NCBI RefSeq assembly: GCF_015709525.1
Contig: NZ_JADNRA010000014.1
Location: 1-64,000, forward strand
Length of the DNA: 64,000 nucleotides
Origin: Methylocystis sp. L43
Lineage (GTDB): Bacteria; Pseudomonadota; Alphaproteobacteria; Rhizobiales; Beijerinckiaceae
Direction: 5' to 3'
The notes beneath the pieces are model-generated. The model had not been told where the DNA came from, searched no databases, and was given only the letters and a program-made list of their open reading frames with translations. Both the position numbers and the translations under genes were made by a program. This document shows positions 1 to 64,000 of this stretch, in pieces (position 1 is the first letter of the stretch; each line of letters starts with the position of its first letter).

Positions 1-495
1 GCCGACAAACGCTTGAAGAAAAGCATCGCGCGCCTGCGCAAGGCGCTCGAAAAGGAACTCGCCGAACTCGACGGCGAGATCGACGATTATATGCGCGGCA
101 CGCCCGCCTGGGCCGAAAAGCAAGATCTGCTCGCCTCCGTTCCAGGCGTTGGGCCAGTGATTGCGCGCACGCTGATCGCCGAACTGCCGGAACTTGGCGC
201 GCTCGACCGCAGGCGAATCGCGGCGTTGGCCGGCCTTGCGCCCTACACCCGCCAATCCGGTCAATGGCGCGGCAAGAGCTTCATCGGCGGCGGCCGCAAG
301 ACCGTGCGCAGCATGCTCTTTCTCGGCGCCATGGTTGCCGCCCGTCACAACCCCGTCCTCAAGGCCTTCCGCGACAAACTCGTCGACAGCGGAAAGCCGA
401 AGATCGTCGCGCTCATCGCCGTCGCGAGAAAGCTCCTTACGATCCTTAACGCCATCATCAGGGACGCAAAGCCATGGCGCACACAAAACGCTTGA
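1..495 (+). mobile_element. IS110/IS116/IS902-family transposase, C-terminal part (cut by window edge)
   Basis: The frame is open from base 1, so the true start lies outside the window. The visible 164 residues match the C-terminal transposase_20 region of IS110-family enzymes: a helix-hairpin-helix-like SVPGVGPVIARTLIAELPEL, then GLAPYTRQSG, a GGGRKTVRS segment and the closing HNPVLKAF and ARKLLTILNAI stretches. In this family the N-terminal DEDD catalytic domain precedes this region, so it should lie upstream. IS110 elements lack classical terminal inverted repeats, so I cannot define the right end. A long palindrome begins 17 bases after the stop codon. Whether the element is intact cannot be judged here. 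Confidence 0.88.
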
Positions 496-511
496 TCGCC
501 AAGACAGTCGC

Positions 512-613
512 TGAGGAGCGTGCGCAGCACGAGTCTCGAAGGACGAGGAAACCCGTTTTCGCGTATTTTTCTTCACCCTCGTCCTTCGAGACGCCGCCTG
601 CGGCGGCTCCTCA
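512..613. repeat. Long interspersed palindromic repeat, family A, copy 1
   Basis: Two nested perfect inverted repeats: 512-519 pairs with 606-613 (8 bp), and the 16-bp arm 533-548 (GTCTCGAAGGACGAGG) pairs with 577-592. Between the arms on each side are short GC-rich hairpins (GTGCGCAGCAC on the left, GCCGCCTGCGGCG on the right). Related copies occur at 57291-57410 (full), 56065-56107 and 58450-58499 (half units). It resembles REP/BIME-type intergenic repeats and lies between the transposase end and the dac gene. Confidence 0.85.
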
Positions 614-667
614 GGATGAGGATGAGGAAAAAATCCTTCACCCGATTCCCCTGATCCTTTGAGATTC

Positions 668-2083
668 TCAGCTCTTGCCCGGTTCGGCGCCGGAGTGCGC
701 CTTCGAGGCCGCCGGCTTTTGCGCTGCGGCCGCTTTCGGCTTCGTCGCGCTTCTCGCCGCCTTGGGCTTGGGGGCTGGCTCGTCGGCGATGACGGCTTCG
801 ACCTTTACCGCGTCCGCCTTTGCCGCCTTGGCGGCGCGCGCCGCTTTCACGGCCTTGGCGTGTTTGGCGCGTCGCAGCGATACCGCGTCGGGCGCGGGCT
901 TGCTGATCGGCGAGGCGCTGGCGTCGCCGGGCTCAGGCTGCGACGCATAGGCGGCAAGATCAGGCTGCTCGCCGACAGGCGCTCCCGGCGCGCGGGCCCG
1001 CGCCACCGGCCCGGCGTATCCCGGCGCGCGTCCCACATAGACCGACACGGGCTCAAAACGCGGGCGCGGCAGGTGCGCGATCTCCTTGGCGTTCATCTGC
1101 TGCTGCGGAGCGCCGCCGAGCGTGTCGAGTAGCGGCACGCCTGAGCCGACGGGGACCGAGGCGTCCTCGATCTCCGCCATGAATTCAGCCGCCGCCGGGC
1201 CGCGGTGGTGGCACACGGACTCGCGCAAGTCGGGCGCCGCAGTTGGGCCGGAGCTGGGCAGGGACGCCAAAGAGGCGACGGCCGCGCCGCTCTGGAAGCC
1301 GCGATCGAGCAGGGCCGCCGTCTTCGCCGTGCGCAGAATCGGATTGGGCGCGCCGAGGACGACGGCGATCAAACGCCGGCCGCCGCGTGTGGCGGAGGCG
1401 ACAAGGTTAAATCCGGCCGAACACGTGAAACCCGTCTTCATGCCGTCGGCGCCGGCATAACGGCCGAGAAGATGGTTGTGCGTGGGGATGATCTGCTTGC
1501 CGAGCTGCATCGCGCCGATGTTGAACAGATTGGCGTGCTCGGGAAACTGCAGGTAGAGCGCGCGGCCGAGAATGGCGAGGTCGCGGGCCGACGTGACCTG
1601 CCGCGTATCGGGCAAGCCGTTGGGATTGACCCATATCGACTGCGTCATGCCGAGGGCGGCGGAGTGGCGGTTCATCTCGTCGGCGAAGGCCTCGACCGAG
1701 CCGGACACGCCTTCGGCGATGGCGACGGCGATGTCATTGGCGGATTTCACCATCAGCATGATGAGCGCATTTTGCAGGGTGACTTCCGAGCCGGGTCTGA
1801 AGCCCATCTTGGAAGGCGCCATGCTGCATGCGCGCGGCGACATCATCACCGGCGTTTCGAGCGAGATGCGCCCCTGGCGCACCGCGTCGAGCGCGACATA
1901 GGCCGTCATCAGCTTCGTCACTGAGGCGGGATACCAGGAGGTGGTCGCCTGCTCATGCGAGAGCACGGCGCCCGACGCGACATCGACGACGATTGACGGA
2001 GTCGCGCGGCTGGGCGCGGCGGCGCCAAACACCATCAACAATACGCTGGCCGCCGCAACCAAAGTGGACTTCGAGAAGATCAT
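668..2083 (-). CDS. Serine-type D-alanyl-D-alanine carboxypeptidase (peptidase S11, DacF/PBP5-like)
   Basis: Low-molecular-weight penicillin-binding protein that would trim the terminal D-Ala from peptidoglycan pentapeptides in the periplasm. The three active-site motifs are present: SVTK (S54, K57), SAN (114-116) and KTG (216-218). The ATG at 2083 gives an immediate signal peptide (MIFSKSTLVAAASVLLMVFG, cleavage near AAPSRA). An 18-residue GTG-started extension would bury it, so I chose 2083. The last 65 or so residues are an Ala/Lys/Pro-rich low-complexity tail replacing the usual amphipathic membrane anchor of PBP5. It appears monocistronic. Confidence 0.92.
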   Translation of the reverse strand: MIFSKSTLVAAASVLLMVFGAAAPSRATPSIVVDVASGAVLSHEQATTSWYPASVTKLMTAYVALDAVRQGRISLETPVMMSPRACSMAPSKMGFRPGSEVTLQNALIMLMVKSANDIAVAIAEGVSGSVEAFADEMNRHSAALGMTQSIWVNPNGLPDTRQVTSARDLAILGRALYLQFPEHANLFNIGAMQLGKQIIPTHNHLLGRYAGADGMKTGFTCSAGFNLVASATRGGRRLIAVVLGAPNPILRTAKTAALLDRGFQSGAAVASLASLPSSGPTAAPDLRESVCHHRGPAAAEFMAEIEDASVPVGSGVPLLDTLGGAPQQQMNAKEIAHLPRPRFEPVSVYVGRAPGYAGPVARARAPGAPVGEQPDLAAYASQPEPGDASASPISKPAPDAVSLRRAKHAKAVKAARAAKAAKADAVKVEAVIADEPAPKPKAARSATKPKAAAAQKPAASKAHSGAEPGKS

Positions 2084-2248
2084 CCGCCTAGCCCCATTAC
2101 CCGGCGCTGAACGCGCGGGATCGCTTGAAAACGCCACTTATATAATAGCGCCTGAGGCGCTTAGCCGGAATAGGCGTGGAATCGGGCGATTCGGGGGCGG
2201 TTGGTTATAAGCTGTTAACCATGACCTCAGGGAAAGCGCGCGCCGCCG

Positions 2249-2800
2249 TCACGGCTGAAGCGGGTGGTTTCGACGCGCGAGTTCTGGCCCGACAAGATGA
2301 TATCTCATCAGGAACTTCAGCGCACGGGTCCACGACTGGTCGGTTTCCCCGCGCAGATCCGTCTGCGAGATATGCGCCAGTTCTCCCGTGCGCGCGTCGC
2401 GAATGCGCAGTTCGAGATATTGCTCCATCACGCTGACTTTTCGAAAGAAGCAGACGAAGGACAGGTCTGCGCCGAGCCTGCGCGCAATGTCGGCGTCGCA
2501 GCCGTTGCACTTGCGCAGCCAATGGTCCTTGACCCTCTGATCCGTCGCCGCGCTTCCGTCGATGATCTCGAACAGGCCCGATTGGGCTAAGAGTTCCCGC
2601 GCCAGCGCGGTCATCCGCTGGAGGCGCGCGGTTTCTTCGGGGCTTTCCCCGGCGATCGGACCCCCGGCGGTGAAGTCGTCGAGCTCGATGTCGAAGACCG
2701 CGAGTTTGAACGGCGGAGATGATTGCGCACGCGCCGCGGCTCCGGTCGCGACTGTGATGAGCGCCGATAACAAGATGTGTGTGAGCGTCTTCTTGACCAT
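2249..2800 (-). CDS. DUF3280 family exported protein
   Basis: 183-residue protein with a signal peptide (MVKKTLTHILLSALITVATG, cleavage near ARAQ). The body begins with KLAVFDIELDDFTAGG and contains a conserved CNGCDADIARRLGADL segment with a CxxC motif, matching the DUF3280 family of unknown function. The ATG at 2800 is preceded by GGAG eight bases upstream; a longer frame would hide the signal peptide. It follows a response regulator and kinase on the same strand, with a 142-base gap carrying a palindrome that also precedes the kinase gene. I infer a role in the same sensory circuit, perhaps as a periplasmic partner. Confidence 0.75.
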   Translation of the reverse strand: MVKKTLTHILLSALITVATGAAARAQSSPPFKLAVFDIELDDFTAGGPIAGESPEETARLQRMTALARELLAQSGLFEIIDGSAATDQRVKDHWLRKCNGCDADIARRLGADLSFVCFFRKVSVMEQYLELRIRDARTGELAHISQTDLRGETDQSWTRALKFLMRYHLVGPELARRNHPLQP

Positions 2801-2878
2801 CGCCAGGCTCCGCTTTTGCAGTTCAAGGCGTAGCTGCGCGAAACGTTGAAAGCTTCGGCCTTTCGCCTGCGGCGGTCT

Positions 2879-2895
2879 GGGCAAATTGCCTTTGG
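2879..2895. promoter_or_regulatory. Candidate operator (shared palindrome, copy 1)
   Basis: GGGCAAATTGCCTTTGG, with the inverted repeat GGCAA-A-TTGCC. It lies 79 bases upstream of the DUF3280 start. The 14-base core GGGCAAATTGCCTT recurs at 5084-5097 upstream of the kinase-regulator unit. I saw no third copy in the window. Likely a site for the adjacent NarL-type regulator. Confidence 0.5.
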
Positions 2896-2942
2896 AGCGC
2901 TTCCCGATCACAAGGAATCATGTGATCGATTTGGAACCGGCT

Positions 2943-3599
2943 CTACGGAGCCGATGAGGTCGCCGACGCGTCGCCGACAAGTCCTGCGCCGATGGCGAGC
3001 CAGACGAGATGGGCGTCGGTGCGCGCGCCGATCTTGGATTTGATCTGATAGTGGTAGTTCTGAACGGTTTTCGGACTGAGATTTAAGATGCCGGCGATGT
3101 CCTCGGTCGTTCGGCCCGACGCGACGAGCCGCAAGATCTCCGTCTCTCTGGGGCCAAGCTCATCGACGAGCGCGCGGCTCTCGCCCAATCGCTCCGCGGC
3201 GATTTCGCGCGCGACATCGTCGCTGAGCGCCCGGCCGCCCTTGGAGACGATCGCCACGGCGCGGAGCAGCTCCGCGGCGTCGCTGCTTTTGGTGACATAG
3301 CCGGACGCGCCGGCCTCGAAGGCTTTCAGCGCAAAGGCCGCGCCGCTGTGCATGGTGAAGATCAGAATGCGCGCGCCCTTGTCCCACTGCCTGATGTGGC
3401 GGACCGCTTCGACGCCGCTCGCGCCGGGGAGAGAAAGGTCCATGATGACGATGTCGGGCGAAACCTTCCGATAGGCCTGATAGGCCTCCGCGGCGTTGAC
3501 GGCTTCGGCGACGATTCTGTAATCCGGCTGGCGCTCCAGGAGCCGCCGATATCCCTCCCGAACGATCGGGTGGTCGTCAACGAGAAGAATTGCGGTCAT
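2943..3599 (-). CDS. NarL/FixJ-type response regulator (MoxX/FlhR-like)
   Basis: 218 residues. The receiver domain (about 1-120) has the acidic pair in LLVDDHPIVREG, the phospho-acceptor D54 in IVIMDLSLPG, and the conserved Thr/Lys region (FTMHSG, YVTKSS). A LuxR-type helix-turn-helix follows at about 150-205 (LGPRETEILRLVASGRTTEDIA). It overlaps the upstream kinase gene by four bases (ATGA), so the two are co-transcribed and surely partners. The kinase type and DUF3280 neighbour suggest the MoxYX/FlhSR group that controls methanol/formaldehyde oxidation genes in methylotrophs; that assignment is inference. Confidence 0.88.
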   Translation of the reverse strand: MTAILLVDDHPIVREGYRRLLERQPDYRIVAEAVNAAEAYQAYRKVSPDIVIMDLSLPGASGVEAVRHIRQWDKGARILIFTMHSGAAFALKAFEAGASGYVTKSSDAAELLRAVAIVSKGGRALSDDVAREIAAERLGESRALVDELGPRETEILRLVASGRTTEDIAGILNLSPKTVQNYHYQIKSKIGARTDAHLVWLAIGAGLVGDASATSSAP

Positions 3600-4996
3600 G
3601 CGGGCGCCAGAGTTTTCATCGGCGCGGGCGCGACGGCGATGAGCGGAATGCGCGCGACGATGCGCACGCCTTTGGTGGCGTCGCTGATCGACAGACTTCC
3701 GCCAAAAGCCGCGATGCGCTCGCGAATTCCGAGAATGCCGTGGCCAGAGGCCGCCGCGAGGCGGGAGGCGTCGCCGCCGCCGTCATCCTCGACGGTCAGC
3801 GCGACGATCCGGTCGTCCGACGCCGCGCGCTCGACGCGCAGATAGACGTTTTTCGAGTCGCCGTGCCGCATGGCGTTGGTCAGGCACTCTTGCGCGATGC
3901 GATAGAGGCTCGTCGAAATCGTCTGGGGAAGGTCGGCGAGGTCGCCCGTGAGCCGCAGGTGGATGACCGCCTTTCGTCCCACTTTGGCGTTCCAGCTCGC
4001 CGCGAGCTGAACGAGACAGGCTTCGAGCCCAAGTTCATCGAGGTCTTGCGAGCGCAGCCGGGCAAGCGCGTCGCGCAGGGTGGTCATCATGCGCTTGGCG
4101 ACGCGCGCGATCGACCGCGCGTCCTCGGCGACGCCCCGATCAATCTTAGCCGCCGCCGTCTCGATCGAGCCGGCGAAGGCGAGCGTCGCCGTCAGGCACT
4201 GGCCGAATTCATCGTGAAGGTCGCGGGCGAGCGCGCGGCGCTCCTCTTCCTGAACTTCGAACAGCCGCTTCGTGAGCGCGGCGCGTTCCGCCGTCGTCCG
4301 CGCCAGCCGCTCGGCAAGGTCGTTGACCGCGCGCGCGATCAGGCCGAACTCCCCTTTCGTGATGGAGTTTAGCCGGGTGGCGTAATTCCCTTGCTCCAGC
4401 TGGCGCAGCCCGCGGACGATGGCCCGGGTCGGCGCCAGCGCATGGACGATGGCGACGGCCGCCAAGAGGCACATGCAGATCGCCATCGAGGCCGCAACGC
4501 CGACGATGATCGAGATCTGCCGCCAGGCCTGTCGGATGGCCGCGTCGGCGTCCGCCCTGACGAGGATGGCGCCGGTTTCCGGTTGCCGTACGGTCAAGTG
4601 CCGAACGATCGGCGGATGTGCGCCGAATATGCGCTCATAGGCCGCCGCAAACCATGCCGGCGCGGCGGAGCCGACGCCCTCGAGCTGACTGCAAAGGGTC
4701 CGCGGCTCTTCCTCCCCCGGCGCATAGCTGATGCAGACGCCCGGCGAAACGAGCTTCAAGGTCGAAAGCGACTCCCAGTCGGGAACGGGCAGAATCTTGT
4801 CGCGCCGCATGCTGCCCCGCCAGAGGATGGCCTGCCAGTAGAGATTTTCGAGGTGATGTGCGACGCGCTCGGCGGACGTCGCCGCTTCCGTTTCGATTGC
4901 GCGGTGCGCGTCGACCATCACCCACCCCGCGGTCAGCGTAAGGCAGATGAGCGTGATGCCGACAAGCTGCAAGACGAGCCGAACGATCAACCGCAT
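3596..4996 (-). CDS. Membrane histidine kinase, MoxY/NarX type
   Basis: 466 residues. TM1 (about 5-28), a periplasmic region (about 30-160) of the LapD/MoxY N-terminal kind, TM2 (about 162-186), HAMP-like linker, then a HisKA_3 dimerisation domain with H261 in RALARDLHDEFGQCL. The HATPase domain is at about 350-455, with N-box QECLTNAMRHG and G-box VEDDGGGD. NarX/UhpB-type kinases with this architecture sense periplasmic signals and phosphorylate NarL-type regulators. It is the first gene of the kinase-regulator pair. MoxY/FlhS homology is inferred from architecture and context. Confidence 0.87.
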   Translation of the reverse strand: MRLIVRLVLQLVGITLICLTLTAGWVMVDAHRAIETEAATSAERVAHHLENLYWQAILWRGSMRRDKILPVPDWESLSTLKLVSPGVCISYAPGEEEPRTLCSQLEGVGSAAPAWFAAAYERIFGAHPPIVRHLTVRQPETGAILVRADADAAIRQAWRQISIIVGVAASMAICMCLLAAVAIVHALAPTRAIVRGLRQLEQGNYATRLNSITKGEFGLIARAVNDLAERLARTTAERAALTKRLFEVQEEERRALARDLHDEFGQCLTATLAFAGSIETAAAKIDRGVAEDARSIARVAKRMMTTLRDALARLRSQDLDELGLEACLVQLAASWNAKVGRKAVIHLRLTGDLADLPQTISTSLYRIAQECLTNAMRHGDSKNVYLRVERAASDDRIVALTVEDDGGGDASRLAAASGHGILGIRERIAAFGGSLSISDATKGVRIVARIPLIAVAPAPMKTLAPA

Positions 4997-5083
4997 TGGC
5001 GCATTCCTCGACGAAAACCCGTCGCTCAGTAGAGCAGGAATCGAAACGAGGTCCAGCGCGCTTCATGCGCTTAGGCTCTGATC

Positions 5084-5099
5084 GGGCAAATTGCCTTGG
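5084..5099. promoter_or_regulatory. Candidate operator (shared palindrome, copy 2)
   Basis: GGGCAAATTGCCTTGG, 88 bases upstream of the kinase start, sharing its first 14 bases with the site at 2879-2892 upstream of DUF3280. The similar placement before both transcription units suggests autoregulation by the adjacent response regulator. Confidence 0.5.
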
Positions 5100-5229
5100 C
5101 GCGAGGGATTTGGATTCGTTTCAAAATTTCGGCGCGGCCGGGGCGGATATGCTAATGTGACGCCCATGCGGGTTGACGCCAGTGACGCTCTGGACGCTGC
5201 GTCCGGGCGACCCGTTTGTGGACTCGGTC

Positions 5230-6129
5230 GTGATCGACAAGCTTGAATTCCTCATCGCCGTCGCAAAAGAGAAGAGTTTTTCGCGCGCGGCGGAGATTTG
5301 CGGCGTCACCCAGCCCACGCTCTCGGCCGGCGTCAAGCAGCTCGAAGATTCGCTCGGCGTGTTGCTCGTCAATCGTTCCTCGCGCTTCCACGGGCTGACC
5401 GCCGAGGGCGAGCGGGTGCTCGAATGGGCGAAGCGCATCGTCGGCGATGCGCGCGCGATGCGCCAGGAAGTTCGCACGCTCAAGGAAGGCCTTACCGGCC
5501 AGCTGAAGATCGCCGTCATCCCGACTGCGCTTGGCATCGTCTCGGCGCTGACGACGCCCTATCGCGAGAAGCATCCGGCGGTGCGCTTTTCCGTGATCTC
5601 CGCGTCGTCGAGCGAGGTGCTGACCATGCTCGACAATCTTGAGATCGACGCCGGCATCACTTATCTTGACAATGAGCCGCTTGGCCGCGTGCGCACGGTG
5701 CCGCTCTGCTCCGAACGCTACCGGCTGCTGACCTTCGCCGACAATCCGCTCGGGAACCGCGACCGGGTGACATGGGCCGAGGTCGGACGCATCGATCTCT
5801 GTCTGCTCACGCCGGACATGCAGAACCGTCGCATCGTCGAGCAGCTCATTCGCAAGGGTGGGTCGGAGCCGGTGCCGATTCTCGAGTCGAACGATGTCAT
5901 CTTGCTGTTCGACCATGTGAGATCCGGCCGCTGGGCGACGGTGCTGCCGGAGAAGCTCGCGAAGACCCTAAACGTGGCGGCGCCGTTACGTTCGATTCCC
6001 ATCGTTGAACCGGAGGCTGTGCATGAAATCGGCCTTGTGGCGCCGCAGCGCGAACCGGTGATCCCGCTGGTCGCCGCCTTGGTCTCGGAGGCCAAAAAGC
6101 TTGCCGAAAGCCACACGCTGGATGGTTGA
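5230..6129 (+). CDS. LysR-family regulator of the formate dehydrogenase operon (FdsR-like)
   Basis: Classic LysR protein of about 299 residues: N-terminal winged helix-turn-helix beginning IDKLEFLIAVAKEKSFSRAA with VTQPTLSAGVKQLEDSLG as recognition region, then a periplasmic-binding-protein-like effector domain (from about residue 90). The GTG at 5230 starts exactly where LysR proteins usually do. In-frame GTG 5218 and TTG 5173 are alternatives, and no convincing ribosome-binding site separates them. It sits 125 bases upstream of fdsG in the same direction, with a T-N11-A palindrome at its own stop codon. Control of the fds operon is inferred from position. Confidence 0.85.
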   Translation: MIDKLEFLIAVAKEKSFSRAAEICGVTQPTLSAGVKQLEDSLGVLLVNRSSRFHGLTAEGERVLEWAKRIVGDARAMRQEVRTLKEGLTGQLKIAVIPTALGIVSALTTPYREKHPAVRFSVISASSSEVLTMLDNLEIDAGITYLDNEPLGRVRTVPLCSERYRLLTFADNPLGNRDRVTWAEVGRIDLCLLTPDMQNRRIVEQLIRKGGSEPVPILESNDVILLFDHVRSGRWATVLPEKLAKTLNVAAPLRSIPIVEPEAVHEIGLVAPQREPVIPLVAALVSEAKKLAESHTLDG

Positions 6130-6144
6130 TAGGATCGCCCTATC
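6128..6144. promoter_or_regulatory. Candidate LysR-type binding site upstream of fdsG
   Basis: GATAGG-ATCGC-CCTATC is a perfect 6-bp inverted repeat containing the LysR signature T-N11-A (TAGGATCGCCCTA). It overlaps the lysR stop codon and lies about 110 bases before the fdsG start, a usual activator position. Confidence 0.5.
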
Positions 6145-6254
6145 GCACAACGGATGGTCGCTATTGATCGGGCCTTGGATTTCCGGCACTGTTCTCGGAA
6201 TTAGTCTAAATAGGACGACCGCATATGCGCAACGTCCAGGCTGAAAGGGAAGAA

Positions 6255-6728
6255 ATGTCTGGCGCTGCTCAGTATAGCGACGAGCGCGCGCGGGAGATCA
6301 TCGCCGCCCATATGGGTCTCGAGGGACCCGCGATGCCCATTCTGCACGCGCTTCAAAAAGAATTCGGCTATGTGCCCGACGCCGCCGTCAAGGAAATGGC
6401 TGAGGCGCTCAATATTTCGCGCGCCGAAATGCATGGCGTCGTCACCTTTTATCACGACTTCCATCGCGCCCCGCACGGACGCCATACGCTGAAGATCTGC
6501 CGGGCCGAATCCTGTCAATCGATGGGGGCGGAGCGACAGGCGCGGGCGTTTCTCGACAAGTTGAAGCTCGACTGGGGCGGAACGACGCCGGATGGCGCCC
6601 TCTCGGTCGAGGCGGTGTATTGTTTGGGACTGTGCGCCCATAGCCCTTCAGCGCTTTATGACGGCGAGCCGATCGGCCGCGTCGACGCTGAAATACTTGA
6701 TGAAATCGCCGCGGAGGCGCGCGACTGA
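6255..6728 (+). CDS. fdsG: NAD-dependent formate dehydrogenase, gamma subunit
   Basis: 157-residue NuoE-like [2Fe-2S] subunit that passes electrons within the soluble molybdenum formate dehydrogenase FdsABG(D). The fold signature EFGYVPDAAVKEMAEALN and GVVTFYHDF is followed by cysteines in CRAESCQSMG and CLGLCAHSP, which bind the cluster. I chose the ATG at 6255 because AGGGA lies seven bases upstream; an in-frame ATG at 6225 lacks such a site. First gene of fdsG-fdsB-fdsA-fdhD-fdsD, overlapping fdsB by one base. Confidence 0.93.
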   Translation: MSGAAQYSDERAREIIAAHMGLEGPAMPILHALQKEFGYVPDAAVKEMAEALNISRAEMHGVVTFYHDFHRAPHGRHTLKICRAESCQSMGAERQARAFLDKLKLDWGGTTPDGALSVEAVYCLGLCAHSPSALYDGEPIGRVDAEILDEIAAEARD

Positions 6729-8278
6729 TGGTGAAGCTTTACATCCCGCTGGACATGGCCGCCGTCGCGATGGGCGCCGACAAACTCGCCGCCGCCGTCG
6801 CGCAAGAGGCCGCAGCCCGCGGCGAAACAGTCGAGATCGTCAGAAACGGCTCGCGTGGAATGCTCTGGCTCGAGCCCCTGATTGAGGTGGAGACTCCCGC
6901 GGGCCGTGTCGGTTATGGGCCGGCCAAGGTCAAGGACGTCGCGTCGCTGTTCGACGCCGGGTTCCTGCGCGGCGGCGCGCATCTGCTGAACATCGGGATC
7001 GTCGACGAACATCCCTGGATGAAGAAGCAGAACCGCGTCACCTTCGTCCGTTGCGGCGTCATCGATCCGCTGTCGGTCGCCGAATATGAGGCGCATGAGG
7101 GATTCAAGGGCCTCAAGCGCGCCTTCGAGATCGGGCCCGTGGCCGTCGTCGAAGAAGTCACGAAGTCCGGCCTGCGCGGCCGCGGCGGCGCGGGCTTTCC
7201 GACAGGCATCAAATGGAAGACGGTGGCGGACTGTCCGCCGGGCCAGAAATATGTGGTCGTCAACGCCGACGAGGGCGATTCCGGCACTTTCGCCGACCGC
7301 ATGATCATGGAGGGCGATCCGCTCTCGCTGATCGAAGGCATGCTCATTTGCGGATACGCCGTCGGCGCCTCCAAGGGCTATGTCTATCTGCGTTCCGAAT
7401 ACCCGATCGTCGCCAAGGTCTTTCAGGCGGCGATCGAGAAGGCGCTTGAGGCAGGCTGGCTCGGCAAGAACATCAAGGGCTCGGGTTTCGACTTCGACGT
7501 CGAACTGCGCATCGGCGCCGGCGCTTATGTTTGCGGCGAGGAGACCTCGCTGCTCGAATCTCTCGAGGGCAAGCGCGGCATCGTGCGCGCCAAGCCGCCG
7601 CTGCCGGCCCATGTCGGGCTCTTCGGCAAGCCGACGGTCATCAACAATGTGCTGTCCATGGCCACCATCCCGATGATCATGGAGAAGGGCGCGAAGCATT
7701 ACGCCGATCTCGGCGTCGGCCGCTCGCGCGGCACTATGCCGCTGCAGATCGCCGGCAACGTCAAATATGGCGGCCTTTTCGAGACGGACTTCGGAATTCC
7801 GCTGGGCGTGGTCGTCAACGAGATCGGCGGCGGCACCCGCTCGGGTCGTCCCGTCCGGGCGGTTCAGGTCGGCGGTCCGCTCGGCGCCTATGTGCCCGTG
7901 TCGCTTTTCGACCTTCCGATCGACTATGAAGCCTTCGCGGCCAAGGACAGTCTCATCGGCCATGGCGGCCTCGTCGTTTTCGACGACACCGTCGACATGG
8001 CCTGGATGGCGCGCTTTGGCATGGAGTTCTGCGCCATCGAAAGCTGCGGCAAATGCACGCCGTGCCGACTCGGATCGACGCGCGGCGTCGAGACGATCGA
8101 CAAGATTCGCAACGGCATGGACGTCGATGCGAATATCGAGCTCCTCAAGGATCTCTGCCACACGATGAAGTTTGGCTCGCTCTGTGCATTGGGCGGCTTT
8201 GCGCCGTATCCGGTCGAGAGCGCGCTTCGACATTTTCCCGAGGACTTCCGCAAGCCGGCCCTTGAAGCCGCCGAGTGA
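6728..8278 (+). CDS. fdsB: NAD-dependent formate dehydrogenase, beta subunit (FMN, NADH site)
   Basis: 516-residue NuoF-like subunit where NAD+ is reduced. An N-terminal thioredoxin-like [2Fe-2S]-type domain (about 1-110) precedes the flavin domain with GRGGAGFPTGIKW, NADEGDSGTF and GAGAYVCGEETSLLESLEG, which form the FMN and NADH pocket. The C-terminal ESCGKCTPCRLGS, with a later cysteine (GSLCALGG), ligates a [4Fe-4S] cluster. The start codon overlaps the fdsG stop by one base, and fdsA follows after ten bases. Confidence 0.94.
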   Translation: MVKLYIPLDMAAVAMGADKLAAAVAQEAAARGETVEIVRNGSRGMLWLEPLIEVETPAGRVGYGPAKVKDVASLFDAGFLRGGAHLLNIGIVDEHPWMKKQNRVTFVRCGVIDPLSVAEYEAHEGFKGLKRAFEIGPVAVVEEVTKSGLRGRGGAGFPTGIKWKTVADCPPGQKYVVVNADEGDSGTFADRMIMEGDPLSLIEGMLICGYAVGASKGYVYLRSEYPIVAKVFQAAIEKALEAGWLGKNIKGSGFDFDVELRIGAGAYVCGEETSLLESLEGKRGIVRAKPPLPAHVGLFGKPTVINNVLSMATIPMIMEKGAKHYADLGVGRSRGTMPLQIAGNVKYGGLFETDFGIPLGVVVNEIGGGTRSGRPVRAVQVGGPLGAYVPVSLFDLPIDYEAFAAKDSLIGHGGLVVFDDTVDMAWMARFGMEFCAIESCGKCTPCRLGSTRGVETIDKIRNGMDVDANIELLKDLCHTMKFGSLCALGGFAPYPVESALRHFPEDFRKPALEAAE

Positions 8279-8288
8279 GGTAGCCGCC

Positions 8289-11168
8289 ATGACGCTTATC
8301 AAAGAAATCGATTACGGCACGCCCGAATCGCCGTCCGTAAAATCGGTCACGCTGACCATTGACGGGAAGAGCGTCACCGTGCCCGAGGGCACGTCGATCA
8401 TGCGCGCGGCGATGGAGGTCGGCACGGAGATCCCGAAGCTCTGCGCCACCGACAGCATCAAGGCGTTCGGCTCCTGCCGGCTCTGCGTCATCGAGGTCGA
8501 GGGCCGCAACGGCACGCCGGCCTCCTGCACGACGCCGGTTGCGCCCGGCATTTCCGTCAAGACGCAGACCCCGCGCCTCGCCGCGATCCGCCGCGGCGTG
8601 ATGGAGCTTTATATTTCCGACCACCCGCTCGATTGTCTGACCTGCGCGGCCAATGGCGACTGCGAACTTCAGGACATGGCGGGCGCGGTGGGCCTGCGCG
8701 ACGTCCGCTACGGCTATGACGGCGCCAATCACGTCTTCGCCCGCAACAGTGGCGAAGTGAATTTCGACTGGAAGCCGAAGGACGAGTCGAATCCCTATTT
8801 CAGCTATGATCCGTCCAAGTGCATCGTCTGTAACCGTTGCGTGCGCGCCTGCGAGGAAGTGCAGGGCACCTTCGCGCTGACGATATCGGGCCGCGGTTTC
8901 GAATCGCGCGTTTCCGCCGGCATGGACGAAGCCTTCATGGAGTCGGAATGCGTGTCCTGCGGCGCCTGCGTTCAGGCCTGTCCGACCGCGACTCTGATCG
9001 AGAAGTCGGTCGTGGCCGTCGGCCAGCCCGAGCATTCCGAGGTCACCACCTGCGCCTATTGCGGCGTCGGCTGCACCTTCAAGGCTGAGATGCGCGGCGA
9101 GGAAGTCGTCCGCATGGTTCCCTGGAAGGACGGCAAGGCCAACCATGGCCATAGCTGCGTCAAGGGCCGCTTCGCCTACGGCTACGCCCATCACGGCGAC
9201 CGAGTTCTTGATCCGATGATCCGCGAGTCGATCGACCAGCCCTGGCGCGTCGTCTCGTGGGACGAAGCGGTCGGCTTCGCCGCCGACCGGCTGAAAGAGG
9301 CGCAGGAGAAATACGGCAAGAACGCCGTCGGCGTGATCACCTCGTCGCGCTGCACGAATGAGGAGAGCTACCTCGTTCAGAAGCTCGCGCGTCAAGGCTT
9401 CCTCAACAACAACACCGACACCTGCGCGCGCGTCTGCCATTCGCCGACAGGCTACGGCCTGGCGCAGGCCTTCGGCACCTCCGCCGGCACGCAGGATTTC
9501 GATTCGGTCGACGACGCCGACGTCATTCTGGTCATCGGCGCCAATCCGACCGACGCGCATCCGGTGTTCGGTTCGCGCATGAAGAAGCGCCTGCGCGAGG
9601 GCGCCAAGCTGATCGTCATCGATCCGCGCCGCATCGACCTCGTGCGCTCGCCTCATGTCGAGGCCGACTATCACCTGCCGCTGAAGCCGGGCACGAATGT
9701 CGCGATGGTCACGGCGCTGGCGCATGTGATCGTGAAGGAAAACCTCGTCAATCTCGACTTCGTCAAAGCGCGCTGCGACTGGGACGAATATCAGGACTGG
9801 GCCGCCTTCGTCGCCGACGACCGCTACAGCCCCGAGGCGCTTGAAAGCGTGCTGGGCGTGCCGGCCGCCGACATTCGCGGCGCTGCGCGTCTCTACGCCA
9901 CCGGCGGCAATGGGGCGATCTACTACGGCCTCGGCGTGACGGAGCATAGCCAAGGCTCCACCACCGTCATGGGCATCGCCAATCTCGCCATGGCGACCGG
10001 CAATCTCGGCCGTCGCGGCGTCGGCGTGAATCCGCTGCGCGGTCAGAACAATGTGCAGGGCTCCTGCGACATGGGCTCGTTCCCGCACGAGCTGCCGGGC
10101 TATCGCCACATCTCCAACGATGCGGCGCGCCAGGCGTTCGAGAAGGATTGGGGCGTTTCGCTCGACCCGGAGCCGGGTCTGCGCATCCCCAACATGTTTG
10201 ACGCGGCGATCGAAGGCACGTTCAAGGGCCTTTATGTTCAGGGCGAGGACATTCTGCAGTCCGACCCCGACACGCGCCATGTGTCGCGCGCGCTGGCGAA
10301 TATGGACATCGTCATCGTGCAGGATCTCTTCCTGGTCGAGACGGCGAACTACGCGCATGTCTTCCTGCCGGGCGCGACCTTCCTCGAGAAGGACGGCACC
10401 TTCACCAACGCCGAGCGCCGCATCCAGCGCGTTACCAAGGTGATGTCGCCGAAGAATGGCTATGCCGACTGGGAAGTCACCCAGCTGCTCGCCAACAAGC
10501 TGGGACTGAATTGGAACTACGCCGACGCCAGCGAGATCATGGACGAGATTGCGCGGCTGACGCCGTCCTTTGCCGGTGTTTCGTTCGAGCGTCTCGCGGA
10601 GGTCGGCTCCGTGCAGTGGCCGTGCAACGATCAGTCGCCGGAAGGCATGCCGATCATGCACACCGAAAGCTTCGCGCGCGGCAAAGGCAAATTCGTCATC
10701 ACCGAATACGTGCCGACCGAGGAGAAGGTGGGGCCGCGGTTCCCGTTGCTGCTCACCACCGGCCGCATCCTGTCGCAGTATAATGTCGGCGCGCAGACGC
10801 GACGCACCGAGAACAGCCAGTGGCATCCTGAGGACGTCCTCGAGATCCACCCGCATGACGCAGAAGATCGCGGCGTGCGCGAGGGCGACTGGGTGAAGGT
10901 GGCGAGCCGCGCCGGCGAGACGACGCTGCGCGCCAAGATCACGGATCGCGTGGCGCCGGGCGTCGTCTATACGACGTTCCATCATCCGAACACCCAGGCC
11001 AATGTGGTCACGACCGACAATTCCGACTGGGCCACCAATTGTCCCGAATACAAGGTCACGGCGGTTCAGGTCTCGACCACCAATGGACCGACCGAGTGGC
11101 AGCATCAATATCGCGAGCTGACGGAGCAGAGCCGTCGCATCGCGAGCACGATCGACGCGGCGGAATGA
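8289..11168 (+). CDS. fdsA: NAD-dependent formate dehydrogenase, alpha (catalytic) subunit
   Basis: 959-residue molybdopterin oxidoreductase that oxidises formate to CO2. In order: [2Fe-2S] ferredoxin domain (CRLCVIEVEG), His-Cys cluster region (DHPLDCLTC), two ferredoxin-type [4Fe-4S] motifs (CIVCNRCVRAC, CVSCGACVQAC), a [4Fe-4S] motif at CAYCGVGCTF, then the bis-MGD domain. The catalytic Cys is in CARVCHSPTGYG. The ATG at 8289 follows TGAGG; a longer frame into fdsB is not needed. The downstream fdhD overlaps by four bases. In a methylotroph this enzyme completes C1 oxidation and yields NADH. Confidence 0.95.
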   Translation: MTLIKEIDYGTPESPSVKSVTLTIDGKSVTVPEGTSIMRAAMEVGTEIPKLCATDSIKAFGSCRLCVIEVEGRNGTPASCTTPVAPGISVKTQTPRLAAIRRGVMELYISDHPLDCLTCAANGDCELQDMAGAVGLRDVRYGYDGANHVFARNSGEVNFDWKPKDESNPYFSYDPSKCIVCNRCVRACEEVQGTFALTISGRGFESRVSAGMDEAFMESECVSCGACVQACPTATLIEKSVVAVGQPEHSEVTTCAYCGVGCTFKAEMRGEEVVRMVPWKDGKANHGHSCVKGRFAYGYAHHGDRVLDPMIRESIDQPWRVVSWDEAVGFAADRLKEAQEKYGKNAVGVITSSRCTNEESYLVQKLARQGFLNNNTDTCARVCHSPTGYGLAQAFGTSAGTQDFDSVDDADVILVIGANPTDAHPVFGSRMKKRLREGAKLIVIDPRRIDLVRSPHVEADYHLPLKPGTNVAMVTALAHVIVKENLVNLDFVKARCDWDEYQDWAAFVADDRYSPEALESVLGVPAADIRGAARLYATGGNGAIYYGLGVTEHSQGSTTVMGIANLAMATGNLGRRGVGVNPLRGQNNVQGSCDMGSFPHELPGYRHISNDAARQAFEKDWGVSLDPEPGLRIPNMFDAAIEGTFKGLYVQGEDILQSDPDTRHVSRALANMDIVIVQDLFLVETANYAHVFLPGATFLEKDGTFTNAERRIQRVTKVMSPKNGYADWEVTQLLANKLGLNWNYADASEIMDEIARLTPSFAGVSFERLAEVGSVQWPCNDQSPEGMPIMHTESFARGKGKFVITEYVPTEEKVGPRFPLLLTTGRILSQYNVGAQTRRTENSQWHPEDVLEIHPHDAEDRGVREGDWVKVASRAGETTLRAKITDRVAPGVVYTTFHHPNTQANVVTTDNSDWATNCPEYKVTAVQVSTTNGPTEWQHQYRELTEQSRRIASTIDAAE

Positions 11169-11992
11169 CGGAGAGGCCGCCGCCGACATTACGGGTGGAA
11201 TGCCTGGCGCGCCGTCACGATGTGACGGCGCGTTCTTCTCGCGTGATCCCCGAAGAGACGCCGGTCGCCTTCACCTATGGCGGCTCCACGCATGCGGTGA
11301 TGATGGCGACGCCGGCGGATCTCGAAGATTTCGCGATCGGCTTCGCGCTGACAGAGGGGCTGATCGATTCGCCGGAGCAGGCGGGGGACGTCGAGATCGT
11401 CGTCTCCGACGCGGGCATTGAACTGCGCGCCTGGCTCAAGGGCGGTCGGCAGGAAGCCTATGTCGAGCGGCGCCGGTCGATGGCGGGGCCGACGGGCTGC
11501 GGTCTTTGCGGCATTGAGAGTCTCGAGGCGGCGACGCGCATTCCGCCGACGCTCGACAATGCGCTGTCGGTGCGCGCCGACGCCTTGATCGAGGCGATGG
11601 AGCGTCTGCCCGCCGCTCAGAAATATAATCAGGAGACACGCGCCATCCACGCCGCGGCCTTCTGGAATCCCGTCTCAGGCGCGCTGATCGCGCGTGAGGA
11701 CGTCGGCCGCCATAACGCTCTCGACAAGCTCGCCGGCGCGCTGACGCGGCAAGCCATCGCCGCGGGGCAAGGCGTGGTGCTGATGACGAGCCGCGTTTCC
11801 GTCGAACTCGTGCAGAAGGCCGCGCGCATGGGCGCGCCGATCATCGCCGCTGTCTCGGCGCCAACCGCGCTCGCGGTGCGCAACGCGCAACACTGCGGCA
11901 TGACTCTCGTCGCCGTCATGCGCGGCCGGGACTTCGAAGTCTTCACCCATCCAGGACGCATCCTCGAACAGGTTTCCGCACATGTCGCATGA
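11165..11992 (+). CDS. fdhD: Formate dehydrogenase accessory sulfurtransferase FdhD (FdsC)
   Basis: 275 residues. FdhD proteins transfer sulfur from a cysteine desulfurase to the molybdenum cofactor and are required for active formate dehydrogenase. The conserved CxxC loop is present in GPTGCGLCGIESL, with the family motifs FAIGFALTEGLI and ALIAREDVGRHNALDKL. Its ATG overlaps the fdsA stop (ATGA) and its end overlaps the fdsD start by 11 bases. This is the fdsGBACD order known from other bacteria, with fdsC equal to fdhD. Confidence 0.94.
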   Translation: MTERPPPTLRVECLARRHDVTARSSRVIPEETPVAFTYGGSTHAVMMATPADLEDFAIGFALTEGLIDSPEQAGDVEIVVSDAGIELRAWLKGGRQEAYVERRRSMAGPTGCGLCGIESLEAATRIPPTLDNALSVRADALIEAMERLPAAQKYNQETRAIHAAAFWNPVSGALIAREDVGRHNALDKLAGALTRQAIAAGQGVVLMTSRVSVELVQKAARMGAPIIAAVSAPTALAVRNAQHCGMTLVAVMRGRDFEVFTHPGRILEQVSAHVA

Positions 11993-12254
11993 TTCGGTCG
12001 ATAAGCTCGTCAGAATGGCTAACCAGATCGGCACGTTCTTCGTGGCTCAGAAGCATCCCGAAGGCGTCGCGAGCATGACGGATCACTTGAGGAAGTTCTG
12101 GGACCCGCGGATGCGGAACGCCATCCTCACGCATGTCGATCACGGCGGCGCCGGCCTCGATCCGATCGCGATGGAGGCGGTGAAGCGCCTCAAAAATGCA
12201 GCGGGCGCCGCTGCTTCGGAATTGCGTCCCGGCGAAGGCGGTTCCGACGGCTGA
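11982..12254 (+). CDS. fdsD: Formate dehydrogenase, delta subunit
   Basis: 90-residue small protein ending the fds operon. KLVRMANQIGTFF, FWDPRMRNAI and GLDPIAMEAV match the FdsD family, a non-cofactor subunit needed for assembly or stability of soluble NAD-dependent formate dehydrogenases. It overlaps the end of fdhD. No T-rich terminator hairpin is visible in the 115 bases that follow. Confidence 0.9.
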   Translation: MSHDSVDKLVRMANQIGTFFVAQKHPEGVASMTDHLRKFWDPRMRNAILTHVDHGGAGLDPIAMEAVKRLKNAAGAAASELRPGEGGSDG

Positions 12255-12369
12255 CGAACGCTCGATTGTTCGCACTCTCCATGTCGCAAAACATTGGACG
12301 TCGGCGCGTTCGTCGCCTAGGTCTGAGACCTTGGCGCAGCCGCGCCATCATTCTTACTCCGACTGAGCG

Positions 12370-12885
12370 ATGAACGACCAGACATGTCCCTGCCGCGCGA
12401 TGGACGCGCAACAGCTTTCCTATGCGGCCTGCTGCGCCCGTTACATCGAAGAGAAACAGCCGGCGCCAAGCGCTGAAGCGCTCATGCGCTCGCGTTACAC
12501 CGCCTTTGCATTGGGTGACATCGACTACCTTGTCGACTCCCTGGCGCCAGAGTCGCGTTACGATTTCGATCGCAAGGCCATCACGCATTGGTCGCGCAGC
12601 TCGCAATGGCTTGGGCTTGAGATCCTGTCGACGGAACAGGGGCTGCAGGGCGATGAAACCGGCTTCGTCGAATTCGTCGCGCATTTCTCCAGCGAAGGCG
12701 AACGCTATGCGCATCGGGAGCGATCGCTGTTTCGACATGACGCGCAGGATGGCCGCTGGTATTTCCTCGAAGAGGCCAATCGCAAGAGCGCGCCCGTCGT
12801 GAAGGGCAAGCAGGCGGGCCGTAACGATCCATGTCCCTGCGGCTCCGGCAAGAAATTCAAGAAGTGCTGCGGCGTCGCCGCCTGA
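12370..12885 (+). CDS. YchJ family protein with SEC-C zinc motif (UPF0225)
   Basis: 171 residues. The N-terminus carries the YchJ cysteine cluster (CPC...YAACCARYI) and [15 protein letters not shown]. The central part is an NTF2-like domain. The C-terminus is a SEC-C motif ([16 protein letters not shown]) that binds zinc in SecA and other proteins. The cellular function is not established. It stands alone between the fds operon and the stress island. Confidence 0.88.
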
Positions 12886-12931
12886 GCGGCAATTTCGCCC
12901 TACGATTGCGATTCCCTTCCGCCAGAATCCC

Positions 12932-12956
12932 GGAACAAAGCGGTTCCGCCCGCGTT
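12932..12956 (+). promoter_or_regulatory. Sigma-EcfG promoter of csbD
   Basis: Exact GGAAC (12932-12936), 16-base spacer, CGTT (12953-12956), the alphaproteobacterial general-stress consensus, ending 38 bases before the csbD start. Confidence 0.8.
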
Positions 12957-12994
12957 GCCTCGGCGTGGAACTCCTTAACCTTGGGGAAACGGCG

Positions 12995-13198
12995 ATGGAC
13001 TGGAATCGTGTCGAAGGCAACTGGAAGCAGTTCAAGGGCAAGGTAAGAGAGAAGTGGGCGGAGCTCACCGACGACGATCTCGCGCGCATGGACGGCAAGC
13101 GCGAACAGTTTGAGGGCGTTCTCCAAGAACGCTACGGGGAAGGGCGGGACCGCATTCGCGAAGAAGTTGACACTTGGCTGAAGACTCTAAACTCGTGA
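12995..13198 (+). CDS. CsbD family stress protein
   Basis: 67 residues, MDWNRVEGNWKQFKGKVREK followed by a hydrophilic helical tail (LTDDDLARMDGKREQFEG), the CsbD signature. CsbD proteins are abundant small general-stress proteins of unknown mechanism. The ATG at 12995 is preceded by GGGGAAA; ten upstream codons in frame lack a better site. An exact sigma-EcfG promoter lies upstream and a strong terminator downstream, so this is a single-gene stress unit. Confidence 0.92.
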   Translation: MDWNRVEGNWKQFKGKVREKWAELTDDDLARMDGKREQFEGVLQERYGEGRDRIREEVDTWLKTLNS

Positions 13199-13252
13199 AT
13201 TTTTGCGCATCGCGGGCTTAGCATGACTCCCGTTCCTGGCGCTTCTCGATCG

Positions 13253-13280
13253 GCCCGAACCTCAGGTTCGGGCTTTTTTT
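13253..13280 (+). terminator. Rho-independent terminator after csbD
   Basis: Perfect 9-bp stem GCCCGAACC / GGTTCGGGC (13253-13261, 13265-13273) with TCA loop, followed by seven T's. Confidence 0.9.
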
Positions 13281-13337
13281 ATCGGGCGCCCACTTCGCTG
13301 GCGAAGAGAGGTGAGAACCGAGCTTTGCCGACATCTT

Positions 13338-13362
13338 GGAACATTCTTAAAAAGGGAGAGTT
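13338..13362 (+). promoter_or_regulatory. Sigma-EcfG-like promoter of the 57-aa protein gene
   Basis: GGAAC (13338-13342), 16-base spacer, AGTT (13359-13362), ending 36 bases before the ATG at 13399. One base differs from the CGTT -10 consensus. The same AGTT variant recurs before three minus-strand genes at 19.3-21 kb. Confidence 0.6.
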
Positions 13363-13398
13363 GTTTTCATACCCGTCTCCGTTGAAAGGAGAGCCGAA

Positions 13399-13572
13399 AT
13401 GAGTTCGAAGCCGAAACTTGGAGTGGACTGGAGACAGTTTATTCTCGAAGCATCCGGCGTCGTCGCCAGAATGCTCTTTCTGAAGCAAGACGAAGCGCCG
13501 CGCCGTCGTCGCATTTATGTTCGCGAACCGCGACAAGCGGAGATCGAGCAGTGGCTGCGCAACCGAAAATGA
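13399..13572 (+). CDS. Small basic protein of unknown function, stress-regulated
   Basis: 57 residues, MSSKPKLGVDWRQFILEASG then a hydrophobic-to-basic stretch (VVARMLFLK, RRRRIY) and a C-terminal EIEQWLRN. I recognise no family. Support for a real gene: AGGAG seven bases before the ATG, a sigma-EcfG-like promoter upstream, and a perfect 12-bp-stem terminator 22 bases after the stop. A single strongly hydrophobic membrane segment is absent. Like its neighbours it is probably induced by general stress. Confidence 0.7.
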   Translation: MSSKPKLGVDWRQFILEASGVVARMLFLKQDEAPRRRRIYVREPRQAEIEQWLRNRK

Positions 13573-13594
13573 TTCCCTTGACAACAGAACCTTG

Positions 13595-13630
13595 ATGATT
13601 GCCTGTTGAACGACAGGCAATCATTTTTTT
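13595..13630 (+). terminator. Rho-independent terminator after the 57-aa gene
   Basis: Perfect 12-bp stem ATGATTGCCTGT / ACAGGCAATCAT (13595-13606, 13613-13624), six-base loop, ending in a run of seven T's. Confidence 0.9.
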
Positions 13631-13723
13631 GTCTATGTGTTTCTGACCATTTCAGCGCGGCTCGGTGGCCCTCGCCGACCTCTTCAACTGGCTTCCGCGG
13701 AGTGAAACATCCCCTGCAGCAGC

Positions 13724-13927
13724 CTATTTGGCGACATGACTGGAAAGCCGCGCGAGTAAGTCGAGAACCTTATCCGGCATAGGGTCCGAGATGCTCGTCT
13801 CGTACATATGGCGCAGTTCGGACGTCAGTTGCCCATCGATTCCCAGGAATGATAGCTGAAGGCTCGCGTTATGTCGCTGTTCTCTGAGCGCCCCCCGCCT
13901 GGTTTGCTTTTCAGCCTTCTTATTCAT
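13724..13927 (-). CDS. NepR-like anti-sigma factor (orphan paralogue)
   Basis: 67 residues. The C-terminal half SELRHMYETSISDPMPDKVL plus DLLARL matches the NepR core LR-x2-Y-x6-P-x-P-x4-DLL. NepR proteins sequester sigma-EcfG until phosphorylated PhyR removes them. I chose the ATG at 13927 (AAGGG nine bases upstream). A longer frame reaches 14002 or 14014, but the sigma-EcfG -10 element lies at 14013-14016, so those starts would be leaderless or upstream of transcription. No phyR or ecfG gene is adjacent, so this would be a second NepR. The N-terminus is basic. Confidence 0.72.
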   Translation of the reverse strand: MNKKAEKQTRRGALREQRHNASLQLSFLGIDGQLTSELRHMYETSISDPMPDKVLDLLARLSSHVAK

Positions 13928-14012
13928 GTCGAAGAGCCCTTGGGCGGCGCTCTGGATATCGGAGCCGTCGACTCCAATGAATACGGGCAGGTGAAGGGTC
14001 ATGATTGAATTC

Positions 14013-14037
14013 AACGATATTCAAGGGTCAAAGTTCC
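14013..14037 (-). promoter_or_regulatory. Sigma-EcfG promoter of the nepR-like gene
   Basis: Read on the minus strand: GGAAC (14037-14033), 16-base spacer, CGTT (14016-14013), an exact consensus match. It points to feedback control of the anti-sigma factor by its own sigma factor. Confidence 0.78.
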
Positions 14038-14084
14038 CGGAGGCGCGCTAACCGTCTTTTTGTCGCGGCGATGAGGGCGCAAGC

Positions 14085-14109
14085 GGAACGATGCATTCGA
14101 CGGCGCGTT
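14085..14109 (+). promoter_or_regulatory. Sigma-EcfG promoter of ku1
   Basis: GGAAC (14085-14089), 16-base spacer, CGTT (14106-14109), exact match, ending 34 bases before the Ku start at 14144. Confidence 0.8.
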
Positions 14110-14143
14110 ATTGGAGAGTTCCCGGACCTCGGAGAGGTTTAGA

Positions 14144-14950
14144 ATGGCGCCGCGGTCATTCTGGAAAGGCTATTTGAAGCTTTCGCTTGTGACGTGTCCG
14201 GTCGCGATGACGCCGGCCACGACCGAAGGCGAAAAAGTTCGCTTCCATATTCTGAATCGAAACACCGGCAATCGGGTCGTCAGCCAATATGTCGACGCGG
14301 TCTCTGGCGCGCCGATTGGCGAAGACGATGCGGCGAAAGGTTATCCGCGCAGCGAAGACGATTACGTGCTGCTTGAAGATGAAGAGCTCGACGCCTTGAG
14401 CCTCGAAAGCACGCGAACGATCGATATCGAGACTTTTGCTCCGGCCGCGAGCGTCGACTGGATCTGGTTCGATAAGCCCCACTATCTTGCGCCCGACGAT
14501 CCGATCGGCGTCGAGGCCTTCTCCGTGATTCGTGACGCGATGAAGGCGACGGGCACAGTCGGCCTATCGCGGCTGGTGATGTATCGTCGCGAGCGCGCCG
14601 TGATGGTCGAGCCGCGCGACAAGGGGCTTGTGCTCTGGACATTGCGCTTCGCCGACGAGGTGCGTGATCCGAAGGACTACCTCGACAAGATCGGCGCCGA
14701 ACCGCCGAACGCGAAAGCTCTCAACCTGATTTCCAAATTAATTGAGGAGCGCAAGAGTCACTGGGACCCGGCGAAGATTCATGATCCCGTGCAAGCGCAG
14801 TTGCTGGACATCATTTCAGGAAAGAAGAAGGCGCACAAACCCGCTCACGGCAAAAAGCAGGCGCCGGCGGCGCCGGGCAACGTCGTCAATATTATGGACG
14901 CGCTCCGCAAGAGCATCGATGCGGAAAAGCGCGGCGCCAAAGGTCGCTAA
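14144..14950 (+). CDS. ku: Non-homologous end-joining Ku protein (paralogue 1)
   Basis: 268-residue bacterial Ku: MAPRSFWKGYLKLSLVTCPV is the hallmark start, followed by the Ku core (VRFHILNRNTGN, GYPRSEDDYVLLEDEEL, IDIETFAPAASVDWIWFDKP) and a short basic C-terminal extension. Ku homodimers bind DNA ends and recruit LigD. GGAGAGG precedes the ATG at 14144. The gene has its own exact sigma-EcfG promoter and converges on ligD, overlapping its end by four bases. A second ku lies on the opposite strand beyond ligD. Confidence 0.95.
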   Translation: MAPRSFWKGYLKLSLVTCPVAMTPATTEGEKVRFHILNRNTGNRVVSQYVDAVSGAPIGEDDAAKGYPRSEDDYVLLEDEELDALSLESTRTIDIETFAPAASVDWIWFDKPHYLAPDDPIGVEAFSVIRDAMKATGTVGLSRLVMYRRERAVMVEPRDKGLVLWTLRFADEVRDPKDYLDKIGAEPPNAKALNLISKLIEERKSHWDPAKIHDPVQAQLLDIISGKKKAHKPAHGKKQAPAAPGNVVNIMDALRKSIDAEKRGAKGR

Positions 14951-17505
14951 GGTTTTTTCTTGCTGCGCGGGTTCGGCCTTTCGATGGGCGTCGCCGCTTC
15001 ACGAAAATCCGCCCAGGGATCGCTTTTCAGCGAGTCGAGGCGCGCAAGGGTTTTCACGATCGTGAAATAGTCGGGTCCGATCGCCGGACTAAGTTCGTCC
15101 CAGGCGAGCGGAACCGATACGGCGGCTCCCGGACGGGCGCGCGTGGAGTAGGGCGCGACAGCCGTCGCGCCGCGCTGATTGCGCAGATAGTCGATGAGTA
15201 TCTTTCCGCGGCGCTTCGATTTCGTGATCGTTGCGACATATTTGCCCGGGCTGTCCTGTGTCATGGCATCGGCGATGCTTTTGGTGAAAGCTTTCACCTC
15301 TGGCCATTCCGCTTTGGGCTTCACGGGCGCCACCACATGAAGGCCCTTTCCGCCCGATGTTTTCACGAAGGCGGCGAGCCCAAGGTCTTGGAGTCGATCC
15401 CGCGTTTCTTCCGCGGCCGCAATGACGGCCTCCCACGCGACCTGTTCGCCGGGATCGAGATCCATGGTGATGACGTCAGGACGTTCCCAGTCCGACGCCG
15501 TCGAGCCCCAGGGATGAATTTCCAGGGCCCCGGATTGAACGAGCGCGATCAGGCCGTTGAGGTCCTTGATGCTGAGCAAGGGCTCTTCTTCGCCTTTCGG
15601 GTCGTCGATGAGCACGATGTTCGGATCGATGCCCTTCCAGGCATGCTTCTGGAAGAATTTCTCTCCCTCGACGCCGTTGGGGCAGCGCAGCAGCGCCAGC
15701 GGGCGATTGACGATGAAGGGCGCGATATAGCGCCAGATTTCGGCGTAGTAATCGGCGAGGCCCTGTTTGGTTACGCCTTGATCCGGCCAATAGAGCCGAT
15801 CGGGATGGGTGAGCCTCACGGCGCTTTGCTCCGCTCTCGCCGCTGTCGCCCGCTCAAGGGGCGGCGCCTTTTCGCGAACGACGTCGCGCGCGTCCTTATC
15901 TTCGCGCAGACCGCGAAAGGAGGCGTGCCGAAGAACTTGATCGGCTGTCCAGCCGCGAAATTCCACCTCAGCGACCAGTTCAGGCCGCACGTAGCGTACA
16001 TTGCGCGCGGCCTCCGTCGTGAGGCGCGCGCCGAACGGGCTCGAGGGGGTGCGCATGGGATCGAGTTTCGTGAAAAGCTCTTGCGCCATATCCGCCGTAA
16101 ATCCCGTCCCGACGCGGCCAACATGGCAAAGCACGCCATTCTGGTAGACGCCAAGCACGAGGGCGCCGATCGCCCGGCGCGACACCGTCGACGGCGTATA
16201 GCCGGCGACGACGAATTCCTGCCGCGCGAAGCATTTGGCCTTTATCCAGCTCTTCACGCGGCCGGAGCGATAGGGCGAATCCCGCCGCTTCGACACTACG
16301 CCTTCGAGACCGAGTCGACACGCGTGCGACAGCACGACCGCGCCGCTGTCCTCAAAGTGAAGGCTCAGACGAACCGTGTCGCCGTTCTCAGCGCCCAGGA
16401 GCGCTTCCAGCAAACGTTTGCGTTCCAGCAAGGTCGCGCCGCGCAGATCGTAGCCCTCGAGGTGCAGAAGATCGAAGGCCCAATAGACGAAGCGATCGGT
16501 CCGCCCTGCGCTCAGATCGGCCTGCAGCCCGGAGAAATCCGACGCGCCTGAACTCGTCTCGACGACGATTTCGCCGTCGATGAGCGCGGTGCCGAGCGGC
16601 AGGGCGCGCAGCGCCGACGCGACCTCATCGCCGAATTTCTTCGTCCAATCGAGACCGCTGCGTGAGAGCAGCCGTACGCGTCCCGCCTCGATGCTCGCCT
16701 GCACGCGATAGCCGTCGAATTTGATTTCGTGAATCCATTCCTTGCTCGCCGGCGCGGCGCCGGAACTGGCCTGCATCGGCGCAATAAAATTCGGCAGCGG
16801 CGCTTTCTTTGCGCCCTTGAGACGCGACGGGTCGATGTCGACCGCAGGCGCTTGCGTTGGCGCGACGGCGCTTGTCTTGATTGACCGGGGCGCCGCGGCC
16901 TGCTTTGGCGCGGCGGCTTTTTTCGAGCGCCGCGCCGGCTTGCCCTCTGCGACATCGCCGATCGTGCGCCCGGTGTCTACCGAACGCGGCATCTCCTCAA
17001 GTATGTCCTCGTCTTCAGGCGCACGCGCAAATTCGTCTTCGCTTTTGATGAGCAGCCAATTGTCGTGCTTCTCGCGCGGTTTTCGCGCCATGCGTACGAG
17101 ATGCCAACGGCCGCCGAGCTTCTCGCCGCGCAGCTCGAAATCGAGGTGGCCTTTGGCATAGCCCTTGTGCGGATCGCCTTCGGGAATCCACACGCCCTTG
17201 TCCCACACGATCACTTCGCCGGCGCCATATTGGCCTTCCGGAATGACGCCTTCGAAATTGCGATAGTCGAGAGGGTGGTCCTCGACGTGAACGGCAAGCC
17301 GCTTTTCGCCCGGCACGAGACTTGGGCCTCTGGTCACAGCCCAGCTTTTCAGAACCCCGTCCATCTCCAGGCGAAGATCATAGTGCAGTCGCCTCGCGGC
17401 ATGTTTCTGTATGACGAAGATGCTGCCGGTCTTTCGAGCGCCTCGCCCCTTCGGCTCGCGCGTCGCCCCAAAGTCGCGCTTCTTACGGTAGTCGGCAAGC
17501 GACAT
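14947..17505 (-). CDS. ligD: Multifunctional NHEJ DNA ligase LigD
   Basis: 852 residues with the three canonical modules: N-terminal 3'-phosphoesterase (about 1-170, HYDLRLEMDG and AVHVEDHP), an Ala/Lys-rich linker (about 185-235), ATP-dependent ligase (catalytic K262 in HEIKFDGYR, OB region to about 545), and a C-terminal primase-polymerase (from about 565, LTHPDRLYWPDQGVTKQGLA, with metal-binding DLDP). It processes, fills and seals double-strand breaks with Ku. It lies six bases downstream of ku2 on the same strand and tail-to-tail with ku1. Confidence 0.96.
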   Translation of the reverse strand: MSLADYRKKRDFGATREPKGRGARKTGSIFVIQKHAARRLHYDLRLEMDGVLKSWAVTRGPSLVPGEKRLAVHVEDHPLDYRNFEGVIPEGQYGAGEVIVWDKGVWIPEGDPHKGYAKGHLDFELRGEKLGGRWHLVRMARKPREKHDNWLLIKSEDEFARAPEDEDILEEMPRSVDTGRTIGDVAEGKPARRSKKAAAPKQAAAPRSIKTSAVAPTQAPAVDIDPSRLKGAKKAPLPNFIAPMQASSGAAPASKEWIHEIKFDGYRVQASIEAGRVRLLSRSGLDWTKKFGDEVASALRALPLGTALIDGEIVVETSSGASDFSGLQADLSAGRTDRFVYWAFDLLHLEGYDLRGATLLERKRLLEALLGAENGDTVRLSLHFEDSGAVVLSHACRLGLEGVVSKRRDSPYRSGRVKSWIKAKCFARQEFVVAGYTPSTVSRRAIGALVLGVYQNGVLCHVGRVGTGFTADMAQELFTKLDPMRTPSSPFGARLTTEAARNVRYVRPELVAEVEFRGWTADQVLRHASFRGLREDKDARDVVREKAPPLERATAARAEQSAVRLTHPDRLYWPDQGVTKQGLADYYAEIWRYIAPFIVNRPLALLRCPNGVEGEKFFQKHAWKGIDPNIVLIDDPKGEEEPLLSIKDLNGLIALVQSGALEIHPWGSTASDWERPDVITMDLDPGEQVAWEAVIAAAEETRDRLQDLGLAAFVKTSGGKGLHVVAPVKPKAEWPEVKAFTKSIADAMTQDSPGKYVATITKSKRRGKILIDYLRNQRGATAVAPYSTRARPGAAVSVPLAWDELSPAIGPDYFTIVKTLARLDSLKSDPWADFREAATPIERPNPRSKKKP

Positions 17506-17511
17506 GAGAGG

Positions 17512-18372
17512 TCAGCTCGCTTTCCGGCGTGTCGCGGCTGTTCGGGTCTTGCGAGGCTGGGCGGCTCGCTTCTTTGCTGCAGCTTTGTCACTCTGCTCGG
17601 AAAGAGCCGCGCTCTCGCGCAACGCCTCGAGCAGATTGACGACCTTGGCTTCGCGAGCCTTACGCGGCGGCGCGACTGGCGTGCCTTCCAGCTTCGCTTT
17701 TACAAACTCGGCAAGGACGGCCTCATAGCGGTCATCGAACGTCGACGGGTCGAAGACGCCCCTCTTGGTGTCGATAATGTGCTTGGCGAGCTGAAGCATT
17801 TCGCCTTGAACTTTAACCTCGGGCACTTCGTCGAACGCCTGTTGCGCCGAGCGCACCTCATAATCGAAGTTCAGCGTGGTCGCGAGCAGCCCGTCGCCAT
17901 AAGCGCTGATCAGAACGGTGCGCGCGCGTCTGAACAGCACTGTCTTCGCGAGGGCTGCGACTTTGTTCTTGCGCATGCCTTCGCGGATCAGAACGAAAAG
18001 CTCGTTCGCGTCGCTTTGCGAGGGGGACAGATAATAGGGCTTGTCGAAATAGACGGCGTCGATTTCGCCGCAATCCAAGAATGTCTCGATGGCCAGAGTT
18101 TTGTCGCTCTTTGGCGTTGCCTGAGCGACTTCCTCCGGTTCGAGAATAACATATTCGTTCTTGCCGACTTTATAGCCTTTGACTTGATCGCCGGATTCCA
18201 CAGGTTCGCCGGTGTCGCTATCGACAAAGGTCCGCCGCACACGGTGGCCGGTGGATCGGTTGATCGTGTGGAACGCGATCCTGTCAGACGTCGACGTCGC
18301 GGAGTAGAGCGCCACCGGACAGGTGAGCTCCGCAATCTTCAGAGAGCCCTTCCAGTTCGCTCTCGGCGACAA
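17512..18372 (-). CDS. ku: Non-homologous end-joining Ku protein (paralogue 2)
   Basis: 286 residues starting MSPRANWKGSLKIAELTCPV with the full Ku core (AFHTINRSTGHRVRR, VKGYKVGKNEYVILEPEEV, IETFLDCGEIDAVYFDKPYY) and a long Lys/Arg/Ala-rich C-terminal tail, typical of the Ku that works with LigD. It is clearly distinct in sequence from the Ku at 14144. It precedes ligD by six bases, so the two are co-transcribed. No sigma-EcfG motif is seen directly upstream, but two stress-type genes 45 bases and more upstream run in the same direction and have one. Confidence 0.95.
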   Translation of the reverse strand: MSPRANWKGSLKIAELTCPVALYSATSTSDRIAFHTINRSTGHRVRRTFVDSDTGEPVESGDQVKGYKVGKNEYVILEPEEVAQATPKSDKTLAIETFLDCGEIDAVYFDKPYYLSPSQSDANELFVLIREGMRKNKVAALAKTVLFRRARTVLISAYGDGLLATTLNFDYEVRSAQQAFDEVPEVKVQGEMLQLAKHIIDTKRGVFDPSTFDDRYEAVLAEFVKAKLEGTPVAPPRKAREAKVVNLLEALRESAALSEQSDKAAAKKRAAQPRKTRTAATRRKAS

Positions 18373-18417
18373 CGCAAACCTCGTACGCTCGCGGGCGGCT
18401 GAACGCTCGCCCGCTGA

Positions 18418-18915
18418 TTACGCCTCTGGAGACTTCGTACTGTCAAGCTTTGCCGAGATTTTTGAGGCAAGCATCAATCCGACGGCGGCGCCGATGATCA
18501 GATGAAGGTTTGGCGCTACGCGTTCCGCCACTGCTTTCGCCGCCACGGGCGCCATCGAACCGATGGAGGAGCCGATCGAGCGCACGAGATTTCCATCCGG
18601 CTTGAACAGCTGATCAATGAAGGGGAGTTGCGCAAAGCTGCTCTGTTCGAGTTCGGCTGCTGGAGCTTGAGTCTCCAGCGAGGCTGAGTCCTTTGTCGCG
18701 AGATAGACGATGAGAGCCGCGAAAAGAAAAGCTCCGGCGAGGATAAGGTTGCCGGCGATCTCTCCCCACGTTCTCATGGCGTAGGCGTGGGCGGCGGCCG
18801 TTGCGAAGCCGAGCGCGAGCAGCGCGAGGATCGCGACGATGGCGAGTCGCGACGCGCCTCGCGTCGCGTTCGCGATACTCTCGTCAACCCGATGGAATAG
18901 CGGATCCAGCATCAT
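18418..18915 (-). CDS. Small integral membrane protein, holin-like, function unknown
   Basis: 165 residues with hydrophobic segments at about 24-46 and 54-74 and a weaker Gly-rich one at about 137-153. A charged linker separates the helical hairpin from the C-terminal part (GNLVRSIGSSIGSMAPVAAK). I do not recognise a named family with certainty; the layout recalls phage-holin-like/YqjE-type membrane proteins often paired with ElaB/YqjD or DUF883 proteins, as here. It starts 18 bases after the preceding gene and ends 45 bases before ku2, so a common transcript is likely. Confidence 0.6.
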   Translation of the reverse strand: MMLDPLFHRVDESIANATRGASRLAIVAILALLALGFATAAAHAYAMRTWGEIAGNLILAGAFLFAALIVYLATKDSASLETQAPAAELEQSSFAQLPFIDQLFKPDGNLVRSIGSSIGSMAPVAAKAVAERVAPNLHLIIGAAVGLMLASKISAKLDSTKSPEA

Positions 18916-18933
18916 GATCTTGCCCGCTCCAGA

Positions 18934-19254
18934 TTAGCTGCGGCCCTTCCACATGGCCCCGACGAGGAATCCTCCCGCGATGGCAAGCAACAGCGCCGTC
19001 ACCGGCTGTTCACGCACCGCGCCTTCGACGGTTGTCTTGAGCCCTTCGCCAGCCGACCTGGCCTTCTCCGCGATTTCCCGGGACTGCTCGCCGACTGTCG
19101 TCAATGCGGCTTCAGCCCTCTCCATGGTATCGTCGTACTTAGCGCTGACGTCGTCAGCTATGGAGCCGGCCTTCGCGGCGGCGTTCGCCGACGCCTTGGT
19201 CATGGCGTCTTGCGCCTCCTGGACCTTGTTCGTGACTTGCGATGTTATGCTCAT
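18934..19254 (-). CDS. ElaB/YqjD (DUF883)-like membrane-anchored stress protein
   Basis: 106 residues: a long hydrophilic, Ala-rich helical body (EAQDAMTKASANAAAKAGSI) ending in a conserved EQPVTALLLAIAGGFLVGAM transmembrane tail. This is the ElaB/YqjD/DUF883 pattern; in E. coli such proteins bind ribosomes and sit in the inner membrane in stationary phase. A sigma-EcfG-like promoter precedes it. It leads a minus-strand run that continues through the holin-like gene, ku2 and ligD. Confidence 0.75.
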   Translation of the reverse strand: MSITSQVTNKVQEAQDAMTKASANAAAKAGSIADDVSAKYDDTMERAEAALTTVGEQSREIAEKARSAGEGLKTTVEGAVREQPVTALLLAIAGGFLVGAMWKGRS

Positions 19255-19295
19255 GCCCTCTTCTCCGCTGGTATTGCCCCGCTGGGCGAATACTG

Positions 19296-19320
19296 AACTT
19301 CCAGATCGGTTGATTGTTCC
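19296..19320 (-). promoter_or_regulatory. Sigma-EcfG-like promoter upstream of the DUF883-like gene
   Basis: Minus strand: GGAAC (19320-19316), 16-base spacer, AGTT (19299-19296), ending 41 bases before the start codon. With no clear terminator before ku2 it could also drive ku2-ligD. Confidence 0.6.
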
Positions 19321-19344
19321 TCGCCGCGTCCCAACTGGCGCACG

Positions 19345-20400
19345 CTACTCTGGAAGATTGATCTCGTGCTGAGGGAACACGTGGCTGAAGGTCACTGTTC
19401 CGGCGATGAGCAGAGGCGTCGCGAGAATTGCGCCGACCGGGCCCCAGAGCCATGTCCAGAACACGAGTCCCAGGAAGACCAGTCCGGGGTTCAGAGTCAG
19501 TCGCCTGCCGATGACGCTCGGCGATACGACATTGGCCTCTAACGTATCTGCGACGAGAAGAATGAGCGGGGCGACGAGCGCCTGCGAAAGTGATCCGAAC
19601 GTAGCGAAGCCGACCAGAAACAATGCGACGTAGATCGCGATCGGGCCCACATAAGGGATAAATTCGAGAGCGAAGGCGACGATGCCCCAAAGCAGTGGAT
19701 TTGGAAGGCCGACAGCAAAAGCGGTCACGGCGACGATCAACGCCAGAACGAGGTTGATGGCGGCGACCACCGCCATATAGCTCTTGAAATCTCGTTCGAT
19801 GTTGTTCAGAAGCCGCAGCGTGCGCAACCGCGTTTCCTTGTCATCGAAGACGAATACAAGGTAGCGGCGCAGCTCCTCTCGTCCGGACAAGGAGAAGAAC
19901 AAGGCCGCGAGAAATACAATCAACTCGCCAATGGTCGGGGTAAGAAAATTCATCGTCGATTGCAGGACTGCCGCTGCGTCAAAGGAGCCGCCCCCGGTTC
20001 GTGCGAATGTGCTTTGTAGCCGCTCCAGCGAAAACGCCGGGCCGAACGCCGATCGCAGCTTATCGCTGAATGAGGCCAATAGTTCGGGCGCGCGGCCGAC
20101 CCAGTCGACGGCGATCGTCGACCCCTGAGCAATCGCTGTGTGAATAATGAACAAAGCGCCAAAGACGACCGCAGCTGCAAAGATGCTCGGCGGCACGCCC
20201 CACTTTCGCAGGGTGGTCACCCAAGGCCCGAGCATGAAAGCGAGCACGCCTGCCGAAACGAGCGGCACCAACAGGGTTTGCGCCAGACTCATCGCGACGG
20301 CGAGCATCAGCACGAACATGCCAATGAGCGCCCAGGATGAGATTTTCTGGAGATTGAGCGAGGGTTCCAGCGGCTGGTCTTGGACCGTCTGCGTCGGCAA
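19345..20400 (-). CDS. AI-2E family transporter
   Basis: 351 residues with about eight membrane segments (for example ALIGMFVLMLAVAMSLAQTL, LIVFLAALFFSL, LFLVGFATFG) and the family signature near the end (LEANVVSPSVIGRRLTLNPG). The AI-2E/PerM family includes autoinducer exporters and Na+/H+ antiporters, so the substrate cannot be named from sequence. It has its own sigma-EcfG-like promoter. Its stop lies 90 bases before the DUF883-like start, with that gene's promoter in between. Confidence 0.88.
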   Translation of the reverse strand: MPTQTVQDQPLEPSLNLQKISSWALIGMFVLMLAVAMSLAQTLLVPLVSAGVLAFMLGPWVTTLRKWGVPPSIFAAAVVFGALFIIHTAIAQGSTIAVDWVGRAPELLASFSDKLRSAFGPAFSLERLQSTFARTGGGSFDAAAVLQSTMNFLTPTIGELIVFLAALFFSLSGREELRRYLVFVFDDKETRLRTLRLLNNIERDFKSYMAVVAAINLVLALIVAVTAFAVGLPNPLLWGIVAFALEFIPYVGPIAIYVALFLVGFATFGSLSQALVAPLILLVADTLEANVVSPSVIGRRLTLNPGLVFLGLVFWTWLWGPVGAILATPLLIAGTVTFSHVFPQHEINLPE

Positions 20401-20439
20401 AGTGAGCCCCGGGAATGCGCGACAATTCGGCGGAGACGT

Positions 20440-20465
20440 AACTCAACGGCGCTCGCCAATGTTCC
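20440..20465 (-). promoter_or_regulatory. Sigma-EcfG-like promoter of the AI-2E transporter gene
   Basis: Minus strand: GGAAC (20465-20461), 17-base spacer, AGTT (20443-20440), ending 39 bases before the start codon. Confidence 0.55.
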
Positions 20466-20509
20466 ACTGCACCGCGCCCACGCGCCAGTTTGCTGCGGGC
20501 AATCGCTTT

Positions 20510-20896
20510 TTACAGTCCCGGAAAGATGTCCTTGCCGTCTTCGGCAAGCTTCGCTTCGCCTATGGATTTTTGAAATTCACCGACGACGATCTGCGCTAGT
20601 CCGGTGAGCGTGAGATGGGTCGACTGCGTCGCGAGTCCAAGGGTCAACTTGGTCTTGCCCATGGCCTCGTTGGCATAGCCGCGCATCTGATCAGTTGCGC
20701 CCGACTGTACGATGTTGTCGAGTGCCTCCCGCATCGAATCCTTCACTTGGGCGACCGAGTAGCGAGCCCGAGTTGACGGCTCCAGATCAACAGAATTTCC
20801 CTCTGCGCTCGCCGGTGGATTCGATGCATCGCCAGAACGGCATTCTTCATCGGCGCAGATAATGGGGTCCCCGCCATTTTCAGTTAACGCATCCAT
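20510..20896 (-). CDS. CsbD-like small stress protein (tentative)
   Basis: About 128 residues. The acidic N-terminus (NGGDPIICADEECRSGD) is unlike any family I know. The C-terminal part (MRGYANEAMGKTKLTLGLAT) resembles the helical GKxKexxG pattern of CsbD proteins. AGGAG lies ten bases before the ATG at 20896 and only one base before another ATG at 20905; I took 20896 for spacing. A sigma-EcfG-like promoter lies upstream, in keeping with a stress protein. Family assignment is weak. Confidence 0.6.
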   Translation of the reverse strand: MDALTENGGDPIICADEECRSGDASNPPASAEGNSVDLEPSTRARYSVAQVKDSMREALDNIVQSGATDQMRGYANEAMGKTKLTLGLATQSTHLTLTGLAQIVVGEFQKSIGEAKLAEDGKDIFPGL

Positions 20897-20956
20897 CGAT
20901 TCCATACTCCTAAATCTCAATTCCTGGGTTCGGCCAATGCCGCCCGCCAGTATGAA

Positions 20957-20982
20957 AACTGATTTGAAGGGTTCTATGTTCC
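20957..20982 (-). promoter_or_regulatory. Sigma-EcfG-like promoter of the CsbD-like gene
   Basis: Minus strand: GGAAC (20982-20978), 17-base spacer, AGTT (20960-20957), about 52-60 bases before the possible start codons. Confidence 0.55.
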
Positions 20983-21069
20983 GAGGCTTCGCGCAGTCGT
21001 GTATTGCGCAGCTCGAGGCTCGGAACAGCTGCTAAATAAAAAAACGCAACGAAAATGGCGATGCGCAAT

Positions 21070-21627
21070 TTACTTGAACGGGTTCTCGACGCCTGGCGGC
21101 AATGCGACGTGGAAACCCTGGTTGATCGCCGAAAACATCTGATAAAAACCGGACAGGACGACGAGTTCGATAAACCCTTCGACGCCGAAGGTCTGAATGG
21201 CTCTGTCCTGAACGTTCTGCGGAATATTTCGCCAGGACAATGTCGACGCCAGCACCGCAGTGACAAGATCATAGGGCGACGACGCGATGGCGCCTAAATC
21301 TTCGCCTCTTTCCAGAGCGCTGATCAGCGAGGATGGAACGCCAGCCGCTTCGGCGTGCTGAACATGATCAGCCCATTCGAAGGCGGCGCCGGTCCGACGC
21401 GCGACGAACAGCACGATAAACTGATAGACCTCGCGGGGCAGATGGCCCTGGAACTTCAAATAATAGCCGAGGTCCTCGATTTTTTCGCAAAGCTGCGGAT
21501 GGTTCATCAGGGCGGCGTAGGGGCCGCCGAAGCCCGCGCCTTGCGCCTTCCGCCGTTCGACCATGCGGTCGTAGCGCGCACGATCGGCCGGCGACAGCGT
21601 TGAAGGATCAAAAGGCAACTGAGCCAT
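21070..21627 (-). CDS. Carboxymuconolactone decarboxylase (CMD/AhpD-like) family protein
   Basis: 185 residues starting MAQLPFDPSTLSPADRARYD, with the CMD-like helical core (GPYAALMNHPQLCEKIEDLG, QFIVLFVARRTGAAFEWADH, ALERGEDL). The peroxidatic CxxC of AhpD is absent, so it is more like the gamma-CMD branch. The ATG at 21627 has AAGGGA upstream; a 65-codon longer frame is only overlap with the neighbouring gene. It follows the ThDP enzyme gene by 13 bases, so both likely act on one substrate. The reaction is unknown. Confidence 0.85.
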   Translation of the reverse strand: MAQLPFDPSTLSPADRARYDRMVERRKAQGAGFGGPYAALMNHPQLCEKIEDLGYYLKFQGHLPREVYQFIVLFVARRTGAAFEWADHVQHAEAAGVPSSLISALERGEDLGAIASSPYDLVTAVLASTLSWRNIPQNVQDRAIQTFGVEGFIELVVLSGFYQMFSAINQGFHVALPPGVENPFK

Positions 21628-21640
21628 CGGCCGTCCCTTG

Positions 21641-23365
21641 TCACTCGTGGTAGGAATAGGCCGCAATCGCCTCGGCCCAGTCCTTGACGGGCGTCGTGAA
21701 GGTCTTGTCGGCTTTGACGTCGATAAGGCAGGGGCCTTCGCCCTGCAACGCTCTCTCGAATGCGGCGGCAAGATCGCCGGGAGAGCGCACGGTTTCGGCG
21801 CGAGAGCCCAAGGCCTGCGCAAAGCCCGCCCAGTCGTGGTCCGGCAATCGCGTCAGTTCGTCGGGCGTTGGACCCAGTCCATGCGCGCGCAACCAGACAT
21901 TGCCGAGCGCGGCATTGTTGATGACGACATAGATCACCGGCAGCTGGTAGCGCGCCGCGGTGGCGATTTCCATGCCGCCCATGCGCATGCATCCATCGCC
22001 CGTGACGACCGCCACGCGGCGGTCCGGTCGCGCGCATTGGACGCCGATCGCAGCGCCGATCGCCCAGCCCATCGGGCCCAGATTGGTGGCGGATACGTAG
22101 GTTTTGGGTTCGTAAGCTTCCCAGTAATGGCCCGCGAACGCGCGATGCGCGCCGGAATCCACGACCAGGATGCCGTCGCGCGGTAAGGCCTTTCTCAGCT
22201 CGCTGATGACGCGCGCCGGATGAATCGGAGCCGCGTCGCTCTCGCAGTTTTCCGGGTCCTGCAGACGGGGTTGGGAGCGGATCTCGGACATCCAAGCCGC
22301 GCGTGCGGAGAGCGTCGGTTCGAGAGCCGCGCGCAACGTGTCGCTTTGATCGAGCAGATAGCGAAGATAGGCGCCGCAGCTGCCCACGATCCCGCCGTCC
22401 TGGACATGCGTCCCGATGGCGGAGGGCAGCAAATTCACGCAGATCGTTTTATTGGGTTTGACTTGCAGCGCCCAATGCATGGTGTCGCGCTCGTTCAGTC
22501 CCGACCCCAGAATGATCAGCAGATCGAGCGAGGGGTCCATCAGCGCAGCGCGGGAGTGGTGCGTCCCCGCATAGCCGAAGACGCCGAGCGAAAGCGGATG
22601 GTCCTCCGGGAAGACGCCCTTCCCGCGCAGCGTCGTCGCGACGGGAACGCGCCAAGTCTCGGCGAATTCCTTCAGCGCATTGGCGGCTTTCGAGTGCTCG
22701 ACGCCCGCGCCGGCCAATATGGCGATCTTGACGGGCGGCTCGCCGCCAGACCCGCCATAAAAATGTTGCAGCGACGACTCGGCGGCCGTCATCGACAGCG
22801 CGTTGTAGTCGATCAGCGCCCGGTCAATCGGCGTATGGGTGACGGAGATCTCTGCGGCCAGGCAGTCGCCGGGCAATGAGAGATGCACGGGCGCGGCGGG
22901 ACGGGTACGAAGCTGCAGCAGGGCGTGCTCAAACAGATGCGGCATATTCTTCGGATTGTCGATCGACGAGGAATAGCGCGTCAGCGGCTTCATGATCGCG
23001 ACGTCATCCAGCGTCTGGGGGCTTGCGTCCTGAAATACGCCCAAGCCCTCGAGGACAGTCGCCACTTCGCCGCTCATCAGAAGAAGCGGCGAGCCGTCGG
23101 ACTGCGCCGTCGCCACGGCGGTGACCGTATTGGTGAGGCCGGGTCCGCCGATGCAGATCGCAGCGCCGAAGTTTCCGCTCGCCCGCGCGTAGCCGTCCGC
23201 CATATAGGCGGCGCCGCCCTCTTGCGCGGCGACGATCGGCGTCAGCGCCTCCTGTCGTCCGAAAGCGGGCAGAAAGGGATCAACGAGGCCGCCGGGCACC
23301 ATGAACACATGGTCGAGTCCTTCGCGCGTCAGCGCTTCGAGGATGAAATCGACCCCTAGGTGCAT
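21641..23365 (-). CDS. Thiamine-diphosphate-dependent enzyme, acetolactate-synthase-like
   Basis: 574 residues with the three-domain fold of ThDP decarboxylases/synthases. The catalytic Glu is in VAAQEGGAAYMADGYARASG, and the cofactor motif runs from GDGCMRMGG to VVINNAALGN. I chose the ATG at 23365 (GGAG six bases upstream) over 23377. No small regulatory subunit gene follows, and the partner is a CMD-like protein, so this is probably not IlvB but a catabolic decarboxylase or lyase of unknown substrate. Confidence 0.85.
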   Translation of the reverse strand: MHLGVDFILEALTREGLDHVFMVPGGLVDPFLPAFGRQEALTPIVAAQEGGAAYMADGYARASGNFGAAICIGGPGLTNTVTAVATAQSDGSPLLLMSGEVATVLEGLGVFQDASPQTLDDVAIMKPLTRYSSSIDNPKNMPHLFEHALLQLRTRPAAPVHLSLPGDCLAAEISVTHTPIDRALIDYNALSMTAAESSLQHFYGGSGGEPPVKIAILAGAGVEHSKAANALKEFAETWRVPVATTLRGKGVFPEDHPLSLGVFGYAGTHHSRAALMDPSLDLLIILGSGLNERDTMHWALQVKPNKTICVNLLPSAIGTHVQDGGIVGSCGAYLRYLLDQSDTLRAALEPTLSARAAWMSEIRSQPRLQDPENCESDAAPIHPARVISELRKALPRDGILVVDSGAHRAFAGHYWEAYEPKTYVSATNLGPMGWAIGAAIGVQCARPDRRVAVVTGDGCMRMGGMEIATAARYQLPVIYVVINNAALGNVWLRAHGLGPTPDELTRLPDHDWAGFAQALGSRAETVRSPGDLAAAFERALQGEGPCLIDVKADKTFTTPVKDWAEAIAAYSYHE

Positions 23366-23617
23366 TCCCAGCTCCATTGACGCGTCAGGCGCGCATGAAA
23401 AAAGCGCATTCGCCAGCGCTTCATATAGTCGAGCGCAAGCTTGTGGATCAATGGACGATTTGGCCACGAACAGCTAAGCGACAGCAAGCGAGGCCTCGTG
23501 GCGCATCGCGAACTTGGCCCTCGCCGCCTGAAGTGAATCCGAGCGACCGAGTTCCTATTTATGCTGGCGGCGCTGCTTCAAGAGTGGCGCAGTCGCGCTT
23601 TTCACATCTTCGGCTAG

Positions 23618-24646
23618 ATGACCAAGGATCTGATCGTTCCCGCCGCGGAGGGCCTCTATTGCCCTCCTGGAAAATTCCACATCGATCCCTGGCGCCCGGC
23701 GGCTCTGGCGGTGATTACGCACGGCCATTCCGATCACGCGCGATGGGGCAGCGGGGCCTATCTCTGTCACGAGGATTGCGCGCCGATCCTGCGCAGACGA
23801 CTCGGCGATGTTCGCATCGAGACGCTGCGTTATGGCGAGCGCCGAGACATCGGCGAGGTGCGGCTCTCGCTGCATCCCGCCGGCCACGTCCTCGGCTCGG
23901 CGCAGGTGCGCATCGAGCACCGCGGCGAAGTCTGGGTCGCGTCCGGCGACTACAAGCTGGAAGCGGATGGCGTCAGTGCGCCTTTTGAGCCTGTCCCCTG
24001 CGATGTCTTCATTACCGAATCGACCTTCGGTCTGCCGATCTATCGCTGGCGCCCGCAAGCCGAAGTGATGGCCGACATCAATTCATGGTGGGCGGAAAAT
24101 GCGCGTGCGGGACGCGCCAGCGTCATGCAGGCCTATGGGCTTGGCAAAGCGCAGCGCCTGCTCAAACATCTCGACGCCAATATTGGACCGATTGTCTGCC
24201 ACGGCGCGATCGAACCGCTCAATCAGATTCATCGCGATCTCGGCATCGCGCTGCCGCCGACGCTCAACGTTGGCGCGCTCGACAAGGCGGGGCTTTCGCG
24301 CTGCCTTGCGCTCGCGCCGCCCCACGCCGTGCAAAGCGGGTGGATTCGACGCTTTGGCGATCATTCAGACGCTTTCGCCAGCGGATGGATGCGGCTGCGC
24401 GGCAATCGGCGACGCCGCGGCCTCGATCAAGGCTTCGCGCTTTCGGATCATGCTGACTGGCCGGGGCTGTTGCAGGCGATCGCCGCAACCGGCGCAGAGC
24501 GTATCCTTGTCACGCATGGAAGCGGGGAGGCGCTGTCGCGCTATCTGCGCGAAAAAGGATACGACGCGTGGCCGATGGCGACTGAATATGGCGACGAGGA
24601 GGGCGAGGCGGAGCCGAACGTCGAGGCCGACACAGACGGCGCATGA
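23618..24646 (+). CDS. Ligase-associated DNA exonuclease (metallo-beta-lactamase fold)
   Basis: 342 residues. The metal site is in ITHGHSDHARWG, then HPAGHVLGSAQV, SGDYKLE and a C-terminal LSDHADW, matching the beta-CASP mRNA-processing-nuclease relatives found next to bacterial ATP-dependent ligases. First gene of a four-gene module (exonuclease, ligase, Lhr-like helicase, PdeM) whose start and stop codons overlap, which implies strict co-transcription and a joint role in repair of damage such as crosslinks. Confidence 0.93.
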   Translation: MTKDLIVPAAEGLYCPPGKFHIDPWRPAALAVITHGHSDHARWGSGAYLCHEDCAPILRRRLGDVRIETLRYGERRDIGEVRLSLHPAGHVLGSAQVRIEHRGEVWVASGDYKLEADGVSAPFEPVPCDVFITESTFGLPIYRWRPQAEVMADINSWWAENARAGRASVMQAYGLGKAQRLLKHLDANIGPIVCHGAIEPLNQIHRDLGIALPPTLNVGALDKAGLSRCLALAPPHAVQSGWIRRFGDHSDAFASGWMRLRGNRRRRGLDQGFALSDHADWPGLLQAIAATGAERILVTHGSGEALSRYLREKGYDAWPMATEYGDEEGEAEPNVEADTDGA

Positions 24647-26373
24647 AAACCTTCGCCACGCTCTACCGGCGCATCGACGCCGCGACGTCGACGCAGCATA
24701 AGAGACAGGCGCTGATCGACTATCTGCGCCTTGCGGTCGGCGATCCGGAGCAATACGCCAGCGCCGCCTGGACGGTTTATTTCCTCGCCGGCGGCAAGCC
24801 CCGCCAGATGATCTCGACCAAGCTCCTACGCCAGCTCGCCTTGGAGGCGACGGACCTGCCCGAGTGGCTCATTGACGAGTGCTATCACAGCGTCGGTGAT
24901 CTCGCCGAGACTCTGGCGCTCTTGCTGCCGCCGGCGACGCGCGTGGAAGACGCGCCGCTCGATCTTTGGATGAATGAACGGCTATTGCCCTTGCGCGAGC
25001 GCGATGACGCTGAGCGGCTCGCGGCGCTGCGCGATTGGCTCGACGCCATGCCCTCCGACGACCGCTTGCCGTTCTTTAAGCTCGTCACCGGCGAATTGCG
25101 CATCGGCGTCTCGAAGCTGCAAATGACTCACGCGATCGCCCAGGCGACGGAGCTTGACGCCAAGCTCGTCGCGCAGCGGATGATGGGCTACACGCAGGCG
25201 AACCGGGCGCCTCAGGCGCAGGATTTCGTCGCGCTCGTCGCGCCAGCCGAAGCGGGCGAAGACGGGCGGCCTCTGCGCGGCCAGCCTTATCCGTTCTTTC
25301 TCGCGCATCCGCTTCAGGCGCCGCTTTCGGCGTTTCCAGAACTGCTCGGCCCCGTCGACGACTGGCTTGTTGAATGGAAATTCGACGGCATACGCGCGCA
25401 GTTCATTCATCGCGCCGGAGAGTGGTGGCTATGGTCGCGCGGCGAAGAGCTGGTGAGCGACAGCTTTCCGGAGCTCGCCGCGCTCGTCGAGTTTCTGCCT
25501 GACGATATTGTCCTCGATGGCGAGCTCATCGTCGTCGCGCCCCGTTCGGACGCGCGTTCCGCGGTGGACGATCTTAGCGATCTGCGCCCCTTTTCTGAAT
25601 TGCAGCAGCGTCTCGGACGCAAGGTTCTCACGCCAAAAATGCTGCGCGACAGGCCAGTGGCGCTGATCGCTTATGACCTGCTCGAGAAAGATGGCCGCGA
25701 TCTGCGTGAAAGGCCGCAGCGGGAGCGACGCGCGCTCCTCGAGGAGGTCGTGTCGCGCGCGCATTCTACCGCGATGCAGGTCGGCGCCGATTTGCCGCTG
25801 CGACTGAGCCCAGCACTGACGCAACCCGATTGGGAGTCCTTTGCAAGACAGCGTGAAGAGGCGCGGGCGCGCGGCGCCGAAGGCATGATGCTGAAGGCGA
25901 TGGGCGCGCCTTATGGCGTCGGACGCCAGAAGAGCGGCGCCAATCTGTGGTGGAAATGGAAGCTCGATCCAATGAGCGTCGACGCGGTGCTGATCTACGC
26001 CGCGCGGGGTCATGGGCGCCGTTCGGGCGTTTACAGCGACTACACATTCGGGGTGTGGAGCGGCCCGCCGGAGCAGACGGACCGCACGCTGCTGACCTTC
26101 GCCAAGGCCTATTCCGGGCTTTCGGACGAGGAGATGCGCAAGGTCGACGCGACGATCAGAAGGACGACGATTGAGAATTTCGGGCCGGTGCGTAGCGTGC
26201 GCCCGACGATGGTTTTCGAGCTCGGCTTCGAGGGAATTGGCGCCAGCAACCGCCACAAAAGCGGCATCGCGGTTCGCTTTCCAAGGATGTTGCGCTGGCG
26301 ACAGGACAAGCCCGTGGAGGACGCCGATACGATCGAGGCCCTACGCGCGCTACTGCCTGGCGGCGGCGCATGA
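24643..26373 (+). CDS. ATP-dependent DNA ligase (cisplatin damage response type)
   Basis: 576 residues. N-terminal DNA-binding helical domain (to about 210), then adenylation domain with the lysine motif [11 protein letters not shown] and DGELIV, and OB-fold domain with [16 protein letters not shown] and FVRSVRP-like closing motifs (FELGFEGI). This is the stand-alone ATP ligase of the exonuclease-ligase-helicase-PdeM cluster, different from LigD at 14.9-17.5 kb. ATGA overlaps join it to both neighbours. Confidence 0.93.
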
Positions 26374-28850
26374 GCGGACGACGCGCCAAACAGTCCGCCG
26401 TGAAAACACTGTTGGCGGCGCGGGGCTGGAAGCCGTTTCGCTTCCAGCAAGAAGTGTGGCGCGAAATGGCGAAGGGACGCAGCGGCCTGCTGCACGCGAC
26501 GACCGGCGCCGGCAAAACTCTGGCCGTTGCCCTCGGCGCCTGGCAGGCGCTCGCCGACGATGCGGAAGCGCCGCCACGACTCTGTGTTCTCTGGATCACG
26601 CCGATGCGGGCGCTGGCCGCGGACACCTCCAAGGCGCTCAACGAGGCGTTCGGCGGTCTCTCCGCGCATGGCCAGCACTGGACGGTTGGCGTTCGCAGCG
26701 GCGATACGTCCTCAGCCGAGCGCGCCCGGCAGGCGCGTCGTCCGCCCAGCGTGTTGATCACGACGCCGGAGAGCCTGTCGCTCATGCTCTCGCGAGCCGA
26801 CGCTCGCGAATATCTCGGCGCGATCAGATGCGTTGTCGTCGACGAGTGGCACGAACTCATCGGCAATAAGCGCGGCGTGCAGACGCAGCTCGCGCTGGCG
26901 CGGTTGAAGCGCCGGCGTCCCGATCTGCTGATTTGGGGCATGTCGGCGACGCTTGGCAATCTTGAAGAAGCAAAGCGCGTCCTGCTCGGTCCAACCGATG
27001 CGCCGCATGGCGCGGTTGTGGCGGGCGGCGTGCGCAAGGAAATCGTCATCGACACGCTGTTACCGGAAGATTTCGCGCGCTTTCCCTGGGCCGGGCATCT
27101 TGGGATCAAAATGGCGCCGCAGGTGGTCGCGGAGATTGATCAATCTCCGACGTCGCTCATTTTCACCAACACGCGTTCGCAGGCTGAAATCTGGTATCAC
27201 AATCTCCTGCGCGCACGGCCGGACTGGGCAGGGCTCATCGCGGTTCATCACGGATCGCTGGCGCGGGAATCGCGCGATTGGGTTGAGCATGGACTTAAGT
27301 TCGGCAAGCTCAAGGCGGTCGTCTGCACGTCCAGTCTAGATCTTGGCGTCGATTTTCTTCCCGTCGAACGCATCCTGCAGGTCGGCTCGCCCAAGGGCGT
27401 CGCGCGCCTTCTGCAGCGCGCCGGCCGCAGCGGCCATGCTCCGGGGCGCACGTCGCGCATCACGCTCGTGCCGAGCCATGCGCTCGAGCTTGTCGAATCA
27501 TCGGCGGTGCAGCAGGCGGTGCGGGAGGGCCGCATCGAAAGCCGCCGCACGCCGAATGCGCCGCTCGACGTGCTGGTGCAGCATCTCGTCACGATCGGAC
27601 TGGGCGGCGGCTTCAGGCCTGACGAATTGCTCGCGGAAATTCGTTCGACGGCCGCCTATGAACATCTCTGTGACGAGAATTGGCGCTGGTGTCTCGACTT
27701 CGTGAGCGGCGGCGGGCCGAGCCTTTCGGCCTATCCCGAATATCGCCGCTGCGGTCCTGACGCTGACGGCGTGTGGCGGGTCGCCAGCAAGCAGATCGCT
27801 TTGCGCCATCGGCTCAACATCGGGACGATCACGGCGGACGCCAGCGTTCTCGTTCAATACGGACCCGCGCCGCCGGGTCAAAAGCTCGGCGTCGTGGAGG
27901 AAAGCTTTATCGCGCGGCTCAAGCCAGGCGACAGCTTCTGGTTTTCAGGACGGCTGTTGGAGTTCGTGCGCTTGCGCGACCTTGTCGCCTATGTGCGTCC
28001 GGCGAAAACGCGCAGCGGCGCGGTTCCGCGCTGGGACGGCGGGCGAATGCCGCTTTCGACGACTTTGGCGGACGCCATGGTGGAGCAATTGCAGCGCGCG
28101 GCCGAGGGGCGTTATGACACGCCGGAGCTGCGGGCGGCTGAGAAAATGCTGAGATTGCAAGCGCGCTGGTCGCATCTGCCGACGCCGACGACGTTGCTTG
28201 CCGAAACATTGAAAAGCCGCGACGGCTGGCATTTGTTTGTGTATCCTTTCGCGGGCCGCAACGCGCATATCGGCATGGCGAGCCTGATCGCCTGGCGGGC
28301 GGCGCAGAAGACCGCGAGCACGTTCTCGATCGCCGTGAACGATTACGGCTTCGAGCTTTTGAGCGCCGACCCGCGCGACTGGGCCGCCACGCTGCCGGAA
28401 CTGATTGCGCCGCGCGCCATTGATGATCTGACGCATGAAACGCTCGCGAGCCTGAACGCTGCGGAGCTGGCGCGCCGACGTTTTCGTGACATTGCGCAGA
28501 TCGCCGGTCTCGTCGTGACGACCTATCCCGGACAACATAAGAGCGTGCGCCAGTTGCAGGCCTCTTCGAGCCTGTTCTACGACGTCTTTCGCAAATTCGA
28601 TCCGGAAAACGGGTTGTTGCGCCAGGCTGAGCGCGAGGTCCTGGAAGACGCGCTCGACATCGCGCGTCTTGCCGAAAGCTTCGAGCGGCTGCAAAATAGA
28701 GAGATCGTCCATGTCGCGCTACAGCGCTGTTCGCCGCTCGCTTTTCCGCTGATGGTGGAGAGAATGCGCGAGCGCCTCAGCAATGAAACGCTCGCGGCGC
28801 GCATCGAGCGCATGATTTCGCAGTTGGAGCGGGCCGCGGACAAATGTTAG
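26370..28850 (+). CDS. Ligase-associated DNA damage response DEXH-box helicase (Lhr-like)
   Basis: 826 residues. Superfamily 2 motifs: Walker [16 protein letters not shown], motif [11 protein letters not shown] (DEWH, a DEXH variant), motif [11 protein letters not shown], and motif [10 protein letters not shown], followed by a large C-terminal Lhr-type region. It starts four bases inside the ligase gene end and overlaps pdeM by seven bases. Family members translocate on single-stranded DNA and act with the adjacent ligase and nucleases in repair. Confidence 0.94.
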
Positions 28851-29542
28851 AGCCTGACGAGACTTTGCGGAGCGAAGGCGCCGGCCTCGTCTCCTCTCAC
28901 GAGCATCGCGGCGTCGTTTTGCTGCCGCAGCGCGCTGTCTGGCGCGTTGAGACGCGCACGCTGTTCATCGCCGACGCGCATCTTGGCAAGGCGGCGACAT
29001 TTCGCGCGCTCGGCCAACCGGCGCCCAAGGGAACGACGCGCGACAATCTCGCCCGGCTCGACGCGCTGGTCGACCGATTCAATCCCATCCGACTCGTTTT
29101 CTTGGGCGATTTGTTTCACGCGCGGCAGGCGCATGCGCCGGGGGTGGCGGCCGCCTTTCTCGATTGGCGCAGGCGCCGCGCTGCGTTGCGACTGACGCTC
29201 GTGCGCGGCAATCATGATCGGCGCGCAGGCGATCCGTCGGAACAGTTCGGAATCGAGCTTGTTGACGAACCCTATGACTCAGAAGGGATCGTCGCGCGTC
29301 ATCACCCGCTTGCGTCCGACGAATGCGAAGGGCAGGGGGCGACCATTCTTGCGGGGCATTTGCACCCTTGCGTACGGCTGAGCGGGGCGGCGCGCGACAG
29401 CGTTCGTCTTCCCTGCTTTGTGCTGCAGGCGCGACAGATCGTGCTGCCCGCCTTTGGCGCTTTCACGGGCGGCGCGCTGGCGCGTGGGCGGGGTGTCAAA
29501 ACCTGCGCGATCGTCGACGAACGACTGCTCGTTGCCGGCTAG
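28844..29542 (+). CDS. pdeM: Ligase-associated DNA damage response endonuclease PdeM
   Basis: 232-residue calcineurin-like metallophosphoesterase. Metal motifs: [30 protein letters not shown] and [10 protein letters not shown]. Last gene of the repair module. It overlaps the helicase end and converges on the ATP-grasp gene with a four-base overlap. Confidence 0.92.
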
Positions 29543-30897
29543 CTGCGCGTTGCATGAATCGCGGCGACAGGTGGGGAAGGCGGGCGAGCGAGCAATTCGA
29601 TCTCGTCTCCCAGCAGGCCAAGGCCATCGACTTTGGCGTAATCCGCTGCGATCAGCCGTTCTCCAATGTCGCGTCGGTAACGCATGTTGGGCATATGCAC
29701 GCGCTCAATCAGCCGATAAGCGTCGCGACGCGCGCTCTGGATCGTTCGCCCGCAGCCCGTCGCCACCATCGTCCAGCCATAGGCGCCGGCGGTGACAAGC
29801 TGGCCGTTGTCGAGAGCCACTTCGCAATAATGCAGATGTTCCTGGTCTCTGCGGGACAATGCGCCGTCAAAGAGTATCGGCATGCCGATCGGCTCTTGCG
29901 CCTGCCGTCGCGAATAGGGGAAAGGCGGCACGGTTAGGACGACCCCGACCGAGAACCCGTCATCGACATCCAGATGATCGTGATCGCGCCGGACCATCGC
30001 CTCAAACAATTCCGCCCAGGACGTTCGCTGTAACGGCGACAGAATGGCGAAGCCGGGATAGCCGAATCTGCAGGTGAACTCGAGCGGCCAGATACCTTGC
30101 TCATTGACGATGGTGTTGAGGTTCACATAGCCGCAATGGCCGTGACGTTTGAGTAAGGGCGCGATCCTGGCCAGAGTGTTTTCAAAAAAGAGGGTCGAAC
30201 GCTCGAATGTGGCGACCGTGCCCATCTCTCCCGTCAGCTCTCCAAGGTCGCCCGGAAAGAAGCGCTTGTGCTCCCAGTCGAGACAGGCGGGCCGTAAAAA
30301 CTTCTCGCCGTCGAAATACGCGCCGACGCCCATCTCGACGCCATCTATGAAATCCATCAGGACGAAGCCGGCTTCGTCAGCTGGAGTGTCGGGCAAATTT
30401 TGCAGCAGCGCGGAAATGTCGCGTCCGTCGCCGAGACCGCCGACGAAGTTGCGATGCGCCAAATCTGGCGAATTGAATTTTAGGACATAGCGTCCGGGGC
30501 GCTCGCGAAGAAAACGCCAGCCGTCCTGCCGGTTCGGAAAGTAGTGGGTCGCCGCAGTTGAGAGGCCAAGCTCAGCAAGAAGTCTCTGCGCGTAGGCCCG
30601 GTCGATTTCGAGCCGGTCGCCGAAGGCGCTTCCGCCGATGACATTGAATCCATCTTTGCGCAACTCGTCCTGCACGCCGCCAAACGAGACGTTTTCGAAT
30701 AGAATGATTCCCTCGTCCCCGGCGCTCTTCACCCATTGCAGTTCCGAACGCCAATCGTCTGTCTTAGCGATCATTCCATTCAGAATGCTCTGACAAGGCG
30801 GCGCGTCGATGAAGACATTGACCTCATGTCCTTCCGCCGAAAGTCTAAGGTAGAGTGCGGCAAGGTCGCAGTAATTCCCAATCCCCAGAACCCGCAT
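29539..30897 (-). CDS. ATP-grasp ligase, PurD (glycinamide ribonucleotide synthetase)-like
   Basis: 452 residues beginning MRVLGIGNYCDLAALYLRLS, a Rossmann-like pre-ATP-grasp domain. Next comes an ATP-grasp domain with GRYVLKFNSPDLAHRNFVGG and the metal-binding FTCRFGYPG region where PurD has its ExRFGDPE-like motif. ATP-grasp enzymes join a carboxylate to an amine through an acyl phosphate. AGGAG lies six bases before the ATG at 30897. It is the last gene of the methyltransferase-HDO-ligase trio, 8 bases after the HDO gene. It diverges too far from true PurD for me to assign purine synthesis. Confidence 0.78.
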   Translation of the reverse strand: MRVLGIGNYCDLAALYLRLSAEGHEVNVFIDAPPCQSILNGMIAKTDDWRSELQWVKSAGDEGIILFENVSFGGVQDELRKDGFNVIGGSAFGDRLEIDRAYAQRLLAELGLSTAATHYFPNRQDGWRFLRERPGRYVLKFNSPDLAHRNFVGGLGDGRDISALLQNLPDTPADEAGFVLMDFIDGVEMGVGAYFDGEKFLRPACLDWEHKRFFPGDLGELTGEMGTVATFERSTLFFENTLARIAPLLKRHGHCGYVNLNTIVNEQGIWPLEFTCRFGYPGFAILSPLQRTSWAELFEAMVRRDHDHLDVDDGFSVGVVLTVPPFPYSRRQAQEPIGMPILFDGALSRRDQEHLHYCEVALDNGQLVTAGAYGWTMVATGCGRTIQSARRDAYRLIERVHMPNMRYRRDIGERLIAADYAKVDGLGLLGDEIELLARPPSPPVAAIHATRS

Positions 30898-30905
30898 GGA
30901 TGCTC

Positions 30906-31832
30906 CTAGGCCGCCGCTTCTCGCGGGGGCTCCATCTGCAGTCGGAAATGACGTCTGTAGCGTTCGAAACATCGCGCGCCATGCCAAAGCCGAAGAACGG
31001 CGCCTTCGCCGATCGCTTGCGCGCGGCGCGGGTCTTCCTCAAAGAGAGGACGCAGAACTTCACGATTCCACGCCTCGGAGTGTTTGACGTCGAGAATCGC
31101 ATGCAGCGAAAAATACTGACGCTGCTTGCCGGGGACTTTAAGCCGACGCAATCCACGCTCGACTTGAATCGCGCGTCCCGGCGCCGTCATCTCGATCGCG
31201 CCAAGCGCGCCGATCGAATGGAAGGCGTAGCGACGATTGCTGGCGAGCGCCACCATCATATTGCCGAGCGCGAGCGACTCGGGGCAGACGCGCTCGGGCT
31301 GCGCGTCAACGCCGAAATAGGCGGCGAGCCGCGTCAGCATCGGACCGTGCATGCCCTGCGCATTGCCTCGGCCCATTTCGTCCCAGTAATTTCGCGCCAT
31401 TTCGAGCTTGGGGGTCTGCGGCATCTTGATCTGGGTAAGCGCCACGAGATCGTCGAACCCTGCCTCGCCGGACACTTCCTGCTCAAGAAACCATTTCATG
31501 TCCTCGAAGCTCGCGAATCGCTCGAGCCAGGGGAACAGCGGATCGTTCTGACCTGGTCCATTCTCGGCAAGGCGCTCATACCAGTCCAGGAAGGCGTTGG
31601 CGTCGCTCGGAATATCGGCGACGAACGGCGCGATCGCCGCGCGAACGCTCTCCACATAGGCGATCTCCGCCTCGGCGAGCGCGGCGCGCGCATGCACATC
31701 GGCGCGCCAATCGCCGGAAGGCGTGAGAGGCTCGAGCCGTGCGCCGTTGCGTCGGGAAAGCTCTCTCTGGAAGCGCTCAAAAGCTGGGCCGTTTAGTGTT
31801 GGGGCCAGGGCGATCCAATCGGGGTCACGCAT
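30906..31832 (-). CDS. Iron-containing haem-oxygenase-like diiron redox enzyme (HDO superfamily)
   Basis: 308 residues, all-helical, with the Haem_oxygenas_2 pattern: acidic residues in WFLEQEVSGEAG (E117/E119/E123), E152 and H162 in YWDEMG...MHGPML, E214 in GALGAIEMTAP, and H244, D248, H251 in HAILDVKHSEAW. Such proteins (UndA, BesC, SznF relatives) use a di-iron centre and O2 to cleave or oxidise amino or fatty acids. It lies 3 bases after the methyltransferase and 8 before the ATP-grasp gene, so the three form one operon. The substrate is unknown. Confidence 0.8.
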   Translation of the reverse strand: MRDPDWIALAPTLNGPAFERFQRELSRRNGARLEPLTPSGDWRADVHARAALAEAEIAYVESVRAAIAPFVADIPSDANAFLDWYERLAENGPGQNDPLFPWLERFASFEDMKWFLEQEVSGEAGFDDLVALTQIKMPQTPKLEMARNYWDEMGRGNAQGMHGPMLTRLAAYFGVDAQPERVCPESLALGNMMVALASNRRYAFHSIGALGAIEMTAPGRAIQVERGLRRLKVPGKQRQYFSLHAILDVKHSEAWNREVLRPLFEEDPRRAQAIGEGAVLRLWHGARCFERYRRHFRLQMEPPREAAA

Positions 31833-31835
31833 ATG

Positions 31836-32843
31836 TCAGCCGTCTTTCTTGATGTTGAGGAAGACTGCGGCGATGCGGTCAACGTTGTCATAGGCGGGGC
31901 GCTCCAGCTCTTCGCCGAAGACGTCGGGATCGACTTCCTCGTAATCGAAAGTTACCGGCGAAGCGTCGAGGATTGGCGTCACGGCGGCAAGGAACTGGTC
32001 CACGCCGCCGACAATCGGCGAGCCGGTATAGAGCAGCAGCCTTCCGCTTTCCGTCAGACGCGGGACGCCCTCCCGTACAATGTCGACGGAAAGGGCGATG
32101 CCAAACTCGCCGCCCCCATGGCGATAAAGACGTTGGTAGTCATCGACGAGATAGGGCGGATTGGCGATGATGTAGTCGAACGGGCCGCCAGCGTTCTGGA
32201 AGAGATCGCTGTGAATAGCCCGTGTGCGCTTCAAATCGTTCAACGAAGCGTTGACGCGCGCATATCGCACCGCTTGGGGATTGATGTCGGCGAGCAGCAG
32301 CTCGACGCCGGGTCTCACCAGGCTCGCGGCGAAAATCCCGCCGGCGCCGCTGCCGCACCCGATGTCGACGAGACGGCGGGGCGCCGAGGCTGAGAGAGGT
32401 TGTGAATTAAGGACCGATTCGATGCAGCGCGCGAAACGGTAAGTGTCAGGTCCGAAGAAAACCGAATCGGCGGCGTCCGTGGGAAAGGCCGAGTGCGCAA
32501 AGAGCTGGTTCTTGAGAGTCGAGAATCGCACCTTGCTGCGCAAGAGACCGTTGCAACGCGCTAGCGCCTTCGCCTCAGCAAGTGTGCGCAACACCGGCGC
32601 CGGCAGATCGCTCGCAGAAAAAGGCAGACTCCATCCGAATGCTCGCGTCAAATTCGATCCATCCACTGCCGGACGTTGCACGACGCGGCTATGCGTTAGC
32701 GGCGTCGTGGTGGTGAACCGGTAGTTCTGGTCCCGAAGGAACGCGCCCAGCCATAGCAACGCCTCGTCCGCCACGCTCAGATCTTGGTGAGAAGCGTTCG
32801 ACGGCCCGGTAGCCGTCTCGTCAGAGCAGAGATCCAGTTGCAT
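31836..32843 (-). CDS. SAM-dependent methyltransferase with NPPY motif
   Basis: 335 residues. The C-terminal class I methyltransferase domain has motif I VDIGCGSGAGGI, motif II LLLADINPQA and the catalytic IIANPPYLVDD, which places it with N-methyltransferases (HemK/PrmC, RlmG-like) acting on amide or amino nitrogens. The N-terminal 130 residues (PAPVLRTLAEAKALAR, FFGPDTYRF) form an accessory domain. First gene of the trio, 123 bases after eutC on the same strand. It could be a translation-factor or rRNA enzyme, but the tight linkage to an HDO and an ATP-grasp enzyme argues for small-molecule methylation. Confidence 0.8.
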   Translation of the reverse strand: MQLDLCSDETATGPSNASHQDLSVADEALLWLGAFLRDQNYRFTTTTPLTHSRVVQRPAVDGSNLTRAFGWSLPFSASDLPAPVLRTLAEAKALARCNGLLRSKVRFSTLKNQLFAHSAFPTDAADSVFFGPDTYRFARCIESVLNSQPLSASAPRRLVDIGCGSGAGGIFAASLVRPGVELLLADINPQAVRYARVNASLNDLKRTRAIHSDLFQNAGGPFDYIIANPPYLVDDYQRLYRHGGGEFGIALSVDIVREGVPRLTESGRLLLYTGSPIVGGVDQFLAAVTPILDASPVTFDYEEVDPDVFGEELERPAYDNVDRIAAVFLNIKKDG

Positions 32844-32966
32844 CAATCGCCAACGCCCCAAGCGCCAAGAGAGGTCTCAACTCACGGCGATGACGATAGT
32901 TCCGATAGGTTTGTGCTTGCGCCAAAGTTGGATCGTAAAGCCTGCGGCAAGCGCGAGAACGGGTAG

Positions 32967-33752
32967 CTAACTCTTGGCGTCGATCGTGCGCAGTTCTCCC
33001 GATGGGAGCGTGTTCGCTTCGTCTTTGAGATCAACGCCGGTCAGCTGGCGTCGGCGCGCTTCGTTGCAAAGATAAATCAGCTTGTGCGCGGCGTCGGCAT
33101 AGGAAAGCCCTTGCGGGCGGATATTCGAGAGGCAGTTGCGCTCGGCGTCGGTGCGGCCGACGCGCGGCGCAAATGTGAGATAGACGCCCATGCTGTCGGG
33201 CGAGGAGAGTCCAGGTCGTTCGCCGATGAAAACCGCCACAAGCCTTGCCCCGAGTGTCTCGCCGATATCGTCGCCGAGCGCCACGCGCCCCTGTTCGGCG
33301 AGAACGATCGGCGCGATTTTCCACGATGTTTGGCCGAGAGATTGCAGCGCTCTTTCGAGCACCGGAAGTGCGTGCCGGGCGATCGCGCGGGCGGAAAGTC
33401 CTTCGGCGATGACAAACGCAAGGTCGTAATCGCCCGCGAGGGCTTTGAGATGCTGGCGGGAATCGTCGTCGAGTTTTCGGCCAAGGTCGGGACGCAGCAG
33501 AAAGCTTCGCCGATCGCGGGCGGCGCTCTTCACGCGGACGGCCGTCAGCCCGCGGAAGGTTAACTCGTCGAAGAGCCGGTCGGCGTCGAGTCGCTCTTCA
33601 ACCGCATCTCGCGCTTCGGCATGCGCCAGCTGGAAATCGAGCGTAGCGCGCGTCGTCAGCGCCGCTCCGGCGCGTGGCAGGAAAATTCTCGCCGGCGTCG
33701 CCGAACGGAGGATCGCAATCTTGTCGAGAGGCGCCGGGCGATCGTCGGCCAT
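32967..33752 (-). CDS. eutC: Ethanolamine ammonia-lyase, small subunit
   Basis: 261 residues. RATLDFQLAHAEARDAV, FVIAEGLSARAI, VLAEQGRVALGDDIGE, IGERPGLSSPDSMGVYLTF and ERNCLSNIRPQGL are the EutC hallmarks. With EutB it forms the adenosylcobalamin-dependent enzyme that splits ethanolamine into acetaldehyde and ammonia. It starts two bases after the eutB stop. No microcompartment or eut regulatory genes are nearby, so this is the minimal cytosolic version. Confidence 0.94.
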   Translation of the reverse strand: MADDRPAPLDKIAILRSATPARIFLPRAGAALTTRATLDFQLAHAEARDAVEERLDADRLFDELTFRGLTAVRVKSAARDRRSFLLRPDLGRKLDDDSRQHLKALAGDYDLAFVIAEGLSARAIARHALPVLERALQSLGQTSWKIAPIVLAEQGRVALGDDIGETLGARLVAVFIGERPGLSSPDSMGVYLTFAPRVGRTDAERNCLSNIRPQGLSYADAAHKLIYLCNEARRRQLTGVDLKDEANTLPSGELRTIDAKS

Positions 33753-33754
33753 CC

Positions 33755-35134
33755 TCAGGCTCTTTCGAGAAGCGGCGCAAAGGATGCAGGCAGCGCCAGC
33801 GGCCGCAATTCGCCACGCGCGTCCGTCAAACCGACGTCAGCAAGCCATTGCGCAAATTCGGGAGCGGGCGCCAGATTCAGCATGCGCCGAACGGCAAGCA
33901 CGTCATGATAGGAGGTGCTCTGGTAATTCAGCATGATGTCGTCCGCGCCGGGGACGCCCATGACGTAATTAACGCCGGCGACCGCGAGCAGCGTCAGCAG
34001 ATCATCCATATCGTTCTGGTCGGCTTCGGCGTGATTGGTGTAGCAAACGTCACAACCCATCGGCAGTCCAAGCAGTTTGCCGCAGAAATGGTCTTCGAGC
34101 GCCGCCCGCGTGATCTGCTTGCCGTCGAAAAGATATTCGGGGCCGATGAACCCGACGACGGTGTTGACCAGCAGAGGATCGAACGCGCGCGCGACGCCAT
34201 AGGCGCGGGCTTCAAGCGTCTGTTGATCGCAGTTCCAGTGGGCATTGGCCGAAAGCGCGCTGCCCTGGCCAGTCTCAAAATACATGACATTGTCGCCGAC
34301 CGTTCCGCGCTTGAGCGCAAGCGCCGCTTCGCGCGACTCGCGCAACAACGCGAGGTCGATCGCGAAGCTCGAATTGGCGGCTTGCGTGCCGCCGATCGAT
34401 TGAAACACAAGATCGACTGGCGCATGTCGCTCCATCAGCTGCAGCGTCGTCGTGACATGGGCGAGCACGCAGGATTGCGTCGGAATGCTGAGCGTCTCGC
34501 GCAGCTCATCGAGAAGGCTCAGGAGTTCGTAGCACTGCTCCGGACTGTCGGACGCTGGATTGACGCCGATGACCGCATCGCCATTGCCGAGCAGAAGCCC
34601 GTCGATGGCGCTTGCGAGGACGCCGCGCGCATCATCGGTCGGATGGTTGGGCTGAATGCGCGATGACAGCCGCCCGCGCAGGCCGAGCGTATTGCGAAAT
34701 TTCGTGATGACGCGCCGCTTTGCGGCGACCAGGATCAGGTCCTGGTTGCGGCAGATCTTCGAGACCGCTGCGGCCATTTCAGGCGTCAGTCCGAAGGTCA
34801 AGGCGGCGAGCGCGTCCTCATCCACGGCGTCGGAGAGAAGCCAGTCGCGAAATTCGCCGACGGTCAGCGAAGCGATCGGCGCAAAGGCGTTTCGGTCGTG
34901 GCCGTCGAGGATCAATCGCGTGACCTCGTCCTCTTCGTAGGGGACAAGCGCTTCGTTCAAGAACACGCTCAAGGGCAGATCGGCGAGGGCCATCTGCGCA
35001 GCGACGCGCTCCGCGGCGCTCGCCGCCGCAATGCCGGCGAGGCAGTCGCCGGAACGCAATGGGGTCGCCTTCGCCATCAGCGTTTTAAGGTCTGGGAACC
35101 TGTAGCTCGTTCCAAGTATCGTCGTCGCATACAT
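33755..35134 (-). CDS. eutB: Ethanolamine ammonia-lyase, large subunit
   Basis: 459 residues with the EutB TIM-barrel motifs: SRIQPNHPTDDARGVLAS, GDAVIGVNPASDSPEQ, FQSIGGTQAANSSFAIDLAL, MYFETGQGSALSANAH and CDVCYTNHAEADQNDMDDL. It carries the ethanolamine site and the B12 cofactor interface. It leads a minus-strand run (eutB, eutC, methyltransferase, HDO, ATP-grasp). The 163-base gap to the divergent kinase gene shows no B12 riboswitch that I can recognise. Confidence 0.95.
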   Translation of the reverse strand: MYATTILGTSYRFPDLKTLMAKATPLRSGDCLAGIAAASAAERVAAQMALADLPLSVFLNEALVPYEEDEVTRLILDGHDRNAFAPIASLTVGEFRDWLLSDAVDEDALAALTFGLTPEMAAAVSKICRNQDLILVAAKRRVITKFRNTLGLRGRLSSRIQPNHPTDDARGVLASAIDGLLLGNGDAVIGVNPASDSPEQCYELLSLLDELRETLSIPTQSCVLAHVTTTLQLMERHAPVDLVFQSIGGTQAANSSFAIDLALLRESREAALALKRGTVGDNVMYFETGQGSALSANAHWNCDQQTLEARAYGVARAFDPLLVNTVVGFIGPEYLFDGKQITRAALEDHFCGKLLGLPMGCDVCYTNHAEADQNDMDDLLTLLAVAGVNYVMGVPGADDIMLNYQSTSYHDVLAVRRMLNLAPAPEFAQWLADVGLTDARGELRPLALPASFAPLLERA

Positions 35135-35297
35135 GGCCAGACCTCGAAAGACCTTCTCACAGGCTATGGCGCCCCAGCGGACATGTCACTGTCCGCGCGT
35201 AAGGTTTTCCCCAAGGGCCTACCTAGCCCATGGCCTTTGCGCGCCAGCCGCATATATTAGCTCAGTCAGAGTTTGTTATATTGCCCCGCCGGAGCCG

Positions 35298-36188
35298 ATG
35301 TCAGCCCATACCGCAGATCCAGAAACTCTGATACGCGCGCTTCCGCTCTGGCGCGGCCCGATCGAGATCGCGCCGTTGCTCGGCGGCATCACCAACAAAA
35401 ATTATATCGTCAAGGATGGCGATCGATCCGTCGTCGTTCGCCTTGGCGGCGACATTCCGGTTCATGGCGTCATGCGCTTTAACGAATTGGCGGCGAGCAG
35501 GGCCGCGGGCGCCGCCGGAATATCGCCGAAAGTTCTGTATGCCGCGCCGATGGCGATGGCGCTCGAATATATTTCCGGCCGCACCTATGAGCCGGAAGAC
35601 ATGCGGGCGAACCGCAGGCGCTGTGTCGATCTGATCAAGCGCGTACATCGTGAGGTTGCGCTGCATTTGCGTGGGCCGACCCTGGCGTTCAACGTCTTCC
35701 ATATCATTCGCGACTATGCCCATACGCTTGTCGAGGATAAAAACCGGCTGGCGGCCAAATTGCCGCGCTTGCTCGCGGCGAGCGAAATCTTGGAAAAAGC
35801 GACGGGCGCGATCGACCTTGTCTTCGGCCATAATGATCTCCTTGCCGCCAATTTCATCGACGACGGGCGTCGGCTTTGGCTCGTCGACTGGGATTATGCG
35901 GGATGGAATACGCCGCTGTTCGATCTCGGCGGACTCTCGTCGAACAATGGCTTTGACGCCGCGGATGACGACGCGATGCTCGAGGACTATTTCGAAGCGG
36001 CGCCGGCCGATGCATTGCGGCGCCGCTTCAAGGCGATGCTTTGCGCGTCGCTGTTGCGCGAAGCGTTGTGGAGCCTTGTCTCGGAACGTCGGTCGTCGAT
36101 TGATTTCGATTACGTCGCTTACTCAGAACAAAATCTGACGCGCTTCGATCAGGCCTGGGCGGCGTTTCAGCAGATGGAAAGAGCATGA
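35298..36188 (+). CDS. Choline/ethanolamine kinase-like phosphotransferase (LicA type)
   Basis: 296 residues of the aminoglycoside-phosphotransferase/choline-kinase fold: LLGGITNKNYIVKDG (nucleotide loop), VVVRLGG, the catalytic loop FGHNDLLAANFIDDG (Brenner HxDxxxxN as HNDLLAAN) and the metal motif LVDWDYAGW. The likely substrate is choline or ethanolamine, which fits the divergent eutBC genes. The ATG at 35298 has GGAG upstream; a 55-codon extension into the intergenic region is unlikely. It overlaps the next gene by four bases. Confidence 0.85.
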   Translation: MSAHTADPETLIRALPLWRGPIEIAPLLGGITNKNYIVKDGDRSVVVRLGGDIPVHGVMRFNELAASRAAGAAGISPKVLYAAPMAMALEYISGRTYEPEDMRANRRRCVDLIKRVHREVALHLRGPTLAFNVFHIIRDYAHTLVEDKNRLAAKLPRLLAASEILEKATGAIDLVFGHNDLLAANFIDDGRRLWLVDWDYAGWNTPLFDLGGLSSNNGFDAADDDAMLEDYFEAAPADALRRRFKAMLCASLLREALWSLVSERRSSIDFDYVAYSEQNLTRFDQAWAAFQQMERA

Positions 36189-38632
36189 CGGATCTCCCGG
36201 CAAGCGCGCAGATCATCGTCGTGGGCGGCGGCATCGTTGGCTGTTCCGTCGCTTACCACCTCGCCAAGCGCGGCGTCGAGACGCTGCTGCTTGAACGCCA
36301 CCAACTGTCCTCGGGTTCGACCTGGCATGCGGCGGGACTGATCGGTCAGTTGCGGACCAACGCCAACATCACCAAGCTCCTCGGCTATTCGGTGGAGCTC
36401 TACGATCGGCTTGAGGAAGAGGCGGGCTATGCGACCGGCTGGCGGCGCAATGGCGGTCTTCGTCTCGCCTGCAACGCCGACCGATGGATCGAAGTGAAGC
36501 GGCAGGCGACGTCCGCGCGGAGCTTCGGTCTGGAGATGCAGCTCCTGAGCGCCAAGGAGGCGCAGGCGCTCTGGCCGCTGATGAATGTCGATGACGTCGT
36601 CGGCGCGGCTTTCCTGCCGACCGATGGACAAGCGAATCCTTCAGACATCACCCAAGCGCTTGCGAAAGGCGCGCGGCTTGCGGGCGCAAAGCTTGTCGAG
36701 GGCGTCGCCGTCAAGGATTTCATCATCGAGAACGATCGCGTGCGCGGCGTCGTCACGAATCGCGGCGCCGTCGCCTGCGAGAAGCTCGTGCTCTGCGCCG
36801 GCCTTTGGACCCAGCCGCTCGCGGCGCGCGCCGGCGTCGCCGTTCCGCTCTCGGCGGTGCATCACCAATATCTCGTGACCGAAAAGATCAACGGCGTGAC
36901 GAGCGATCTGCCGACTCTGCGCGATCCGGATCGGCTGACCTATTACAAGGAGGAGGTCGGCGGCCTCGTCATGGGCGGCTATGAGCCCAACCCCGTGCCC
37001 TGGTCATCCGGCGCCGTGCCAGAGGACTTCGCCTTTCGGCTTCTCGAAGACGATTGGGATCATTTCGAGCCGATCATGGATCTCGCGCTCGGCCGCGTGC
37101 CGGCGCTCGCCGAGGCGGGCGTCAAGCAGATGATCAACGGCCTCGAAAGCTTCACGCCCGACGGCAATTGGATGATCGGCGAAGCGCCGGAGGTGCGCAA
37201 TTTCTTCGTTGGCGCCGGCTTTAACGCCTTCGGCATCGCGTCGGCGGGCGGCGCCGGCATGGCGCTGGCGGAATGGGCGGCGGACGGCGAACAGCCGTTC
37301 GATCTTTGGCCGGTCGACATCCGCCGCTTCGGCGCGCCGCACAGGGACCCGTCGTGGGTGCGGGTGCGGACGCTCGAAGCCTATGCGCGCCATTACAGCA
37401 TCGCCTGGCCGTTCGAAGAATTTACGTCTGGCCGGCCGCTGCGGCGCTCGCCGCTCTACGAACGCCTCAAGGCCAAGGGCGCGTGCTTCGGCGAAAAGAT
37501 GGGCTTCGAACGGCCCAACTGGTTCGCGGATGTGAGCGTGGGCGAAGCGCCGCGGGATCGCTATTCCTTCGGCAGGCCCGGCTGGTTCGACGCGGTCGGA
37601 CGAGAGCATCGCGCCTGCCGGGAGGCGGCGGCCCTTTTCGATCAGACAAGCTTCGCCAAGGCGCTCATTGTCGGCAAAGACGCCGAAGCGGCGCTGTCCT
37701 GGATCGCCGCCAACAATGTCGCCAAGCCGCCGGGCGCCGTCACCTATACGCAGTTGTTGAACCGCAAGGGCGGGATTGAATGCGATCTGACGATCACGCG
37801 ATTGGCGAAGGACCGCTTCTATGTCGTGACGGGGACCGCCTTCGGAACGCACGACTTCGACTGGATCAGGCGATCGATTCCCGAAGGCATGGACGCGCGA
37901 GTGATCGACGTCACCTCGGCGAATGCCGTGCTGGCGCTGATGGGTCCGCGCGCGCGAGAGATTCTGCAATCGTGCTGCGACGATGATCTTTCGAATGCGG
38001 CGTTCCCTTTTCTGAGCGCCCGCGAAATTCGCTTGGCCGGCGCGCCGGCGCTGGCGATCCGCGTCACTTATGTGGGCGAACTCGGCTGGGAGCTTCATAT
38101 CCCTGTCGATTTCGCGGTCTCGGCCTATGACGCGCTCATTGAGGCGGGGGCGCCCTTTGGCCTTGTCGACGGCGGCTATCGGGCCATCGAATCTTTGCGA
38201 CTGGAGAAGGGCTACCGCGCGTGGGGCTCGGATATCGGTCCGGATCACACGCCGCCGATGGCGGGACTCGGCTGGGCCGTCAAGATGAAGTCGGGCGCGC
38301 CTTTTCAAGGGAGAGACGCGCTCGTTCAAGCTGCGGGCTTGCCCTTGCCGCGACTTCTCGCGGGCTTCGTTGTTGACGATCCTGAGATCGTGCTGCTCGG
38401 GCGCGAGACGATCTATCGCAACGGCCTGCGCGTTGGATGGCTATCGAGCGGCGGCTACGGCTATTCGATCGGCAAGGCGATCGGCTATGGCTATGTCCGC
38501 AACTCGGACGGCGTCGATCCGACTTTTGTGCTCTCTGGCGACTATCAGCTCGAAGTCGCCGGCGGGCGCCGGCCGGCGACCGTCTCGCTTTCGCCGTTCT
38601 ACGATCCGAAAGGCGAACGCATTCGGTTATAG
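36185..38632 (+). CDS. FAD-dependent dimethylglycine/sarcosine dehydrogenase-like oxidoreductase
   Basis: 815 residues. N-terminal DAO flavin domain with IIVVGGGIVGCSVAYHLAKR and STWHAAGLIG, whose His is the covalent-FAD site in dimethylglycine and sarcosine dehydrogenases. A linker FAO_M domain follows at about 385-440, then a C-terminal GcvT-like folate domain (YTQLLNRKGGIECDLTITRL, YVGELGWELHIP, ESLRLEKGYRAWGSDIGPDH). Such enzymes oxidatively demethylate N-methyl amines and pass the C1 unit to tetrahydrofolate. It is translationally coupled to the kinase gene (ATGA). The exact substrate is not determined. Confidence 0.87.
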   Translation: MTDLPASAQIIVVGGGIVGCSVAYHLAKRGVETLLLERHQLSSGSTWHAAGLIGQLRTNANITKLLGYSVELYDRLEEEAGYATGWRRNGGLRLACNADRWIEVKRQATSARSFGLEMQLLSAKEAQALWPLMNVDDVVGAAFLPTDGQANPSDITQALAKGARLAGAKLVEGVAVKDFIIENDRVRGVVTNRGAVACEKLVLCAGLWTQPLAARAGVAVPLSAVHHQYLVTEKINGVTSDLPTLRDPDRLTYYKEEVGGLVMGGYEPNPVPWSSGAVPEDFAFRLLEDDWDHFEPIMDLALGRVPALAEAGVKQMINGLESFTPDGNWMIGEAPEVRNFFVGAGFNAFGIASAGGAGMALAEWAADGEQPFDLWPVDIRRFGAPHRDPSWVRVRTLEAYARHYSIAWPFEEFTSGRPLRRSPLYERLKAKGACFGEKMGFERPNWFADVSVGEAPRDRYSFGRPGWFDAVGREHRACREAAALFDQTSFAKALIVGKDAEAALSWIAANNVAKPPGAVTYTQLLNRKGGIECDLTITRLAKDRFYVVTGTAFGTHDFDWIRRSIPEGMDARVIDVTSANAVLALMGPRAREILQSCCDDDLSNAAFPFLSAREIRLAGAPALAIRVTYVGELGWELHIPVDFAVSAYDALIEAGAPFGLVDGGYRAIESLRLEKGYRAWGSDIGPDHTPPMAGLGWAVKMKSGAPFQGRDALVQAAGLPLPRLLAGFVVDDPEIVLLGRETIYRNGLRVGWLSSGGYGYSIGKAIGYGYVRNSDGVDPTFVLSGDYQLEVAGGRRPATVSLSPFYDPKGERIRL

Positions 38633-38641
38633 CCGCTGCGG

Positions 38642-39880
38642 CTATGCTTCAAGTGAATCGCCGACATTGGCGGCGCCATGATTGCGCGGCGCGTGAAATT
38701 TCGAGATCGCTTCCTCGACGGCGTCGAGCGCAAAATCAAGATCCTCTTGAGAAATGACAAAAGGCGGCGCCAAGCGAACGACCGTGTGATGCGTCGCGGT
38801 CGTCAGCACGCCCTTTTTGAGCAGACTTTCGCAGATTTCTCGCGCGCTCGCATAACGCGGGTCTATGTCGACGCCTGCCCAGAGGCCGCGCCCGCGAATT
38901 TCGCTGATCGCCGGGGCGCGCATCGCGTGCAGCCGTTGCAGCATTCTCGCGCCAAGCGCTTGGCTGCGTTCGACCAGCCGTTCGTCACGAATGACATGCA
39001 GCGCCTCTAAACCGACGGCGGCGGCGAGAGCGTTGCCGCCGAAGGTCGACCCGTGCGAGCCGGGCGTGAAGACATCCATCACTTCGCGTTTCGCCACGAA
39101 GGCGGAGACGGGCAGAACGCCGCCGCCGAGCGCCTTTCCCAGCGTCACGCCGTCGGGGAGGACATTCTCATGCTCAAAGGCGAACCAGGCGCCGCTGCGC
39201 CCCAATCCGGATTGGATTTCGTCCAGCAGCAACAAAACGCCGCGTTCGTCGCACAGTCGGCGCAGCCCCGCGAGCCAGCCGTCCGGCGGCACAATGACGC
39301 CAGCCTCGCCCTGGATCGGCTCCACGAGAATGGCGGCGGTCTGCGGTGTGATGGCGGCTTCGAAAGCTGCGAGATCGCCAAAGGGCGCGGCGCGAAAGCC
39401 TGGCATGAACGGACCAAACCCGTCCCGATACTCGCGCTCCGAGGAGAAGCTGATGATCGTGGTGGTGCGCCCGTGGAAATTGCCTGCGGCGACGATAATC
39501 TCTGGGTCGGCGACGCCCTTTACGCGATTGGCCCAGCGGCGCGCCGCTTTGATCGCCGTCTCAACCGCCTCCGCGCCGGTGTTCATCGGCAGCGCGACAT
39601 CGAGTCCTGTCAGAGTGCAGAGCTCCTCGAGAAACGGCGCGAGCCGATCATTGTAAAAGGCGCGAGAGGGGACAGCGAGCTGCTGCGCTTGCTCGGCGAG
39701 CTTTGCAAGAATTCGAGGATGCGCGTGACCGAGGCTCACAGCCGAATAGGCGCTCATCATGTCGATGTAGCGCCGGCCTTCTACATCCCACAGATATGCG
39801 CCCTGTCCCCGCGTGAGTACGACGGGCAGCGGGTCGTAGTTTCCGGCGACGTGCGGGTTTCTGAACTCCGAGTTGTCCAT
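38642..39880 (-). CDS. Class III aminotransferase (ornithine or lysine omega-aminotransferase type)
   Basis: 412 residues. Features of the ornithine-oxo-acid transaminase branch: GQGAYLWDVEGRRYIDMMSA, MNTGAEAVETAIKAARRWA, GNFHGRTTTIISFS, LLLLDEIQSGLGRSG, and the PLP lysine in TLGKALGGGVLPVSA. The ATG at 39880 starts at the usual position. It is divergent from an aminoadipate-semialdehyde-type dehydrogenase and close to an HglS-like gene. This favours a role on the terminal amino group of lysine, or of ornithine, both of which yield a semialdehyde. Confidence 0.85.
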   Translation of the reverse strand: MDNSEFRNPHVAGNYDPLPVVLTRGQGAYLWDVEGRRYIDMMSAYSAVSLGHAHPRILAKLAEQAQQLAVPSRAFYNDRLAPFLEELCTLTGLDVALPMNTGAEAVETAIKAARRWANRVKGVADPEIIVAAGNFHGRTTTIISFSSEREYRDGFGPFMPGFRAAPFGDLAAFEAAITPQTAAILVEPIQGEAGVIVPPDGWLAGLRRLCDERGVLLLLDEIQSGLGRSGAWFAFEHENVLPDGVTLGKALGGGVLPVSAFVAKREVMDVFTPGSHGSTFGGNALAAAVGLEALHVIRDERLVERSQALGARMLQRLHAMRAPAISEIRGRGLWAGVDIDPRYASAREICESLLKKGVLTTATHHTVVRLAPPFVISQEDLDFALDAVEEAISKFHAPRNHGAANVGDSLEA

Positions 39881-39908
39881 ATCCGAGAGCTTTTTGCGCC
39901 CGCCGACA

Positions 39909-39957
39909 TTACATAGACGCGTGCGGGCATGTGCGTGTCTGTTACATAGTAGACGCG
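39909..39957. promoter_or_regulatory. Direct repeats in the divergent aminotransferase/ALDH promoter region
   Basis: TTACATAGACGCG at 39909-39921 and TTACATAGTAGACGCG at 39942-39957, 33 bases apart, within the 125-base gap between two divergent start codons. Candidate regulator sites. Confidence 0.4.
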
Positions 39958-40005
39958 ACGGGCGGCGCCAGCCGCGCAAGTCCGAGCGAACAATCGGGTG
40001 TCGAA

Positions 40006-41544
40006 ATGGAGGCGCGCGTTCTGCATGCTGATATTGCCGCCGAAACAGCGGCTCTTCTCAAGAAGCTCGGGGTTGAATCTCAAGCCTTCGAGCGTGGAAG
40101 TCTGACGACTCGCTCGCCAATTGCCGGCGAGATCATCGCGCGCGTCGAGAGCGCGGATTCGGCGGCCGTGCATGGCGCCATTGCTAGAGCGGCGCATGCC
40201 TTTCGCATCTGGCGCAACGTCCCGGCGCCCCGCCGGGGGGAGTTCGTGCGCCTGCTGGGCGAGGAGCTGAGGGCGGCCAAGACCGAGTTGGCGCATCTTG
40301 TCACGATCGAGGCGGGCAAGATCACGACGGAGGGCCTCGGCGAAGTCCAGGAGATGATCGACATCTGCGACTTCGCCGTGGGTCTCTCGCGTCAACTCCA
40401 CGGGTTGACGATCGCGACCGAGCGCCGCGGCCATCGGATGATGGAGACCTGGCGCCCGCTCGGCGTTGTCGGCATTATCACCAGCTTCAACTTTCCCGTC
40501 GCCGTCTGGGCCTGGAACGCGGCGCTTGCGCTGGTCTGTGGGAATACGCTGATTTGGAAGCCTTCGGAAAAGACGCCGCTTGTCGCGCTCGCGACTCACG
40601 CGCTGTTCGAGCGCGCAGCCGCGCGTTTCGGCGAGGCGCCGGACGGGCTTTCAACCGTGCTCGTCGGCGGGCGAGACGTCGGTGAAACGCTCGTCGAAGA
40701 CGCGCGGATTCAACTTATTTCGGCGACCGGTTCGACGGCGATGGGGCGCGCCATCGCGCCTCACCTCGCGGGTCGTTTCGCGAAGTCTATTCTGGAGCTT
40801 GGCGGCAACAACGCCGCCGTCGTTTGCGCCTCTGCGCCCCTTGATCTCGCTGTGCGAGCGATCGCCTTTGCGGCCATGGGCACGGCGGGCCAGCGCTGCA
40901 CGACGCTGCGGCGGCTGATCGTGCATGAAGACGTCTATGACGAACTTCTCGGTCGCTTGCGGCGCGCCTACGCATCAGTTTCGGTCGGCGATCCCCGAGA
41001 CGGCGCCGCGCTTGTCGGCCCGCTCATCGATGAGGACGCCTTTGCCACGATGCGCGCTGCGCTCGACGAAGCGCGCGCAGCAGGTGGCGTCATCTTTGGC
41101 GGAGAACGCGTGCTGACGGAGACATTCCCGGACGCGTTCTACGTCCGCCCGGCGCTCGTCGAAATGCCGGGGCAGACGGACGTCGTGCGGCGGGAGACAT
41201 TCGCGCCCATCCTTTATGTGATGAAGTTCCGCAGCCTCAATGAAGCGATAGCGCTGAATAACGATGTCGCACATGGCCTTGCGTCATCGATCTTTACCGC
41301 GCGTCTGGACGAAGCCGAGCGATTCATGGCCGCCGACGGATCGGATTGCGGCATCGTCAATGTGAACATCGGACCTTCCGGCGCCGAAATCGGCGGAGCC
41401 TTCGGCGGCGAGAAGGACACGGGCGGCGGCCGCGAAGCGGGGTCGGACTGCTGGAAGTTCTATATGCGCCGCGCCACCAACACGATTAACTATTCAGGCG
41501 AACTGCCGCTGGCGCAGGGCGTCAAATTTGATCTGAGTGTTTAG
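40006..41544 (+). CDS. Aldehyde dehydrogenase, aminoadipate-semialdehyde (piperideine-6-carboxylate) type
   Basis: 512 residues. Catalytic elements: GVVGIITSFNFPVAVWAWNA, KPSEKTPL, the Glu in ILELGGNNAA, the nucleophilic Cys in GQRCTTLRR, and the C-terminal GAEIGGAFGGEKDTGGGREA characteristic of the ALDH7/AMASDH branch. It would oxidise 2-aminoadipate semialdehyde to 2-aminoadipate using NAD+. The ATG at 40006 matches the family start. Divergent from the aminotransferase and followed after 71 bases by the HglS-like gene. Confidence 0.87.
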   Translation: MEARVLHADIAAETAALLKKLGVESQAFERGSLTTRSPIAGEIIARVESADSAAVHGAIARAAHAFRIWRNVPAPRRGEFVRLLGEELRAAKTELAHLVTIEAGKITTEGLGEVQEMIDICDFAVGLSRQLHGLTIATERRGHRMMETWRPLGVVGIITSFNFPVAVWAWNAALALVCGNTLIWKPSEKTPLVALATHALFERAAARFGEAPDGLSTVLVGGRDVGETLVEDARIQLISATGSTAMGRAIAPHLAGRFAKSILELGGNNAAVVCASAPLDLAVRAIAFAAMGTAGQRCTTLRRLIVHEDVYDELLGRLRRAYASVSVGDPRDGAALVGPLIDEDAFATMRAALDEARAAGGVIFGGERVLTETFPDAFYVRPALVEMPGQTDVVRRETFAPILYVMKFRSLNEAIALNNDVAHGLASSIFTARLDEAERFMAADGSDCGIVNVNIGPSGAEIGGAFGGEKDTGGGREAGSDCWKFYMRRATNTINYSGELPLAQGVKFDLSV

Positions 41545-41615
41545 CGCATGACGCTACGCTCATGATTTCCGCCGCTGATGGATTAAATACCCGAGGGTAG
41601 CGAAGGTCACAAAAC

Positions 41616-43064
41616 ATGAATGTCGCTTCCGCTGACGCGATTCGGACGATATTCGCCTCGGCGATCTCGGACATGTATCAGGCCGAAGCGCCGCAGTATC
41701 GGGCGATGAAGGCGCTCGTCGCCGAGGTGAACCGGCAGACGCTCGTCGACGCGCCGCAACTCAAGCGGCGCCTGGCGGAAAACAACGAACTCGAGCGACT
41801 CGACGTTGAGCGCCATGGCGCGATTCGCGTCGGAACCGCCGAGGAACTGTCGATGCTGCGCCGGCTCTTCGCGATCATGGGGATGGCGCCCGTCGGCTAT
41901 TACGATCTGTCGATCGCCGGAATTCCCGTGCATTCGACGGCATTCCGTCCGATCGGCGCGAGCGCATTGCGGGCGAGCCCATTTCGAATTTTTACATCGC
42001 TTCTCAGGCTTGATCTCATCCCTGACCGAAATGCGCGCGAGATCGCCGCCAAGGTGCTGGCGCGGCGCGATATTTTTACGCCGCGCTGCCGAACGCTGAT
42101 TGATCTCTTCGAAAGACGCGGGTTCGACGACGGAGAGGCGGGCGATTTTGTCCTCGAGGCGGCGAAGATTTTTCGTTGGAACGGGCAGGCGACGGTTTCA
42201 TCGGCGGTTTATCGGACGCTGTATGCGACGCATCCGCTCCTCGCCGACGTCGTCTGTTTCAAAGGACCGCACATCAATCATCTTACCTTGCACGCGCTCG
42301 ATATCGACGCCGCGCACAGCGCCATGGCGGCGCGCGGGATGGCTCCGAAAGCGATTGTCGAGGGGCCCCCGCGTCGCCGCTGCCCGATCCTGTTGCGCCA
42401 GACGAGCTTCAAGGCGCGCCCCGAGCCTGTCGAATTCATCGAGGAAGACGGACGGCGCGTGACAGGCGCCCATGCCGCGCGTTTCGGCGAGATCGAGCAG
42501 AGAGGCGGGGCGCTGACCGCGAAGGGCCGCGCGCTTTACGACAGGCTTCTCGCCGAAGCCCAGGCCGCGGTTCCGCTCGCGACAGACGGCCCCAATTCGC
42601 TAGCCTTTAACGAGGAGCTGGCGCGGCGCTTCGCGGCGTTTCCCGATGATGATGAGGCGCTGCGACGCGAAAAGCTCGCCTTCTTCCATTATTCGGCCGA
42701 TCCAAGCGCGAGGGCAACGACAGAGCCGATCTTTGCTGGCTCGTTGGATGACCTTCTGCAGACGGGAGTTCTGCGCGCCGAACCGATCGTTTACGAGGAT
42801 TTTCTGCCGGTCAGCGCCGCAGGAATCTTTCGCTCGAATCTTGGGGAGCAGGGTGAAGAGGAATTGATCGCGCGCGGCGACCGACGCGCCTTCGAGGCCG
42901 CGCTCGGCGCGCCGGTTTTCGACGAACTCGCGCTCTACGAGGAAGCGGAGACGCGCTCCTTAGGCGCAAGCCTGCAGGCGCTTGGCGTCGATCGCGCCGC
43001 TTGGGTTCAAGCGCCAAAAACAGGCGCTGCGCATATTGGCGCGGCGGAAAGCAGCCATAACTGA
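41616..43064 (+). CDS. DUF1338 family 2-oxoadipate dioxygenase/decarboxylase (HglS-like)
   Basis: 482 residues. VOC-like metalloenzyme family whose Pseudomonas member converts 2-oxoadipate to D-2-hydroxyglutarate. Expected metal ligands are visible: His in IPVHSTAFRP, His in GPHINHLTLH and Glu in RFGEIEQRGGALT. The conserved Arg in STAFRP is also present. It follows the aminoadipate-semialdehyde dehydrogenase, so aminotransferase, dehydrogenase and this enzyme together make most of the lysine-to-2-hydroxyglutarate route. Activity on 2-oxoadipate is inferred from family and context. Confidence 0.87.
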   Translation: MNVASADAIRTIFASAISDMYQAEAPQYRAMKALVAEVNRQTLVDAPQLKRRLAENNELERLDVERHGAIRVGTAEELSMLRRLFAIMGMAPVGYYDLSIAGIPVHSTAFRPIGASALRASPFRIFTSLLRLDLIPDRNAREIAAKVLARRDIFTPRCRTLIDLFERRGFDDGEAGDFVLEAAKIFRWNGQATVSSAVYRTLYATHPLLADVVCFKGPHINHLTLHALDIDAAHSAMAARGMAPKAIVEGPPRRRCPILLRQTSFKARPEPVEFIEEDGRRVTGAHAARFGEIEQRGGALTAKGRALYDRLLAEAQAAVPLATDGPNSLAFNEELARRFAAFPDDDEALRREKLAFFHYSADPSARATTEPIFAGSLDDLLQTGVLRAEPIVYEDFLPVSAAGIFRSNLGEQGEEELIARGDRRAFEAALGAPVFDELALYEEAETRSLGASLQALGVDRAAWVQAPKTGAAHIGAAESSHN

Positions 43065-43115
43065 GGGGTAGGGTGCCCGACGCATGGGCGGAGGCGCCGC
43101 GGTATCGGAAGGCGC

Positions 43116-44108
43116 ATGCGACGCATCCTCGTTACGGGCGCCCTCGGCCAGATCGGCGCCGAACTGACGCCGGCCCTGCGAAAGCGATATGGCGCGGCGC
43201 GCGTCATCGCTTCAGACCTCGCAGAGGCGCGGCCATCTGACGATCCTTATGAACGCCTCGACTGCACGCAGGCGGAAGCGGTCGCCGATCTGATGCGCCG
43301 GCGCGACATCGACGTCGTCTACCACCTCGCAGCGCTGCTCTCGGCTGTCGCCGAGGACAGGCCGCAAGACGCCTGGAGCGTCAATATGAGCGGGCTCTAT
43401 AATGTGCTGGAGGCGGCCCGCCGCTTCGGTTGCCAGGTGTTTTTCCCAAGCTCCATTGCGGCGTTCGGCCCGTCGACGCCGCGCCGCGGCACGCCGCAGA
43501 TCACCATTCAGCGGCCAACGACCATCTACGGCGTCACCAAAGTCGCCGGCGAATTGCTCTGCGACTATTACGCGACTCGCTTTGGCGTCGATGCGCGCGG
43601 ATTGCGCCTGCCGGGTCTCGTTTCTTCCGCGGCGCCGCCGGGCGGCGGCACGACGGACTACGCCGTCGAAATGTATCGTGCGGCTGTTCGGCGCAAGCGC
43701 TGTACCTGCTTCCTTGCCGCAGAGACCCGTCTCGACATGATGTATATGCCGGACGCGACGCGCGCGATCATGGAGCTCATGGAGGCTGATCCCGAGCGCC
43801 TGCGGTTTCGCAACGCGTATAACGTCACCGGCATGAGCGTCACGCCGGGCGAAATCGCCGCGGAAATTCGCAAACATGCGCCCTCCTTCGCGGTGGACTA
43901 CCGCATCGACCCGCTACGCCAGGCGATCGCCGACTCCTGGCCGCAGTCGCTTGACGCCAGTGCGGCGCGGGAAGATTGGGGGTTTGCGCCGCGCTTCGAT
44001 CTCGCCGCCATGACGCGGGATATGCTCGCGCTTCTTGGCGCGGCGACAGATCCATTTGACGATCCGAATTCTGACGAGGTCCCCAATGCCAATGCAGGGT
44101 TTGGCTAA
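43116..44108 (+). CDS. tdh: NAD-dependent epimerase family L-threonine 3-dehydrogenase
   Basis: 330 residues of the extended SDR fold: NAD-binding ILVTGALGQIGAEL, VYHLAALLSAVAEDRPQDAW, PSSIAAFGP and catalytic TIYGVTKVAGE (YxxxK). This is the SDR-type threonine dehydrogenase that makes 2-amino-3-ketobutyrate. It overlaps by 23 bases the downstream gene for 2-amino-3-ketobutyrate CoA ligase, which completes threonine conversion to glycine and acetyl-CoA. Confidence 0.88.
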   Translation: MRRILVTGALGQIGAELTPALRKRYGAARVIASDLAEARPSDDPYERLDCTQAEAVADLMRRRDIDVVYHLAALLSAVAEDRPQDAWSVNMSGLYNVLEAARRFGCQVFFPSSIAAFGPSTPRRGTPQITIQRPTTIYGVTKVAGELLCDYYATRFGVDARGLRLPGLVSSAAPPGGGTTDYAVEMYRAAVRRKRCTCFLAAETRLDMMYMPDATRAIMELMEADPERLRFRNAYNVTGMSVTPGEIAAEIRKHAPSFAVDYRIDPLRQAIADSWPQSLDASAAREDWGFAPRFDLAAMTRDMLALLGAATDPFDDPNSDEVPNANAGFG

Positions 44109-45345
44109 GGCGCTCGCCGCGCAGCTCGGCGAACTCTCGCAGGCCGGGCTGCTCAAGGGCGCGGAAAGCGTGCTCTGTGGCGTCATTGCCCCGCGTGACG
44201 GCCACGGTCCGCGCTTTCTCATCGAAGGCGAAGGCGACAGGCCGTTCCTGCGCATGAACGCCAACAATTATCTCGGCATGTCGCTGCACGAAGAGGTGAT
44301 TGACGCCGAAGACGCGGCGGCGACGCACTATGGCGCTGGGCCCGGCGCGGTGCGCTTCATCAGCGGCACCTGGTCGCCTCATGTCGCCTTGGAGCGTCGG
44401 CTCGCCGCCTTTCATGCGCGGCCGTCGGCGATCATCTTTTCGTCCGCCTATGCGGCGATCATGGGACTCATTCCGCAGCTCGTCAGCAAGAAGACCGCGG
44501 TCATCAGCGACGAGCTCAACCACAGTTGCATCATCAACGCGATCTCTCTCGCGGCGCCTGCGGAGAAGCGGATCTACAAACATCTCAACATGGGCGAACT
44601 CGAGCGATGTCTCGACGAGACGGCGAAATCATGCACCCGCGCCCTCATCGTGACCGACGGCGTGTTCAGCATGCGCGGCGATCACGCGCCGCTCGACCGT
44701 ATCATGACGCTGGCGCGCAGTCGCGATAACGCCTTCGTCGAGGGCGCGATCGTCGTCGTCGATGATTCACATGGCGTCGGCGCGCTTGGCGCGACCGGGC
44801 GCGGCGCGGAGGAATATACGCAATCAGCGCCGGTCGACATTCTGGTGGCGACGCTCGGCAAGGCCTTCGGCGTCAATGGCGGCTATGTCGTCGGCGACGA
44901 GATCCTGATCCGCTACCTGCGCGAGCGCTCGCCCTTCTACGTTTACTCGAATCCGATCACGCCGGCGGAAGCCGCCGCCGCGCATAAGGCGATCGACCTG
45001 CTGGACAGTCCGGATGGCCTGTCCTTGCTCGAGCATCTGCGCGCCATGACCGCACGCTTCAAGGCGGGGCTCGTCAGGCTTGGTTTCGAGACGCTGCCCG
45101 GTGAGCATCCGGTCGCGCCGCTTGTGACCCGCGACAGCGCTCGCACCGTGGCGCTCGTTGAGCATCTGCGGCGGCGAGGCATACTGGTTACTGGGCTGAC
45201 CTATCCGGTCGTGCCGAGGGGCGACGAGGAGATCCGCTTTCAGATCAGCGCGGATCATACGACCGCCGACATCGACGCGGCTTTGGCGGCGCTGGCCGAG
45301 ATGGCGGAGGCGAATGTTCCGCTGGCGCGGGCCAAGCAGCTTTAG
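44086..45345 (+). CDS. kbl: 2-amino-3-ketobutyrate CoA ligase (glycine C-acetyltransferase)
   Basis: 419-residue alpha-oxoamine synthase: NANNYLGMSLHEEVIDA, YGAGPGAVRFISGTWSPHVA, DELNHSCIINAI, VVVDDSHGVGALGATGRG and the PLP lysine in VATLGKAFGVNGGYV. GAGG lies seven bases before the ATG at 44086, inside the end of tdh. With tdh it degrades threonine to glycine plus acetyl-CoA. A related alpha-oxoamine synthase role is possible, but the pairing is decisive. Confidence 0.92.
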   Translation: MPMQGLAKALAAQLGELSQAGLLKGAESVLCGVIAPRDGHGPRFLIEGEGDRPFLRMNANNYLGMSLHEEVIDAEDAAATHYGAGPGAVRFISGTWSPHVALERRLAAFHARPSAIIFSSAYAAIMGLIPQLVSKKTAVISDELNHSCIINAISLAAPAEKRIYKHLNMGELERCLDETAKSCTRALIVTDGVFSMRGDHAPLDRIMTLARSRDNAFVEGAIVVVDDSHGVGALGATGRGAEEYTQSAPVDILVATLGKAFGVNGGYVVGDEILIRYLRERSPFYVYSNPITPAEAAAAHKAIDLLDSPDGLSLLEHLRAMTARFKAGLVRLGFETLPGEHPVAPLVTRDSARTVALVEHLRRRGILVTGLTYPVVPRGDEEIRFQISADHTTADIDAALAALAEMAEANVPLARAKQL

Positions 45346-45408
45346 CGCGCTATCTACCGTGGCGGCGCCGCTGATCAATCGAGCGCGGCGACAGCCGAGG
45401 AAGAATCC

Positions 45409-46686
45409 ATGGACAGCGCGCGTTACCACAAGGCGAGCATCGGAAACCGCTTGCTTCAGCCGGAAACGCTCATGCTGGGCTACGGCTACGATCCGACGCT
45501 GTCGGAAGGCGCGGTCAAGCCGCCGGTATTTCTGACGTCGACCTTCGTATTTCGAACCGCCGAAGAGGGGCGCGACTTTTTCGACTATATGGCCGGCCGT
45601 CGTGCGCCGCCGGAAGGCGAAGAATCCGGACTGGTCTATTCACGGTTCAACCATCCCAACCTCGAGATCGTCGAGGACCGCCTGGCGATCTATGAGCACG
45701 CCGAATGCGGTCTCGTCTTTTCCTCCGGCATGTCGGCGATCGTCACCACGATTCTCGCCTTCGCGCGCCCGGGAGAAACGATCCTGCGCAGCCGCCCGCT
45801 CTATGGCGGCACGGAAGTTCTCATCGACAAGACGCTGGCGCCGTTCGGATTGACCGGCGTCGGCTTCACCAACGGGCTCGATGAAGACAATATCCGCGCT
45901 GCGGCCGCGCGCGCGATGGACGTCGGACGCATCGCGATGATCTTCATCGAGACGCCGTCCAATCCGATGAACAGCCTGGTTGATATCGCGCTGGTGCGAC
46001 GTATCGCCGAAGACGTCGCGGCAAAACAGGGCGCGAGGCCGGTCATTTGCTGCGACAACACGCTGCTCGGCCCCGTTTTCCAATCGCCGCTCCGGCACGG
46101 CGCCGATTTGTCGCTCTATTCGCTGACGAAATATGTCGGCGGACACAGCGATCTCATCGGCGGCGCGGTGGTCGGATCTTGTGCGCATCTGAAGACCATT
46201 CGCGCGATGCGCAGCGCCATCGGCACGCAGCTTGATGCGCATTCCTGTTGGATGCTTGGCCGCTCGCTTGAGACATTGTCTTTGCGCATGAACCGGGCGG
46301 CGGAGAATGCGGCGATCGTCGCGGAGTTTCTCGCCAATCATCCCAAGGTGACCCGCGTTCACTACCCGCCGCTGCTGCCGACTGATCATCCCGAGCGCTT
46401 GCTGATGGCGCGCCAGTCGAGTTCCGCCGGTTCCACCTTCTCTTTCGAGGTCTTGGGCGGACAAGCCGAAGCCTTCGCCTTCCTCAATCGGCTGCAGATC
46501 TTCAAGCTCGCCGTCAGCCTCGGCGGCACCGAATCGTTGATTTGTCATCCGACGACCACCGTGCATTCGGGGCTCACCGAAGAGGCCCGCCGGGAGATCG
46601 GCATTACGCCTTCGCTCATTCGCGCTTCGATCGGCATCGAACATCCGGACGATCTTATCGCCGATCTGGCGCAGGCCTTCGCTTAA
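45409..46686 (+). CDS. PLP-dependent Cys/Met metabolism enzyme (methionine gamma-lyase/cystathionine gamma-synthase family)
   Basis: 425 residues. [48 protein letters not shown], and the PLP lysine in [18 protein letters not shown]. Close to family members annotated as cystathionine gamma-synthase-like or methionine gamma-lyase. In this catabolic setting a lyase yielding 2-oxobutyrate, ammonia and methanethiol is attractive, but residues cannot settle it. AGGAAG precedes the ATG, 63 bases after kbl. Confidence 0.86.
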
Positions 46687-46807
46687 CGCGAAGTTAACCG
46701 TCGCGGTCGACTTAGCGGAGACTGCGCGCTAGGGCCTGTTAATCGCTCGCCGCAGACATATCTATTTCCAGGAGACTTTCGTAGTCATATCGAGCTGAGA
46801 CTGGACA

Positions 46808-47140
46808 ATGAGAGTAGCGAAGGAAGTGCGAGACGACCGAACCGTTCTGAGCATCCAGGAGGATCGCATCGATGCGCACAACTCCGGCGAGCTCAAGGAC
46901 TTGGTGCTCAAGACGCTGGAAGGCGGCACTAAAAACGTCGTCATCGACTTGGCGAGAGTTCAGTTCATCGACAGCTCAGGGCTCGGGGCGCTGCTTTCCG
47001 GCTACAAGAATGCGAGTTTGCGCTCCAGCGGGTTCGCTTTGGCGGGTCTGCAGCCGCGTGTCAGGTCGATGTTCGAACTGACGCGACTGCACCGCGTTTT
47101 CGACATCTATCCAAGCTTGCAGTTGGCGCTGAGCGCGTGA
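46808..47140 (+). CDS. STAS-domain anti-sigma factor antagonist (RsbV-like)
   Basis: 110 residues. STAS fold with the phospho-acceptor Ser in VQFIDSSGLGALLSG (S56). In partner switching the unphosphorylated form binds the RsbW kinase and frees its target. The stop codon overlaps the GTG of the next gene (rsbW-like). First gene of a run ending with an RsbU-type phosphatase. Confidence 0.9.
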   Translation: MRVAKEVRDDRTVLSIQEDRIDAHNSGELKDLVLKTLEGGTKNVVIDLARVQFIDSSGLGALLSGYKNASLRSSGFALAGLQPRVRSMFELTRLHRVFDIYPSLQLALSA

Positions 47141-47595
47141 GTCCGCGAATGAGGTGGGCGGTGATCGAGATGTGCGAGACATTCGTCAATCTGGACATCG
47201 TCGTTCCTAGTCAAACACGATATCTGCGCCTCGTTGGCGCGATCGCCGAGCAGCTTGCGAAGGAGCTGGATGTTCAGGAGGACACACGCGACACTCTCGC
47301 TTTTCACCTCAATCTTGCGCTGACCGAGGCCGTCGCCAACGCCATTCAATATAGCTCCGCAGCAAATTCGACCGACTCCGTCCGGATCTGTTTTTCGGTA
47401 GAGGACGCCTATCTTTCCGTCCGCGTTTACGATCATGGAGGGGGCTTCGACCTTGCTGCCCTGCCGATGCCCGATTTCGATGAACTTCGCGAACGCGGCC
47501 GCGGCATATTCTTCATTCGCTCTGTGATGGACTCTGTTCAATATCACAAGACGGATTCGGGCAATGTTCTCGAAATGCGCAAGAAGCTCGCTTAG
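47137..47595 (+). CDS. Anti-sigma-type serine/threonine kinase (RsbW-like)
   Basis: 152 residues of the GHKL fold: N-box LALTEAVANAIQYS (N69), G1 box VYDHGGGFD and G2 box ERGRGIFFIRSVMD. It would phosphorylate the STAS partner and bind a downstream target. No sigma factor gene follows, so the target is unknown and may be encoded elsewhere. GTG start overlapping the STAS stop by four bases. Confidence 0.9.
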   Translation: MSPRMRWAVIEMCETFVNLDIVVPSQTRYLRLVGAIAEQLAKELDVQEDTRDTLAFHLNLALTEAVANAIQYSSAANSTDSVRICFSVEDAYLSVRVYDHGGGFDLAALPMPDFDELRERGRGIFFIRSVMDSVQYHKTDSGNVLEMRKKLA

Positions 47596-47602
47596 CTGAT
47601 GG

Positions 47603-50600
47603 TTGCCCGTGCTTCGCTCTCCGGACACATTGACGTTTGAGACGCCCCGCGTCGCGGACTGGGATTCTGCGGTGCGGAATTTCCTCCGCCGCGCCAGTCG
47701 CCGTTCTGGGCTGAATCTTTGCGGCGAGGCGCTTGACGCACTGCCCAAAGCCTATCGCTATCTCGTCCCCGCGCGGCGCGCCGCGCGCGATCTCGCGCTG
47801 ATTGCAGCAAACCAAAGCGAGAACGAGATCGTCGAATTGCGCCCGCTGCGCGGCCCCGGAACCGGTGTAGCCCGATATGAGGTTCGGCTGATCGGCTCCA
47901 AAGACCATGCGCTCGATGAACTTCTGCCGATGCTGCAGAACCTCGGACTGCGCGTCGCAGATCAAATTCAGTTCGCGCTCAATCTCAGCATCGGGCCGCG
48001 TTTCATTCGAAGTTTCATCGTCGAGCCCTCCATGCGCAGCGGCGCGAGCGTCGCACGATCGCACGGTCGATTGTTGGCGGCGCTCAAAGCCGTGCTTTCA
48101 GCCGATGTTGAGAGCGACGCCTTGAACGGCCTGGTCTTGGTCACGGAGCTTGACTGGCGGCAGATCGATCTTTTTCGCGCCTATAGCAACTACTATCAGC
48201 AGCTCGGTCTGCGGATCGAGCGCACGCGCATCTATCGCGCGCTTTTGCACAGTCCGGCGGTCGCCCAACTGCTCTTTCGTTACTTCGAAGCGCGGTTCGA
48301 GCCGGATCACGGGGGACGCGACTCCTTTGAGATCGAGTTGGAGTTGCTCACGCCGATCAGGGCGCAGCTCGTGGACGTGCTAGACAAGGTTACGGACGGT
48401 GGCGACGATCGCATTCTTCGCGATCTCTTCAATCTCATCGACGCGACGGTGCGCACCAACTTCTATTTTTGCGGCGATTGGGCGCGAAAGTTCATTTCTC
48501 TAAAGATCAGCAGTCTGGGCGTGTTCAACATGCCGGCTCCAAAGCCCATGGCGGAGATCTACGTTCACTCCCCTTCAATGGAGGGCATGCATCTGCGGGG
48601 CGCCAAAGTCGCGCGCGGCGGAATCCGCTGGTCGGACCGGCCCGAGGACTTTCGCGGCGAAGTCCTGGCGCTGATGCAGACTCAGATGATCAAGAACGCC
48701 CTCATCGTGCCGCAGGGCGCTAAGGGCGGATTTGTTCTGAAGCTTCCCTTCGACGACGCATCGCAGCGGCAGCGTCTCGGGAGGGAGGCATATTCGCAGT
48801 TCCTGCGCGGCCTTCTCGATCTCACGGACAATCTGAAGGATTCACAGATCGTTCGGCCGCCGGCGCTTGTCGCTTATGACGGCCCCGATCCTTATCTCGT
48901 CGTCGCGGCCGACAAGGGCACCGCCTCCTGGGCCGATGTCGCCAATGAGATTTCGCACTTCTATGGCTTCTGGCTCGGCGACGCTTTCGCGAGCGGCGGC
49001 GCGCATGGCTATCATCACAAGCGTTTGGGCATTACCGCGCGCGGCGCTTGGGTCTGTGTAAGACGGCACTTCCATGAACTCGGTCGCAACGTCGATGCGG
49101 AGCCGATTACAGTTGTCGGAGTCGGCTCGATGGACGGCGACGTCTTCGGCAACGGCATGCTGCACACGCCGAACATCCGGCTGCTTGGCGCGTTTGACGG
49201 TCAGTACATCTTCATCGATCCCAACCCGGATCCGCTCATTTCCTTCGGCGAGCGACGCCGTCTGTTCCAACTGCCACACTCGACGTGGCGTGACTATAAC
49301 TCGGCGCTGCTCTCACAAGGCGGAGGCGTCTATCGGCGCGACGCCAAGGATATCCAGCTGAGTCCAGAAGTGCGCGCATGGCTTGGCGTGCGACATAGCG
49401 CGGTCGATGGCGAAGCGCTGGTCCGTTGGCTCTTGATCGCGCCCATCGATCTGTTGTGGATGGGCGGCGTCGGCACTTATGTCAAGGCGAGCTCGGAGAC
49501 GAATGAGAGCGTCGGCGATCGCGTAAATGACGGCGCGCGCGTCGATGCGCTGCAGCTTCGCGCCAAGGTCGTCGGCGAAGGCGCCAACCTCGCCTTCACG
49601 CAGCGGGCACGGATTGAATACGCCCTGAGAGGCGGCCGGATTAATACCGATGCGGTCGACAATTCGGCCGGCGTTGATCTCTCCGATCACGAAGTTAATT
49701 TAAAGACACTGTTGCATATGCGGCCGGACGAGCGCGCGCCGGACGTCGAAGATCCCAATCGCTTGCTTCAATCCCTCACCGAAGAAGTTTGCGCGTCAGT
49801 ACTGCAGGACAACGACCGACAGAGTCTTTGCCTGTCGCTGGATCGCGCGCGGTGCCGCATCAATCTCGATCCATTCATGGACCTCGCCGAGCAGCTTGAG
49901 AACGCCGGCTATATCAATCCTGCGGCAGAGGCCTTCCCGACACGAAAGGATGTCTCGGCGCGCGAGACGAAAGAGCTGACGCGACCGGAACTCGCGTTGC
50001 TGATGGCCGGTTCGAAGCTGGCGCTGAAGCAGAGACTGCTGGAAGACGAGACCTTTCTGCAAGGTTCCTGGTCATATGAATTTCTCGCGAGCTATTTCCC
50101 AGAATATTTGCGTTCTCATTTTTCGGAGCGGATCAGGAGTCATTCACTCGCGCGGGAAATCGCCGTCACGATGATCTGCAACAAAGTCGTCGATCAAGCG
50201 GGAGTTTGCTTCCTGTTGCTCGGCGAGGGATTAGTCCCAACTCTGCTCAGCTATGCCGTCAAGCTCTATCTTTCTTTTGATCGAATCTTCGAGGGAGATC
50301 GATGGCGCGCCAGTTTTGGCGACAGCCGCGAATTGGACGCCGCGCGCCAGTATGGGCTGATTCTCCAGCTTGAGGACGCTTTGGCGTATATGTGCCACTG
50401 GGCCATGCGACGTGGGCATCGGCTGAGTCCCGACGACGAAGACATCGAGCGTTGGCGTTCCGATCTGCGCGCCTATCGTGAACGCGCGGGTGTGAGCGAA
50501 GCGCAGGGCGATCAGTCTGTGGCGGCGCCCGATTTCGATCGGCTGCGGAATTTTCCTTTCCTTGTCGCGCTCACCCGCGAATCGGGAGAGGACATGCGAA

Positions 50601-51016
50601 TCGCCGGGGCGTGTTTTGATAAGGCCGCCAATCTGTTTGGCTTGCAGAAACTTACCGCCTTTCTCGCGGACGTGAAGCCAAGAGACCTCTGGGAGCAGCA
50701 GTTGCAGGCCGCGCTCGACGCGCGAATGCGGGATGCGTCCGCGCGCATTGCGTCCATGCAGTTGCTGAGCGGAATCGCCGACGCGCGGACTTTGTTTCGA
50801 AACGTCGGCCTGGAGTTTCGTCTCGCCGGGCTCGAGCGGCTGGCGTTTAAACTTGAGGCTTCGCTCTTTACGACGCTGACGCCCTTCGCAGCGTTCGTCG
50901 CGGAGCTGAACGCCCTGGTCGACGCATGCGACGCCGCTTATCGCAGCCGCTCGGCGGAGGGCGTGGAGAGGGCGCGAAAGCCAAGGCGCGCGTCCTTGGA
51001 AGCAGGAGCTTCGTAG
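47603..51016 (+). CDS. NAD-specific glutamate dehydrogenase, N-terminally short form
   Basis: 1137 residues. It has the large-GDH (Bac_GDH) core: MEGMHLRGAKVARGGIRWSD, MIKNALIVPQGAKGGFVLK, GVGSMDGDVFGNGMLHTPNI and the helical C-terminal domain (LTRPELALLMAGSKLALKQ). The usual enzyme is about 1,600 residues; here roughly 450-500 N-terminal residues (ACT-type regulatory region) are missing, and the gene begins seven bases after rsbW, so this is not an annotation error. TTG at 47603 or GTG at 47609 are possible starts. It makes 2-oxoglutarate, NADH and ammonia from glutamate. Confidence 0.9.
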   Translation: MPVLRSPDTLTFETPRVADWDSAVRNFLRRASRRSGLNLCGEALDALPKAYRYLVPARRAARDLALIAANQSENEIVELRPLRGPGTGVARYEVRLIGSKDHALDELLPMLQNLGLRVADQIQFALNLSIGPRFIRSFIVEPSMRSGASVARSHGRLLAALKAVLSADVESDALNGLVLVTELDWRQIDLFRAYSNYYQQLGLRIERTRIYRALLHSPAVAQLLFRYFEARFEPDHGGRDSFEIELELLTPIRAQLVDVLDKVTDGGDDRILRDLFNLIDATVRTNFYFCGDWARKFISLKISSLGVFNMPAPKPMAEIYVHSPSMEGMHLRGAKVARGGIRWSDRPEDFRGEVLALMQTQMIKNALIVPQGAKGGFVLKLPFDDASQRQRLGREAYSQFLRGLLDLTDNLKDSQIVRPPALVAYDGPDPYLVVAADKGTASWADVANEISHFYGFWLGDAFASGGAHGYHHKRLGITARGAWVCVRRHFHELGRNVDAEPITVVGVGSMDGDVFGNGMLHTPNIRLLGAFDGQYIFIDPNPDPLISFGERRRLFQLPHSTWRDYNSALLSQGGGVYRRDAKDIQLSPEVRAWLGVRHSAVDGEALVRWLLIAPIDLLWMGGVGTYVKASSETNESVGDRVNDGARVDALQLRAKVVGEGANLAFTQRARIEYALRGGRINTDAVDNSAGVDLSDHEVNLKTLLHMRPDERAPDVEDPNRLLQSLTEEVCASVLQDNDRQSLCLSLDRARCRINLDPFMDLAEQLENAGYINPAAEAFPTRKDVSARETKELTRPELALLMAGSKLALKQRLLEDETFLQGSWSYEFLASYFPEYLRSHFSERIRSHSLAREIAVTMICNKVVDQAGVCFLLLGEGLVPTLLSYAVKLYLSFDRIFEGDRWRASFGDSRELDAARQYGLILQLEDALAYMCHWAMRRGHRLSPDDEDIERWRSDLRAYRERAGVSEAQGDQSVAAPDFDRLRNFPFLVALTRESGEDMRIAGACFDKAANLFGLQKLTAFLADVKPRDLWEQQLQAALDARMRDASARIASMQLLSGIADARTLFRNVGLEFRLAGLERLAFKLEASLFTTLTPFAAFVAELNALVDACDAAYRSRSAEGVERARKPRRASLEAGAS

Positions 51017-51019
51017 CGC

Positions 51020-53620
51020 ATGGAAACGGTCGCGGCCGATCGCGCCATTCTCGACGCTTTTGATGAAGCTCTTTGCATCCTCGAATCGTCGGGCGCCCTG
51101 CGATCGATGAACCGAGCCGCCGAACGTCTCACGGGCTATCGCGAAGGGGAGCTTCGCGGCCAGCCTTTCTTTCCGCAGGTTCTCGCGCCAGACGCCGATG
51201 ATTTCGAGCCCTCGTCGCCCTCGCTGCGCGGCCGCCAGCGGCTGTCTCTGCGCATTCGGCGCAAGGATGGACCAACGCTTGACGTTCGCTGCGAGATCGA
51301 CTCGCTTTCCGGCAATGGCGATGGCGGATCGCTGCTCAAACTTCGTTCGCTCGACGGGCCGAATGAGCCCGATGCGCTCGACGAGACGACGAAAAAGCTC
51401 GAAACCATCTTCGGCGGCATGGTCGATGGTCTGGTTGTGATCAATGAGGCCGGCGACATATTGCTCTTCAGCAGAGGCGCGGAGAAGCTGTTCGGCTACC
51501 GCGCCGAGGAAGCGCTTGGAAGGAACGTCAAGCTGTTGATGCCTTCGCCCTATCGCGAGGCGCATGACAGTTATCTTGCCGCCTACAGGCGAACCGGCGT
51601 CAAGAAGATCATTGGCGTGGGCCAGGAGGTCGTCGGGCGTCGCAAGGACGGCACCACCTTCCCGATGTATCTGTCGATCGGCGAAATCTGGCTCGAAGGA
51701 ACGCGCTACTTCGTCGGCGTCACCCATGATCTGACGCGGCTCAAGCGCGCCGAGGACAGGTTGCTGACGCTTTCCGCCGCCGTCGAGCAAAGTCCGATCG
51801 CGGTGATGATCACCAATAAGCACGGTGAAATCGAATATGTGAACAGCCGCTTCGCCAGCCTGACCGGCTACCCGCCGCATGAGCTCATCGGCCGGAACCC
51901 GAGGATGCTTCAATCGAAGCGGACCGAGGGCGATCAATATCGGCGGCTTTGGGAGAGCATTCGCGCCGGCGTTGAATGGCGCGGACAGATCCAGGACAAA
52001 AGAAAGGACGGCGAGCTCTATTGGGCTTCCGAAATCGTCACGCCCCTACGCGACGCGAATGGCGAGATCACCCATTATCTCGCCATGCAGCAGGATATCA
52101 CCGAACAGAAGCGCGACAAGGAGGCGCTGTTCGAGAGCGAACAGCGTTTCCGGCAGATCGCCGACATGGCCGGCGATTGGCTGTGGGAGCAGGATCAGGA
52201 CGGCCGCTACACTTATAGCAGCAGCGCCGTCGAGGACGTGCTCGGCATGACGCCCGACGAAGTTCTCGGCAAGACCTATGTCGATCTCTTCGCGAAGGAG
52301 AGCGCAGAAGACGCTGCTCTCAAGACGGCGCCGAGCCCGATCGCGCTGCGCCGCGCCTTCCATCGCGTCGTCAACCACTACCGGCACAAGAACGACGGCG
52401 ACGTCTTCACCGAGTCGACCGGCGCGCCGATCTTCGACGAAGGCGGCCGACTGGTAAAATGGCGCGGCGTCGATCACGACATCACCTCGCGCAAAAAATT
52501 CGAAGACGCGCTGCGCGTGCGCAACCGCGCGATCGAATCCGTCCCGATCGGCATTGCGGTCTGGGACGCGCAGGCGCCTCGCGTTCCGAACATCTACGTC
52601 AATCCGGCGCTGAGCCGGATCACCGGCTTCACCCGCGAAGAGCTGCTCGGGCACAGCCTGCATCTATTGCGCGGGCCGGAGACGGACCCTGCGGCGCTCG
52701 AGGAAATCCGCAACGCGATCGTGCATCGCACGAGCTGCCAGGTGGTGGTGAAATTCTATCGCAAGGACGGCGTCTCCTTCTGGGACGAACTCTCGATCTC
52801 GCCGGTCGCCAACGAGGCGGGGCGCATCACCCATTTCGTCAGCGTTCACGCCGATATTTCCGATCGGCGGCGGGTCGAAGAGAACCGCCACGAACTCGAA
52901 ATCGCCAAGCAGATCCAGCTGTCGCTGCTGCCGAACGCGCCGCTGCGCACCCCGCATATGGAGATCGCCGGAATCTGCGTGCCGGCGACCCATGTCGGCG
53001 GCGATTATTTCGACTATTTCGAAAATTCCGGCGTGATCGACATCGTCATCGCCGACGTTTCCGGCCATAGCGTCGGCGCGGCGCTGATCATGACCGAAGT
53101 GCGCAGCACGCTGCGCGCCGAAACGCGCAAGGCGACCAACGCTTTAAGCGGGCCGGCGGAGCTGTTGCACGACCTCAATGAGCTCCTGCACGAGGACCTG
53201 ACCGCCGCCGACCTCTTCATCACCATGTTCTATTGCCGGTTCCTGCCGCGCACGCGCACGCTGCAATACGCCAACGCCGGCCAAAATCCGCCCTTGCTGC
53301 TGCGCGCGGAGGGCGCCGTGTGCGTGCAGCTCGACGGCGACGGCCTGGTGCTCGGCGTCATTCGCGCGGTCGAATTCAAGGAGGGGAGCATCGAACTCGC
53401 CGCGGGCGACAAGCTGCTGTTCTACACCGATGGAATCACCGAGGCGCAAAACCGCCAGGGCGACTTCTTTGGACTCGAGCGCCTGTCCGCCGCGTTCATG
53501 CAGCATCGCAGCCTCTCGCCGCGCGACCTCATCAAGGCGGTGCTCGCCGACGTGCGCGCCTTCCGCGGCGAGGCGCCGGCGTCGGACGACGTGGCCATGG
53601 TGGTGGCGCAAGTGTGCTGA
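51020..53620 (+). CDS. Multi-PAS sensor with C-terminal PP2C/SpoIIE phosphatase (RsbU-like)
   Basis: 866 residues. PAS domains at about 1-110, 124-246, 250-370, 372-495 and 500-615, then a SpoIIE-type PP2C domain (about 625-866) with metal-binding Asp in VGGDYFDYF, IADVSGH, FYTDGITEAQ and SDDVAM. PAS2 is strikingly FixL-like (LMPSPYREAHDSYLAAYRR, RRKDGTTFPMYLSIGE) and keeps the His (H182) that is the haem ligand in FixL. The distal Arg that contacts O2 there is Gln (Q202). It would dephosphorylate the STAS protein at 46808. It follows the GDH gene by three bases. Confidence 0.9.
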   Translation: METVAADRAILDAFDEALCILESSGALRSMNRAAERLTGYREGELRGQPFFPQVLAPDADDFEPSSPSLRGRQRLSLRIRRKDGPTLDVRCEIDSLSGNGDGGSLLKLRSLDGPNEPDALDETTKKLETIFGGMVDGLVVINEAGDILLFSRGAEKLFGYRAEEALGRNVKLLMPSPYREAHDSYLAAYRRTGVKKIIGVGQEVVGRRKDGTTFPMYLSIGEIWLEGTRYFVGVTHDLTRLKRAEDRLLTLSAAVEQSPIAVMITNKHGEIEYVNSRFASLTGYPPHELIGRNPRMLQSKRTEGDQYRRLWESIRAGVEWRGQIQDKRKDGELYWASEIVTPLRDANGEITHYLAMQQDITEQKRDKEALFESEQRFRQIADMAGDWLWEQDQDGRYTYSSSAVEDVLGMTPDEVLGKTYVDLFAKESAEDAALKTAPSPIALRRAFHRVVNHYRHKNDGDVFTESTGAPIFDEGGRLVKWRGVDHDITSRKKFEDALRVRNRAIESVPIGIAVWDAQAPRVPNIYVNPALSRITGFTREELLGHSLHLLRGPETDPAALEEIRNAIVHRTSCQVVVKFYRKDGVSFWDELSISPVANEAGRITHFVSVHADISDRRRVEENRHELEIAKQIQLSLLPNAPLRTPHMEIAGICVPATHVGGDYFDYFENSGVIDIVIADVSGHSVGAALIMTEVRSTLRAETRKATNALSGPAELLHDLNELLHEDLTAADLFITMFYCRFLPRTRTLQYANAGQNPPLLLRAEGAVCVQLDGDGLVLGVIRAVEFKEGSIELAAGDKLLFYTDGITEAQNRQGDFFGLERLSAAFMQHRSLSPRDLIKAVLADVRAFRGEAPASDDVAMVVAQVC

Positions 53621-53635
53621 CGTCGAACGATGAAC

Positions 53636-54115
53636 TCACGGATCGACGGTCAGAACTTTCCCGGCCTTATTCGCGGCGATCCATTTGTTCAGTTCAGTGA
53701 CGTGACTAAGCTCTTCCGCGACAAACTCCTTGGCGAGGATCTTGATCTCCGGGTCGGACGTCGTGTCGAGAACGTGCTGGTAATATTTGAGGCCCGCGGT
53801 CTCGGCGTCGAGCGCAATCTCAAGAGCCTGTTCGCGTCCAATGAACGGATCGGCGGCCCAGATCGCCGCCGTCTCGGGGCTCTCCAGTCCGGGCCAGACG
53901 AACTCGTCCGGCCTCATCTTGGGCAATTCACGAAAGCCGCCACGGGCCTGCGCCTCGGCCAGATGCAGTCTGGAATAATCCGCCAATCGACGAAACAGTT
54001 TGCCGACTTCGCGATTGCCGCCTGACTCCATGGCGTCGGCCAGTTGCCCGTAGCGGTTGGCCGCTTCGAATTCCAGATGGATGGCATAAGCGAGAAATTC
54101 CTCGACCGATTCCAT
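53636..54115 (-). CDS. Ferritin-like (rubrerythrin-type) protein
   Basis: 159 residues, four-helix bundle with paired carboxylates: AIHLEFEAANRYGQLADAME, RLHLAEAQARGG, IALDAETAGLKYYQHVLD and EFVAEELSHVTEL (ExxH). It is a shorter paralogue of the ferritin half of the upstream fusion protein, sharing RLHLAEA, the FVWP/YVWP motif and EIWAADP/AIWAADP. The 81-base gap and common direction suggest one operon. Likely a di-iron peroxidase or iron-handling protein. Confidence 0.82.
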   Translation of the reverse strand: MESVEEFLAYAIHLEFEAANRYGQLADAMESGGNREVGKLFRRLADYSRLHLAEAQARGGFRELPKMRPDEFVWPGLESPETAAIWAADPFIGREQALEIALDAETAGLKYYQHVLDTTSDPEIKILAKEFVAEELSHVTELNKWIAANKAGKVLTVDP

Positions 54116-54196
54116 GTCTCCCCCTCGCTCGCTGAGCTCAGAAGCGAGCGGCGGCCACGTAAGGCCGCCCCCGCCTTGAGCTATCAGGTTCCTCGC

Positions 54197-55102
54197 TTAA
54201 GCGTTCGCGCTTGACGGGTTCTTTATGGTCCATTCTTCGCGCGTGATCCAGGCTTCGAGAATTTTGACGTGCTCGGCCTCTTCCTTGACGAATTCCTTCG
54301 CCATCGCTTCGATCTCCGGCGACTTGGTTTTGGCGGCCACGGCCCGATAAAACTCATAGCCTCGGCGTTCGCCCTGCAGGGCGGCCTTCAAGCCGTCGAG
54401 CCGCGACAGGGTCGGATCGGCGGCCCAGATTTCGGTGCGTTCCGGGGTCGCATGATTTGGCCACACGTAATCGGGCGGAATGACCGCCGAAAGGTCGATC
54501 GATCCCGCGCGCTTCTTGGCCTCGGCGAGATGCAGGCGTGAAAAGCCGGCGAGCTGTCGAAACAGTTTGGCGACTTCCGTATTGCCGCAGCCTTCCATCA
54601 TGCCGGCGAGTTCATCGAAATGAATCGCCGCATCCTCTTCGACCTTCACGGCGTAGCCGATGAATTCATCCACCGTGGCGATCTCAATGCCGCCCGTGTA
54701 GCGCTTCGCGGCATGGGTGATATGGGCGCCCTGCGCCGGCAGCGTTTGATCGCCTTCGAATTTGACGAGGATGTCCTCGTTACGGACGAAACATTGGCAC
54801 GCCAGGCGATAGCGCGGCGGCATGTCGTTGACCTCGGCGGCCTCGATCTCGGCTTTGGTGATCTTGCCGAGCTGGCGCAGCATCTCCTTTTCCTTCTCGG
54901 TCAGCGCGATGCCGTATTTCTGGTTGCGGCTGAGATGCGTGACCTCGACGAGGCAGGAGCCGCATTCGCCGTCCTGACAGTCGAAGGGAATGGGAATTTT
55001 ATGCGCCTTGGCCACCGCCAGGATCGTGCCCCGGTCTCCGGCGATCGCATAGACAGTAATGTCGCGCGCAAGGACGGGGGATGAGAATGTCACATTAGCC
55101 AC
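54197..55102 (-). CDS. Fusion of [2Fe-2S] ferredoxin and ferritin-like di-iron domain
   Basis: 301 residues. N-terminal plant-type ferredoxin (about 1-120) with DCQDGECGSCLVEV (C42, C47, C50) and a fourth Cys at 102 or 104. After a short linker comes a rubrerythrin-like bundle (about 140-290) with EEDAAIHFDELAGMME, RLHLAEAKKRAG, LQGERRGYEFYRAV and FVKEEAEHVKIL. The fusion suggests direct electron delivery to the di-iron site, for example to reduce peroxide or O2. GTG start with AGGAG upstream; a 16-bp palindrome lies just before it. Confidence 0.85.
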   Translation of the reverse strand: MANVTFSSPVLARDITVYAIAGDRGTILAVAKAHKIPIPFDCQDGECGSCLVEVTHLSRNQKYGIALTEKEKEMLRQLGKITKAEIEAAEVNDMPPRYRLACQCFVRNEDILVKFEGDQTLPAQGAHITHAAKRYTGGIEIATVDEFIGYAVKVEEDAAIHFDELAGMMEGCGNTEVAKLFRQLAGFSRLHLAEAKKRAGSIDLSAVIPPDYVWPNHATPERTEIWAADPTLSRLDGLKAALQGERRGYEFYRAVAAKTKSPEIEAMAKEFVKEEAEHVKILEAWITREEWTIKNPSSANA

Positions 55103-55117
55103 TGTTTTTGCTCCTTT

Positions 55118-55133
55118 TGTCTGAACTCAGACA
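55118..55133. promoter_or_regulatory. Palindromic operator candidate before the ferredoxin-ferritin operon
   Basis: TGTCTGA-AC-TCAGACA, perfect 7-bp arms around two bases, immediately upstream of the ribosome-binding site. It could be a repressor site or an mRNA hairpin. Confidence 0.5.
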
Positions 55134-55872
55134 TGTTTTGGCGTTTAAGGGGCAATCCGGGTCTAAATGTAAGCTCACCGGAGGTATTCTAAGCGGCAGC
55201 CCAGCCCGTTATCTTGCCAGAGACTTTGCAAAGCAGAAATCTCGCCACGCAATACGACGCGCTGGAGGACGCATTGTCGCACGCGTGCGGTATTACTGAT
55301 GCGATGGCGCGAAGCTGAGGTGAATCCGATCGTCGCCGCATGGCGACTCGCCATGGCGGCGCTGAAAGTGCGCTGAGAAGGCGCGCCAAGAATCGGGCGA
55401 GCAGCGGGCGCGCGAAGATTTCCCGCCGCCGTAAGGCGCGGGGGGCGAGCGGTCCGGGACGCCCCCGGCCATCGCTGGCCGCAGCGCAAAAAATTGTCTT
55501 CGACGGCCGGATTCTCCCGGACACGGATCGCGTCGTCTCGCCGCCTCCGGGCTGAGGGAGCCGCTCCCCATCGTTCGGGTAACCGACGCCTGCGCCATCC
55601 TCGGATATTATGGTCCGGGCTTTCAAAGCCTGCACATGAGGTTCGCTAAGCCTTGCGGCCTATCGAAGGGCTCATGCGTCTCCGCGCAAAGGAGAGAAGC
55701 CCAGACCGGCGACGCGCCGCCGGACCAGGGAACGAGGGTCGTTCGTCCCGCCGGATCCGTCCTTCGCCGGCGCCGCTCGACCCTGAGCCGCGCCCTCGCT
55801 TGACGAAGGCGAGCGGATGATAGGAATTTATTCCATGGATGTCAAGAGGCGCGCGGGAAGCCTGCTCACAGC

Positions 55873-56006
55873 GTCATGGCCGCGCTTGTCGCGGCCATCC
55901 ACGCGACGACGTGCTGAAATGTGAGAGCATGAGCCGAACGCCTTTTTCAGCGTGAAACGCTTCGCGATGTCCTGGCGTGGATGGCCGGGACAAGCCCGGC
56001 CATGAC
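55873..56006. repeat. Inverted repeat, family B
   Basis: 32-bp arms 55873-55904 and 55975-56006, complementary with two mismatches. Each arm is itself near-palindromic (GGCCGCGCTTGTCGCGGCC). About 70 bases separate them. It is an intergenic palindromic repeat with no coding content. Confidence 0.8.
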
Positions 56007-56064
56007 GACTGAAAATGAGCTAAATAAACCCGAGTTCCGAGTCCTGCGCGGCTGAGCAGGCCGC

Positions 56065-56107
56065 ATGCTTCGAGACGGCGCCTTCGGCGCCTCCTCAGCA
56101 TGAGGGT
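56065..56107. repeat. Palindromic repeat family A, half unit (copy 3)
   Basis: CTTCGAGACGGCGCCTTCGG and the following CTCCTCAGCATGAGGG match the right half of the full copies at 512-613 and 57291-57410. The left arm is missing. Confidence 0.7.
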
Positions 56108-56131
56108 GCGAATATGATGGCGCGCTCCAGC

Positions 56132-56237
56132 GTCATTCCCGACAGGCCGAAGGCCTGATTGGGAATCCAGAGCAAATTCGCGAATGATCGGTTTTTCTGG
56201 ATTCCCGATCGCGCGCGATGCGCGCGTCGGGAATGAC
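56132..56237. repeat. Inverted repeat, family C
   Basis: Outer arms GTCATTCCCGAC (56132-56143) and GTCGGGAATGAC (56226-56237). Inner arms GGGAATCCAGA and TCTGGATTCCC at about 56161-56171 and 56196-56206. Small hairpins separate inner and outer arms. A third repeat type next to families A and B. Confidence 0.78.
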
Positions 56238-56383
56238 ACCACGGCCTATCACAAGCGCGCGCGCTGGAACGACAGGTTGGCCCGCGCTTCCAAACGACAG
56301 CGACGGTCCCGCTATCCCTCTTGACGCGCCGCTTGCGCAGCCAATTTCACCCTCATGTGCCCGGCGCAAGCGAGGGTAAGACA

Positions 56384-56692
56384 ATGGCGATTTATCGTGT
56401 ACGCGAAGTCAAATTCATTGAGACCGAAGGCGGCCATGTGAAGCTGAAGCCGCTGCGTGAATATGAGCGGGAATCCTCCGATCCGGCGAGCGTCATCGCC
56501 GAGGTGAGCCGCTTCTTCGAGATGGAGCTCTCCAGCCCCAAGGCGCTCGACGTCGTCGATTTCGACGAGGTGATCGTTCTCGACGAAAAAGGCGCCGTCA
56601 TTGCGCGCTTCGGCGTCGCCGATTTCTGGGAGCAGGAATGGAACGCCGTCGCCGCCAAAAGCGACGCCGCGCCGATCGCGCGCTCGGCTTAA
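56384..56692 (+). CDS. Conserved-looking small protein of unknown function
   Basis: 102 residues, MAIYRVREVKFIETEGGHVK through DFDEVIVLDEKGAVIARFGV. Mixed alpha/beta, acidic, no signal peptide, membrane segment or cysteine. The ATG at 56384 follows GAGGGTAAGA. Codon use looks like its neighbours. I do not recognise the family. It is separated from the next gene by 73 bases and has no evident partner. Confidence 0.65.
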   Translation: MAIYRVREVKFIETEGGHVKLKPLREYERESSDPASVIAEVSRFFEMELSSPKALDVVDFDEVIVLDEKGAVIARFGVADFWEQEWNAVAAKSDAAPIARSA

Positions 56693-56765
56693 GGCGACGC
56701 TAAGACAGTCGCAGGCTCGCAGGGTTGCGACGAAGCGCCGTTGGCGCGTTTCATTCGCCGCCGGC

Positions 56766-57236
56766 TTAAGGGGCGTCGCCGCGAAACGCCGCTTCGACCG
56801 CGGCGATGTCGATCTTCACCATGCCGAGCATCGCCTGAAAGGCGCGGCCGGCGGCGGCGCGATCGTCATCCATGAACATGCGCGGCAAGGCTTCCGGCAC
56901 GATCTGCCAGCGCACGCCAAAGCGATCTCTCAGCCAGCTGCACTGGATCTCGGCGCCGCCGCCTTCGAGCAGCTTATTCCATAGCTCGTCGGTCTCGCGC
57001 TGGTCCTTGGTCATCACCGAGATCGAAAAGTTCTCATTGTGAATCGTCTCGCGGCCCATGTTCAGCCCCTGATAGGGCGCGCCGGCGAGGGTGAAGGAGA
57101 CCAGCAGCGCCGGCCCGTCCGGCTCGCGGCGGAAGGCGCCTTCGAACACTGAATCGGGAATGATCGAGACATAGAAGCGGGCCGCTTCCTCCGCCTGATC
57201 CTTGAAGGCGATACAGGTTCTGACTTTCGACGGCAT
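56766..57236 (-). CDS. VOC family protein, PhnB-like
   Basis: 156 residues with the PhnB-type (3-demethylubiquinone methyltransferase-like) glyoxalase fold: CIAFKDQAEEAARFYVSIIP, GLNMGRETIHNENFSISVMT, and WLRDRFGVRWQIVPEALPRM. The reaction is unknown. AGGAG precedes the ATG at 57236; the frame could run further upstream but only through the palindromic repeat. It is divergent from a MarR regulator and its own VOC partner. Confidence 0.85.
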   Translation of the reverse strand: MPSKVRTCIAFKDQAEEAARFYVSIIPDSVFEGAFRREPDGPALLVSFTLAGAPYQGLNMGRETIHNENFSISVMTKDQRETDELWNKLLEGGGAEIQCSWLRDRFGVRWQIVPEALPRMFMDDDRAAAGRAFQAMLGMVKIDIAAVEAAFRGDAP

Positions 57237-57290
57237 GGCTGCTCCTTGCTTCGTGACTGTCATTTCCAACGCGCGATCGGGTGAAGGTTT

Positions 57291-57410
57291 CCTCATCCTA
57301 AAGGAGCGTGCGGAGCACGCGTCTCGAAGGACGAGGGAACCTTCATGCGCGCCTTTTAGGCTCGCCCTCGTGCTTCGAGACGCCGCCTTCGGCGGCTCCT
57401 CAGCATGAGG
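57291..57410. repeat. Palindromic repeat family A, full copy 2
   Basis: Inner arms GTCTCGAAGGACGAGG (57321-57336) and CCTCGTGCTTCGAGAC (57366-57381), one mismatch. Outer pieces are CCTCATCCTAAAGGAGC and GCTCCTCAGCATGAGG. It sits in the divergent VOC/marR intergenic region. Confidence 0.85.
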
Positions 57411-57455
57411 GCGAAGTTGGGCGGTGATGCGAAAGACTCGACAAACGCAATAAGC

Positions 57456-57467
57456 GTTGATATCAAC
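57456..57467. promoter_or_regulatory. Candidate MarR operator
   Basis: Perfect 12-bp palindrome GTTGATATCAAC, 11 bases before the marR start and next to an ATAATG -10-like hexamer. TTGATATCAA-type palindromes are common MarR-family sites. Autoregulation is likely. Confidence 0.6.
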
Positions 57468-57478
57468 ATAATGACGCC

Positions 57479-57955
57479 ATGTCAAAGAAGCTCCCGATCG
57501 AGGTCGTTCATGAGGTTCGCGACGCCTGTCTCTGCCTTGCGACGCAGCGCGCAGCGCGCACCCTCGCGCGGCGCTTCGATCGCGCCTTCGCGCCGCTTGG
57601 ACTCACCAATGGCCAGTTCTCGCTGATGATGTCGCTCAACGCGCCGCAGGCGCCGATCCTGGGGCGACTCGCGCAGGCGCTCGCCATGGATCGCACGACT
57701 CTCACCGCCGCGCTGAAATCCCTGGAGCGGCGCGGCCTCGTCGAAACGCGTCTCGATGAGAAGGACCGCCGCGCGCGCAGGCTGTTTTTGACCAACGCGG
57801 GCGGCGAACTGCTCGCCGCCGCGCTGCCGATCTGGCGCAAGGAACACGCCGCGCTCGACGCCGGGTTTTCGCACAGCGAAGGACAAAAGCTGCGCAAAGC
57901 GTTGCGCACATTAGGGGCTGAAACTCAAACCGAAGGAAAGGACGTTAAAGCATGA
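57479..57955 (+). CDS. MarR family transcriptional regulator
   Basis: 158 residues. Winged helix-turn-helix with LGLTNGQFSLMMSLNAP, LAQALAMDRTTLTAALKSLE and the wing RLDEKDRRARRLFLTNAG. It overlaps the downstream VOC gene by four bases (ATGA), so both are co-transcribed. A palindrome directly upstream suggests it represses its own operon. The ligand is unknown. Confidence 0.9.
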   Translation: MSKKLPIEVVHEVRDACLCLATQRAARTLARRFDRAFAPLGLTNGQFSLMMSLNAPQAPILGRLAQALAMDRTTLTAALKSLERRGLVETRLDEKDRRARRLFLTNAGGELLAAALPIWRKEHAALDAGFSHSEGQKLRKALRTLGAETQTEGKDVKA

Positions 57956-58440
57956 ACGCCAATGTCGAGAAAAATCCCTCCTGCATGCGATCGATCACGC
58001 CGCATCTCATTTGCGCCGGCGCCGCCGACGCGATCGAATTTTATAAGAAGGCGTTCGGCGCCGAAGAGATGATGCGCTTGCCCGGGCCTGACGGAAGGCT
58101 GATGCATGGCTCCGTGCGGATCGGCGATTCGATGGTGATGCTCGTCGACGAAGTGCCGGAATGGGGCACGCTGGGACCGAAGTCGCTCAAGGGATCGCCC
58201 GTGACCATTCATCTCATGGTCGACGATGTCGACGCCATCTTCGCGCAGGCCGTCGACGCCGGCGCGACGGTCAAAATGCCGGTCGCCGACATGTTCTGGG
58301 GGGACCGCTACGGCCTGGTCGTCGATCCCTTCGGCCATGTGTGGTCGATCGCGACGCATGTGCGCGACATGACTCCCGACGAGATCGCGGCGGCGGGGCG
58401 CGAGGCGATGGCGAAGGGCTGCGCCGAGGCGACGGCCTGA
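57952..58440 (+). CDS. VOC family protein (glyoxalase/bleomycin-resistance-like)
   Basis: 162 residues of the PhnB/YdhR-like VOC type: PHLICAGAADAIEFYKKAFG, DGRLMHGSVRIGDSMVML, VTIHLMVDDVDAIFAQAVDA, MFWGDRYGLVVDPFGHVWSI. The conserved HxH/E-type metal residues are partly present (H in LMHGS, D and H near the end). Translationally coupled to marR. The role could be detoxification of a reactive metabolite; the substrate is unknown. Confidence 0.87.
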   Translation: MNANVEKNPSCMRSITPHLICAGAADAIEFYKKAFGAEEMMRLPGPDGRLMHGSVRIGDSMVMLVDEVPEWGTLGPKSLKGSPVTIHLMVDDVDAIFAQAVDAGATVKMPVADMFWGDRYGLVVDPFGHVWSIATHVRDMTPDEIAAAGREAMAKGCAEATA

Positions 58441-58449
58441 GAAACGGGC

Positions 58450-58499
58450 GTCCTCGTCCTTCGAGACGCGTGCTGCGCATGCGCCTTTAGGATGAGGAA
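58450..58499. repeat. Palindromic repeat family A, half unit (copy 4)
   Basis: TCCTCGTCCTTCGAGACGCG followed by a small hairpin and TTTAGGATGAGG, matching one half of the full copies. It follows the VOC gene stop. Confidence 0.7.
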
Positions 58500-58567
58500 G
58501 CCTTTCACCCGATCACCCGCCTGAGGCAGGAAGCGGGCCGGGGCGCCGGCCCGTTCACGCCAGGCGC

Positions 58568-58822
58568 TTAGTCATTCTCGATCCTGTAACAGGAAAAATC
58601 GCGATCGGTCTGGCCGGTGCGCCAGTCTTTGAGGTCGTGACGGTAGCCCGGGGGATAGGGGAATTTACAATCTCCCGCATAGGCGGGCGGCCGGGCCCTT
58701 CCATACCAGCCGGGCTGGCCTGGAGAGTATCCTGGGGACTGCGCCAAGGCCGCGCCCGCCGCGGCGCCGATCAGCGCCGCGCTCAATGCGCTGGCGAAGA
58801 ACTGTCGCGTCGTGGCTTGCAT
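58568..58822 (-). CDS. Small exported protein of unknown function
   Basis: 84 residues. The signal peptide (FFASALSAALIGAAAGAALA) has a cleavage site near LAQ. The mature part is rich in Pro, Gly and Tyr (GYSPGQPGWYGRARPPAYAG) and ends with two Cys (DCKFPYPPGY, FSCYRIEND) that could form a disulfide. GGGAGG lies six bases before the ATG at 58822. No family recognised. A weak sigma-EcfG-like motif upstream may make it stress-inducible. Confidence 0.65.
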   Translation of the reverse strand: MQATTRQFFASALSAALIGAAAGAALAQSPGYSPGQPGWYGRARPPAYAGDCKFPYPPGYRHDLKDWRTGQTDRDFSCYRIEND

Positions 58823-58856
58823 CGCGCGCCTCCCGTCAAACATCGAATGCGAGAAC

Positions 58857-58881
58857 AACCGGGCGTCCCACGGGATGTTCC
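58857..58881 (-). promoter_or_regulatory. Weak sigma-EcfG-like promoter before the small exported protein
   Basis: Minus strand: GGAAC (58881-58877), 16-base spacer, GGTT (58860-58857), ending 34 bases before the start codon. The -10 differs from CGTT at one base. Confidence 0.4.
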
Positions 58882-58997
58882 GGCGGCGCTGCGAGCGCCG
58901 CCACTTTTGCGGGCGTCTCGTGCATTGGCGCCACGCGCGCGGCAGGGGGCTCCGGCCGCTGGCCCTTTCGGCGCAACTCGTGTAGTCCATCCCGTGA

Positions 58998-60059
58998 ATG
59001 AGCCAGGAAACAGAAGGCAAAAAGCGCGGCATGTTCTCCCGCCTGTTTGGCGGCGGCCAGAGCGCGCCCGCGCCCGAAGCGGCGCCCCAAGAGGCGCCCG
59101 AAGCGGAGCCTGAGGAGGAAAAGCGATCCTGGTGGTCGCGCCTGTCCGGCGGCCTCTCGCGCACCTCGCAAGCGATCACCCAGGGCGTCGCCGACGTTTT
59201 CACCAAGCGCAAGCTCGACGCGCTGACGCTCGAGGAGCTCGAAGACGTGCTGCTGCGGGCCGATCTTGGCGTCGGCGCCGCGACGCGCATCACCGAGGCG
59301 GTCGGCAAGGCGCGCTACGAACGCGACATCGAGCCCGAAGAAGTGCGCGAGATCCTCGCGCGCGAAGTCGAGCGCGTGCTGGCGCCCGTCGCCGAAGAGC
59401 TCGTCGTCGACGACACCAAGAAGCCCTTCATCATCCTCGTCGTCGGCGTTAACGGCTCGGGCAAGACGACGACCATCGCCAAGCTCGCCTCGAGATGGAC
59501 CGGCGAGGGCAGGACGGTGGTGCTTGCGGCGGGCGACACCTTCCGCGCGGCGGCGGTCGAGCAGCTCAAGGTTTGGGGCGAGCGGCTCGGCGCCGAAGTC
59601 GTTTCGGGCGCGGAAGGCGCCGATGCGGCGGCGCTCGCCTTTGACGCGATCAAGCGCGCGAAAGAGCAGGGCGCCGATATTTTGCTCATGGACACGGCGG
59701 GCCGATTGCAAAATCGCGCCGAGTTGATGGCCGAGCTTGAAAAAATCGTCCGCGTGATGAAAAAGGCGGAAGCCGAGGCGCCGCATGCGGTGCTGCTCGT
59801 GCTCGACGCCACCGTCGGACAGAACGCGCTGCAGCAGGTGGATGTTTTCGAGCGGATCGCTGGCGTCACCGGGCTCGTGATGACCAAGCTCGACGGCACC
59901 GCGCGAGGCGGCATTCTGGTCGCAATCGCGGAGACTTACCGCCTGCCGATCCACTTTATCGGCGTGGGCGAAAGCGCCGACGATCTGGAGCCGTTTGCGG
60001 CGCGCGACTTCGCACGGGCGATCGCGGGGCTTGAAGAAACGTCAGAGGCGGAAAGCTAA
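58998..60059 (+). CDS. ftsY: Signal recognition particle receptor FtsY
   Basis: 353 residues. Short acidic A domain (about 1-50), four-helix N domain, then the GTPase G domain with VGVNGSGKTTTIAKLA, AGDTFRAAAVEQL, LLMDTAGRLQNR, TKLDGTARGG and FIGVGESADDLEPF. It docks Ffh-ribosome complexes to SecYEG at the inner membrane. It precedes ispZ by five bases. An in-frame ATG at MFSRLFGG is an alternative start. Confidence 0.96.
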   Translation: MSQETEGKKRGMFSRLFGGGQSAPAPEAAPQEAPEAEPEEEKRSWWSRLSGGLSRTSQAITQGVADVFTKRKLDALTLEELEDVLLRADLGVGAATRITEAVGKARYERDIEPEEVREILAREVERVLAPVAEELVVDDTKKPFIILVVGVNGSGKTTTIAKLASRWTGEGRTVVLAAGDTFRAAAVEQLKVWGERLGAEVVSGAEGADAAALAFDAIKRAKEQGADILLMDTAGRLQNRAELMAELEKIVRVMKKAEAEAPHAVLLVLDATVGQNALQQVDVFERIAGVTGLVMTKLDGTARGGILVAIAETYRLPIHFIGVGESADDLEPFAARDFARAIAGLEETSEAES

Positions 60060-60064
60060 GAGAG

Positions 60065-60667
60065 ATGACGCAGGAAACGGCCATCGCGGCAAAAAGAAAG
60101 CTCAATCCCTGGCTGAAGCTCGCACTGGAACTCGGACCGCTCCTGCTGTTCTTCGTCATCAATTCCAAATACGGCATTTTCGCCGCCACCGGCGTGCTGA
60201 TGGCCGGCGTCGTCCTGACGCTGGCCGTCTCATGGGCGATCACCCGTCATCTGCCGGCGATGCCCGTCGTCACCGCCGTGCTGGTGCTGGTCTTCGGCTC
60301 GCTCACCTATTTTCTGCATGACGAAACCTTCATCAAGCTGAAGGTGACGATCCTTTACACGCTGTTTGGCGCCGGACTCATCGGCGCGCTCTATTTCGGC
60401 AAATTGCTGCTGCCGATCGTCTTCGACATGGCGATCCACATTGACGACGCCGGCTGGCGCAAGCTCACCATACGCTGGGGCCTGTTCTTTTTCGCGCTTG
60501 CCGGGCTCAATGAAGTCCTGCGCCGCATTCTGACGACCGACGACTGGGTGAACTTCAAGGTTTTCGGCATATTGCCGCTGACGCTCATCTTCGCGCTGTC
60601 GCAGGCGCCGCTGATCATGCGTCACGAAATTCGCCCCGAGGACGAAGACCCCGAAACGCATTTCTGA
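60065..60667 (+). CDS. ispZ: Intracellular septation protein A (YciB/IspZ)
   Basis: 200 residues with about six transmembrane segments (LALELGPLLLFFVINSKYGI, VVTAVLVLVFGSLTYFLHD, LIGALYFGK) and the YciB signature LNPWLKLALELGP...NEVLRRILTTDDWVNFKVFG. Inner-membrane protein linked to cell division and envelope integrity. Five bases after ftsY, so co-transcribed. Confidence 0.92.
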   Translation: MTQETAIAAKRKLNPWLKLALELGPLLLFFVINSKYGIFAATGVLMAGVVLTLAVSWAITRHLPAMPVVTAVLVLVFGSLTYFLHDETFIKLKVTILYTLFGAGLIGALYFGKLLLPIVFDMAIHIDDAGWRKLTIRWGLFFFALAGLNEVLRRILTTDDWVNFKVFGILPLTLIFALSQAPLIMRHEIRPEDEDPETHF

Positions 60668-60890
60668 TTTGCGCGCGCGCCGTTGAACCTGATCGGCGTC
60701 GCCGCACGCGCGGTTGCGCGCGAATCGCTCGGACGCGTTCTTGCTCCAACATGAACTTCTCTTCATGATTGGCCGCGCCTCTGCGCCGATGATTTTAAGC
60801 GCATGCGCGCCGACCAGCGCGCGCGGGTTGCAATCGACGCGCGTTCGGGCGAAGAGAGTCCTTCAGGTTTATGGGGGCTGAGTCGAATCC

Positions 60891-61034
60891 TTGCCGAGTC
60901 TCATCCGCTTTCTGATCATCGTCGGCGCCATCGTCGCGATCGTCTACGGCGTCATGGTCGCGCTCGTCGCTTATGTGACGCCGCAACCGCGCCAGATGAC
61001 CTATACGATCCCGGCGCAGCGGTTGAACAAGTGA
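60891..61034 (+). CDS. 47-residue single-span membrane protein, conserved next to xerD
   Basis: TTG-started frame: PSLIRFLIIVGAIVAIVYG forms one transmembrane helix, followed by VTPQPRQMTYTIPAQRLNK. From memory, many Rhizobiales carry a similar tiny protein just before xerD (often mislabelled histidine kinase), with the same PRxMTxTIPxxRxNK ending. A G-rich stretch lies about 12 bases upstream. Function unknown. It ends 50 bases before xerD. Confidence 0.6.
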   Translation: MPSLIRFLIIVGAIVAIVYGVMVALVAYVTPQPRQMTYTIPAQRLNK

Positions 61035-61084
61035 AGGCTGTCATTCGTGACGCCTGTGCGGAATGACGCTGGGGAGTTAAGGGC

Positions 61085-62038
61085 ATGAAAGCGGGCGCAG
61101 CGCGCCAGCTCGACGCCTTTCTCGACATGCTGGCCGCGGAGCGCGGCGCGGCGCGCAACACGCAAGACGCCTATCGGCGCGATCTTTCCGATTACATCGC
61201 GCATCTTTCCGCAAACGGCCGCGATCCCGGCGCCGCGACGACGGACGACATTCGCGCCTATCTCGCCTCATTGGAGCCGCGCGGCATGTCGGCGGCGACC
61301 GTGGCGCGGCGCCTTTCGGCGATTCGCCAGTTCCACAAATTTCTCTACGTCGACCGTCATCGCGGCGACGACCCTGCCTCCGGACTCGACGGACCGCGGA
61401 TGCGGCGCAGCGCGCCCGGCGTATTCTCCACGGCGGAAATCGATCGGCTGCTCACGGTTGCGAGCGAAGGGCTCGATGACGACGCTCGGCCTGCTGGCGA
61501 GCGGCTGCGGGCGGCGCGGCTCTATGCGCTGCTCGAAACGCTTTACGCCACCGGCCTGCGCGTCTCCGAACTCGTCTCGCTGCCAAAAAGCGCGGCGCAC
61601 TCGCGCGATCCTTTCATCGCCATCCGCGGCAAAGGCGGACGCGAGCGCCTGGCGCCGCTGACCGATCGCGCCCGCCGCGCGCTTCTTTCCTACCGCAAGC
61701 TGCTTGAGGAGATGGCGCTAGAGCGCGCCGGCTCGAGCTTTCTGTTCCCCGCCGACAGCGATAGCGGCCATCTGACCCGCCAGGCCTTCGCGCGCGATCT
61801 CAAGGCGCTGGCGAGCGCCGCCGGCCTGCCGGCCGCCGCGATGCATCCGCATGCGCTGCGTCACGCCTTTGCGAGCCATCTGCTGCAGAACGGCGCCGAT
61901 CTGCGGGTGGTGCAGGAACTGCTCGGCCACGCGGACATCTCGACGACGCAGATCTATACGCATGTGCTCGACGAGCGCATGCGCGCGATGGTGCGCGATC
62001 TGCATCCGCTGTCGGAGACGACGGACAAGTCGGGTTGA
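61085..62038 (+). CDS. xerD: Tyrosine recombinase XerD
   Basis: 317 residues. N-terminal SAM-like core-binding domain (about 8-95) and catalytic domain with Arg in YATGLRVSELVSL, Lys in IRGKGGRERLAPL, HxxR in HPHALRHAFASHLL, His in LLGHADIS and nucleophile Tyr in TTQIYTHVLDERMR. With XerC it resolves chromosome dimers at dif under FtsK control. The length and lack of phage-type neighbours favour the housekeeping enzyme over an integrase. Confidence 0.93.
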   Translation: MKAGAARQLDAFLDMLAAERGAARNTQDAYRRDLSDYIAHLSANGRDPGAATTDDIRAYLASLEPRGMSAATVARRLSAIRQFHKFLYVDRHRGDDPASGLDGPRMRRSAPGVFSTAEIDRLLTVASEGLDDDARPAGERLRAARLYALLETLYATGLRVSELVSLPKSAAHSRDPFIAIRGKGGRERLAPLTDRARRALLSYRKLLEEMALERAGSSFLFPADSDSGHLTRQAFARDLKALASAAGLPAAAMHPHALRHAFASHLLQNGADLRVVQELLGHADISTTQIYTHVLDERMRAMVRDLHPLSETTDKSG

Positions 62039-62143
62039 GCCGCGCTGAGCCGGGTTGAGCCGCCTTGGGCGCTTTTTCCGTTGAATGTTGAGACGCGCTC
62101 AACGTAAGCTTTTCCGCGCAGTTGCGCGACCGAGGAGCGTGGA

Positions 62144-62707
62144 ATGGCGAAGAACGCGATGGACTTTCGGCCCGAGGAAGAGAATGTCGCCTATATCGGC
62201 GCCGGCGTGACGCTCAAGGGCGAGATCTCGGCCTCGGATCTCATCATCGTCGACGGCGCGATCGAGGGCGACGTCTCGGCGCGCGTCCTTCAGGTGGGGC
62301 AGGGCGGGGTCATCCGCGGCCACGTCAGCGCTACGGAAGCCGACATTAGCGGCTGGATTTCCGATCATATCGAGATCAAGCAGCTGCTCGTCGTGCGCGC
62401 CACCGGACGCGTCGAGGGCAAGATCACCTATGGCGAGATCGAATTGGAGAAGGGCGCCGTCATCGCCGGCGAGCTGACCGCGATCGATGATTATCGCGCC
62501 GCGAAGGCCGCGCCGGCGGCCAAGCCCGCCGTCGAACGCGTGGAGATCGCCGGCGCGCCGCCGAAACCCTCTTCGATCGATCGCATCAATGAGGCGGTGC
62601 GCGGCGCCAAGGGCGCCAAGGGCGCGCTCTATCTCGCCGCCGCCGGCGATGAGAAGCGCGTCGCGACGCGCACGCTGCTCGGCCGCAAAACTTCGTCGGG
62701 CGGGTGA
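62144..62707 (+). CDS. Bactofilin family cytoskeletal protein
   Basis: 187 residues. The bactofilin beta-helix (about 15-125) is visible as repeated hydrophobic-Gly rungs: AYIGAGVTLKGEISASDLII, DGAIEGDVSARVLQVGQGGV, VRATGRVEGKITYGEIELEK, GAVIAGELTAID. The C-terminus is Ala/Pro/Lys-rich and flexible. Bactofilins polymerise without nucleotide and place cell-wall enzymes. It stands alone between xerD and the tRNA. Confidence 0.9.
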   Translation: MAKNAMDFRPEEENVAYIGAGVTLKGEISASDLIIVDGAIEGDVSARVLQVGQGGVIRGHVSATEADISGWISDHIEIKQLLVVRATGRVEGKITYGEIELEKGAVIAGELTAIDDYRAAKAAPAAKPAVERVEIAGAPPKPSSIDRINEAVRGAKGAKGALYLAAAGDEKRVATRTLLGRKTSSGG

Positions 62708-62769
62708 GGCTGATCGTTGCGCGACAGCTTGCCCGGCGGGCGGCGGCGGTCTATAGAACGCTCCTTCCC

Positions 62770-62845
62770 GCTCCCTTCGTCTAGCGGTCTAGGACGTCGC
62801 CCTCTCACGGCGAAAACAGGGGTTCGATTCCCCTAGGGAGCGCCA
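62770..62845 (+). tRNA. tRNA-Glu (anticodon CTC), CCA encoded
   Basis: Acceptor stem GCTCCCT/AGGGAGC (62770-62776, 62835-62841), D arm with TAGCGGTCTA, anticodon loop CTCTCAC within TCGCC...GGCGA, T arm GGGGTTCGATTCCCC, discriminator G and CCA at 62843-62845. The CTC anticodon reads GAG. It closely follows bacterial tRNA-Glu. Confidence 0.95.
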
Positions 62846-62882
62846 TCACCCGCCACCGACTGAAAAACGCGCCAGAAATTTG

Positions 62883-62917
62883 GGAGGCGATGAGCCGCGC
62901 CTCCTCTGATTTTTTTT
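62883..62917 (+). terminator. Rho-independent terminator after tRNA-Glu
   Basis: Stem GGAGGCG / CGCCTCC (62883-62889, 62898-62904) with an eight-base loop, then TCTGA and a run of eight T's. It abuts the end of the flotillin gene on the other strand. Confidence 0.75.
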
Positions 62918-62919
62918 GC

Positions 62920-64000
62920 TCAACCTCTTATTTCGCCTCCCCCCGCGGGATCGGCCTGCAGCTTGGCGGCGGCCGCGCCCTCCATCAACGACTCGAGCGA
63001 CGCGCCGGAGAGGCCCAACTCCTTCATCAGGCCGTCAATCACCGGAGCCTGCGCGCGATAGGCCAGCGCTGCAGTAACGGCGTCATGGGCGAGATTGCCC
63101 GAGCCGTTGCTGACGCCGCCATTGCCGACCTGTGACGGTCCGCGCGTGATGCCGTCGACCTGCACGATCTTGATCGAGTCGATCGCTTCCAAAGGCCGGA
63201 CGGACTCGCGCACGATCTCGGGCAGAACCTTCAGCAGCGCGAGCTTCATCTGCAGGGACACCTGATTGGACGAGAGCAGGTTGGCCGCCTCGTTGACGGC
63301 CCGCTGGCCCGCCGCCTCGACTTCGAAGCGGACCCGGGCGGCGTCCGCCCGCAACTTCTCGGCCTCCGCCTCGCCTTCCGCCGCGAGCTTCGTCGCGGCG
63401 GCGCGATTGGCGGCGGCGTCCTTCTCCGCCTCCGCCTCGACCTTGATCGAGATCGCCGAACGTTCGGCTTCCTTCGCGGCTTCGATGAGTTCGATTCGCT
63501 TGGCGCGTTCGGCCACTTCGGTCTGGCGGCTGGTGACGACCTGCTCCTCCGCCGCCACCGCCTTGGCGCGCGCGGCGTCGGCCTCGGCTTTGGCCTGGCT
63601 TTCCTCGCGACTTTTGTTCTGAACCGCGATCTGCTGTTCCTGGCGGGCGAGCTCGACCGCCTGCTGCTGCGCGATCTTGGCTTCCTGGATTGTGCGATCC
63701 GCCTCGATCTGCTTGGCGTCGACCTGCTGCTTGGCGAGAATGCGCGCTTCGTCCGCCTCGCGGTTGCGCTGCGCCTGTTCGCGCGCGATCTCGGCCGCCT
63801 GCTCGGCGCGGCGAACTTCGATCTCTCTTGTCTGCTCCAGCAACGCAAACTCCGTTTCGCGTTTGATCTGCAGCGACTGCCGCTCGGCCTCGAGATTCTT
63901 CGTCTCGATCTGGACGCGCGTGTCCTGTTCGATATCGTTTCGCGCCTTCTTGCGCAGTTCGATCTGCTCGGTGAGCTTGGTGAGGCCCTCCGCGTCGAAA
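62920..64000 (-). CDS. Flotillin-like SPFH protein (C-terminal part, 5' end outside window)
   Basis: The frame is open through the right edge, so only the last 360 or so residues are seen and the N-terminal SPFH domain is missing. The visible part is a long Glu/Ala/Gln-rich coiled coil (EIAREQAQRNREADEARIL, EEQVVTSRQTEVAERAKRIE), a helical segment (QRAVNEAANLLSSNQVSLQM), KIVQVDGITRGP and a Gly/Ser-rich tail. This matches YqiK/FloT-type flotillins that organise membrane microdomains. Confidence 0.85.
   Translation of the reverse strand, partial: FDAEGLTKLTEQIELRKKARNDIEQDTRVQIETKNLEAERQSLQIKRETEFALLEQTREIEVRRAEQAAEIAREQAQRNREADEARILAKQQVDAKQIEADRTIQEAKIAQQQAVELARQEQQIAVQNKSREESQAKAEADAARAKAVAAEEQVVTSRQTEVAERAKRIELIEAAKEAERSAISIKVEAEAEKDAAANRAAATKLAAEGEAEAEKLRADAARVRFEVEAAGQRAVNEAANLLSSNQVSLQMKLALLKVLPEIVRESVRPLEAIDSIKIVQVDGITRGPSQVGNGGVSNGSGNLAHDAVTAALAYRAQAPVIDGLMKELGLSGASLESLMEGAAAAKLQADPAGGGEIRG

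What the first reader, a model, noticed from the sequence alone, without database searches (positions are those of the whole stretch)
29539..32843. Methyltransferase, di-iron HDO oxidase and ATP-grasp ligase operon: candidate undescribed biosynthetic pathway
Three genes with 3- and 8-base spacing encode an NPPY N-methyltransferase, a haem-oxygenase-like di-iron enzyme with all expected ligand residues, and a PurD-like ATP-grasp ligase. HDO plus ATP-grasp pairs are known in unusual amino-acid pathways such as the bes cluster, but I know of no described set with this exact content. The trio has no transporter or peptide precursor, so the product may be a small cofactor-like or signalling molecule.
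Basis: partly seen in the sequence, partly recalled or inferred. Interest (0 to 1): 0.75.

Follow-up and report, generated by a model that had tools for sequence, protein, structure and literature searches.

The report
Uncharacterised three-gene amino-acid N-oxidation pathway
Three neighbouring genes in a methane-eating bacterium encode enzymes that most likely methylate and oxidise a nitrogen of an amino acid and then join it to another molecule; the same gene families travel together across several bacterial phyla, but their product is unknown.

Summary
In detail: a methyltransferase (MT), a haem-oxygenase-like di-iron oxidase (HDO) and a PurD-like ATP-grasp ligase lie in one operon-like row (spacers 3 and 8 bp) in a Methylocystis genome. 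Among 385 Alphaproteobacteria the families are rare and nested (HDO 6, MT 5, ligase 4). The HDO model matches the N-oxygenases HrmI, RohS and SznF over nearly full length, better than BesC; the MT model matches natural-product N-methyltransferases. In other lineages further partners appear: cyanophycin genes, a probable second ATP-grasp, an NRPS module, or an arginine-deiminase/DDAH-like hydrolase (once fused to the MT). Best reading: an N-methylation plus N-oxygenation core for an arginine-family amino acid, completed by an exchangeable ATP-dependent ligase. Substrate, reactions and product are inferred. HDO plus ATP-grasp clusters are a known class (mangotoxin; at least 25 types reported), so this is a new variant of a known kind. 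My searches of open-licence papers found none on this set, but the supplement listing those types could not be read.

The parts
31836..32843 (-). MT: class I SAM-dependent methyltransferase, HemK/NPPY type, 335 aa
   Evidence: Pfam MTS; below all HemK/PrmC cut-offs; NPP and DPD(V/I)FGxEL conserved; model matches AerE and gentamicin N-methyltransferase over residues 22-335
30906..31832 (-). HDO: haem-oxygenase-like di-iron oxidase, 308 aa
   Evidence: Pfam PF14518 3.7e-39; HrmI 3.9e-28; fold match HrmI Z 32.2
29539..30897 (-). PurD-like ATP-grasp ligase, 452 aa (ATG at 30897; the longer TTG-started ORF overlaps the HDO)
   Evidence: GARS_A and GARS_C over cut-off, purD model far below cut-off; start placed by the 12-base match-to-match distance kept in the six Methylocystis loci
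26370..28850 (+). context: ligase-associated DNA damage response DEXH helicase; lost or gained together with the trio in relatives
   Evidence: TIGR04121 1080 bits; empty site
28844..29542 (+). context: PdeM nuclease, converging on the ligase gene; same indel segment
   Evidence: TIGR04123 208.6 bits; empty site
32967..35134 (-). context: eutC and eutB (ethanolamine ammonia-lyase) upstream on the same strand; present also in genomes without the trio

Best explanation
The genes form a minimal amino-acid tailoring pathway. MT methylates a side-chain nitrogen (amide, ureido, guanidino or amine) of an arginine-family amino acid. HDO, a di-iron enzyme of the HrmI/RohS/SznF type, uses O2 to oxidise a side-chain nitrogen (to a hydroxylamine, nitrone, oxime or nitro level). 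The PurD-like ATP-grasp activates a carboxylate with ATP and couples the modified amino acid to a second partner through an amide. MT and HDO are the core; the ligase is exchangeable between lineages. Shown here: gene identity, co-occurrence, predicted folds, conserved residues. Inferred: N-chemistry of the HDO (about 0.7), methylation at nitrogen (about 0.7), arginine-family substrate (about 0.45), amide product (about 0.6), and the order of steps.
For: Co-occurrence: among 384 other Alphaproteobacteria the 4 MT genomes are all among the 5 HDO genomes (P 5.6e-9) and the 3 ligase genomes are all among the 4 MT genomes (P 4.3e-7) (genomes are not independent). MT in 12 of 16 HDO genomes tested, including unlinked copies. 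HDO model: HrmI Z 32.2, RohS 25.4, FlcD 23.3, SznF 22.8 over nearly full length; BesC 18.5 over 76-298. MT model: AerE Z 26.0 and gentamicin N-methyltransferase Z 24.3. Arginine link: ArgZ/DDAH-like gene near the HDO in 6 of 50 loci, fused to MT in one plasmid, with F-x-x-D, His and Cys invariant in 6 of 6; cphA, isoaspartyl peptidase, cyanophycinase, MT, HDO in one row in Sphingobium yanoikuyae; cphA and cyanophycinase near HDO-MT in a Caulobacter MAG. Exchangeable ligases: PurD-like in 17 of 50, a probable second ATP-grasp in 3 of 50, cphA in 3 of 50 with one a fragment, an NRPS A-T-TE gene in L098. HDO and MT distances correlate over 26 loci (Spearman 0.60, 0 of 2000 permutations reach it).
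Against: No substrate was tested. Fold does not fix HDO chemistry; the review passages stress that HDOs with similar ligand sets do different reactions, and FlcD, a close fold match, excises a carbon (listing). No arginine gene adjoins the trio in the window; the link comes from other lineages, and in those 6 loci one partner (L021) is only 27% like the probe. That partner has Asp where ArgZ has Asn71 (residue label recalled; alignment). MT was not found in 4 of 16 HDO genomes, and 15 of 50 loci have no MT in the fetched flank. HDO and ligase distances do not correlate (0.26, 434 of 2000, 6 loci). Eleven of the 12 Sphingobium plasmid records with MT have no HDO on the same plasmid.
Confidence: 0.45

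Rival explanations
1. Same kind of pathway, but the HDO works on carbon (desaturation, C-C cleavage or lyase chemistry) of a basic amino acid or Arg peptide, as BesC and MboA do; the MT then caps a product.
For: MboA, in a cluster of HDO, two ATP-grasp ligases and an arginine deiminase, desaturates the Arg of Leu-Ala-Arg (PMC13185094, passages); HrmI and BesC both use lysine with different outcomes (PMC13108848 passages).
Against: Best fold matches are HrmI, RohS, FlcD and SznF; BesC aligns 210 residues against 297 for HrmI. No MboB-like reductase gene adjoins the trio. MboA itself could not be compared.
Confidence: 0.25
2. Nitrogen storage or turnover: the enzymes modify arginine or cyanophycin dipeptides for salvage or mobilisation, not for a secreted product.
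For: cphA, isoaspartyl peptidase, cyanophycinase, MT, HDO, dicarboxylate symporter in one row; cphA/cyanophycinase in L025, a cphA fragment in L042.
Against: Cyanophycin genes in only 3 of 50 loci and not next to the trio in the window; rare and patchy distribution and an indel within one genus fit accessory metabolism better. The cyanophycin survey PMC10206079 has no match to 'redox enzyme' or 'heme oxygenase' in its main text.
Confidence: 0.12
3. Modification of a protein or ribosomal peptide: MT (AerE-like) and HDO act on a peptide side chain.
For: AerE works on a peptide substrate (entry title); SET-domain genes lie near four loci (L031, L080, L092, L116).
Against: No precursor gene between or beside the three genes in the window; ATP-grasp, cphA and NRPS partners fit amino acids. 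No systematic search for short precursor ORFs in other loci was made.
Confidence: 0.12
4. Chance neighbours with unrelated housekeeping roles (PrmC-like MT, PurD, stray HDO).
For: Each family is common in the wide sense.
Against: Nested co-occurrence, repeated linkage in different orders and strands, separate purD, MT below every PrmC/HemK cut-off.
Confidence: 0.02

Closest known systems
HrmI / BelK (lysine N6-oxygenases)
   Same: Nearest solved relative of the HDO by sequence and fold; aligned metal-ligand pattern; oxidation of a basic amino acid's side-chain amine is described in PMC13108848 (passages).
   Different: About 25% identical; the clade has its own invariant motifs around 92-100 and 122-126; partners here are MT and ligase. 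The cluster partners of HrmI and BelK are recalled, not looked up.
SznE/SznF (streptozotocin)
   Same: Logic of methylated arginine plus HDO N-oxygenase; SznF acts on N-methyl-arginine (PMC10849742 and PMC13108848, passages). SznE as the methyltransferase is recalled.
   Different: No cupin domain in this HDO.
RohS (azomycin N-oxygenase)
   Same: Second-best fold match, Z 25.4.
   Different: 15-17% identical; the azomycin pathway is recalled and was not looked for.
Mangotoxin mbo cluster
   Same: HDO, ATP-grasp ligases and an arginine deiminase working on an Arg peptide (PMC13185094, passages).
   Different: No hit for 'methyltransferase' in the paper's main text; two ligases and the reductase MboB.
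AerE and gentamicin N-methyltransferase
   Same: MT model matches both over nearly its whole length.
   Different: 15-20% identical; substrates are a peptide and aminoglycosides.
PurD (GAR synthetase)
   Same: Shares ATP-grasp core positions such as K140, H210, K211, G216, D217, T222, G223, M225, G226, E273.
   Different: 112.8 bits against a cut-off of 288; purD GGREHA replaced by NYCDLAA near the start.
ArgZ / DDAH (guanidine hydrolases)
   Same: Nearest solved relatives of the hydrolase partner of other lineages.
   Different: Asp at the ArgZ Asn71 position; no such gene beside the trio in the window.

Membership tests
HDO superfamily | haem-oxygenase-like helical fold | tested here: met
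   model pLDDT 88.0; HrmI Z 32.2, SznF 22.8, UndA 16.7
HDO superfamily | 3 His / 3 carboxylate ligands on the core helices | tested here: met
   E119, E152, H162, H244, D248, H251 invariant in 28 of 28 rows and aligned with HrmI; assignment as ligands is inference, no metal modelled
HrmI/BelK lysine N6-oxygenases | oxidation of L-lysine to 6-nitronorleucine | not testable with these tools
   needs an enzyme assay
SznF | C-terminal cupin domain behind the HDO | tested here: not met
   308 aa, only Haem_oxygenas_2 found
PurD / GAR synthetase | score over the TIGR00877 cut-off | tested here: not met
   112.8 of 288 bits; another gene of the genome scores 538.9
ATP-grasp ligases with GARS_A and GARS_C domains | both Pfam domains over their cut-offs | tested here: met
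   34.0 vs 27 and 41.4 vs 34.8 bits
PrmC/HemK release-factor methyltransferases | score over the TIGR03534 or TIGR00536 cut-off | tested here: not met
   66.6 of 199.1 and 50.3 of 115.5 bits
[quoted passage not shown]
   8-bp spacer; class as described in PMC13185094, passages
HDO plus ATP-grasp amino-acid clusters | this set being one of the 25 reported cluster types | not testable with these tools
   the list is in a supplementary figure that could not be opened
mangotoxin mbo cluster | MboB-type reductase with the HDO | tested here: not met
   the neighbours of the trio are eutC and pdeM

The most novel reading that the evidence does not exclude
The MT-HDO core makes a new N-methylated and N-oxidised arginine-family amino acid that different lineages build into small amides, NRPS products or even a modified cyanophycin-type polymer; in methanotrophs the N-oxidised product could bind a metal.
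Probability: 0.15. Interest if true: 0.82.

Novelty: new variant of a known kind. Interest (0 to 1): 0.58.

Why it matters
It offers a very small, testable pathway (three genes) for side-chain nitrogen chemistry, found from Alphaproteobacteria to Kofleriaceae and Planctomycetota and carried on plasmids in several genera. The exchangeable ligases and a guanidine-hydrolase domain fused to the MT narrow the likely substrate to a few amino acids, so one in vitro screen could settle it. Only about a dozen HDOs had been functionally validated by the 2026 review (PMC13108848, passage), so a methylation-coupled branch would be a real addition.

Tried and rejected
Rejected: ordinary purD and prmC; BesC-type assignment; phage carriage (no match in the phage collection). 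Pfam scans of two conserved Hyphomonadaceae flanking genes gave no family. The first ligase/purD alignment held wrong ORFs for some purD rows, so repeats it with five purD sequences.

Weak points kept out of the argument. The second ATP-grasp type (L074, L075, L079) rests on a RimK hit below cut-off in L079 (17.2 of 21 bits), weak matches to D-Ala-D-Ala ligase and cyanophycin synthase (1.9e-4 and 3.4e-4) and similarity of L074 to L079 (45%); L074 itself gave no ATP-grasp hit in Pfam, so I call it probable. The NRPS gene in L098 runs off the contig and its adenylation code was read by eye with PheA numbering recalled from memory; position 239 is Glu, which I recall as common for basic amino acids. 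No MT was found in that genome.

Literature: no paper on this set in the listings or passages; these cover open-licence PMC papers only. No paper was read whole: PMC13108848, PMC13185094, PMC10849742 and PMC10206079 were seen as passages; the rest as listings.

Rows dropped before the 50-locus count: the window itself (L002, L006), repeat fetches of places already counted (L007, L009-L014, L047-L049, L081-L083 and similar short fetches, L096, L105-L107), L008 (a separate Methylocystis genome with the full trio, left out by oversight), ligase-only places (L101-L103), MT-only places, and four of six similar Komagataeibacter plasmids. The 17 ligase loci include L091 with only the first 43 residues at a contig end and L104 with the first 141. 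L019 and L041 come from one MAG.
Full report
Observation. The window holds three minus-strand genes as described: MT 32843-31836, HDO 31832-30906, PurD-like ligase 30897-29539, with 3- and 8-bp spacers. The genome is a Methylocystis, judged from named relatives at 86-95% HDO identity.

(i) Synteny. In 61 genomes of relatives, 8 have the HDO (9 places), all in the same genus; all 9 places carry MT, HDO and ligase in a row, though one ligase is in two frames and one shows only its first 141 residues. So 29 of the 37 same-genus genomes of that call lack it: it is an accessory set. In named species genomes 29 loci were found; MT is in 23 of 29 and the ligase in 10 of 29. Leaving out the six Methylocystis loci, MT is in 17 of 23 and the ligase in 4 of 23, in taxa that include Sphingomonadales, other Alphaproteobacteria, Kofleriaceae, Polyangiaceae, Oligoflexia and Planctomycetota. 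Whole-genome searches found unlinked copies: MT in 5 of the 6 remaining genomes, and the ligase in three more, so 7 of 23 at 48-60% identity. (ii) PurD. The true purD is elsewhere (538.9 bits, cut-off 288); the window gene scores 112.3. Neither refutation holds.

More than chance. In 385 Alphaproteobacteria drawn evenly, the HDO (E up to 1e-40) was in 6, the MT (1e-20) in 5 and the ligase (1e-60) in 4, each set inside the previous one. Without the window's own genome the overlaps have P 5.6e-9 and 4.3e-7; genomes are not independent, so these are guides. G230, counted as without the ligase, has its first 43 residues at a contig end. In the phylum of the Kofleriaceae genome 5 of 282 have the HDO. 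On plasmids 15 of 41 matching records form the same clade (47.8-58.5% identity); the other 25 listed are at 35.1% or less and one was not listed. HDO and MT distances correlate over 26 loci (0.60, 0 of 2000 permutations), HDO and ligase over 6 loci do not (0.26, 434 of 2000); shared species history can also cause the first result.

What each enzyme is. HDO: nearest solved relative HrmI, 3.9e-28. The AlphaFold model (pLDDT 88.0) aligns to HrmI with Z 32.2, rmsd 2.4, 297 residues; RohS 25.4, FlcD 23.3 and SznF 22.8 follow, over nearly full length; BesC 18.5 with 210 residues. HrmI, RohS and SznF are N-oxygenases by their entry titles or the review; FlcD excises a carbon (listing). MT: the model (pLDDT 85.1) aligns over residues 22-335 to AerE, Z 26.0, rmsd 3.5, 303 residues, and to the gentamicin N-methyltransferase, Z 24.3, 269 residues; HEMK2 follows at 21.1 with 183 residues of the catalytic domain. 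Ligase: the ATP-grasp core is kept, the N-terminal purD motif is not.

Neighbours in other lineages. In 50 loci (dropped rows are told under Tried and rejected): MT within 2.5 kb in 35, none in the fetched flank in 15; PurD-like ligase in 17; ArgZ/DDAH-like gene in 6; a probable second ATP-grasp in 3; cyanophycin synthetase in 3, one a fragment, and only one of the three within 2.5 kb; 23 of 50 have at least one of these three ligase kinds within 5 kb. Without the six Methylocystis loci the counts are MT 29 and ligase 11 of 44. One HDO is followed after 11 bp by an NRPS A-T-TE gene (L098) and one HDO-MT pair by an AIR-synthase-like gene (L091). SET-domain proteins lie near L031, L080 and L092 and beside the unlinked MT L116. 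In Sphingobium yanoikuyae pKN1 the row is cphA, isoaspartyl peptidase, cyanophycinase, MT, HDO, dicarboxylate symporter. In a Legionella sainthelensi plasmid one 609-residue protein joins the DDAH-like domain to MT, next to HDO. Novosphingobium ES2-1 has HDO and MT on different plasmids.

Mechanism. The common core is MT plus HDO; an ATP-dependent ligase is often added but its type changes. The N-methyltransferase and N-oxygenase folds, with the arginine-linked partners, suggest methylation and oxidation of a side-chain nitrogen of an arginine-family amino acid, then amide formation. Substrate, order and product are inference. The DDAH-like partner keeps F-x-x-D, His and Cys in 6 of 6 but has Asp at the ArgZ Asn71 place, so I expect deiminase or DDAH-type rather than dihydrolase chemistry.

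Genome history. Six Methylocystis genomes without the trio were compared. In L168-L171 sequence matching the window up to 26,396-26,480 lies next to sequence matching from 32,876-32,965, so helicase, PdeM and the trio are missing together while the ATP-dependent ligase and exonuclease of that repair set remain (names). In L172 and L173 the gap is wider, from 23,366. The segment behaves as an accessory unit but is larger than the trio, and gain versus loss was not decided.

Comparison with what is known. PMC13185094 (passages) reports 1447 HDO sequences near an ATP-grasp and at least 25 cluster types, and solves mangotoxin, where HDO, two ligases and an arginine deiminase work on an Arg peptide. 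I could not see whether this trio is among the 25. The passages I saw of PMC13108848, PMC13185094, PMC10849742 and PMC10206079 do not describe it. Hence 'new variant of a known kind'.

Noticed in passing
window 26370-32876: The helicase and PdeM of the ligase-associated DNA damage response set are missing together with the trio in four compared Methylocystis genomes, while ligase and exonuclease remain.
   Followed up: partly
L125:3394-10589 (Agrobacterium vitis pRvVAT039a): A sister HDO beside a 2OG-Fe dioxygenase, a DapF-like epimerase, a fatty-acid desaturase-type protein and a molybdopterin enzyme; looks like another unusual amino-acid cluster.
   Followed up: no
L126 (Burkholderia stagnalis plasmid plas2): HDO near two ATP-grasp proteins and one biotin-carboxylase-like protein, a 2Fe-2S protein, a PLP decarboxylase and an MFS transporter.
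   Followed up: no
L176:4995-7186 and L177:4905-7150 (Sphingobium Tom plasmids): MT overlapping the start of a proton/glutamate or amino-acid symporter gene, with no HDO match on these plasmids.
   Followed up: partly
L098:7935-11779: NRPS A-T-TE gene (cut by the contig end) 11 bp after an HDO of this clade, in a genome where no MT was found.
   Followed up: partly
L041 and L019 (one Methylocystis MAG): Two copies of the trio in one MAG; in L041 the HDO has an internal TGA near its C-terminus.
   Followed up: no
L104:2431-2853 (genome G034): A more distant trio (HDO 59%) whose ligase matches only over its first 141 residues although the contig runs on for 0.55 kb.
   Followed up: partly
L175:4980-6296 (Halarchaeum plasmid): An archaeal relative of the ligase, 35% identical, with no MT or HDO among its annotated neighbours.
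   Followed up: no
window 35292-36188: Choline-kinase/APH protein that matches the GntI model at 145 of 357 bits, beside eutBC; probably an ethanolamine-related kinase.
   Followed up: no
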